In this document: positions 1-28,406 of the stretch, one piece after another
Position numbering within the stretch: position 1 is the stretch's first letter
How the letters are laid out: each line of letters begins with the position of its first letter
Source: a virus
Length of the DNA: 28,406 bases
Reading direction: 5' to 3' (one strand)
IMG/VR virus record: IMGVR_UViG_3300043331_002127
Coordinates: 1 to 28,406 of that record
Notes under the pieces: model-generated
The model's input: the letters and a program-made list of their open reading frames with translations, nothing else
Told to the model about the DNA's origin: nothing
The model's database searches: none
Program-made: the position numbers and the translations under genes

Positions 1-669
1 GTGCCCCTGCCCCCCATCGCCCTGTATGCCCGACTGGCTGAGGCGTCCTTCGCCCTGCAACGCGAGATCGAGCGGCTGGATGACGCGATGCACACGCTGG
101 CCCTCGCCGCCGCCTGGATTCGCCTGGACGACGTGATCGAGCAGCTGCCTGCCGCCCTGGCCTGGGACGCGCAGCGCCAGCCGCAGGAGACGACGCCCCT
201 CGTGCTGGACCTGGACCCCGACGTGCAGCGGGAGGAGACGCCAGGCACGACCCTGGCGCAAGGAGCACACGCCATGACCAAACCGCTGGAGTCCATAAGC
301 CACGCCTGTGCCCACTGCGGCACGCGGTTGGCCGCCTCGTACCCCTATGCCTACTGTCTGCCCTGCCAGGAGCACGCCCGCTGCGCCCATGGCGTGCGGT
401 ACCAGGACCCCTGTAGCCACTGCGACGCGGAGAGCGATAGGGCCTATGACGGAGGACGTCACCGCATGGGGGCGGCACACGACGCCGCGGCCGCGGCGGT
501 GGGGCGTGTCACGCTCCAGGCCCTCATCGACGCCCTGGTGGCGGAGTACGCCGCCGAGGACCTGCGCCCGGTCATTACCCGCTGCGTGCTGCGCGCCTAC
601 GCCCAGGGCGTGGCCGACACGCAGCGCGAGCAGGACGCAGACCGGTACATCCATGAAAAGGATACATAA
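1..669 (+). CDS. Zinc-ribbon protein with helical N-terminus (start uncertain)
   Basis: The frame is open from the first base (GTG) to TAA at 667-669, 222 residues if all is translated. The first 90 residues look helical (LQREIERLDDAMHTLAL). The second part holds Cys pairs CAHC, CLPC and CSHC plus a lone CAH, a likely double zinc-binding knuckle, then an alanine-rich helical tail. An internal ATG at 274 has an excellent ribosome-binding site (AAGGAG at 260-265, 8-nt spacing), so a 131-residue product starting there is equally plausible. The missing stop upstream and the protein-like composition of residues 1-90 suggest the frame is coding throughout, perhaps with two starts or with a start left of the window. 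The product is probably a small phage accessory protein; no function can be assigned. Confidence 0.6.
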   Translation: MPLPPIALYARLAEASFALQREIERLDDAMHTLALAAAWIRLDDVIEQLPAALAWDAQRQPQETTPLVLDLDPDVQREETPGTTLAQGAHAMTKPLESISHACAHCGTRLAASYPYAYCLPCQEHARCAHGVRYQDPCSHCDAESDRAYDGGRHRMGAAHDAAAAAVGRVTLQALIDALVAEYAAEDLRPVITRCVLRAYAQGVADTQREQDADRYIHEKDT

Positions 670-742
670 ATAACCTGGGGAAAATTCCATAACTCCTTTC
701 AATCATTTTGGATAGGGATGTTGAGAACGGACACGTATCCAT

Positions 743-823
743 ATGAGTTTTTTGCTGACGGACGAAGCCACGCTGGGGGAGGCCTTCCGGGTGGCGCGGC
801 TGCTCGAAAAGGAGGGCCGATGA
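743..823 (+). CDS. Possible 26-residue leader ORF coupled to the next gene
   Basis: An ATG at 743 opens a 26-codon frame (begins MSFLLTDEATLGEAF) whose TGA at 821-823 overlaps the ATG of the next gene at 820 as ATGA. This is the usual arrangement for translational coupling, and the SD of the next gene (AAGGAGG) lies inside this ORF. The upstream ribosome-binding site is weak. It could be a real micro-protein, a leader peptide, or chance. Confidence 0.35.
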   Translation: MSFLLTDEATLGEAFRVARLLEKEGR

Positions 824-951
824 TCGACGTGTTCTTTACCGTCCTCTTTGCCCTCGGCGCCTTCCTCGGCGCGCTCAGCTGTGCGGTGCTCGCGCTCGGC
901 GGCTGGCTCGCCTGGCGCGCGCGCCTGGACCGGCCCCGTGGCCCGCGCTAG
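820..951 (+). CDS. Small single-pass membrane protein
   Basis: The 43-residue product starts at ATG 820 behind a near-perfect SD (AAAAGGAGGG at 807-816). Residues 2-32 form one long hydrophobic segment rich in Leu, Ala, Phe and Gly, followed by a basic tail (RARLDRPRGPR), so the C-terminus is predicted to be cytoplasmic. An earlier in-frame start at 718 exists but has no good SD, and the stretch between does not look like protein. Small membrane proteins like this are common in phage lysis or exclusion regions, but nothing here identifies a holin. It lies between a coupled micro-ORF and a zinc-ribbon gene that overlaps its end by 14 bases. Confidence 0.6.
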   Translation: MIDVFFTVLFALGAFLGALSCAVLALGGWLAWRARLDRPRGPR

Positions 952-1186
952 CCAGCGCGCCTACTACCGGCTGCGCCAGCGTTGCCCCTGGTGCGGGAAG
1001 CCCTGCCAGGGGCAACGGCGCCACTGCGCCAGGTGCCTGGCCTGGAACCGCGCCTACCAGCGCGCCCGGTACAACCGCCTGCGCCAGGCCGGGGTCTGCG
1101 TGCAGTGTGCGCACGAAGAGGCGCCGCCGCCGTATGCGCGGTGCAGCACCTGCAGGGCGTACATGCGGGCCTATCATCGGAGTTGA
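938..1186 (+). CDS. Small double zinc-ribbon protein
   Basis: The product is 82 residues if it starts at GTG 938, which overlaps the end of the membrane-protein gene. Two Cys-rich units repeat the same plan. The first is a basic YRLRQ stretch followed by CPWCGKPC and CARC, then an AYQRARY helix. The second is YNRLRQAGVCVQC and CSTC, then RAYMRAYHRS. This internal duplication supports a real gene. Tandem CxxC/CxxC modules with Arg/Tyr-rich helices occur in many phage proteins of unknown role and may bind nucleic acid. No clear SD precedes the GTG, so translation probably depends on the upstream gene. The start is uncertain. Confidence 0.55.
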   Translation: MARASQRAYYRLRQRCPWCGKPCQGQRRHCARCLAWNRAYQRARYNRLRQAGVCVQCAHEEAPPPYARCSTCRAYMRAYHRS

Positions 1187-1362
1187 CAGGGACACGGCAC
1201 CGCCAGGCAGCGCTCCAGCGGCACGCCACCCGTCGCCGTGACGCCAGAGCCAAACGGGCTGCGCCACCACAGGCAGGAGGCGGCCTGCCGCTCCTCCAGG
1301 GCCTGCACAAGTTGGCCGTGACAGCCGCCGAGCAGCAGTGCCAGGAGCAGCATCAGGCGCAT
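1174..1362 (-). CDS. Small putative lipoprotein (possible Rz1-like)
   Basis: The product is 62 residues, starting at ATG 1362 with a GAAAGGG ribosome-binding site about 8 bases upstream. The N-terminus MRLMLLLALLLGGC is a compact lipoprotein signal with lipobox LGGC, so Cys14 would be lipidated after cleavage by signal peptidase II. The mature part is about 49 residues with three further Cys and a PCPC motif near the end. The size fits an outer spanin (Rz1) or another small phage lipoprotein, but it lacks the Pro-rich composition typical of Rz1 and no inner spanin is evident beside it. Its 3' end overlaps the convergent zinc-ribbon gene by 13 bases. Confidence 0.5.
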   Translation of the reverse strand: MRLMLLLALLLGGCHGQLVQALEERQAASCLWWRSPFGSGVTATGGVPLERCLAVPCPCQLR

Positions 1363-1391
1363 GCTAGCGGCCCTTTCATGGGCGGATTGCC

Positions 1392-1676
1392 CTAGAGGAA
1401 GCGGGCCGCACACTGGGCGAGCGCTGCATACGCCGCATCAATCGACGTTTTCACCGTGGAGAGCGCAAACATGGCGTCGTCGATCGTCGTTTTTTGCAGG
1501 CCGCTGAGTTCTGGCAGCTCATCAAGTTCTGTTTGGTCTAACGTTTCTTTCACACCACCAGCCGCGTTATAGACCTCGTTGAGTGAGGCGAGGCGCGGTT
1601 GCCAGTCCGCCAGAACGTTCTTGGTGAGGGCACAAATCTTGCTTACCGTGTCGTGCTCCAAGGTACTGAGAGCCAT
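1392..1676 (-). CDS. Conserved-looking small helical phage protein, unknown function
   Basis: The product is 94 residues, begins MALSTLEHDTVSK and has a clear ribbon of helices. ATG 1676 is preceded by AAAAGGAAA at a suitable distance. The protein is mildly acidic with no signal peptide, membrane segment or Cys cluster. Its Thr/Ala/Leu pattern (DDAMFALSTVKTSIDAAYAAL) suggests a small helical bundle or coiled coil. It is the last recognisable minus-strand gene beyond the tail fibres, separated from them by two plus-strand genes, so it may be a small virion or lysis-region protein. I do not recognise its family. Confidence 0.7.
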   Translation of the reverse strand: MALSTLEHDTVSKICALTKNVLADWQPRLASLNEVYNAAGGVKETLDQTELDELPELSGLQKTTIDDAMFALSTVKTSIDAAYAALAQCAARFL

Positions 1677-1688
1677 GGTGATTTCCTT

Positions 1689-1725
1689 TTGTGTACGTAT
1701 AACGACTATGGTAAAATGCCCCTAT
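1689..1725 (+). promoter_or_regulatory. Promoter for the HNH gene at 1803
   Basis: An extended -10 TGG-TAAAAT (hexamer 1712-1717) has TTGTGT 17 bases upstream (1689-1694). CTAT follows at 1722-1725, where transcription should start. The pattern GGTAnAnTnnnnCTAT recurs at 2479 and 14251. Confidence 0.55.
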
Positions 1726-1733
1726 CAATAACA

Positions 1734-1766
1734 AACCCCAACAGTGTTGCAAGCACCGCTGGGGTT
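1734..1766 (+). repeat. Inverted repeat (hairpin) in the HNH gene leader
   Basis: AACCCCA (1734-1740) pairs with TGGGGTT (1760-1766), with an inner GTG/CAC pair around a 7-base loop. No T-tract follows on the plus strand. It would lie in the 5' untranslated region of the HNH gene. Read leftwards it is followed by TTGTTATT, so a weak leftward terminator is possible. Confidence 0.45.
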
Positions 1767-1802
1767 CTGACCATCCCACTCTGCATTGGAGGTGCAGGCG
1801 TT

Positions 1803-2456
1803 ATGGCTAGCAATCAAGATACTCTGTGTGCATGCGGTTGCCAACAAATTGTTTCCCCAGGGAAAACCTGGAAACAAAACCATCGGCAACGACTCTTTCC
1901 GCCCCATCCCCCTGTTCGTCCTCTCCTTGAACGCTTCTGGGCAAAGGTGGTCAAGACAGAAACCTGCTGGCTCTGGGGTGGTTCTGCCATTCCTCGCAGG
2001 TATGGCATTCTCTGGGAGAATAAAAAACCTGTTTTTGCGCATCGTTTTTCGTATGAATTGCATTATGGCCCTATCCCTGATGGTCTCTGGTGTCTCCACC
2101 ACTGTGATACGCCTTCCTGCGTGCGTCCTGAGCATCTCTTCCTCGGCACGAATAGCGATAATATGCGTGACGCTGGGGCAAAAGGCCGTATGGGAGCACA
2201 ACGTGATCCCTTTGGTTTCAGTCAAAGAATCCAGGATTCCTTACGCCTTCATCCAGAAAGACGCGCCCGAGGAGCACGTATTCACACAGCAAAACTGACA
2301 GAGGCACAGGTACGAGACATTCGGCATATCTATGCACGTGGGGACATCTCGTATGCAGCACTCGCACGGATGTTTGGTGTCAGCCAGCAGCACGTCAGTG
2401 CTATCGTCAAACGCCGCCTCTGGCGTTATCTCGAAGACGAAGAGCATCTGTCGTAG
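1803..2456 (+). CDS. HNH homing endonuclease with C-terminal helix-turn-helix
   Basis: The 217-residue product starts at ATG 1803 with GGAGG about 10 bases upstream. Residues 8-13 form a CACGC zinc knuckle. Residues 53-122 hold the HNH nuclease core: CWLWGG, AHRFSYE, then HHCDTPSCVRPEHLFLGT and the NMRDA tail typical of HNH_3-type homing endonucleases (metal-binding HH at 99-100, Asn/Asp in the following helix). The C-terminus (about 175-212) reads as a DNA-binding helix-turn-helix (LTEAQVRDIR, YAALARMFGVSQQHVSAI). It should make a site-specific DNA break that spreads its own gene. It is freestanding, with its own promoter and a leader hairpin, on the strand opposite the morphogenesis genes. 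Confidence 0.9.
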   Translation: MASNQDTLCACGCQQIVSPGKTWKQNHRQRLFPPHPPVRPLLERFWAKVVKTETCWLWGGSAIPRRYGILWENKKPVFAHRFSYELHYGPIPDGLWCLHHCDTPSCVRPEHLFLGTNSDNMRDAGAKGRMGAQRDPFGFSQRIQDSLRLHPERRARGARIHTAKLTEAQVRDIRHIYARGDISYAALARMFGVSQQHVSAIVKRRLWRYLEDEEHLS

Positions 2457-2473
2457 CGGGCATGGTGCGTTCC

Positions 2474-2494
2474 TTTTTGGTAGAATGATGCTAT
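2474..2494 (+). promoter_or_regulatory. Extended -10 promoter for the 2595 gene
   Basis: TTTTTGGTAGAAT contains TG-G-TAGAAT (hexamer 2481-2486), an extended -10, followed by CTAT at 2491-2494. No convincing -35 is visible. The first nine bases and the CTAT spacing match the element at 14246-14266. Confidence 0.55.
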
Positions 2495-2505
2495 AGTCTC
2501 ATGCC

Positions 2506-2591
2506 GACGGTAGGGCAGGGGCGGGTCGCTCCCGTCCAGACACCCCCTGCCGGTGTCGGCCCTATCGTCAACAACCTGGCAGGGAGGTTGT
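2506..2591 (+). ncRNA. Structured 5' leader RNA, copy 1
   Basis: The predicted fold has an outer stem 2506-2515/2560-2569 (10 pairs, one G-U). It encloses arm 1, with CAGGGG/CCCCTG (2516-2521/2544-2549) capped by CGGG/CCCG, and arm 2, CCG-GTGT-CGG (2550-2559), giving a three-way junction. A separate hairpin, ACAACCT/AGGTTGT (2571-2577/2585-2591), encloses the ribosome-binding site AGGGAGG. Its loop GGCAGGG can also pair with CCCTGCC at 2545-2551. The tip GCGGGTCGCTCCCG (2521-2534) matches 13 of 14 bases at 14286-14299. Pairings were found by eye; covariation is untested. Confidence 0.5.
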
Positions 2592-2594
2592 CCT

Positions 2595-2789
2595 ATGGAA
2601 TCCGCCGAAGTCGAACGTTTTCTTCGCGCCTTGTTTGCCATGATGCAGCATAGCCAGCACATCCATGACGATCTCCGTACTGCCATTGCCGAGCTGCAAG
2701 AGTTTAACCGCCAGCAACTTGGCCTCAGTGAACGCCTGCTGCGCCTGCTGGAAAGCAGCACGGGCCAGGGGGAGAACGGCCACACCTAA
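2595..2789 (+). CDS. Small coiled-coil protein ending in NGHT
   Basis: The 64-residue product starts at ATG 2595, 7 bases after AGGGAGG. Almost the whole chain is a predicted amphipathic helix (DDLRTAIAELQEFNRQQLG, LSERLLRLLESS), with no membrane segment. It ends GENGHT. Three other small coiled-coil proteins in this window end in a similar Gly/Asn/His tail (5254 gene SGH, 5712 gene NGH, 26352 gene GGSHA), which suggests a family. It stands alone on the plus strand between tail-fibre and HNH genes, and its stop codon overlaps the stop of the convergent fibre gene. It is moron-like in position; no function is recognised. Confidence 0.7.
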   Translation: MESAEVERFLRALFAMMQHSQHIHDDLRTAIAELQEFNRQQLGLSERLLRLLESSTGQGENGHT

Positions 2790-3946
2790 ACCCCCAGCGC
2801 GTCTTCCAGCGTCTGCACGCGCGCCAGCACAGCTTGCAGCGCCGCCGTGAGGATGGGCACCAGACGGCTCACGTCCACCTGCTGCGGGCGGATACTGCCG
2901 TCGTCGTTCACTTCATCGGGCAAGCCCGTCACCGCTTCCGGCACCGGGATCATTAATTCGTGGGCGAGGAATCCCACGCCGGGGCTGTCGTCGACGTTCC
3001 ACTTCCAGCGCACCGGCCTGAGCGCCGCGAGCGTCGTGAGGGCGTCGGTGAGGGGCTGGATGGCGTGTTTCAGGCGCACGTCGCTCGACGTATTAAAACT
3101 GGTCGCGCTGCCCGTCGTGCCAATGGAACCGATGGTCGTCCCCGCGACATTGCTGAACGTCACCGGCTCGCCGCCCGGTCCATCGCTATCCGTCTGGCGA
3201 AAGGCCATGGCAAACGACGCCGCCTTATTCCAGTAAATCGAGTGCTGAACATTGGCCGCGAGGGGCGCGTAGTCCGCGCCCTGGCCAAAGACGGTCTGGC
3301 CCTTGAGCCGCGTGATCCCCAGCACATCCAGGGGATACCCGCCCACGCGCCCGCAGCCCAGGGCCGTATTGACCTGGGCGTGCTGCGTCCACAGCGGCTG
3401 GCCATCCACCGTAAGCGCGTAGGAGGTATTGAGCGCGGTCCCAAACGCCCCACGGGTCGAGCCCTGCACCGTCTGGGCGACCACCGTCCCCCCCGTAATC
3501 GCCACCGCGTGGCTGTTTTGCCTGCTCATCGGCGGGCTCACGGCGTCGGGCAGGGTGGTCACCGCCGTAATCACCCCACCCGCGACGGTGATCTGCGCAA
3601 ACCCGAGCAGGCCACTGACCCCCGGCGGTTGCGTCGCGCTCATCTGCCAGACGAAATGCGAGCCCGCCCGCCGCGTCCAGCCACTCACCGCGGTACTCAG
3701 GTCGGCGTGGAGGGCGAGCCAATAGGTACCGTTGCCGCCGCTGAGGGTGACACTCACGGCTGGCTGCGAGACATAGACGAGCCTCGCAGCGTCCCGTACA
3801 TAGCCGGTCGCGGCCACCGCGGGCAGCGTGAGAGAGGCGGCGGGCACGGTCAGGCCGGAGTGGGAGAGAATCACGGCAGGGCCGAGGTCTCCCCAGGTGC
3901 ACATCAGTTCATGGAGGGTATCGGGAAGGGCATGCAAATTACTCAA
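2786..3946 (-). CDS. Tail fibre protein with C-terminal S74 chaperone domain
   Basis: The 386-residue product probably starts at TTG 3946 behind AAGGAGGAGACG; the longer frame upstream overlaps the preceding gene. The middle is beta-rich and Gly/Thr-rich, as in a fibre shaft. From about residue 290 it matches the S74 intramolecular chaperone (endosialidase-type): SDVRLKHAIQPLTDAL, ALRPVRWKW, GVGFLAHEL and PEAVTG, ending in a helix with a Leu-rich coiled coil. In this family the domain trimerises the fibre and cleaves itself before the SD of SDxRLK. The protein should be a host-recognition fibre or spike. It follows the gene at 3957 by 10 bases on the same strand, which suggests both belong to one fibre module. 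Confidence 0.88.
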   Translation of the reverse strand: MSNLHALPDTLHELMCTWGDLGPAVILSHSGLTVPAASLTLPAVAATGYVRDAARLVYVSQPAVSVTLSGGNGTYWLALHADLSTAVSGWTRRAGSHFVWQMSATQPPGVSGLLGFAQITVAGGVITAVTTLPDAVSPPMSRQNSHAVAITGGTVVAQTVQGSTRGAFGTALNTSYALTVDGQPLWTQHAQVNTALGCGRVGGYPLDVLGITRLKGQTVFGQGADYAPLAANVQHSIYWNKAASFAMAFRQTDSDGPGGEPVTFSNVAGTTIGSIGTTGSATSFNTSSDVRLKHAIQPLTDALTTLAALRPVRWKWNVDDSPGVGFLAHELMIPVPEAVTGLPDEVNDDGSIRPQQVDVSRLVPILTAALQAVLARVQTLEDALGV

Positions 3947-3956
3947 CGTCTCCTCC

Positions 3957-4646
3957 TTACGGGACAACGTCCGCCGGGATCGTTTCCCAAAACACCGTAC
4001 AATGGAGACTGCCTGTCGCGTCAAAGAATCCGCCTTCCGCCTGCGCCAGCAGCGTGTACGCACTGGGCGCCGCGATCGGTTGGTCCCCGGCGGCGTGCCC
4101 GAGTTGGCCGCCCGTGGTGCCCGCCGTGAGCGTGGTGATCCGTGCCCAGCGGTCAGATGCGACCGCGTCCCCCAGGGCGATCACGGTCAGGCCCTGGCTC
4201 GTGCCAAAGTCCGCCGTCACGGTCCAACTGACGCCGACCACTCTATACCCAGCAGGGGCCATGTCAGGAAAAATGATCTGCGCCGCGCCCGGCGTCGGGG
4301 TCAGGGTGGCGTCGGTCGAACCCATAATCAACTCTCCTGGGCCAGGGGATATCGGTGCGGGCCATCCATAGTTATCCACTTCGAAGAGCACGACGCCGTC
4401 CGCATCCGTCAAGCGTAGACGATACAGACCGTTGAGCCAGATATAGGCGGACCCTTGATCATCCAGGATCGTGGGATTCGGATTCGGCGTGATGAGCCCA
4501 GGGTCCACAAAGGTCGCTTTCGGCGTACTCGTTTCCGGCACGTAACTATAGAGCTTTGCGCCTATCGCCGCCTCGGAATCAATAAACGCCTGGAAGCGTG
4601 GCCATGGCACGATAACAATGACGGTTGGCTCAACGGTAGGGGCCAC
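3957..4646 (-). CDS. Tail fibre/virion-attachment protein
   Basis: The 229-residue product starts at GTG 4646 (AGGA upstream). Residues 15-95 resemble the N-terminal module of many phage fibres: GAKLYSYVPETSTPKATFVDP, then NPTILDDQGSAYIWL, then YRLRLTDADGVVLFEVDNY. Residues about 118-229 are a beta domain (APAGYRVVGVSW, GDAVASDRW, LTAGTTG, AYTLLAQAEGGFF) that is clearly repeated in the protein encoded at 12275-12814. That domain resembles the C-terminal beta domain seen after DUF2793-type fibre regions. The protein probably links the fibre to the virion or binds a surface sugar. The next gene (S74 fibre) follows at once. Confidence 0.75.
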   Translation of the reverse strand: MAPTVEPTVIVIVPWPRFQAFIDSEAAIGAKLYSYVPETSTPKATFVDPGLITPNPNPTILDDQGSAYIWLNGLYRLRLTDADGVVLFEVDNYGWPAPISPGPGELIMGSTDATLTPTPGAAQIIFPDMAPAGYRVVGVSWTVTADFGTSQGLTVIALGDAVASDRWARITTLTAGTTGGQLGHAAGDQPIAAPSAYTLLAQAEGGFFDATGSLHCTVFWETIPADVVP

Positions 4647-4661
4647 TTTTTTTATCCTAAA

Positions 4662-4692
4662 GTTTACGCATACGTTACCGATAAGGTATACT
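4662..4692 (+). promoter_or_regulatory. Promoter for the 4730-6289 operon
   Basis: TATACT at 4687-4692 is preceded by GG, and TTTACG lies at 4662-4667 with a 19-base spacer. The element sits in the AT-rich gap between the divergent fibre gene (start 4646) and the small-gene operon starting at 4730. Confidence 0.5.
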
Positions 4693-4729
4693 AGAAGCGT
4701 CCGTCACTCTGTGTACAGGAGCCCGCACC

Positions 4730-4882
4730 ATGCACGACATGCTGATCTATTACACCCTCTGGTTCCTGGTGACCGTGGGCATGCTCTGGTCGATTCGGGA
4801 CCAGAACGCCAAAACCCAGGAGATGCTCACGCGTATTGCGCGCTATCTGGGCGACGATCGCCCCACGGGAGAGGACGCATGA
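4730..4882 (+). CDS. Small membrane-anchored protein
   Basis: The 50-residue product starts at ATG 4730 after CAGGAG. Residues 4-22 are a transmembrane helix (LIYYTLWFLVTVGMLW), followed by a charged helical tail (DQNAKTQEMLTRIARYLGDD). This suggests a short bitopic protein with a cytoplasmic coiled coil. Its stop overlaps the next start as ATGA (4879-4882). It is the first gene of a plus-strand operon set among minus-strand tail genes. No family is recognised. Confidence 0.65.
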   Translation: MHDMLIYYTLWFLVTVGMLWSIRDQNAKTQEMLTRIARYLGDDRPTGEDA

Positions 4883-5037
4883 TCCGACGCATCAAGCCCC
4901 TGACCTGCCAGCGCTGTGGCCACACCTGGATTCCCCGCAAGGCGGAGATTCGCCAGTGTGCCAAATGTAAATCGGCGTACTTCGAGACGCCCAGAGAAGC
5001 GCGGCCTGCTCCGGCGTCACCCGCAGCAGACCGCTAA
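4879..5037 (+). CDS. Zinc-ribbon protein (phage type)
   Basis: The 52-residue product starts at ATG 4879, coupled to the upstream gene by ATGA. It is a single zinc ribbon: LTCQRCGHTWIPRK followed 11 residues later by CAKC and YFETPRE, matching the common phage and archaeal pattern CxxCGxxWxPR...CxxCxS.YW..PR. Four Cys should hold one zinc. The tail is Pro/Ala-rich and flexible. It probably has a nucleic-acid or protein contact role; no precise function is known. Confidence 0.75.
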   Translation: MIRRIKPLTCQRCGHTWIPRKAEIRQCAKCKSAYFETPREARPAPASPAADR

Positions 5038-5063
5038 ACACCATGCATAGTGGAGTATGCACA

Positions 5064-5243
5064 ATGTCTAAGCCCTATCGTACCCGATTTGTCCTGTCCC
5101 TGGCGGCCCTCGCCGTCGTCGTCCTGCTCCAGGCCGCGCCGGCGCTGGCGTCGTGCACGTACCACACGTACACCATCAACGGCCGCATGGTGACGTGTTC
5201 CACGTGTTGCTTTGGCAGCATCTGCAACACCAATTGCTTCTAG
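5064..5243 (+). CDS. Secreted small Cys-rich peptide
   Basis: The 59-residue product starts at ATG 5064 (GGAG 8 bases upstream); a longer start at 5043 is less likely. A typical Sec signal peptide (KPYRTR, a hydrophobic run of Leu/Ala/Val, then APALA) predicts cleavage before SCTYHTY. The mature peptide is about 29 residues with six Cys, in the order C-x(14)-CSTCC-x(4)-C-x(3)-C, and ends NCF, so it is probably disulfide-bonded or metal-binding outside the cytoplasm. Similar short secreted peptides ending NTNCF occur sporadically in bacteria and phages as far as I recall, without known role. Confidence 0.7.
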   Translation: MSKPYRTRFVLSLAALAVVVLLQAAPALASCTYHTYTINGRMVTCSTCCFGSICNTNCF

Positions 5244-5253
5244 GGAGCCTGCC

Positions 5254-5505
5254 ATGGACCTCAGCGAATATGACAGCATCATCAAGTCCCTGGCCACCAT
5301 TGCGGCCCATCAGGACACCATCAATCGTCGCCTGGAAGAACATGCCCAGGACATCAAGGCCATCCTGCAACAGCAGGCCGCCGTCAATGCGCAACAGGCC
5401 GTCGTCAATACCCAGAACACCACGCTGATTATGCGCATCGTCCGCACGCTCGACCGTATTGATGAGAAGCTCGAGCGCATTTTTCCCGCGCCCAGCGGAC
5501 ACTAG
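5254..5505 (+). CDS. Coiled-coil protein ending in SGH
   Basis: The 83-residue product starts at ATG 5254, with AGGGAG 6 bases upstream overlapping the previous stop. It begins MDLSEYDSIIK and is almost wholly heptad-like helix, with an Ala/Gln/Asn-rich middle (QQQAAVNAQQAVVNTQN) and a final amphipathic helix (MRIVRTLDRIDEKLERIF). There is no membrane segment. The ending PAPSGH and overall build match the coiled-coil proteins at 2595, 5712 and 26352. The next gene encodes a small membrane protein, as after the 5712 and 26352 genes, suggesting paired partners. Confidence 0.75.
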   Translation: MDLSEYDSIIKSLATIAAHQDTINRRLEEHAQDIKAILQQQAAVNAQQAVVNTQNTTLIMRIVRTLDRIDEKLERIFPAPSGH

Positions 5506-5514
5506 GAGCCTGCC

Positions 5515-5658
5515 ATGGATCGCGTCTCCTTGACGATCATCGTCACAGGCTTTGTGCTCATGCTCGGCTGCACGACGCTGATTGCGTACCAAAACGTCCG
5601 GCTTGGCCAGATTCAGCAGCACGTGATCGAACTGATCGTGCAAACCCATCGCCAGTAA
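5515..5658 (+). CDS. Small membrane protein paired with the coiled-coil gene
   Basis: The 47-residue product starts at ATG 5515, with SD TAGGAG formed partly from the previous stop. Residues 5-24 are a transmembrane helix (LTIIVTGFVLMLGCTTLIAY), followed by an amphipathic tail (GQIQQHVIELIVQTHRQ). A Cys at residue 19 lies in the helix, so it is not a lipobox start. The initiation region GGAGCCTGCCATGGA is identical to that of the preceding gene (5244 and 5505), a sign of local duplication. No function is recognised; holin-like size, but not demonstrable. Confidence 0.65.
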   Translation: MDRVSLTIIVTGFVLMLGCTTLIAYQNVRLGQIQQHVIELIVQTHRQ

Positions 5659-5670
5659 CCACCCATACAC

Positions 5671-5691
5671 GCCCCTGGCCTGGCCAGGGGC
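5671..5691. repeat. Perfect 21-base palindrome between gene pairs
   Basis: GCCCCTGGC-CTG-GCCAGGGGC is a perfect hairpin of nine G-C-rich pairs in the 53-base gap between the 5515 and 5712 genes. No T-run follows (CAGGAAGG, leading into the next SD), so a classical terminator is unlikely. It may be an RNA processing or partial-termination site. Confidence 0.6.
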
Positions 5692-5711
5692 CAGGAAGGA
5701 GAGGGAGCGCT

Positions 5712-5945
5712 ATGGACCCGACCCCGACCCCGATGGAACTCCTCCAGCGTGCCATGCAGCTCCATGCCGACACGCTGATTGACCACAAAGAGCGCCTCGG
5801 CGTGCACCAGCACTGGCTCACGGCCTATGCCGCGATGCTGGAGCAGCATCACCTGCGCATGGATCAACTCCAGGCCACGGTCGAACGCATTGACGTCACC
5901 CTGGCCGCCGTCAAAGACCTGCTCAACCGGCCCAATGGGCACTAG
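5712..5945 (+). CDS. Coiled-coil protein ending in NGH
   Basis: The 77-residue product starts at ATG 5712 (GAGGGAG just upstream). After a Pro/Thr-rich start (MDPTPTPMELL) it is continuous amphipathic helix rich in His/Gln/Leu (LHADTLIDHKERLGVHQHWL, DQLQATVERIDVTLAAVKDLL), ending RPNGH. The build, length and tail resemble the 5254 and 2595 proteins. It is followed after 8 bases by a membrane-protein gene. Probably a structural or regulatory partner of that membrane protein; unknown. Confidence 0.75.
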   Translation: MDPTPTPMELLQRAMQLHADTLIDHKERLGVHQHWLTAYAAMLEQHHLRMDQLQATVERIDVTLAAVKDLLNRPNGH

Positions 5946-5953
5946 GAGGGACC

Positions 5954-6289
5954 ATGGCCTTCTCTACTGACCTCTTGACGTTCCTCTCCAGCGTGGCGTT
6001 GGGCATCTATGCCTACGCCCCATGGCTGGTCTGGGCCGCCGTAATGGGCCTCGCCACCTGCCTCTTCCTGTATGCCTGTGCCCTCGTCCACGCCGCCTGG
6101 CGGCTCTGGCGCTCGGAAGACGAGCGCGCCTGGTTCAGGTTGCTGCGCCAGGCCCGCCGTGAGCAGCACCGCCAGGACTGGGCGACACTACGCCAGACCT
6201 GGCGTACCGAGCTGTGGCACCGCGGCGATGGACCGATCATCGCCATGCTGGCGGCCCTGGCCGCGGTGGTTATTGCGGTGTGCCGGTAA
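5954..6289 (+). CDS. Multi-pass membrane protein with basic cytoplasmic loop
   Basis: The 111-residue product starts at ATG 5954 after TAGGAGG. Hydrophobic segments lie at about 8-24, 26-52 and 92-110. Between the second and third is a strongly charged Arg/Trp-rich loop (RLLRQARREQHRQDW, LRQTWRTELWHRGDG). Three helices and about 110 residues are compatible with a class I holin or with a superinfection-exclusion protein; no motif decides. It is the last gene of the plus-strand operon, and its 3' end overlaps the convergent transglycosylase gene by 20 bases. Confidence 0.65.
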   Translation: MAFSTDLLTFLSSVALGIYAYAPWLVWAAVMGLATCLFLYACALVHAAWRLWRSEDERAWFRLLRQARREQHRQDWATLRQTWRTELWHRGDGPIIAMLAALAAVVIAVCR

Positions 6290-8297
6290 CTGGCGCTTCC
6301 GTCTCGTTCTCATGCCGGATCGCAGTCAGCAGTGCATCAACGTGATGTTGTGCTAACCGCCCCTTCCCCTCGATGATACTGCGCTTAAAGAGGCTCATCA
6401 CATTCGGCGAACGGGCCGCTGCCGCCAGGATCGCGGGGACCGCCACGGCGGCAGCGGCGGGCAGATTGCCTGTCAGGGCAAGGCCTGTTGCCGCGAGGGC
6501 GGCGCTGGTGCCGGCCATCGTCGCCCCCTGTCGAGGTATCTGCACAAAGGGATAGTGTCGTTTCAAGCTGTCCAGTTCCTGCTGTAACAATTGCCGCTCG
6601 GTCGCATCCATCCCTTGCACGAATTCCCGCGCCTTCCGCGACCCACCTCCGCGAAGGTCTTTATTGAGGGCCGCCAGGTTCAATTCTTGCCACTGCAGGT
6701 TCGGACTATCCTTCGTATGTTTCGCGACAAGCCCCTGTAAATCATCGGCCTGCATGACCTTTCGATAGGCTTGCTGGGCCTGGATCAACTCGGCGGCGGG
6801 TAGTGACCCTTTCGCCATGCCCTGATGAATCGCCTCATCCACCGACGTGCGCAGCGCCTGGAGCAGGTCTATCGTTTCCGGGGTCCGCTTCGTCAGACTC
6901 GCCGCACGGAGTTCAGAGCGCAGGTGTTGGAGTTCGCCAATATCCCAATCCCCGAGCTGCTTGGTCTTGAGGGCATCGGCAAAGGTCGAGGAAATTTTGC
7001 TGAGTTCATTGCCGGCAATCCGTTGTTCCGCTGGCGTCAGACTGTGCCAGAGCGTCCGCACGGGTGTGACATCGAGTTTTTCCCCGGTGGCAGCCACGGC
7101 ATCAAACGCTTTGCTGACCACCGCCTTGTCCTGGGCATTGAACACGCGCTTGCCAAGGCCTTCGGCTTCCTGGACCGCTCGTTGATTCAAGAGTATCTGT
7201 GCCCCTGGCGTACTCCTGAGCGCGGCATTTTTCGCAGACCGCAGGGCCGCAGGGATTTCCACCACGCCCCCCGTTGCGATGTTGATGACTGCCTCTTTCC
7301 CCACCTCACCAGGACTCGGGACCTCCCCTGTTTCTGCCGTGCGTCCCGCGGTCCAGCCCGCCGTTTGCGAGAGCCCTTCCGCGACCGCCCGTGCGCCCCG
7401 TGTGATAAGTGGACCGGCCTGCTTCAGCAGCGGCATCACCACCTTGGCACCAGCCCCGGGCATGAGCAACGGGAGCATCGTTGAGGGCCTGGTGATACCC
7501 TCTTCCAGCGGCGCCTCAACCTGACTTGGGAGCACCTGCGGCCGCTGGCTTGGCGGGAGTGGGTCCCCCTCATGCCACGGCCGCTGCCGCCCCACCGCCA
7601 GGAGCGCCGCCGGATCCGTCACCGGCTGGGCCTGCACTGTGGGTCCCCCGCCGACAGCCAGCGCGGCCGGATCGGGCAGGCCCTGCTGCTGACGCAGGCG
7701 AGCGATCGTCGCTGCGGCTTCCTGCTCAGTCGCCACGGAAGGCCCCTGGCTGGCTCCAGGAGCCACCTGTGGGGCAGGGGCCGTCTGGGACACGGGAGGA
7801 GGGGCCTGCGGGCCTCCTGGGGCCTGCTGGGCGTCTCTGCGTGCCAATTCCGCTTCGATCTCCTCCAGGCGACTGCGGCCCGCAGCCTGGGGCGTGGCGG
7901 CCTCGGCACGGGCAGGGCCCAGCGTGCCGAGGATACGCGACACATAGCCCCGCGTTTCCTTGAACGGCGGCACGCCCTTGTAGGCATCCACGGTGCCCGG
8001 GCCGGCATTGTACGCCGCCAGGGCTTTGGCCTGATCGCCGCCGTAGCGGTCGAGTTGCTGTTTCAGGTAGCGCACGCCGCCAGCGATATTGTCGGCCGGG
8101 TCCTGGGCATTGACCCCAAGCATTTTCGCCGTCCCGGGCATGAGCTGCATCACGCCGTAGGCGCCTCTGGGGGAGCGAATCTGCGGATCAAAGCCTGATT
8201 CCTGCTGCGCCACCGCCAGAGCCAGCCGAGGATCGACGTTGTTGAGTTGGGCTTCCACCTCGACCAGACGCTTCAGGTCGTCGGTGCTCCAGGGCAT
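6270..8297 (-). CDS. Virion lytic transglycosylase / ejection protein
   Basis: The 675-residue product has an N-terminal SLT domain (about 1-130). It shows the catalytic Glu in QQESGFDP (Glu33), the AYGVMQLMPGTAK motif (46-58) and LAAYNAGPGTVD (93-104), all standard for soluble lytic transglycosylases. A Pro/Gln/Ala-rich linker (about 140-270) leads to a long helical region (400-600). An Ala-rich hydrophobic segment near 605-642 may insert in membranes. This fits an internal virion protein that opens peptidoglycan during DNA ejection, rather than a lysis enzyme, because it lies in the tail/ejection operon. ATG 8297 follows the previous stop directly (TAGCATG). No other cell-wall enzyme is visible in the window. 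Confidence 0.9.
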   Translation of the reverse strand: MPWSTDDLKRLVEVEAQLNNVDPRLALAVAQQESGFDPQIRSPRGAYGVMQLMPGTAKMLGVNAQDPADNIAGGVRYLKQQLDRYGGDQAKALAAYNAGPGTVDAYKGVPPFKETRGYVSRILGTLGPARAEAATPQAAGRSRLEEIEAELARRDAQQAPGGPQAPPPVSQTAPAPQVAPGASQGPSVATEQEAAATIARLRQQQGLPDPAALAVGGGPTVQAQPVTDPAALLAVGRQRPWHEGDPLPPSQRPQVLPSQVEAPLEEGITRPSTMLPLLMPGAGAKVVMPLLKQAGPLITRGARAVAEGLSQTAGWTAGRTAETGEVPSPGEVGKEAVINIATGGVVEIPAALRSAKNAALRSTPGAQILLNQRAVQEAEGLGKRVFNAQDKAVVSKAFDAVAATGEKLDVTPVRTLWHSLTPAEQRIAGNELSKISSTFADALKTKQLGDWDIGELQHLRSELRAASLTKRTPETIDLLQALRTSVDEAIHQGMAKGSLPAAELIQAQQAYRKVMQADDLQGLVAKHTKDSPNLQWQELNLAALNKDLRGGGSRKAREFVQGMDATERQLLQQELDSLKRHYPFVQIPRQGATMAGTSAALAATGLALTGNLPAAAAVAVPAILAAAARSPNVMSLFKRSIIEGKGRLAQHHVDALLTAIRHENETEAPVTGTPQ

Positions 8298-8298
8298 G

Positions 8299-9789
8299 CT
8301 AGCGCCCTCCCTGCCGGAGGCGGTCCCGTTCCGCCAGGAGTTCCTCGCGGCTCATCTCGGTGACGGGCTTCAGCGGGCCCTGGCTGGTCCGGCCGCCGCC
8401 GCTGGGGGTGGGCTGTCCCCCCGTACGCCCCGTCTTTTTGCTTTCCTCTTCCAGTTCCTGAATGACGGCGGCGCGTTTCTTTCTCTTGTTTTCGACCTCG
8501 GCTTTGCTATTGCCTGGCTGGGGGAAATAGAGTTCATCGATCATCTGCCATTCTTGCGGCGTCACCGCCCCTTGCGAGGTCTTGCGCAACCAGGCTTGGG
8601 CAAAGTCCAAGACGTGGGTCTTGTACGTCCGCGCCTCCTCAGAGGTCAGATAATTGCCGAGGCCCAGTGGCAGCGTGCCGGCCGCCTTCTCCCAGATGCC
8701 CGGCTGAAAGCCCTTCGTTTCCAGCGCCACCGTCCCCTCGTGGGCCTTTTTGGCCAGGTTGGCAAAGGTGGCCGTAGACTGCTCGGCCTGGGTGGCTGGC
8801 GCATGCACGGCCTCGCCGCTCGGGCCACGGAGATATTCCACCGCGCCAGTGCGTGGATTGATGATCGCCGCCCCATACTGCGTCTCTTTAATCTGTCCTG
8901 AGCCCTGCGCCGCCGACACGCGCACCTTTCCCTCTTCCACGAGGCGCTGCGCCTCGGCCAGAATCGGCCCCGGCGGTGGCGTCCCCCGTGGCAACCCGGC
9001 CCGCTGCATCAGCGTGTCAATCGCCACATTCAGCGTCGAGTCCTCGGTATACTTCGGCACGCCGGCCGCCGCCTGCTGCTCGGACAGCCGTACCTTCACG
9101 GCGTCGGATTGTGCCTGGAGGTCCTGGATCTTGAGCGTCTGCGCCTCTTTGACACTCAAGGCCCGCTCGATAAATGGCGTCATCGCCTCCTTGCTGTAAA
9201 ACTGCGGCAACTGGGCTGCCGCACGCGGGTCGATCTGCGCGATCTCCTGCCGCGCCTGGTCGAGACTCGCCTGGTCGTGCACGCCCTGGGCAATACGGCC
9301 AATCGAGGCGGCCATCTTCTCGCCCCACCCGAGCTGCTGTTCCTGGAGCTTGAAGCGCGTCTGCATGACCTGGAGCGCCGCGTCCGGGTCCGTGCGTACG
9401 AGCGCCTCGAGCGAGTTGGGCTGGCGCGGGGCCAGACTCGCCAGCGTGCTCTGCGGCTGACCAGTGGCAAACTGTGAGAGGTCCATGCCGCCCGGCACCA
9501 CCTGCGGCGCCCCGGCGGGCTGGCCGGGGATTACGGTCTGCTGCGTCATGGGGCCAGCGCCAGCCGTGAGGGCAGGAGAGGCCAGCACCGAGCCCCCCGC
9601 GCCCCCGAGGAGTTCCTGCGGGTTGGCCTGGTAGTGCTGCCGCACGCGGGCCGCCGTCTCCTGCTGGCGCTTCAGGTCGGCTAACTCAAGGAGGCCCGTC
9701 TCAGCCCGGTTTGCCTCAATGACGCCCTGGGACCAGGGCCGGATCTGGCTCTCGCCTAACATCCCGATCAATGACCCAAGCGTAGACAT
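8299..9789 (-). CDS. Probable internal virion (ejection) protein
   Basis: The 496-residue product starts at ATG 9789 with TAGGAG overlapping the previous stop. It is largely helical and Gln/Ala/Glu-rich, with no transmembrane segment or catalytic motif that I recognise. A charged C-terminus (ENKRKKRAAVIQELEEESKK) precedes a Gly/Pro linker and a last helix. Its position between two ejection-type genes, in the place P22-like phages keep their gp7/gp20/gp16 group, suggests an internal head protein delivered with the DNA. The function is inferred from position only. Confidence 0.7.
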   Translation of the reverse strand: MSTLGSLIGMLGESQIRPWSQGVIEANRAETGLLELADLKRQQETAARVRQHYQANPQELLGGAGGSVLASPALTAGAGPMTQQTVIPGQPAGAPQVVPGGMDLSQFATGQPQSTLASLAPRQPNSLEALVRTDPDAALQVMQTRFKLQEQQLGWGEKMAASIGRIAQGVHDQASLDQARQEIAQIDPRAAAQLPQFYSKEAMTPFIERALSVKEAQTLKIQDLQAQSDAVKVRLSEQQAAAGVPKYTEDSTLNVAIDTLMQRAGLPRGTPPPGPILAEAQRLVEEGKVRVSAAQGSGQIKETQYGAAIINPRTGAVEYLRGPSGEAVHAPATQAEQSTATFANLAKKAHEGTVALETKGFQPGIWEKAAGTLPLGLGNYLTSEEARTYKTHVLDFAQAWLRKTSQGAVTPQEWQMIDELYFPQPGNSKAEVENKRKKRAAVIQELEEESKKTGRTGGQPTPSGGGRTSQGPLKPVTEMSREELLAERDRLRQGGR

Positions 9790-9798
9790 GGCCTGCTC

Positions 9799-12264
9799 CT
9801 AAGCGTTGAGGCCGCGGAGGAGGGACGGCAACTGATTCCCGGCCCCGGTCAGGGCGCGTTGCCACGACAGGGCACCGCCCAACTCGCCCGCCCCTTGCGC
9901 CGTGCCAAGCTGGCTCAGCAAGTTGCCCTGCTGCTGCGCGGCATAGGCGCCCTGATTCCCCAGCTGCCCGATCGTGGTCTGCCCTAACCCGGCGATATTG
10001 CTCAACTGATTAAACTGTGTTTGCTGCGCCAGCCGTTGCGCGTTATACGCATCCACCATCTGCTGATACTGCTGCTGGTACAAGGCTTGCTGGCGGGCAT
10101 AGTCTTGCTGATTGAGCCCCAATTGCTGCCCATAGCCGAGTTGATACTGTTCGAGGCCACGCCCATAGAGCAGCTGATTCTGCGCCAGTTGCCGCTCATA
10201 GTCCGTCTGCTGCTGCTGCCACTGGCGGCCGTAGAGTTGCTGATTCTGCGCCAGGGCACGCTGATAGGCTTCCTGCTGTTGCTGCCAGTCCTGCCCGTAG
10301 CCCATCTGATACTCACCAAGCGCGCGCAGGTAGGCCGGTTGGTACTCCTGGCTCGCCAGGGCCTGTGACTGGCGTTGTAAGGCCGCGAGCGCCGGGCCGG
10401 AGAGGGCTCCACCCCGGGCCGCTGCGGACGCTTCGAGTCCCTGCTGGGCTTCGGTGAGGCGAGCCGCAATCCCGGGATCGCGCGCCTTCAGTTCGTCCCA
10501 GGTCGGCGCCGTGAAATCCTGCATGGGGAAGTGATTGGTATACTGAAAGCCCATCTCCGGCATGCCCGGCCCCGTATACTGAAAGCCCGTAGCTGGCATC
10601 CCAGGGCCACTGTACTGAAAGGGCTGCGTGCCGGGAAGCCCAGGTTGCTGAAAGGATGGAGGCGCTTGCCCGGCCACGCCCTGGAGTTGTTCCAGGGCCG
10701 AGCGCCCGGCCTGCACCCACGGGGCACTGCGTTCTTGTTGTGCCAGCCACTGTGCTGTACTTAAATCCAGCCCCCGGTTGAGCGCCGCCGCCTGGAGGGC
10801 GGCCGCATCACTGGAGGCATTGGCGCCGAGCAGGCCCCCGCCCAGCCCGGCGAGGCCAGTGGCCGCCGGGCCGAGCCACGAGGCATTTTTGCCCAGGAAG
10901 GACCCCACGCTGCCGAGGGCCCCGAGGGCCGTGCCCAGCCAGTTGCCACTCCCCTCTCCACTGAACCCCACATCCCCGCTGGAGCCCGGGCCGTAGGGAT
11001 CGCCCCAGCCCGTGAAGGTGTCCCAGGCACTGCTGCCACCGCCCGGGTCCCAGCCTGGCGCCAGCACCGTGCCGTAGCCCTCGCCGCTGCCGAGATCAAG
11101 GCCAAGCCAATCCCACTCGCTCATACGTCCTCCTCGCTGTGTCACCAGGTCCTGCGGACTGAGCCCCGACATCGCTCCCTCGCTGACGCCCTGCGCTGCC
11201 CCGAGTAAGGAGGCCACGCCCCCGCCCAGCTGGCCCACCTGTGCGCCCAGCCCCAGGTAGCGACTGGCCTGTTGTAAGGGCTCGATCCCCGTGGCCCGCC
11301 CGAGGGCGCCGGTGAGGCGTCCCGCACTCGAGGCCAGCCGCGCCACATCGCCGACGTTCTGGACTCCGGTACTGAAGACATTGCCAAGCCCTGCCAGCCC
11401 CCCGGCCAGGCCGCCGCCGACCCCGAGCGCCAGACCGAGTTTCTGCAACCACGGCTGTTGCGTGGCCGCCCCGAGCAGGTTCGCGCCCATGCCGCCGTAG
11501 GAGCCAATGGCCCCCAGGGTGCTGAGCGTCGAGGTCGGTATCCCCAGCAGGGACGGTGTCGCACTGGCCGCGGCCGCCCCCCCACCGGCCGCCCCGGCGA
11601 CCGGGGCAAACGCGCCAAAGGCCCCGGCGCCGCCGACCGCCCCGCCCAGGGCGCCCAGGGCCAGAAAAAACTCGTTCGAGAGCGGGTTGAACGCATCACT
11701 GGGCTGCGGCACTGATGCCCGCCAGTTTTGCTCGCGCATCTGGGCCAAAAACGTGTCATAGAGCCCGCGCTCCTGCTCGGTCGCCTGCCCCCCCTGGATC
11801 TTGTCCCGCAGGGTGAGCATGATGGCGCCCGCGTCCGGCGAGGACGGCGTGAGATAGCGGCCCCAGTCCCCCTCGTCACCCGGATAGCCGGCCTCGAGCT
11901 GGCTGATATCCCTCGTGGGAATGGCCAGGGCCTGCTGGCGCATCTGCTCGTACTGCTCGCGCTCAAAGGGCTGGAGCGTCCCTGCCTGCGCCGCTTCACT
12001 CCAGTCGATCAGTTGCGGGATATACCCCACGGCATAGGAGGACAGGCCCGGCAGCCACTCCTGCGTGTGCGCCCCGGGCCGCCACTGAAAGGGCGTGTCG
12101 CCAAACTGCGCCGGCAGTGTGTACTCCGGGAGACGCTCTGTGCCCGCGATGCCCCAGGTAATCTTTTCGCCATTGGGCAAGACGATCTCGCCGGGTTCTG
12201 GGATCGACACGCCTTCCTGGCTGTCGTCTACCAACCCCTGCCCGGGCACATACCAGAGGGCCAC
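9799..12264 (-). CDS. Large internal virion / DNA ejection protein
   Basis: The 821-residue product starts at GTG 12264 behind a perfect AGGAGG; the open frame runs further up but overlaps the previous gene. The first 215 residues are soluble. Two Gly/Ala-rich hydrophobic blocks (about 200-300 and 465-480) could insert in membranes. A helical block after the second (NASSDAAALQAAALNRGLD, QERSAPWVQAGRSALEQL) is typical of phage DNA-transfer proteins. Then come three copies of PG(L/M)PxxxFQY(S/T), a Gln/Tyr-rich repeat region, and an Asn/Gln/Gly-rich tail. The 'GLLGA...AGRSALEQL' pattern and repeat-rich tail support an ejectosome role. Its stop is followed within 10 bases by the next gene. Confidence 0.75.
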   Translation of the reverse strand: MALWYVPGQGLVDDSQEGVSIPEPGEIVLPNGEKITWGIAGTERLPEYTLPAQFGDTPFQWRPGAHTQEWLPGLSSYAVGYIPQLIDWSEAAQAGTLQPFEREQYEQMRQQALAIPTRDISQLEAGYPGDEGDWGRYLTPSSPDAGAIMLTLRDKIQGGQATEQERGLYDTFLAQMREQNWRASVPQPSDAFNPLSNEFFLALGALGGAVGGAGAFGAFAPVAGAAGGGAAAASATPSLLGIPTSTLSTLGAIGSYGGMGANLLGAATQQPWLQKLGLALGVGGGLAGGLAGLGNVFSTGVQNVGDVARLASSAGRLTGALGRATGIEPLQQASRYLGLGAQVGQLGGGVASLLGAAQGVSEGAMSGLSPQDLVTQRGGRMSEWDWLGLDLGSGEGYGTVLAPGWDPGGGSSAWDTFTGWGDPYGPGSSGDVGFSGEGSGNWLGTALGALGSVGSFLGKNASWLGPAATGLAGLGGGLLGANASSDAAALQAAALNRGLDLSTAQWLAQQERSAPWVQAGRSALEQLQGVAGQAPPSFQQPGLPGTQPFQYSGPGMPATGFQYTGPGMPEMGFQYTNHFPMQDFTAPTWDELKARDPGIAARLTEAQQGLEASAAARGGALSGPALAALQRQSQALASQEYQPAYLRALGEYQMGYGQDWQQQQEAYQRALAQNQQLYGRQWQQQQTDYERQLAQNQLLYGRGLEQYQLGYGQQLGLNQQDYARQQALYQQQYQQMVDAYNAQRLAQQTQFNQLSNIAGLGQTTIGQLGNQGAYAAQQQGNLLSQLGTAQGAGELGGALSWQRALTGAGNQLPSLLRGLNA
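10030..10330 (-). repeat. Gln/Tyr-rich tandem repeats within the ejection protein
   Basis: Imperfect units of about 22-25 residues, with pattern LAQNQxLYGRxWQQQQ then DYERQ, repeat at least four times. The nearby block at 10533-10650 encodes three 11-12 residue units PGMPxxGFQYTG. Both are in frame and vary in sequence, so they look like maintained protein repeats rather than recent slippage. Confidence 0.65.
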
Positions 12265-12274
12265 GCTGCACCTC

Positions 12275-12814
12275 CTACGCTGGCGGGCTGAGCGCCGGCC
12301 ACCAGGTACAGGCACACGTCAGCGCCCCCGCCCCGCCAAAGCCATCGCCTATGGGCTGCGCCAGCACCTGATACGCACTCGCCACCGTGAAGCCGCCTTG
12401 CCCATGCCAGCCACTGCTGTCGCCGGTGGTCCCCGCCGTGAGGGCCGCGGCAACGCCCCATCTATCAGCGGCCAGAGCATCACCCACCGCCAGGCCGCTC
12501 AGCGTGCCCGTAAACGTCGTCTGGATGCGCCACGTGACGCCGACCACCTGCGCCCCAGCCGGGGCCATAGCGGCAAACGTCAGCACCGCAGCGCCACTCA
12601 CGGCGACGGTGAGCGTGGTCACCTGCGGCTGCACCAGGGCGGCGAGCTCGGCTTCGAGGGCCACCAGGGCCTCCTGGAGCGTGGCCACGTCGCCCTGCAC
12701 CACGCCCAGTTGCCGCGCGACCTCCGCCAGCCACCGTTGCCAGGGCGGCGTAATGATGGCGCCGGGCTGGATGAGGGCCTCACGGGCTGGGGCAGGGGCA
12801 AGGAGATCGGGCAT
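12275..12814 (-). CDS. Tail protein with coiled coil and duplicated beta domain
   Basis: The 179-residue product starts at ATG 12814, one base overlapping the previous TGA, with GGAGG 7 bases upstream. Residues 26-60 form a coiled coil (QRWLAEVARQLGVVQGD, LQEALVALEAELAAL). Residues 72-179 are a beta domain: APAGAQVVGVTW, LAVGDALAADRWG, LTAGTTG, AYQVLAQPIGDGFGGAGALTC. The same domain forms the C-terminal half of the fibre protein at 3957. This supports a trimeric fibre or appendage part, joined through the coiled coil. The final stop (TAG) forms part of the next gene's SD. Confidence 0.75.
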   Translation of the reverse strand: MPDLLAPAPAREALIQPGAIITPPWQRWLAEVARQLGVVQGDVATLQEALVALEAELAALVQPQVTTLTVAVSGAAVLTFAAMAPAGAQVVGVTWRIQTTFTGTLSGLAVGDALAADRWGVAAALTAGTTGDSSGWHGQGGFTVASAYQVLAQPIGDGFGGAGALTCACTWWPALSPPA

Positions 12815-14235
12815 CAACCTACCTCCAGGTATGCGCCTAATAGTGCTATCTTTACCGGGTCACTCACCGTCACCTCAAACGCCAGTTGCCGGTGCTGCCC
12901 CAGGCTGTACCACACGGCCTGACGTTGCGTCTCCCCGATCTTCCCCAGCGAACGCCAGCGCCCCTGCCCCCACGAGTGGCCGCCATCGGCACTGACGCGC
13001 AGCATGGCCTGCGGATCACTGCCAGGCACCACCCCGCCGTCGAGGCCTACACCCATCTCCGCCTCCAGACGAAACTGGTGGTAGCGCAGACGTTTTTGTT
13101 CGCTGCGGACGTGCGGGCTGGTGCGGCGACAGAGCCGTGGAGCCGTGCCATACTTATGATACAAAATGTCCCAGATATACAAGGCGCCAGTCGTCCTATC
13201 GCCCCAGAGATGTTCCCCAAACGCGCTACAGTGGGTATTGCTCGGGTAGTTGCTCAAGGTGCCATCTGCCGTGAGGCTCGGCCACTCGGCCCAGGCCTGG
13301 GTGGCGATGTCAAAACTCCAGGTCTGGCCGCCGCTCGGGAAATCCCAGGTCACCCACCCGTGGCCGCCATGCCGGGCGGTCGTAATCACCGCATCACTCA
13401 CGGTGGCCATCCCCGCCATGGCACTCTCCACCGCGTGCGTCGAGATGCGCACCGGCTGATAGCCCTGGACTGTCCACATGGGGCCTTCGCCACGCGGCGA
13501 ACCGCCCAGCCAGAACAGGGTATTATCGAGCGCATCGACACTCCACGGCGTCTCAATGCCCTGCTCGATGAAGACGTTCTGCATACGGGCAAAGGGATTG
13601 AGGCTGTCGCCTGTGCTCATCCAGACCTCTATGGATTGACTACCAAACACCCATAACTCTCGATGGTCAGCCACAATGGTCACGAGATTATCTGGTCTGC
13701 CTTCTGCGGAATAGAAAGACAACGCCGGCCAGGTCAGCGCGTCGAGTAAGTTCGAATAGTAAAACCGCCTGCTCCCTGGTTGGTTACTAAGCAGATACCC
13801 GTCAAGGTAGGCCATCTGCCCAAAGGGCTGCGGCCCTGTCGTCGGGAGCGTCGTCAGGACATTGGTCGTCAGATCAAACGCATACCCGACGCCTTCAACA
13901 GACAAGACGACGTGAATACCATTGTCCGCGAACGAAACGGGGTTCGTGCCTGTCGTAATGGTCCCACGGGACAAAAAGCTCCAACCAGAAAACAGCTCGT
14001 ACAAGGTCGTCGAGGTTGCGGCAAAGACACGGCCTACACTTGATTCGTAGAGTCCGCGCACGGGGCCGCTCGGGAGTTGTGCGACTTGCCTAAGCCCTGG
14101 CATTGAGTACAAAACATACCGTTTTCTATCAGTCTCGACCTGTTCGACATACATGTTATACAATTTGTCACAGGCGGCATTAGGAGACCTGGTAGTACCA
14201 GAAGGACCGACGAAACCAGCCAATTCAGGTGCCAT
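12814..14235 (-). CDS. P22 gp10-like packaged DNA stabilisation / tail protein
   Basis: The 473-residue product starts at ATG 14235 (AAAGGG upstream). It begins with the pattern of P22 gp10-type tail accessory factors: AGFVGPSGTTRSPNAACDKLYNMYVE, then a chain of beta repeats (VRGLYESSVGRVFAAT, DGYLLSNQPGSRRFYYSN, VADHRELWVFGSQSIEVW, GIETPWSVDALDNTLFWLGG), and a jelly-like C-terminus with LRVSADGGHSWG. In P22, gp10 closes the portal channel with gp4 and gp26. The length (P22 gp10 is about 470) fits. It is the first minus-strand gene after the plus-strand pair 14362-14870, with divergent promoters between. Confidence 0.9.
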   Translation of the reverse strand: MAPELAGFVGPSGTTRSPNAACDKLYNMYVEQVETDRKRYVLYSMPGLRQVAQLPSGPVRGLYESSVGRVFAATSTTLYELFSGWSFLSRGTITTGTNPVSFADNGIHVVLSVEGVGYAFDLTTNVLTTLPTTGPQPFGQMAYLDGYLLSNQPGSRRFYYSNLLDALTWPALSFYSAEGRPDNLVTIVADHRELWVFGSQSIEVWMSTGDSLNPFARMQNVFIEQGIETPWSVDALDNTLFWLGGSPRGEGPMWTVQGYQPVRISTHAVESAMAGMATVSDAVITTARHGGHGWVTWDFPSGGQTWSFDIATQAWAEWPSLTADGTLSNYPSNTHCSAFGEHLWGDRTTGALYIWDILYHKYGTAPRLCRRTSPHVRSEQKRLRYHQFRLEAEMGVGLDGGVVPGSDPQAMLRVSADGGHSWGQGRWRSLGKIGETQRQAVWYSLGQHRQLAFEVTVSDPVKIALLGAYLEVG

Positions 14236-14245
14236 GCGGCTGCCC

Positions 14246-14269
14246 TTTTTGGTATACTTGCTCTATACT
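14246..14269 (+). promoter_or_regulatory. Extended -10 promoter for the 14362 operon
   Basis: TTTTTGG-TATACT has an extended -10 (hexamer 14253-14258) with CTAT at 14263-14266. A second TATACT lies at 14264-14269, 11 bases on. It matches the elements at 2474 and 1709 in pattern GGTAnAnTnnnnCTAT. No clear -35 is seen. Confidence 0.55.
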
Positions 14270-14275
14270 GTGCTT

Positions 14276-14354
14276 TGACCAGGTAGCGGGTCGCGCCCGC
14301 TCGTAAGGTTGAAGCCTCTACTTTAACGCCTGGTCATTACGACCGTAGAGGAGG
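14276..14354 (+). ncRNA. Structured 5' leader RNA, copy 2
   Basis: The predicted fold has an outer stem TGACCAGG/CCTGGTCA (14276-14283/14329-14336). It encloses arm 1, AGCGGG-TCGCG-CCCGCT (14285-14301), and arm 2, GTTGAAG-CCTCTA-CTTTAAC (14308-14327). This is a three-way junction like copy 1. The arm 2 loop CCTCTA is complementary to TAGAGG (14346-14351), the first part of the ribosome-binding site AGAGGAGG, so a pseudoknot could block translation. The outer stem ends 26 bases before the ATG, as in copy 1. Confidence 0.5.
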
Positions 14355-14361
14355 CGTCATC

Positions 14362-14640
14362 ATGCCCCGCAAACACGTCCCATCCTGCTGGCAACTCGTC
14401 CCTGCTCCCGCCCCCGAGCCTGCACCTGTCATGCTGACTGATGTCGAACTGGCAGAGGTGAACACCTTGTATGCACCCCTTGATGCCATCCTCGACCAGT
14501 ACATTGATGATTCCCCCGAGTATCCCTACGACACGATCCTCGAAGCCCTGGCACGCCTGACCGACTACTACGAGGGCATGCAAGCCTACATCGATGCCGA
14601 AATCGCGAAGGACATCGCCGCCGAGGAGGCCGACGCATGA
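14362..14640 (+). CDS. Small acidic helical protein, unknown
   Basis: The 92-residue product starts at ATG 14362, 7 bases after AGAGGAGG. The N-terminus is Pro-rich (PAPAPEPAPVM), followed by an acidic helical part with Tyr/Asp/Glu (EVNTLYAPLDAILDQYIDDS, EALARLTDYYEGMQAYIDAE) and a short acidic end. There is no membrane segment. Its stop (TGA 14638-14640) overlaps the next start (ATG 14637) as ATGA, so the two are translationally coupled. It sits alone among minus-strand morphogenesis genes with its own promoter and leader, and so looks like a moron. No family is recognised. Confidence 0.7.
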   Translation: MPRKHVPSCWQLVPAPAPEPAPVMLTDVELAEVNTLYAPLDAILDQYIDDSPEYPYDTILEALARLTDYYEGMQAYIDAEIAKDIAAEEADA

Positions 14641-14870
14641 GCCTCATGAACGTGGAAGTCTACGATGCCCTCAAAGCCGCCGGGACCCCGGAACATGAAG
14701 CCCGCCAGGCGGCCATCGAACTGGCCACGATGGGCGGTCTCCTCCTGACCCTGGCGGAGCGGGTCAACGGGGTGGATAGCAAGCTCAACCTCGTGATCGG
14801 CGTCATGCTGGTCGGCTTTGCCGCGATCGGCGCCGCCCTGTGGCAAATCTTCCTGCGCTTGCCGCGTTAA
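14637..14870 (+). CDS. DUF1640-like coiled-coil protein with C-terminal membrane anchor
   Basis: The 77-residue product starts at ATG 14637, coupled to the previous gene. It has the layout of DUF1640-type (CCDC90-like) small proteins: an early VYDALKAAGTPEHEARQAA helix, a predicted coiled coil (LTLAERVNGVDSKLN) and one C-terminal transmembrane helix (VIGVMLVGFAAIGAALWQIF), ending LRLPR. Such proteins occur in phages and bacteria with no settled role. The stop overlaps the stop of the convergent gp4-like gene by 4 bases. Confidence 0.75.
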   Translation: MSLMNVEVYDALKAAGTPEHEARQAAIELATMGGLLLTLAERVNGVDSKLNLVIGVMLVGFAAIGAALWQIFLRLPR

Positions 14871-15592
14871 GGCTCTCCCCGGTAAAACGCTGCCAGCCGT
14901 GACTGCGCTGGCGCTCCCCCTGGCGACAGGGACAGGCGCCCGCGCGGCATGTTCACCGGCGCCAGGTCGTGCTTCGTCTGCACCGCCGTCCGCAGCACCG
15001 TCGGCGACGGTTCCACGGCGTATTCCGGCGCTAACTCCACCGCCAGGTTATAGCTCATCAGGCGCAGGTACCCGTTGGGCCACGACAGCACCGCGTCCCA
15101 GTGCGTGTACTGCGGCTGCTGCGGCCAGGGCAGGAGCTGGAGCGTGTGGCTCGTGCCCTGCGGCACAGGCCAGACGTGGAGCGTTTTGACGGGCTGGCTG
15201 TCCTCCAGATAGACGTACTCGGGGTACGTACTCGCCATGGCCTTCTCGCTCACGAGCGTCTCATACCGCGCCTGATCCAGGATGCCGATCTCCCAATCAT
15301 CCGCACCCACCGTGAGCAGGCACAGCTCCAGCCGCACCGGGGGTACGCCGATGATGTCACACGGCGGGTCAGTGACACCCCACGAGTATTGACCTTTCCC
15401 TGGAACGAGTGGCAGTGGCACCTTCGGCCTGGTCCAGGCGAGAAGCCGCGAGGTGCTCCACGCATCGAGCAGGCTGTTCAGGCCCTCCAGGGCACGCTGC
15501 GCCATATCGGCGTGGATCGGCTGCTCCGCGGCCGCGACGCCTAACAGGCGCAGTGCTGTCGTGCAGGGCTGTCTCGCCGCAATGTCTGGCAT
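14867..15592 (-). CDS. P22 gp4-like tail accessory / head-tail connector protein
   Basis: The 241-residue product starts at ATG 15592, directly after the previous stop (TAGCATG). The N-terminal helices (ALRLLGVAAAEQP, DMAQRALEGLNSLLDAWS) followed by PLVPGKGQYSWG, PPVRLELC, YETLVSEKAM, YPEYVYLEDSQPVKTLHVWPVP and SYNLAVELAPEY form the standard pattern of P22 gp4 (tail accessory factor). gp4 is the first protein to bind the portal after packaging. P22 gp4 is about 166 residues, so this one is longer, mostly in the C-terminus. In P22 gp4 also has muralytic activity; no such motif can be claimed here. Confidence 0.85.
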   Translation of the reverse strand: MPDIAARQPCTTALRLLGVAAAEQPIHADMAQRALEGLNSLLDAWSTSRLLAWTRPKVPLPLVPGKGQYSWGVTDPPCDIIGVPPVRLELCLLTVGADDWEIGILDQARYETLVSEKAMASTYPEYVYLEDSQPVKTLHVWPVPQGTSHTLQLLPWPQQPQYTHWDAVLSWPNGYLRLMSYNLAVELAPEYAVEPSPTVLRTAVQTKHDLAPVNMPRGRLSLSPGGAPAQSRLAAFYRGEP

Positions 15593-15593
15593 G

Positions 15594-15914
15594 CTATTTC
15601 AACTCCGGGCTGCCCAGCGTGACCTGTAACTGTTCCGCCAGAGCGGCGGTCACATGCACAAGCACGGTATCGGAGATATGCGTCACCCCTGCCCCCACAT
15701 CGGCATCGACGGCCATCGACACCTGGGAATCCCCGGCATCGCTGCCACTGACGACATAGGCCGAGAGATCATCGACCGGGGCAATCGTGCAGGTGCCACT
15801 CACCACGGTGAACGTCGCGGGACCATCCACCACGGCCGGGTTGCCTGCTTCCGTGAGCGGCTGGAGGGACACCAGCACTTTTTCTTCCGTCGTTAACGTG
15901 ACTTCCTGGGGCAT
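15594..15914 (-). CDS. Small Ig-like virion protein (possible capsid decoration)
   Basis: The 106-residue product starts at ATG 15914 after TAGGAGG. The sequence fits one beta-sandwich domain of the bacterial Ig-like kind common in phage structural genes: TTEEKVLVSLQPLTEAGNPAVVDGP, VVSGTCTIAPVDDLSAYVVSGSDAGDSQVSM, ADVGAGVTHISDTVLVHV. The position between coat-region genes and the gp4-like gene fits a decoration or head-associated protein. No catalytic residues are apparent. Confidence 0.75.
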   Translation of the reverse strand: MPQEVTLTTEEKVLVSLQPLTEAGNPAVVDGPATFTVVSGTCTIAPVDDLSAYVVSGSDAGDSQVSMAVDADVGAGVTHISDTVLVHVTAALAEQLQVTLGSPELK

Positions 15915-15922
15915 AGGCCCTC

Positions 15923-16393
15923 CTAGTGGTACGCGAGATACACCACGAGACCCCCCATGGTAGTTTCAACTGGTATAGTATCTCCTCGAACGGTCAAGAT
16001 GAGATCGACCGGCACGACAGCCTCCCACTCATCCGTACTGCTCAGCGGGAACGCATCGAAAAAGCTCCGCCCGTCTGCCGCCACGTCCAGGCCCGTGCCC
16101 AACCCGGTGGGGTTGCCCCGCACGACGATGCCGTTGTCGAGCGTGTAGGCGGCGTACCCGAAGTCGAGCGTGCGGCCTACACCAAGCCCCTTCCAGCCCA
16201 TTTTCGAGAGCTGGGAGCAGTATCTAGCGCCCCGTGGCAGGGTGCACATCTGGATGGTCGAGTCGGCATCGCCCTCGACCAGCGTCGCCGGGAGGCGCCA
16301 GCGGATGGCGCGCAGCACCGCCTGCACGCGGTTCGCCGGGTCGTTCCCCAGGGCGGGCGGCGTGCCGTAATTATCCGAAAGGAAGACGGCCAT
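15923..16393 (-). CDS. Structural protein of unknown role near the coat gene
   Basis: The 156-residue product starts at ATG 16393 with GGAGG overlapping the previous stop. The first part (NDPANRVQAVLRAIRWRLPAT) looks helical. The rest is beta-rich with many Gly/Asp turns (LGVGRTLDFGYAAYTLDNG, GTGLDVAADGRSFFDAF, EWEAVVPVDLILTV). It is the kind of small protein often found just after the coat gene in soil and environmental phages, likely a head or connector part. No family name can be given. Confidence 0.7.
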   Translation of the reverse strand: MAVFLSDNYGTPPALGNDPANRVQAVLRAIRWRLPATLVEGDADSTIQMCTLPRGARYCSQLSKMGWKGLGVGRTLDFGYAAYTLDNGIVVRGNPTGLGTGLDVAADGRSFFDAFPLSSTDEWEAVVPVDLILTVRGDTIPVETTMGGLVVYLAYH

Positions 16394-16396
16394 ACG

Positions 16397-16588
16397 CTAC
16401 CTCCGGCTGCGGCGCGTCTCGTCACCGCTCGCGGGCTCGCTAGCCTTGGCGGCCGCATCAGCCGCCTCCGCCGGGCTCTCGAACCACTGCCCGGCCTCGA
16501 GGGCGCGCAGCTCCTCCACCGTGGTGATAATGCGCGACTGCCCACTGACGTGGTAGCGCCAGGAGGGCAGGACTGGGGTGTCAGGCAT
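16397..16588 (-). CDS. Small phage protein with WYHP-like motif, unknown
   Basis: The 63-residue product starts at ATG 16588, which overlaps the end of the GIY-YIG gene as ATGCCTGA. It has the pattern SWRYHVSGQSRIITTVEELRAL followed by GQWFESPAEAADAA and a charged, Ala/Ser-rich tail. Small phage proteins with 'WRYH...EE..AL...W..SPAE' are common near coat genes, as I recall, and are annotated hypothetical. Position suggests a structural accessory role. Confidence 0.65.
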   Translation of the reverse strand: MPDTPVLPSWRYHVSGQSRIITTVEELRALEAGQWFESPAEAADAAAKASEPASGDETRRSRR

Positions 16589-17393
16589 GGGATTCCTCCT
16601 CTAGGGGGACATAGCGGGCGTCCCCGCGTTTAATCATGGCGCGAATCGTGGGCCGTGAGATGCCGGTGATCTTATGACACGCCATGACCGACTCGTAGAC
16701 CACTCCACCAAGCTCAACCCGATGTCGCCCAGGATGTAACTTCCCCTTCGTGATGTCATGCCAGGGAATGCCTTTGTTCCAGGCTTTGCGGCCTTTACGG
16801 GACAGGGACATGGCCAGCCGCGTCTCTGGGGTATGCGTGTGCCCACGCAATTTTGCTTTGTGCTCTTCACTGAGCGACTTGCCTTGATGTGCAGCAGCGA
16901 TCTTTGCTTTCGTGTCCTCACTATGCTTGCGCCCAACAAAGGGGTGTCCAACTGCGGCATGTCTGGCCTTTGCTTTCTCGCTAATCTTGGCCTTGGTTGC
17001 CTCACTCTGCGTGCGTCCAAGCATAGAGTGTCCATAGGTATCCCAATGCGCCTTGACCTTCTCGCCCATCAGCTTGCGTGCTTCTGGGCCATGCTTGTGT
17101 TCAAGGATAGGATCACCCCCAGGGGTACGGTTATACCCATGCGGGCAAAGCGTATTGAGTTCCGCAATCCAGTATTGTTCCATCAGGTACAGCTTCTCAA
17201 GCGTATCTGTTTGCCCAAGGACACGAAGCGTAAAGTTCTCTGTCCCATGCTTATGAATCGCTTGCGTGATGAGCCTGCTGGTCTTTGATGGCCCACTATG
17301 GGTATGCGAGCGTATGCGCTTCCATAAGTTTTGGCGCGTAATGCCCACATAGCCACGATCCGTGATAGTATTCCAGAGTAGATAGCAGTACAT
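16581..17393 (-). CDS. GIY-YIG homing endonuclease with NUMOD repeats
   Basis: The 270-residue product starts at ATG 17393, 5 bases after GGAGG; a TTG four codons earlier is less likely. Residues 1-95 form a GIY-YIG nuclease: YLLWN, GYVGIT, the Arg-bearing helix KRIRSHTH and the Glu in LMEQYWI, with NRTPGGD as the usual closing motif. Residues 100-215 hold repeated NUMOD3-type DNA-binding motifs (GRTQSEATKAKISEKAKARH, GRKHSEDTKAKIAAAHQGK, SEEHKAKLRG). The C-terminus (VYESVMACHKITGISRPTIRAMI) is an IENR1/NUMOD1-like helix-turn-helix. It is freestanding between the coat gene and a small structural gene, with its own promoter. It should cut a coat-region site in competing phages. Confidence 0.92.
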   Translation of the reverse strand: MYCYLLWNTITDRGYVGITRQNLWKRIRSHTHSGPSKTSRLITQAIHKHGTENFTLRVLGQTDTLEKLYLMEQYWIAELNTLCPHGYNRTPGGDPILEHKHGPEARKLMGEKVKAHWDTYGHSMLGRTQSEATKAKISEKAKARHAAVGHPFVGRKHSEDTKAKIAAAHQGKSLSEEHKAKLRGHTHTPETRLAMSLSRKGRKAWNKGIPWHDITKGKLHPGRHRVELGGVVYESVMACHKITGISRPTIRAMIKRGDARYVPLEEESHA

Positions 17394-17434
17394 GCGGTCC
17401 TCCAATAGTGTTAGGCGACAATATTGTTGGACTA

Positions 17435-17463
17435 ATTGTACTGCTATTTTTCATAAACAACAA
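17435..17463 (-). promoter_or_regulatory. Sigma-70 promoter for the GIY-YIG gene
   Basis: On the minus strand TTGTTG (17458-17463) and TACAAT (17435-17440) are separated by exactly 17 bases, in an AT-rich gap between coat and endonuclease genes. A 10-base palindrome ACAATATTGT lies just downstream at 17417-17426 and may be an operator. Confidence 0.6.
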
Positions 17464-17475
17464 GTAAATCTTACC

Positions 17476-18687
17476 TCATGCCATAGGGGACCAAATTCGT
17501 GCGGTACACTCTGGCATAGTCCATTTCCAACCGTACAAAATGTCCGCGCGTGACAGGTGCTGGTCTGTCCTGATATCGCTGTCCTTCCATACCCTGATGG
17601 CCAAGGAAACTTGCGTGTCGCTCGCTACCGCATGCTCCCCGCCATACGGCACGAACAACTTGACGTTGCCCAGCGTCACGCCCATGGGGTGATACATCAG
17701 GTTCTGGGCATAGGCCGTCGCCGCCGTGCCCAGAAACGTCAGCACGCCGTTGTCGAGCGGCAGCGCCGTCACCGTGGCACGGGGATCAGGTGGCACGATC
17801 ATCGCCGGCGCCACGGGCACCGCCGCCAGCCCGGTGCCGCCGGCATCCACATCGGCCTGCACGCTGAACATGCGGAGCTGCCCGGTGGACTGGAGCGACT
17901 GCGGATTCACCGCATAGACGCCCGCCACCTGAAACACGTCACCGCGCTTCAGGACGCCGGTCTCCGAAGGGGTAAAGCCCTTGAGATTGATGGTGCTCCC
18001 ACTGGAGCCCGCGGCGGCCGCCGGGGTGCCCGCCCGTGAGCCCGTGATGTGTACCGCGACGTTCTGGTCCATCGACCACTTCGCGCCCGCCGTGCGGCCC
18101 ATCTGGCCATCGGTGTACTGCCGGCCAATTTCCGTACTCTGCTGAAACAGGCCCTTTAACTGGTCGAGCAGCGGCGGGTGCTGCGTGGGGTGCACCACCA
18201 CGGCCCGCTGATCATCGCGCGGCACCGCCTCCATGTCGAGGAGGGCGGCGGCGTCGAGGTAGGCGCGGTACGGCAGGTCGGCGTCGGCCGCGAGGACGGA
18301 GTTATAGGCCTGCCAGTAGAGGGCGAGACCGTCATAATCGACCTCGTTGGCGAGCCGCGCGGCCTGCGGTTTGCCCACCCGGTTATTCCAGTCGTCCATG
18401 AACAGCGTGTTCTCGACACTGGTAAAGTCCACGTCGGCATGCGCCTGCTGATCAATGGTCAAGCGCACGGTCTCTTCCACATAGTTCTGCCCGATGTACG
18501 CGGCGCCTTTGTGGATGGCATGGCGTGGGGTGCGGCGAATGTCTAAATGATCACCGATTTTGTGCCCCTGTTTCCCAAAGTCATCCTCAAACCTCCGGTC
18601 TGCGCCAGCCGCAAAGACAAGATTGTTGACAAGGTTGGCAAGCAGGGCCTGGGTCACGAGCTGTATGACTGTAAAAGTGTTGGGCAT
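17476..18687 (-). CDS. Major capsid protein, P22 coat family
   Basis: The 403-residue product starts at ATG 18687 (GAGGAG upstream). The start PNTFTVIQLVTQALLANLVNNLVF, then FGKQGHKIGDHLDIRRTPR, is the typical beginning of P22-type coat proteins (P22 gp5 begins with a similar helix and GDTVRIRRP motif). Two features follow the family plan: an insertion-like region (DMEAVPRDDQRAVVVHP) and a late beta region with GVLKRGDVFQVAGVYAVNPQS, similar to P22 'FTKGQKFTVAGVFAVNP'. It should form the HK97-fold shell, assembled with the scaffold encoded just upstream. The P22 coat has about 430 residues, so length agrees. Confidence 0.9.
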   Translation of the reverse strand: MPNTFTVIQLVTQALLANLVNNLVFAAGADRRFEDDFGKQGHKIGDHLDIRRTPRHAIHKGAAYIGQNYVEETVRLTIDQQAHADVDFTSVENTLFMDDWNNRVGKPQAARLANEVDYDGLALYWQAYNSVLAADADLPYRAYLDAAALLDMEAVPRDDQRAVVVHPTQHPPLLDQLKGLFQQSTEIGRQYTDGQMGRTAGAKWSMDQNVAVHITGSRAGTPAAAAGSSGSTINLKGFTPSETGVLKRGDVFQVAGVYAVNPQSLQSTGQLRMFSVQADVDAGGTGLAAVPVAPAMIVPPDPRATVTALPLDNGVLTFLGTAATAYAQNLMYHPMGVTLGNVKLFVPYGGEHAVASDTQVSLAIRVWKDSDIRTDQHLSRADILYGWKWTMPECTARIWSPMA

Positions 18688-18789
18688 GTGCAGAGCACTC
18701 CTCTTTAGTCTGTAGGAGCGCAAAGGGAGCATTTACGCCAGCAAGGAACCATCATCAGGGCAGAAAGGGGAGAGCGTTCTGCCAGGGTC

Positions 18790-19836
18790 TTATTGTCTGC
18801 CGAAGTCTCGAGGGCCTGGTCTCCATCCTTGCGACCACATCCGCCGAAACTCGGCCTGTGGCATGTCCGGCGTCGCCCCGGACGGGGCCCCCTGCCCCAT
18901 GCCGGAGAGCGGCGTGGGTGGCGGGGGTAAGGGTGTCGGCGCGGTCGGCGCGGGTGGGGTCTGGCCGTTCGTCGGCGTCTCGGCGGGCGGGGGAACACCC
19001 GTGCCGTTGCCCTGTGGGGCGGCACTGAGCCGTCCCAGTTCCGCCAGCACCAGCGGCGGCGGCAGCGTGTTGAGCCGTGTCAGCGTCTCGGGCTGCTGCG
19101 CCAGCGTGTAGGCCAACTGCGGCCCCTCCGGGAGCACCATCAGGGCCTGCTGCACATGCGGCGCGATGCGCCCACGCAGGCCCGTGGTGATGACCTGGTC
19201 AAAATCCGGGTGCGCCGCGCGAAAGGCGGCCTCGCGCTCCATGAGCTGCTGCTGCATCTGCTGGGCCTGCTGCTGCTGTGCGCTCTGCTGCTGCTGCGTA
19301 CGCGCCACCTGTTCCGCTTCGTAGCGCGCCGTGGCCCGCACATAGGCGTCGTGCGTGTCGAACTGCTCGGCCTGCGGTGGGACCTGGGGCGTCTCGGGCA
19401 GCGCGGGCGTGGCCCCGGATATGAGCCGCTGCATCATTTCGAGCTGGCCCTGGAGATGGGCGCGTTCCTGCGTCCAGGCCTGCTCGCGCTCGGCATGGGC
19501 GCGTTCCTGGGCGCGTTGCTTCGCGGTCAAGCGCTTGATGCGGCGCGCCACGTAATCGACCGTGGCCACTTCTGGCTCGGGTTCGTCGTCCTCGTCGGCC
19601 ACGCCGGCCTCTGCCGCACTCCCTGCGGGAGGGCTCCCCGGCTCGGCCGGCGTCTGTGGCGTTGCGGGTGGTGAGCCCGTGGGCACCTCCGGGCTGGCCG
19701 GCCCGGGCGGTGTCGCACCATGCGCATCTGTGCCAGCAGGCGCTGCAGCCCCTGCTGTGGGCGATGCGTCCCCAGGATCGAACGGGATGGAGACAATCTG
19801 GCCATCGGCACTACGACTTGTTAACGTGACCGCCAT
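18790..19836 (-). CDS. Scaffolding protein
   Basis: The 348-residue product starts at ATG 19836 (AGGAG 8 bases upstream). A disordered Pro/Ala/Gly-rich N-terminus ends in an acidic stretch (ADEDDEPEPEVATVDY). A long charged helix follows (about 94-140, RRIKRLTAKQRAQERAHAER), then a Gln-rich helix (about 183-210), another helical block, and a Pro-rich C-terminus ending in a basic-aromatic tail (FRRMWSQGWRPGPRDFG). Elongated helical proteins with low-complexity ends located directly before the coat gene are the usual phage scaffolds. The basic tail would be the coat-binding end, as in P22 gp8. A 102-base gap without a gene follows before the coat gene. Confidence 0.8.
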   Translation of the reverse strand: MAVTLTSRSADGQIVSIPFDPGDASPTAGAAAPAGTDAHGATPPGPASPEVPTGSPPATPQTPAEPGSPPAGSAAEAGVADEDDEPEPEVATVDYVARRIKRLTAKQRAQERAHAEREQAWTQERAHLQGQLEMMQRLISGATPALPETPQVPPQAEQFDTHDAYVRATARYEAEQVARTQQQQSAQQQQAQQMQQQLMEREAAFRAAHPDFDQVITTGLRGRIAPHVQQALMVLPEGPQLAYTLAQQPETLTRLNTLPPPLVLAELGRLSAAPQGNGTGVPPPAETPTNGQTPPAPTAPTPLPPPPTPLSGMGQGAPSGATPDMPQAEFRRMWSQGWRPGPRDFGRQ

Positions 19837-19851
19837 ATGGCGTACTCCTGG

Positions 19852-20397
19852 TTAATCGGCGGCAGCGTCCTCCTCGGGGAGCAAGAGAAAGGGCTGCACG
19901 GGCGTGAGCACATCACGGTCCTTCTTCCGGCTGTTACAGGAGAGACAGGCTGGCACAATATTCGCCAGGGTATGACTGCCACCTTTGGAAAGCGGAATAA
20001 TGTGATCCTGCGTAAGCTGCTTAAAGGGAAATTTCTTGTGACAGTACGCACACCGATAGCCCGCAGCTTTGCAGAGGGCACGCCATTGCTTCGCCGTAAA
20101 ATTGTTAATGGGGGCTGCGGCCTTACGGGCACGTCGGCGCGCATCTCTCTCCCGAACCTTGTCAGGGTTATTTCTACGCCATTTCTGAAAGGCTGCTCGC
20201 AGCTGTGGCCTTTTCCCCCGTCTCTTCTGAGAAGCTCGCTGCTGTTGAGCACGCACCTTTTCAGGATTCTCGGTTCTCCACCGCTGAAGGGCCAGTCGCC
20301 TCTTCGCACGGTTCTTGGCGCGATAGCGGGCACTGTACTTGCGGTCACGTACTTTGCGTACTTCCGGGGAGAGTTCGGGTATACTTTCATCAGCCAT
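19852..20397 (-). CDS. HNH endonuclease with basic helical N-terminus
   Basis: The 181-residue product starts at ATG 20397, 8 bases after AGAGAGG. Residues 15-95 are very basic repeated helices (RYRAKNRAKRRLALQRW and LRAAFQKWRRNNPDKVRER), likely gripping DNA. Residues 101-160 form a compact HNH domain: YRCAYCHKK, QDHIIPLSKGGSHTLANIVPACLSCN. CxxC pairs at 116/119 and 151/154 bind structural zinc, and D131-H132 and N146 form the active site. It lies between the small portal-linked gene and the scaffold gene, with its own -10-like element and leader hairpin, so it is probably a freestanding homing endonuclease. Confidence 0.9.
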   Translation of the reverse strand: MADESIPELSPEVRKVRDRKYSARYRAKNRAKRRLALQRWRTENPEKVRAQQQRASQKRRGKRPQLRAAFQKWRRNNPDKVRERDARRRARKAAAPINNFTAKQWRALCKAAGYRCAYCHKKFPFKQLTQDHIIPLSKGGSHTLANIVPACLSCNSRKKDRDVLTPVQPFLLLPEEDAAAD

Positions 20398-20433
20398 GGC
20401 GATACCTCTCTGACAGGTTCGTTGTGGTTAGGG

Positions 20434-20475
20434 GCATACGAGTGAATCAGACTCGTATGCTCTGCCTTAAGTATA
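20434..20475 (-). promoter_or_regulatory. Candidate promoter and leader hairpin for the HNH gene at 19852
   Basis: On the minus strand GGTATACT (hexamer at 20470-20475) precedes a perfect 10-bp inverted repeat GCATACGAGT...ACTCGTATGC (arms 20434-20443 and 20451-20460, 7-base loop). No good -35 is visible. The hairpin has no T-tract after it and would be near the 5' end of the transcript. Confidence 0.45.
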
Positions 20476-20499
20476 CCCCATTTCATACTATTCCCGCCA

Positions 20500-20718
20500 T
20501 CAGGCAAACTCCCCGGCTAAGAGCCGGTGCTTAAAGGTTTCGAGCCACCAGAGCAGCGTGCCGCCATCACCCGTCGAGGCCGCGCAGTACGGCGTGCCGT
20601 CTGGCAGCACGCCCAGCACCAGCACGTCCTCGCAGCCCTGCGCACCGTCAAGGACGCGGGCGACCGGAGTAGGCCCCGTCGTCCAGCGGTGCAGATACGT
20701 GACGTTGTCTTCGGACAT
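20500..20718 (-). CDS. Small portal-linked protein, unknown function
   Basis: The 72-residue product starts at ATG 20718, overlapping the portal stop by one base (TGATG). It starts with MSEDNVTYLHRW and contains LVLGVLPDGTPYCAASTGDGGTLLWWLETFKHRLL. Short proteins with 'DG.PY.A.STGDGG.LLWW.E.FKH.LL' occur downstream of or near structural genes in many phages, as far as I recall, with no known role. Tight coupling to the portal gene suggests co-expression with head genes. Confidence 0.75.
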   Translation of the reverse strand: MSEDNVTYLHRWTTGPTPVARVLDGAQGCEDVLVLGVLPDGTPYCAASTGDGGTLLWWLETFKHRLLAGEFA

Positions 20719-22814
20719 CAGTCGGGCTCCTCAGTGCTGCCGTTGGAGAAGGCGGCAGCCGCCTGCTGTTGCTGAAACTGCTGCGCCTGCATGAGCATTT
20801 TTTGTTCTTCGAGCCGCAACTTCAGCAGATCGACTTCATGCGCCCAGGCGTTCTTTTGTGCGTCTAACTGGTTTTCCTGCTGCTTATCCGCGAGGCGAGT
20901 CTGCATCGTCGCCACCTGCTGTTCTAAGAGCTTCACTTGCTGGATCGCGGCCTCTTGCGTCGCTTTGTCCTGCTGCATTTGCTGCTGTAACGCCTGGAAT
21001 TGGGTGCCCACCTGCTGTAACTGATTCTGGAGCTGGACGACCTTCGTTTCCGGCTTCACCTGCTCTGAGGCCGCAAGCGCTTCAGGGGGAACGAGGGTCT
21101 TCAAACGTTGCGCCAGCTCCTGGGAGCCAGGGAAGTCGAGCGTCTGGGCCCACACGTCCATGAAGTACCGCGACACCTCCGGGGGCACGCCCGCCAGCAT
21201 GGTCGTCAGATTGTCGTTCACCTGCATGCGCGAGGTCTCGTAGCTGGGGCCACTCGACACCACCACGTCATAGTCGCCCTGGGCGAGCCGATGCTCTGCG
21301 GTCTGGCCGTCTGGTCCCTGCACAGGCTGATTGACCTTCGTGGTGCTGATACTGCCGTCCTGCCCCACCTGGCGCAGGGTCATGGGGCCACTGTAGAGCA
21401 CCGGCAGCAGGTCCAGGATCTGAATCCCACACGCCCGGATACTCCACGCGAGGTTCCCGGGAAACGTGTAGTTGGTCTGTTCGCCCTCGATCTTGCGGGC
21501 GTTGATCGCCGTGCCGCTCTGTTCATTGGAGCGCTGCCCCACACTGGCTTCGTACTGCCCGACCGTCGCCTGCATGTCTTGCGCCGCGAGTAACCGTGCT
21601 TGCGAGATGGCTTGTATCGCCGGCTCGGTCACCTGGCGCTGCGGTGGCGGGAGCAGCGAGCCGCCCTCGACGTGGGCTTTGATGGGTAAGTACGGCATCT
21701 GCGCATCATTAGCCTGGTCCCAGAGGTCCTGATAGCCGTCAATCTGCTCGGCATAGAGGATATACGGGGCTTTGGGCGCCAGGGCCACCGCTTCCGCTTC
21801 GGCGGACGCAAAGTAGTTGTACATGCGCTGCGAGTCGGCGGCCGCCTGCACCAGGCCGGTGCGCTGGGCGCGGCCATCACGGAGCAGCCGCTGGCCCTCG
21901 CAGCGGATAATGGGGATATACTGGCCGGACCAGGTGGCGCGCTCCAGGATGGCATAGCCCACGGCCTTGACGTAGTGCACCGTGGCCTTGAGCGTCTGGC
22001 GCGTCGGCCAGGTCGGGTCGAGGTTGCCAATCCCTGCGGTGGGCAGCACCGTGCCGTTGGGCAGGCGCACGAGGGTTTCGGCTTTCCACGTCTTATAAAA
22101 ATACTCGCACAGGAGGACCTCAGCGCCGGTGTTCCAGGTGTAGTCGACCGGGCCGGTCCAGGCCTCGACCTGCTGCGGCCGCACCTCCCACTGCTGGCAG
22201 AAGCGACTCGTGGCCCAGCGCTCGGTGACAAAGGCCCAGGAGGCATCGAGGGCGGCCGGGTGGACGGCGGCCGGGTCCATGTACACGCTCAGGCTATTGT
22301 AGATGGCTTTGAGGCGCGGCACCTGCTGGAACGACGTGGGGGTCTCGTACTCCGTCACCAGACGCCAGTAGCCCAGGCCATGACCGACGGCCTGATCGAG
22401 GGCGGTGGTGTACACGATCTCGGCTTCACTCTGTTGCTCAATGTCCCTTAAGTGTCCTTCTAAGATTGTCGCGAGTTCTTGGGTGGCCCCGCCCGACTTT
22501 GGCCTGACTCGTAGGCCAAGGGGGGCACGGCGATAGGCATTGATCACCTGGTTGATGTACTGCGACAGGCGGTCAATCACAAGACACGGGCGCTCTGAGC
22601 CTGGGGCCTGGCGCTGGCGCATAAGATGGTCCGGCCACTGAGCGCCAGACCTGAATGCCATCGCATCTTCATGCGAACGTCGTTCGTCAGCCTCGGCCTC
22701 TTGTGCGAGCTTGAACCTCTCGCGCATCTGCTGCAGCACGTCCTCATCACGTGTCGGACGCAGCTCACGGCGCTCATCACGGGTCAGGGGAGCAAGTGTC
22801 GTGGTCTCAGCCAT
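20718..22814 (-). CDS. Portal protein, P22 family
   Basis: The 698-residue product probably starts at ATG 22814; a GTG at 22832 would add six residues, and neither has a clear SD. P22-type portal features include the N-terminal helix followed by DAMAFRSGAQWPDHL and the RPCLVIDRLSQYINQVINAYRRAP block. Further in are PAAVHPAALDASWAFV, GYAILE...YIPIIRCEGQ, and QRTGLVQAAADSQRMYNYFASAEAEAVALAPKAPYI. An ESRQSGTAI-like stretch (RSNEQSGTAINARKIEG) follows. The last 110 residues are a Gln-rich coiled coil (barrel-type), as in P22 gp1. It forms the dodecameric DNA channel at one capsid vertex. P22 gp1 has 725 residues, so the length agrees. Confidence 0.93.
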   Translation of the reverse strand: MAETTTLAPLTRDERRELRPTRDEDVLQQMRERFKLAQEAEADERRSHEDAMAFRSGAQWPDHLMRQRQAPGSERPCLVIDRLSQYINQVINAYRRAPLGLRVRPKSGGATQELATILEGHLRDIEQQSEAEIVYTTALDQAVGHGLGYWRLVTEYETPTSFQQVPRLKAIYNSLSVYMDPAAVHPAALDASWAFVTERWATSRFCQQWEVRPQQVEAWTGPVDYTWNTGAEVLLCEYFYKTWKAETLVRLPNGTVLPTAGIGNLDPTWPTRQTLKATVHYVKAVGYAILERATWSGQYIPIIRCEGQRLLRDGRAQRTGLVQAAADSQRMYNYFASAEAEAVALAPKAPYILYAEQIDGYQDLWDQANDAQMPYLPIKAHVEGGSLLPPPQRQVTEPAIQAISQARLLAAQDMQATVGQYEASVGQRSNEQSGTAINARKIEGEQTNYTFPGNLAWSIRACGIQILDLLPVLYSGPMTLRQVGQDGSISTTKVNQPVQGPDGQTAEHRLAQGDYDVVVSSGPSYETSRMQVNDNLTTMLAGVPPEVSRYFMDVWAQTLDFPGSQELAQRLKTLVPPEALAASEQVKPETKVVQLQNQLQQVGTQFQALQQQMQQDKATQEAAIQQVKLLEQQVATMQTRLADKQQENQLDAQKNAWAHEVDLLKLRLEEQKMLMQAQQFQQQQAAAAFSNGSTEEPD

Positions 22815-22824
22815 AGTCTTGCTA

Positions 22825-23084
22825 TTATCCACAGAAGAGAATAATCAGTAACAACAGTAATACATGCTCATATGTGCATAACTTGACTTGTGCACCGTTT
22901 TTCCACGCTTTTTTTGTCCACAGGCGTCCATAACAGCTTGATGGAGAAGACTACTCAACGTTTGTGTGCTGTTGACTGCGTGTCCGCCATGGCTGGTGAA
23001 AACGGGTGCAAAAGTCCCAGGGGTTCTCCACGACTTTGCTCCCCACGAAAGTTTTCAACAGCCGAGGTCTCCACAGTATGCACA
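22825..23084. other. Candidate replication origin: cluster of DnaA-box-like sites
   Basis: This gene-free gap between the portal and DUF3008 genes holds two exact TTATNCACA boxes: TTATCCACA at 22825-22833 (+) and TTATGCACA at 22873-22881 (-). Single-mismatch boxes are TTGTCCACA (22914-22922) and GTATGCACA (23076-23084). Two-mismatch forms are at 22888, 22899, 23024, 23052 and 23067. The left part is AT-rich (about 22825-22890), and a T-run lies at 22908-22915. The first box overlaps the upstream region of the portal gene. Function as an origin is inferred. Confidence 0.45.
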
Positions 23085-23089
23085 GCCTT

Positions 23090-23269
23090 CTAATAAGAAC
23101 TTTTCGAGCCTTTTTTCGCCTTCACCTTCGCAGGCAGCTTCTTCGTTTTGGTGCTGGCAAAGTCTTCCAGTTGCGCCGCCGTCATGTCAGTCGTCGTCTC
23201 TTTCCCGGCGCGCTTCCGGGCCAGCTCTGCACCCATAAAACGCTGTTGAGCTTTACTTTTTGCTGGCAT
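23090..23269 (-). CDS. DUF3008-like small basic protein
   Basis: The 59-residue product starts at ATG 23269 (GGGGAGAG upstream). The start MPAKSKAQQRFMGAELARKRAGK matches the DUF3008 signature (MPAxSKxQQRxMG), a family of small basic proteins found in phages and bacteria. The C-terminus is a run of Lys-rich residues (KTKKLPAKVKAKKGSKSS) suited to binding DNA or RNA. It lies between the large terminase gene and the gene-free stretch before the portal gene. Its role is unknown; a DNA-associated or packaging-related function would fit. Confidence 0.8.
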   Translation of the reverse strand: MPAKSKAQQRFMGAELARKRAGKETTTDMTAAQLEDFASTKTKKLPAKVKAKKGSKSSY

Positions 23270-23283
23270 CGTCTCTCCCCTCC

Positions 23284-24567
23284 TTACCGCATCCAATTCC
23301 CGCGTTGCAGGCGGTGCGTCGGCACGACGCGCGCTGGCGGTCGGATGGGCTCTCTGTCCTCGCGGTACGCACTCGCGAACGTGCGCAGGGCGTCGGCGCC
23401 GTGTGAGGCCCACGAGTGTTCCGCATGCGTCGCCCACGCCTTCTGGGCCTCATTCCAGGCACGCCGATAGGCCTTCAGCGCTTCCAGCCCCTCGTAACAC
23501 TTGTCCTGATCAAACACGAAGCGTGGAAACAACGTGCGCACGGCCTGGATACCATCTGCAGGATCACCACGCGGCACCACGACGGCGGGCTTGAGCCCTA
23601 AGCTCTCGGCGATCGCCAGCCGGTTGCGGCCATCACTGCTAAAATCCCGTGACGCAATATCGTGCGGAAAAAAATGCCTCCCGTAGGTGTACGGCTTCTC
23701 GCGCAGCACCTTGGCATACCATTCCAACCCGTGGTCACTGGCTTCGAGATAGTCAATGACGTGGATCATTCTGCCGACAGGCTGGAGAAACCAAATCGCG
23801 GTCGCGTCACTGATCCCGAGGTCCCACGCCGTATGCACCGGCACGCTCGGGTCATGCGGCACGCGGGTGATACGCTGTTCCTCGCGGGCCGTCTCCAGGT
23901 AGGAGCCGTAATAGCTCCCCACCAGGGCGCTCTCGAAGCTGCACTCGAACTCTTGCGCGTATTGCTCCGGGGCCATCACGGCCCGGGCCGCGTCGAGTTC
24001 CTCCTGCGGCAGGATACCCGTCTCCGAGGCACGGTAGCAGGCCGTGTGCCAGCCCGGGTCCTGCTGCGCCTGGCGGTACAGGTCGTAGAAGTGATTATGG
24101 CCCATGGGCGTCCCAATGAACGTGGCCCAGCCCTGGCGGTCAGCGAGCGCCGGCCGCACCACCTCACTCCAGATCCGCGGCCGCATCTGGGCATACTCAT
24201 CGAACACCGCGCCGTCAAAGTACAGGCCACGCAGGGCGTCCGGGTTATCCGCCCCGAAAATCTGAATACGCCGATCGCCCGTGAGATCCACGCGCAGCTC
24301 AGCCTCGTTATGCTTCGTGCCACGGATGTCCTTGGTCATGTGCTTGAGCAGATCCCAAGCAATCACTTTGCCCTGGCGGTAGAGCGGCGCGAGATAGGCA
24401 AAGCGCGGCGAGCGCTCGCCGTGACAGAAGGCATCACGGATGAGGAGTTCAAGGGCCAGCACGGTCTTGCCAAAGCGCCGGTGGCAGACCCACACGTTAA
24501 AGCGCTCACGCTGCTCATAGAGGGCGTATTGCTGGGCACGCAGGGGCGGCAGATGGAGCTCAATCAC
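23284..24567 (-). CDS. terL: Terminase large subunit
   Basis: The 427-residue product starts at GTG 24567 (GGAGGAG upstream), overlapping the small-subunit stop by 8 bases. The ATPase half has Walker A HRRFGKTV (29-36), Walker B GAVFDEYA (Asp123-Glu124) and a coupling motif in TFIGTPMG (149-156). The nuclease half begins near residue 245 with TAWDLGISDATAIWF (Asp249), then VIDYLEASDHG, and a late acidic site in SHGADALRTFA. These are the RNase H-like metal residues of packaging terminases. It pumps DNA into the procapsid through the portal and cuts the concatemer. The length is typical for the compact Terminase_6-type large subunits. Confidence 0.95.
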   Translation of the reverse strand: MIELHLPPLRAQQYALYEQRERFNVWVCHRRFGKTVLALELLIRDAFCHGERSPRFAYLAPLYRQGKVIAWDLLKHMTKDIRGTKHNEAELRVDLTGDRRIQIFGADNPDALRGLYFDGAVFDEYAQMRPRIWSEVVRPALADRQGWATFIGTPMGHNHFYDLYRQAQQDPGWHTACYRASETGILPQEELDAARAVMAPEQYAQEFECSFESALVGSYYGSYLETAREEQRITRVPHDPSVPVHTAWDLGISDATAIWFLQPVGRMIHVIDYLEASDHGLEWYAKVLREKPYTYGRHFFPHDIASRDFSSDGRNRLAIAESLGLKPAVVVPRGDPADGIQAVRTLFPRFVFDQDKCYEGLEALKAYRRAWNEAQKAWATHAEHSWASHGADALRTFASAYREDREPIRPPARVVPTHRLQRGNWMR

Positions 24568-24928
24568 GGGGCGTCTCCTCCTGCTTGCTCATCACCACCT
24601 TGACCACCTCATTGAGCGGCGCGCCGTCCTTGCCGGTCTGCTCGGTGCGCTCGACATAGCCGCGGTCCTTGCCGATGGTTTTGAGCGTAAACGCGATGCC
24701 CCACGCTTCCCCGTTGTCCACCGATGTCCATAAGCGCGTCTCAGCCATGTCCACAAATTCGCCGCGTTGGGCGTCTTTGGCAGCCTGCACGCTTGGGTAG
24801 CGTTTGCAGTAGTTCTGTACGGTCTCTGCATCGCAGCCCAAACGTTTCGCAGCGTAGTAGACCATCCCCTTTGTTTCCAGCAAGGCATCAATCATTTGTG
24901 CCGCCGTATACCGTTGCTTACGCGCCAT
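24560..24928 (-). CDS. terS: Terminase small subunit
   Basis: The 122-residue product starts at ATG 24928, with no strong SD before it. Residues 8-48 form a helix-turn-helix: TAAQMIDALLETKGMVYYAAKRLGCDAETVQNYCKRYPSVQ. A helical oligomerisation part follows (EFVDMAETRLWTSVDNGEAWGIAFTLKTIGKDRGYVER), which is the usual terS plan. The helix-turn-helix recognises the packaging site in phage DNA. It is directly upstream of terL, with an 8-base overlap. An HNH gene ends 24 bases before it, so transcription may come from that side. Confidence 0.88.
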   Translation of the reverse strand: MARKQRYTAAQMIDALLETKGMVYYAAKRLGCDAETVQNYCKRYPSVQAAKDAQRGEFVDMAETRLWTSVDNGEAWGIAFTLKTIGKDRGYVERTEQTGKDGAPLNEVVKVVMSKQEETPRD

Positions 24929-24951
24929 AAGCCAAAAAACCAAAAGAATCC

Positions 24952-25821
24952 CTAGTCTGCCACTGCGGGCACAGGCACAGGATCAGGCAAGGCCGCATAC
25001 AATTCCTCAGTCGCAATCAAGCCTCGATGGGCCATGGCATGATGGTTCGGGCACAACGTAATCAGATTCCCCAGACTGTTATTGCCCCCACGCGCTTTAT
25101 GGACGATGTGATGCACATGCACCACGACATCAAAACCGCACAGGCGACATCTCGCGCCATCCCGTTGCAGAGCCATGGGCTTCGGTGAACTGCGTGCGCC
25201 ACTAAGTTTGTTGGCAACGATGATGTAGCGACAGCGTTTGGAACAGGCCGGCAAACTTCCTTTGTCCTGCAACTGATACGGGGAGCGATACACCATCGTG
25301 CCACAGGCTGCGCACGGAATCGGGATACGCTTCCGCTCATTGGGCGGATTGATCGTAAGCCAGACGGTTCGACAGGCCGTGCTACAGAGCTTCGTGCGAC
25401 TGGACGCCGCTTTGAACCTGCGGCCACACACCGCACAGGGGACCTGCGGACGGCGGATGTCCCTGTAGGTATCGTTGTGCCCAGACACGTACTCGTACAC
25501 CTGCCCAGCGGGGCCATATTTACGCCGATAGCGTCCACAGCCACAGGCGCACAGGATGCGCGTCTGCTCCCGACACGGCTCACAGACCCCTCGCAAGAGT
25601 GGACGCTCAAACGGTGTCCCACATTCACGGCAATGCGTCGCCGCGAGGGTCTGTCTGAGATGGCGATGCATGAGGCAGGTATGTGCGTGCGGGCCAATGG
25701 GCTCCACACAGCCATCAATCGGGCAGAGGCGCTTACTGTTCTGGGCGCGGCACTGGTCGCACAGAGGGCTCGTAACCCGCGTATGCTCCTTCCCGCACTG
25801 CCCACAAAATCTGGATGCCAT
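24952..25821 (-). CDS. HNH endonuclease with many zinc-ribbon modules
   Basis: The 289-residue product starts at ATG 25821 with GGAG 6 bases upstream; a second ATG four codons earlier has no SD. Residues 1-205 hold at least six Cys-pair modules: CGQC/CDQC, CPIDGC/CLMH, CREC/CEPC, CACGCG with a closing VSGHN, CAVC/CSTAC and CAAC/CSKRC. Residues 220-265 form the HNH nuclease: ARCRLCGFDVVVHVHHIVHKARGGNNSLGNLITLCPNHH (His237-His238 active, Cys225/228 and Cys257 zinc). It is a probable homing endonuclease. The CACGCG...GHN module is shared with the 1803 HNH protein. It lies between the ParB-like remnant and terS. Confidence 0.9.
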   Translation of the reverse strand: MASRFCGQCGKEHTRVTSPLCDQCRAQNSKRLCPIDGCVEPIGPHAHTCLMHRHLRQTLAATHCRECGTPFERPLLRGVCEPCREQTRILCACGCGRYRRKYGPAGQVYEYVSGHNDTYRDIRRPQVPCAVCGRRFKAASSRTKLCSTACRTVWLTINPPNERKRIPIPCAACGTMVYRSPYQLQDKGSLPACSKRCRYIIVANKLSGARSSPKPMALQRDGARCRLCGFDVVVHVHHIVHKARGGNNSLGNLITLCPNHHAMAHRGLIATEELYAALPDPVPVPAVAD

Positions 25822-25856
25822 AGTTGTCTCCATAGAAGTAGGTCAGAGATAACTAT

Positions 25857-25862
25857 ATTATA
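25857..25862 (-). promoter_or_regulatory. -10 element for the zinc-ribbon HNH gene
   Basis: A perfect TATAAT lies on the minus strand 36 bases before the start codon, in an AT-rich segment right after the ParB-like remnant. No convincing -35 is visible. Confidence 0.5.
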
Positions 25863-25886
25863 TCCAGAATTGATGCGATTATCTAA

Positions 25887-25997
25887 TGCTTCGTGCGTCC
25901 GCCAGTTCATCTGGTGGTCTTGGAGGTCACGGGCAGGAATACGGCGCAAGTCGAGGATACGATCACGCAAGCGCGGTGGTGTGGTGGCGCGCGGCAT
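25887..25997 (-). pseudogene. ParB-like gene remnant (N-terminal part only)
   Basis: ATG 25997 has GGGAG 5 bases upstream. The first 37 residues (RDRILDLRRIPARDLQDHQ, NWRTHEA) match the start of phage ParB/Srx-type proteins that often stand just before the small terminase gene ('RI.ELRRV.A.DL..HP.NWR.HP'). After NWRTHEA the match stops and base composition turns AT-rich, leading into the HNH gene. The frame stays open beyond, but in the wrong phase of the HNH gene. No C-terminal half is seen before terS. I infer that the endonuclease gene replaced the rest of the ParB-like gene. Confidence 0.5.
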
Positions 25998-26107
25998 AGG
26001 CTCTCCCATCCGTGTGCCGGGGGTGTACGACACACGGCGGGTGCTGTTGTCTATCCGAGAATCCCGGGGTCAGTGTGGAGAGTCTATCTAGGGTGGTCTA
26101 CAGGCAG

Positions 26108-26168
26108 AAAAAAATGCAGTAGCCACTGAGTAGTGTTTGTACTAACACCACCTAGATAGACTACTGCA
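26108..26168 (-). terminator. Terminator of the leftward repressor operon
   Basis: On the minus strand TGCAGTAG (26168-26161) pairs with CTACTGCA (26122-26115), and seven T follow at once. The loop contains its own hairpin GTGTT/AACAC. It lies just after the stop of the 26201 gene. A larger inverted repeat (AGTCTATCTAGG-TGGT, arms 26081-26097 and 26147-26162) overlaps it and offers an alternative pairing. Confidence 0.6.
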
Positions 26169-26200
26169 CGAGGCAAAGGTACTCATTTACGAAGAGGGTG

Positions 26201-26359
26201 TCAAAGAAAAAAGTGACGTTCGCCGTCGGCGCCTGTATCCCGTGTCGCCTGGGGTTGGCCAGCCTGCCAGATGCGCAGGCCGGCCCAGAGCGCCCAGGGC
26301 AATGCCAGCAGCGCGCCAACGAGGCACCCGAGCAGGCCGTAGAGGAAAGGTTCAGGCAT
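26201..26359 (-). CDS. Small membrane protein at end of repressor operon
   Basis: The 52-residue product starts at ATG 26359, overlapping the upstream gene by 8 bases (ATGCCTGA). Residues 5-31 are one hydrophobic helix (FLYGLLGCLVGALLALPWALWAGLRIW), followed by a short polar tail ending HFFL. It pairs with the coiled-coil gene before it in the same manner as the plus-strand coiled-coil/membrane pairs at 5254-6289. Co-transcription with a repressor suggests a lysogeny or exclusion role, but that is inference. It is the last gene before the terminator. Confidence 0.6.
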   Translation of the reverse strand: MPEPFLYGLLGCLVGALLALPWALWAGLRIWQAGQPQATRDTGADGERHFFL

Positions 26360-26543
26360 GGCTGCCACCATTGGGGTTGCCATTGCGGCGCTGGCGGAGG
26401 ACCTCACGGATCAGCACTTCGAGGCGGCCATTGATCTGGCGCTGCTCATCGGTGAACTCAACCAATTTGTCGTAGCTCTCACTGATTTTGTCGAGCACGG
26501 CGGCCATGCGCAGCATCAGGGCATCGTAGGCGTCACTGTCCAT
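26352..26543 (-). CDS. Small coiled-coil protein ending in GGSHA
   Basis: The 63-residue product probably starts at ATG 26543 (GAGGTG 5 bases upstream), overlapping the HNH stop by 11 bases; an ATG at 26558 is possible. It begins MDSDAYDALMLRM and is nearly all amphipathic helix (VLDKISESYDKLVEFTDEQ, RLEVLIREVLRQRRN), then a Gly/Asn-rich end. It closely matches the build of the 5254 protein (MDLSEYD... and an ending in SGH). The neighbouring membrane-protein gene downstream completes a repeated gene pair. Function unknown. Confidence 0.7.
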   Translation of the reverse strand: MDSDAYDALMLRMAAVLDKISESYDKLVEFTDEQRQINGRLEVLIREVLRQRRNGNPNGGSHA

Positions 26544-26979
26544 GGGACACCTCGTCACCAGGCATGAAGGTATCTAATGGCACGTGTAGGGCACGCGCAA
26601 TACGCCGCTGTTCTCGTGCATCACGGACATTGTCCGCAATCGTCCCCAGGAAAAGATGAGCAGGGTTGCAGCAGGATTTGTTATTGCATCGATGCATCAC
26701 CACAAAAGGCGTCCTGCACCGACGGACATGATAGTTCGGAAAGAAGAGACATCCCGCGCCAGCCGCCCATTCAAGCACGAAGCGATGCGCAAGGAGATGC
26801 ACCACACGAGGATAGTGCTGGAGACGGAAGGCAAAACTGCCATACCCATCCGTATCACGCCTCCCTTCCCACGGCCAACAACAGCGTGGGCACGGATGCC
26901 GATGCCTACATCGCGCAACCATCAGCCAAAAACGGGCAACCACATCCTCCATTGTTTCGGCTGGACGATGCTTAGGCAT
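26533..26979 (-). CDS. HNH homing endonuclease within the repressor operon
   Basis: The 148-residue product starts at ATG 26979, 6 bases after GAGGAGG; an ATG two codons earlier abuts the SD and is unlikely. The early motif CPRCCWPWEGRRDTDGYG with LLAHRFVLEWAAG, then VVMHRCNNKSCCNPAHLFLGTIADNVRDA (His96, Asn105, His108) is the classic HNH_3 layout also seen in the 1803 protein. It lacks a C-terminal helix-turn-helix. Its start overlaps the regulator's stop by 8 bases, so it is co-translated with the repressor-like gene, an unusual place for a freestanding endonuclease. Confidence 0.88.
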   Translation of the reverse strand: MPKHRPAETMEDVVARFWLMVARCRHRHPCPRCCWPWEGRRDTDGYGSFAFRLQHYPRVVHLLAHRFVLEWAAGAGCLFFPNYHVRRCRTPFVVMHRCNNKSCCNPAHLFLGTIADNVRDAREQRRIARALHVPLDTFMPGDEVSHGQ

Positions 26980-27193
26980 GCACATCCTCCTCGTACATCC
27001 CGCACAGATAGTCGAGCGTGACCCCTAACACTTTGGCCATACGCATCGCCGCAGGCACGGAAGGATACGCGGTTGTTTGCCTCTCCAGACGAGAGACCAC
27101 TCCATGAGGAAGAGCCGCGAGGGTTTCCAACTGACGCACCGACAACCGCTTCTCACGGCGTAAGTGCTGCAGGCGAGTACTAAAGTTCATCAT
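26972..27193 (-). CDS. XRE-family transcription regulator (repressor-like)
   Basis: The 73-residue product starts at ATG 27193 (GGAG 5 bases upstream). It is a single helix-turn-helix of the XRE/Cro type: RLQHLRREKRLSVRQLETLAALPHGVVSRLERQTTAYPSVPAAMRMAKVLGVTLDYLCGMYEED. The recognition helix is HGVVSRLE and the closing LGVTLDYL is typical. With no C-terminal domain it may act as a Cro-like or small CI-like dimer. A sigma-70 promoter lies 40-70 bases upstream, and two identical 15-bp sites in the divergent region are likely operators. The gene heads an operon with HNH, coiled-coil and membrane genes. Confidence 0.9.
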   Translation of the reverse strand: MMNFSTRLQHLRREKRLSVRQLETLAALPHGVVSRLERQTTAYPSVPAAMRMAKVLGVTLDYLCGMYEEDVHA

Positions 27194-27235
27194 GTCTACT
27201 CCATGGCATAAGAAAAATATCTCCATATGCCAGAG

Positions 27236-27264
27236 AGTATAGCTAAGAAAAAAATGCTCTACAA
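27236..27264 (-). promoter_or_regulatory. Promoter of the XRE regulator operon
   Basis: On the minus strand TTGTAG (27259-27264) and TATACT (27236-27241) are separated by exactly 17 bases. The start would be about 35 bases before the XRE start codon. An operator-like repeat begins two bases before the -35. Confidence 0.7.
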
Positions 27265-27265
27265 G

Positions 27266-27314
27266 TGATTTTTTTCTCCATTTTTCTGATAAGTAGTGTT
27301 GATTTTTTTCTCCA
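27266..27314. repeat. Two identical 15-bp operator-like sites
   Basis: TGATTTTTTTCTCCA occurs at 27266-27280 and 27300-27314. The first adjoins the -35 of the leftward promoter and the second overlaps the -35 of the rightward promoter. A related TATCTCCA lies at 27219-27226. They are probably binding sites for the XRE protein or the second regulator. Confidence 0.55.
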
Positions 27315-27327
27315 GATTGACGATAAT
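27299..27327 (+). promoter_or_regulatory. Promoter of the SWIM gene
   Basis: TTGATT (27299-27304) and GATAAT (27322-27327) are spaced by 17 bases. The -35 lies inside the second 15-bp repeat, so the repressor could shut this promoter directly. Confidence 0.65.
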
Positions 27328-27343
27328 ATAAGTGTAGACAGCA

Positions 27344-27378
27344 TGAGGCAAGCGACCCCGCGAAGAGAGCTTGCCTCA
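27344..27378 (+). promoter_or_regulatory. Leader hairpin before the SWIM gene
   Basis: TGAGGCAAGC (27344-27353) pairs perfectly with GCTTGCCTCA (27369-27378), with a 15-base loop. It begins about ten bases after the predicted transcription start and ends 32 bases before the ATG. No T-tract follows, so it is more likely a stability or control element than a terminator. Confidence 0.55.
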
Positions 27379-27410
27379 CACCCACCCTGAACCCCTTGGA
27401 GGATTCGAGC

Positions 27411-27830
27411 ATGGCAACGGTAGCACGACAGATCACACGACGCAACGACGGTGGACGCTACAGCGCCCGCAGCACCTGGTACGATGCGATCGCCGAGGAG
27501 CACATTGCGCGCCTCGAGGCCATGGAGGCACAGGCTGACGTAGCGACCCTGGCCCGGATCGTGGGCGACGCGGTCACGGCTATGCCCGAGGTAGCCCCTC
27601 GCATCGCCAAGGCCGCCAGCCTGGTGCAGGCCCGCGATGTGTGGCCCATGACGGATGGATCGTACCTGGTGGGCAGCGAGAGCGACAGCGAGCGGGCGTA
27701 CCTGGTGACGCGGCACCCGTGGCGCTGCGAGTGCAAGGCGGCCCAGCACCAGGCCGGGTTCTGCAAGCATGTGCTGGCAGCGCAAATCACCGTGCGCATG
27801 GGCGCAGCATACCAGCCGGTGTACGGCTAA
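27411..27830 (+). CDS. SWIM zinc-finger protein
   Basis: The 139-residue product starts at ATG 27411 with TGGAGGA 7 bases upstream. The N-terminal 65 residues are helical (AEEHIARLEAMEAQADVATLARIV). The C-terminal part has a SWIM motif: CECKAAQHQAGFCKH (CxC...CxH), preceded by SYLVGSESDSERAYLVTRHPWR. This matches the CxCx(n)CxH zinc fold used to bind DNA or protein partners. In phages such proteins are often early genes near replication or regulation modules. It is the only gene driven rightwards from the switch region. Confidence 0.85.
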   Translation: MATVARQITRRNDGGRYSARSTWYDAIAEEHIARLEAMEAQADVATLARIVGDAVTAMPEVAPRIAKAASLVQARDVWPMTDGSYLVGSESDSERAYLVTRHPWRCECKAAQHQAGFCKHVLAAQITVRMGAAYQPVYG

Positions 27831-27846
27831 CACCACCACCCCACCC

Positions 27847-27865
27847 GGGCGCCCCCGCGGCGCCC
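27847..27865 (+). terminator. GC hairpin after the SWIM gene
   Basis: GGGCGCC-CCCGC-GGCGCCC forms a 7-bp G-C stem 17 bases after the SWIM stop. No T-run follows, so it may only slow or protect the transcript. The remaining gap to 28067 has no strongly supported gene; a 48-codon frame from ATG 27925 has a weak SD. Confidence 0.4.
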
Positions 27866-28067
27866 ACCCCCTGCACCTATGGCAGGCGTGACCCAGTGAA
27901 GCACCACTTCGCACAAGAGTGATTATGTCGCCCTCAGAATTGGCATCGCGCCCAGCATCCACGGCAACCCATTACTCCAATATGTCCCCCATGGCAGCGC
28001 TGACCCACTTGTGCCATCGACAATCGTCATACGAGAGCACATCTGCTGCCTGGCGCATCAGGGCTGC

Positions 28068-28406
28068 CTAGTCCGGGGGGCCCTCCCTGGACACCGCCTG
28101 ACGCACCACCAGGGCCCGCAGCTCGGCCACCGCCGCATGCAGGGCCCGCAGCTCGGCCACCAGCGGGGCGGTGCGGACCTCCACCACGGCCTCAAGCGCC
28201 CGGCGCAGCGGCGCGCCGCCCTCCTCGCTCGCGAGCACCAGCGTCTCGATGTGCTGGTAGACCGTGTGATGCTCGCCGTTCACCACGTTATTCGTCACAT
28301 GCGTGCCTGGCTCCGGCGGCGGCACTTCCCCAACCAGCTGCGAGGTGGACACGCCGAGGTGCGCCGCCGTTTCGAGAACGAGTTCCAGGGGCGGCACTTT
28401 GTCGCC
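28068..28406 (-). CDS. Second XRE-type regulator, C-terminal part (runs off window)
   Basis: The frame is open to the right edge and the gene begins outside. The visible start GDKVPPLELVLETAAHLGVSTSQLVGE is the typical end of an XRE helix-turn-helix ('P.LE.L..IA..LGVS...L.G'). It is followed by a linker, NVVNGEHHTVYQHIETLVLA, and a Leu/Ala/Arg heptad coiled coil (PLVAELRALHAAVAELRALVV) that probably mediates oligomerisation. A GTG at 28397 could be an internal start, but the frame continues in good XRE sequence upstream of it. It points towards the SWIM gene and the other XRE regulator, so a Cro/CI-like pair is plausible. Confidence 0.75.
   Translation of the reverse strand, partial: GDKVPPLELVLETAAHLGVSTSQLVGEVPPPEPGTHVTNNVVNGEHHTVYQHIETLVLASEEGGAPLRRALEAVVEVRTAPLVAELRALHAAVAELRALVVRQAVSREGPPD
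28111..28161. repeat. 21-bp direct repeat in the regulator coiled coil
   Basis: AGGGCCCGCAGCTCGGCCAC plus one further C is repeated exactly at 28111-28131 and 28141-28161, period 30 bases. On the coding strand each copy encodes VAELRAL, so the repeat adds a heptad-like segment. Confidence 0.7.

Follow-up and report, generated by a model that had tools for sequence, protein, structure and literature searches.

A leader RNA with a gene-specific kissing loop at the Shine-Dalgarno sequence precedes unrelated accessory genes of phages

Leader RNAs that hide a Shine-Dalgarno (SD) sequence are a known kind of regulatory element. Phage accessory genes are thought to need control of expression apart from the phage programme, and we know of no shared RNA device for such control. 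Among described systems, the translational cobalamin (corrinoid) riboswitch forms an L5-L13 kissing loop with the hairpin of the ribosome-binding site (RBS), in which the closed RBS is favoured (PMC10653944). The I-TevI and segB genes of T4 and mobE of Aeh1 carry hairpins that sequester the RBS, and their late transcripts lack part of the fold (PMC2988022). The pid gene of P22, a small ORFan, lies in the late region and is transcribed in the opposite direction to its neighbours (PMC3573128). manA and wcaG are structured candidate RNAs of phages and metagenomes, thought to regulate the adjoining genes (PMC2864571).

The leader analysed here resembles the cobalamin riboswitch in that the loop of a junction domain kisses a downstream hairpin, which would favour a closed RBS, but its three-way junction is far smaller, the SD itself lies in the kissed loop, there is no conserved aptamer core, the genes are viral accessory genes and no Rfam family matches. 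With the leaders of the T4 and Aeh1 homing endonucleases it shares phage endonuclease genes and a structured leader hiding the SD; here, however, a junction and a kissing loop are combined and the predicted promoter lies before the fold, whereas the hairpins of T4 and Aeh1 are opened via promoter placement. It differs from manA and wcaG in its genes and phages, and has no Rfam match to either. The window and ten related loci also gave no Rfam match to HEARO, the omega RNA of IscB-type nucleases, and, unlike HEARO, many members of the leader precede genes without an HNH domain. We found no description of the leader fold in the open-access literature; as far as these tools show, neither the fold itself, nor the kissing code that varies from gene to gene, nor the spread of the fold over unrelated accessory genes of phages has been described.

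The window, the whole of IMG/VR record IMGVR_UViG_3300043331_002127 (28,406 bp), carries on its minus strand the structural module of a P22-like podovirus (portal, P22-type coat protein, head closure protein, adaptor, and a tail fibre with an S74 chaperone), interrupted by two plus-strand cassettes at 2474-2789 and 14246-14870. Its DNA had no match among INPHARED phages, where two leaders used as queries returned only short chance pieces; the best relatives of its portal are about 35% identical, and a scan for tRNA and tmRNA genes found none. Several putative homing endonucleases are scattered between the structural genes of this short record (Table 1).

Table 1. Features of the two cassettes and of related elements (window coordinates unless a record is named)
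Feature	Position	Strand	Remarks
Copy 1 promoter-like region	2474-2497	+	TTTTTGGTAGAAT; TATAGT 2492-2497
Copy 1 leader overall	2506-2594	+	Plan as copy 2, other sequences
Copy 1 three-way junction	2506-2569	+	R1 E 6.8e-6 (copy 1 absent from R1); R2 E 3e-7
Copy 1 P1	2506-2516/2559-2569	+	11 bp
Copy 1 P2	2519-2525/2531-2537	+	Loop UCGCU
Copy 1 P3	2539-2544/2552-2557	+	Loop CCCUGCC 2545-2551
Copy 1 P4	2571-2591	+	ACAACCU/AGGUUGU; loop GGCAGGG 2578-2584; contains SD GGGAGG
Accessory gene of copy 1, P0001	2595-2789	+	64 aa; no family match
Copy 2 promoter-like region	14246-14269	+	TTTTTGGTATACT; extended -10-like TGGTATACT 14250-14258; second TATACT 14264-14269
Copy 2 three-way junction	14277-14335	+	R2 match 14276-14364, E 6e-13; covariation
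Copy 2 P1	14277-14284/14328-14335	+	8-bp outer stem
Copy 2 P2	14285-14290/14296-14301	+	Loop UCGCG
Copy 2 J2/3	14302-14307	+	CGUAAG
Copy 2 P3	14308-14314/14321-14327	+	
Copy 2 P3 loop	14315-14320	+	CCUCUA; kissing partner of SD loop; opening of the closing pair would add 14321 (7 bp)
Copy 2 P4	14339-14357	+	Weak hairpin with SD GAGGAGG 14348-14354
Copy 2 P4 loop	14345-14351	+	(G)UAGAGG; pairs with P3 loop, overlaps SD
Accessory gene 1 of copy 2, P0002	14362-14640	+	92 aa; no Pfam or PHROG match
Accessory gene 2 of copy 2, P0003	14637-14870	+	77 aa; hydrophobic C-terminal stretch; 4-nt overlap with gene 1
Putative homing endonucleases	16581-17405, 19852-20397, 24952-25833, 26533-26985 (-); 1599-2456 (+)		One GIY-YIG, others HNH or HNH-like
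Possible reduced relative before HNH gene 19852-20397	20395-20480	-	R2 E 1.3
Members with palindromic P2 loop	L030, L042 (698-797), L132, L155, L070, L071, L004 (4960-5052), L069, L152		

The two cassettes open on the same promoter-like start, as an initial annotation of the DNA had proposed: TTTTTGGTA is present exactly twice in the window, at 2474 and 14246. It is the upstream part of the extended -10-like element TGGTATACT, and in copy 2 a second TATACT follows 11 nt further. Fold prediction for copy 2 (14277-14361) gave a three-way junction of helices P1, P2 and P3, then a hairpin, P4, that holds the SD, and the 8-bp outer stem reported earlier is its P1. The claim of a common architecture is also correct, since copy 1 has the same junction and SD hairpin built from different sequences. 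The complementarity noticed in copy 2 between the loop CCTCTA and TAGAGG (14346-14351) is there and extends to 7 bp (CCTCTAC/GTAGAGG); the equivalent pairing of copy 1, which that annotation lacked, also has 7 bp (CCCUGCC/GGCAGGG).

All that the annotation described is in the sequence, one detail apart. The outer stem was said to end exactly 26 bases before the ATG in both copies; when all 11 bp are counted, copy 1 has 25 nt here against 26 nt in copy 2, and several further members have about 20-27 nt. An exact 26 is therefore no family trait. The arm 1 sequence GCGGGTCGCGCCCG at 14286-14299 indeed agrees with its twin at 2521-2534 in 13 of 14 bases, but the match carries no significance by itself (at least two matches in 41 of 100 shuffles, which is chance level), and we rejected it as the only evidence. 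Nor does the fold of either copy prove the case, since it beats shuffled sequences by a moderate margin only (z -2.1 to -3.7), so relatives were needed.

No family of Rfam 15 matched the window or ten related loci at the gathering threshold; the best match below it had E 0.91, and the leader stretch gave chance-level matches only. We searched IMG/VR for homologues of the three accessory proteins, and the leader stands upstream of those found: of P0002 (in L003 and L004), P0003 (L006 and L194) and P0001 (L007). A home-made structure descriptor, which found copy 1 in the window, missed copy 2 and returned chance matches, was replaced by covariance models. The first, R1, was made from four members and recovered the held-out copy 1, L007 and L004 together with a new member in a portal-related record; the second, R2, comprised 13 members. 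With these models and pattern scans the family reached 22 distinct members, the two copies and 20 more in IMG/VR phage records (mostly fragments), many of the 20 having none of their sequence in the model. Members score at least 24.6 bits with R2, against 17.7 bits for the best background in 628 kb of pattern-matched stretches; in those stretches R2 detected a single new member, present in two records (E 9e-10), and every match after it had an E of at least 1.8.

The leader is not a general feature of HNH genes, since among 80 HNH-gene loci it was found with confidence only in L072, which is the L070 member again, and in L132. L074, also before an HNH gene, shows the loop complementarity but fits the model poorly (E 1.1) and is probably a further variant; another leader lies elsewhere in the L073 record. 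On the minus strand of the window, directly before the start of an HNH gene, one long hairpin (loop CUGAUUC) is followed by an SD hairpin, CCU-GUCAGAG-AGG. With only 5 nt of loop complementarity it was rejected as a member; it may be a relative of the leader, reduced and with no clear kissing. A similar arrangement stands before a relative of that HNH gene in L075 (918-981), and this orthologous hairpin, in which no loop complementarity was seen, was likewise rejected. Among 84,980 bacterial and archaeal genomes, one pattern for one leader type gave 10 matches, none of them accepted (two, at R1 E 0.25-0.49, were judged chance), and a model search of three bacterial genomes, with 150 candidates scored in each, was empty. 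Prophage copies may be compatible with the genome scan, given its single pattern of one leader type.

The kissing pair between the loops of P3 and P4, about 6-7 bp, is kept in all 22 members and is realized by 16 different loop pairs. A member's own loops pair over a mean of 6.4 contiguous Watson-Crick bp, compared with 2.8 for swapped loops, and none of 200,000 random re-pairings was as good as the own pairing. For this test the loop boundaries were set by eye on the folds; an automatic version based on windows agrees, and a version with 12 loop pairs also supports the pairing. The models hold no kissing information, yet every accepted member has the kissing pair, while 21 low-scoring matches in the window have at most 5 nt of loop complementarity. 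With the SD (GG or AG) at the end of the P4 loop, part of the pairing is constrained; the other positions vary freely and in step.

The helices behave in the same way. In an alignment of 21 members, 94.1% of cells, pseudoknot included, are in standard pairs, and 24 of the 30 pairs have changed on both sides. The covariation score is 0.653, as opposed to 0.180 for shuffled alignments and at most 0.105 with the partners slid; because the alignment follows the model, the nested helices are favoured, but the kissing pairs were absent from the model. The kissing columns alone, four of which are consistently alignable, score 0.718 against 0.163 (0 of 500 shuffles). The stems thus differ in sequence as a conserved RNA structure would, which had been suggested from the two copies, and this covariation proves the fold where single copies were insufficient: the structure is real. 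That the two copies merely look alike by chance, as their modest z scores and the insignificant 14-mer would allow, is refuted by the independent members, the covariation and the kissing statistics, and its probability is negligible.

The leader is about 80-100 nt long. In nearly all members a -10-like box (TATACT, TACAAT or similar) mostly ends 3-9 nt before P1; L132 has no obvious box, and a formal sigma-70 match was obtained only for copy 2. Given this position of the box, the transcript should start at P1, a helix of usually 7-11 bp that commonly has a U.G pair at its end. A 5′ end locked in such a helix could act mainly against 5′-dependent decay, with the burial of the SD a side effect, and the predicted start at the base of P1 and its 7-11 bp in most members would suit an mRNA stabilizer. 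We regard this as improbable, because it leaves unexplained why a loop 30 nt away matches the SD loop with exact complementarity in 16 different ways, and because a stabilizer is not expected to bury its own SD. The same box bears on timing of the T4 kind, in which read-through transcripts would bury the SD and a later promoter inside the hairpin would give an open transcript. Such timing is described for I-TevI, segB and mobE (PMC2988022), and the targets of the present leader include HNH genes; but the recurrent box before P1 implies that transcripts from the own promoter carry the whole fold, and inspection by eye showed no promoter inside it. This explanation is very unlikely.

The P2 loops fall into two main classes. 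The GGGUCGCUCCC class is found in about half of the members despite differences in their other helices; the second, before genes of HNH or zinc-finger type, consists of loops with self-complementary hexamers of four kinds, and nine such members have perfect 6-nt palindromes (UGAUCA, UGUACA, UAGCUA or UGGCCA). To judge from their sequence, the palindromes suggest an operator in the DNA or contact within a dimer. P2 might accordingly be bound, as RNA hairpin or as DNA palindrome, by a protein that sets expression through the lock, for instance a regulator of the phage or the product of the gene itself. Self-complementary hexamers are what a dimer or kissing-dimer contact would lead one to expect, and a T4 intron endonuclease represses its own promoter (PMC2988022). 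Against this, the GGGUCGCUCCC type is not palindromic and no candidate protein was identified; moreover, protein binding would add to the lock rather than replace it. We consider it a possibility of low probability.

Conserved elements of the junction raise the question of a small-molecule riboswitch, in which the junction would be an aptamer whose ligand makes or breaks the kissing loop controlling the SD. The wiring is that of the translational cobalamin riboswitch, with its L5-L13 kissing loop stabilizing the RBS hairpin (PMC10653944), and the P2 loop GGGUCGCUCCC and the CGUAAG of J2/3 are kept in many members with differing helices. A kissing loop with the RBS hairpin is present here, as seen by covariation only; the window and ten loci gave no Rfam cobalamin match and contain no corrinoid aptamer core. 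Aptamer cores are usually near-invariant at unpaired positions. In this family the P2 loop is of varying type (UCGCU, CUGAUCA, CUGUACA, CUAGCUA, GGCC), J2/3 ranges from CGUAAG-like to a single base, and, the SD and start codon apart, every position free of helices and kissing shows some change, variability that argues against a classical aptamer. With no metabolic theme among the downstream genes and no Rfam match, a riboswitch appears unlikely.

The genes behind the leaders are unrelated and encode small proteins of 49-118 aa or HNH endonucleases. Several of the small proteins have a hydrophobic segment or a coiled-coil look, and nearly all are without a family match; the clearest PHROG match among them is that of a 118-aa protein with an N-terminal hydrophobic segment in L039 (5034-5390; phrog_2315, unknown function, E 2e-5). 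P22-type portals are present in 4 of the 21 records searched, and other records have tape-measure-like or HK97-capsid-like ORFs, as read from the sequence and not by family search.

The earlier proposal that the leaders may form a new RNA family linked with phage morons stands as regards the family, which has relatives and no Rfam match, and in part as regards the morons. Both cassettes lie on the plus strand beside minus-strand tail-fibre, head-closure and adaptor genes, and the genes behind the leader change: homologues of P0003, the second gene behind copy 2, directly follow the leader in L006 and L194, and L007 (2809-3189, compared with 2595-2789 in the window) has an extra 57-aa hydrophobic gene between the leader and the P0001 homologue. 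The pid moron of P22 is likewise a small late-region ORFan of a P22-like phage, read opposite to its neighbours; a shared structured leader is not described for pid in the accessible part of the source. No terminator-like sites were found here at 2400-2900 or 14150-14950, and the leader also precedes HNH endonuclease genes, so that the name 'accessory gene leader' is more apt than 'moron leader'.

The SD, next to the start codon, is shared between the P4 stem and the kissed loop, half in each; the loop ends 7-12 nt before the codon. P4 alone is worth about -4 to -8.5 kcal/mol, and before any kissing the final AGG is already mostly paired (0.54-1.00). To this the kissing duplex contributes a nominal -4.5 to -16 kcal/mol, in simple duplex values without loop strain. 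Since the SD is buried, the fold would be expected to repress translation. We propose that it is a cis-acting leader RNA that controls translation of phage accessory genes through this kissing lock (probability about 0.7). Transcription from the cassette's own promoter would start at or within a few nucleotides of the 5′ strand of P1, as the -10-like box suggests, and the three-way junction would present the P3 loop ahead of SD synthesis. The emerging SD region would then form P4, with the AGG in the stem and the rest of the site in the loop, and capture of this loop by the P3 loop through about 6-7 Watson-Crick bp would bury the SD and block initiation, making the default state translation that is off or very low. 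The lock would presumably be opened by a protein, by a ligand or by a change in infection conditions, acting at P2 or the junction or at the kissing loops; neither a releasing factor nor an alternative fold came to light.

In all the two-leader records compared the kissing sequences differ, and cross pairing was weaker than own pairing in all 8 pairs compared, although the leaders of L132 and L155 still share 5 nt of it. With a kissing sequence of its own for each leader, the lock most likely acts within its own transcript without cross-reacting. Tentatively, the kissing sequence might serve as the individual address of each gene while P2 and the junction sense a common signal, so that unrelated accessory and homing genes in many phages would be opened together without cross-talk; host state, a phage protein or a metabolite could conceivably be that signal.

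One probable translational lock links unrelated accessory genes and homing endonuclease genes in different phages, P22-like and other. The covariance model together with the kissing test gives a handle for finding more such genes, and the freely varying kissing pairs would be a natural source of orthogonal translation switches.
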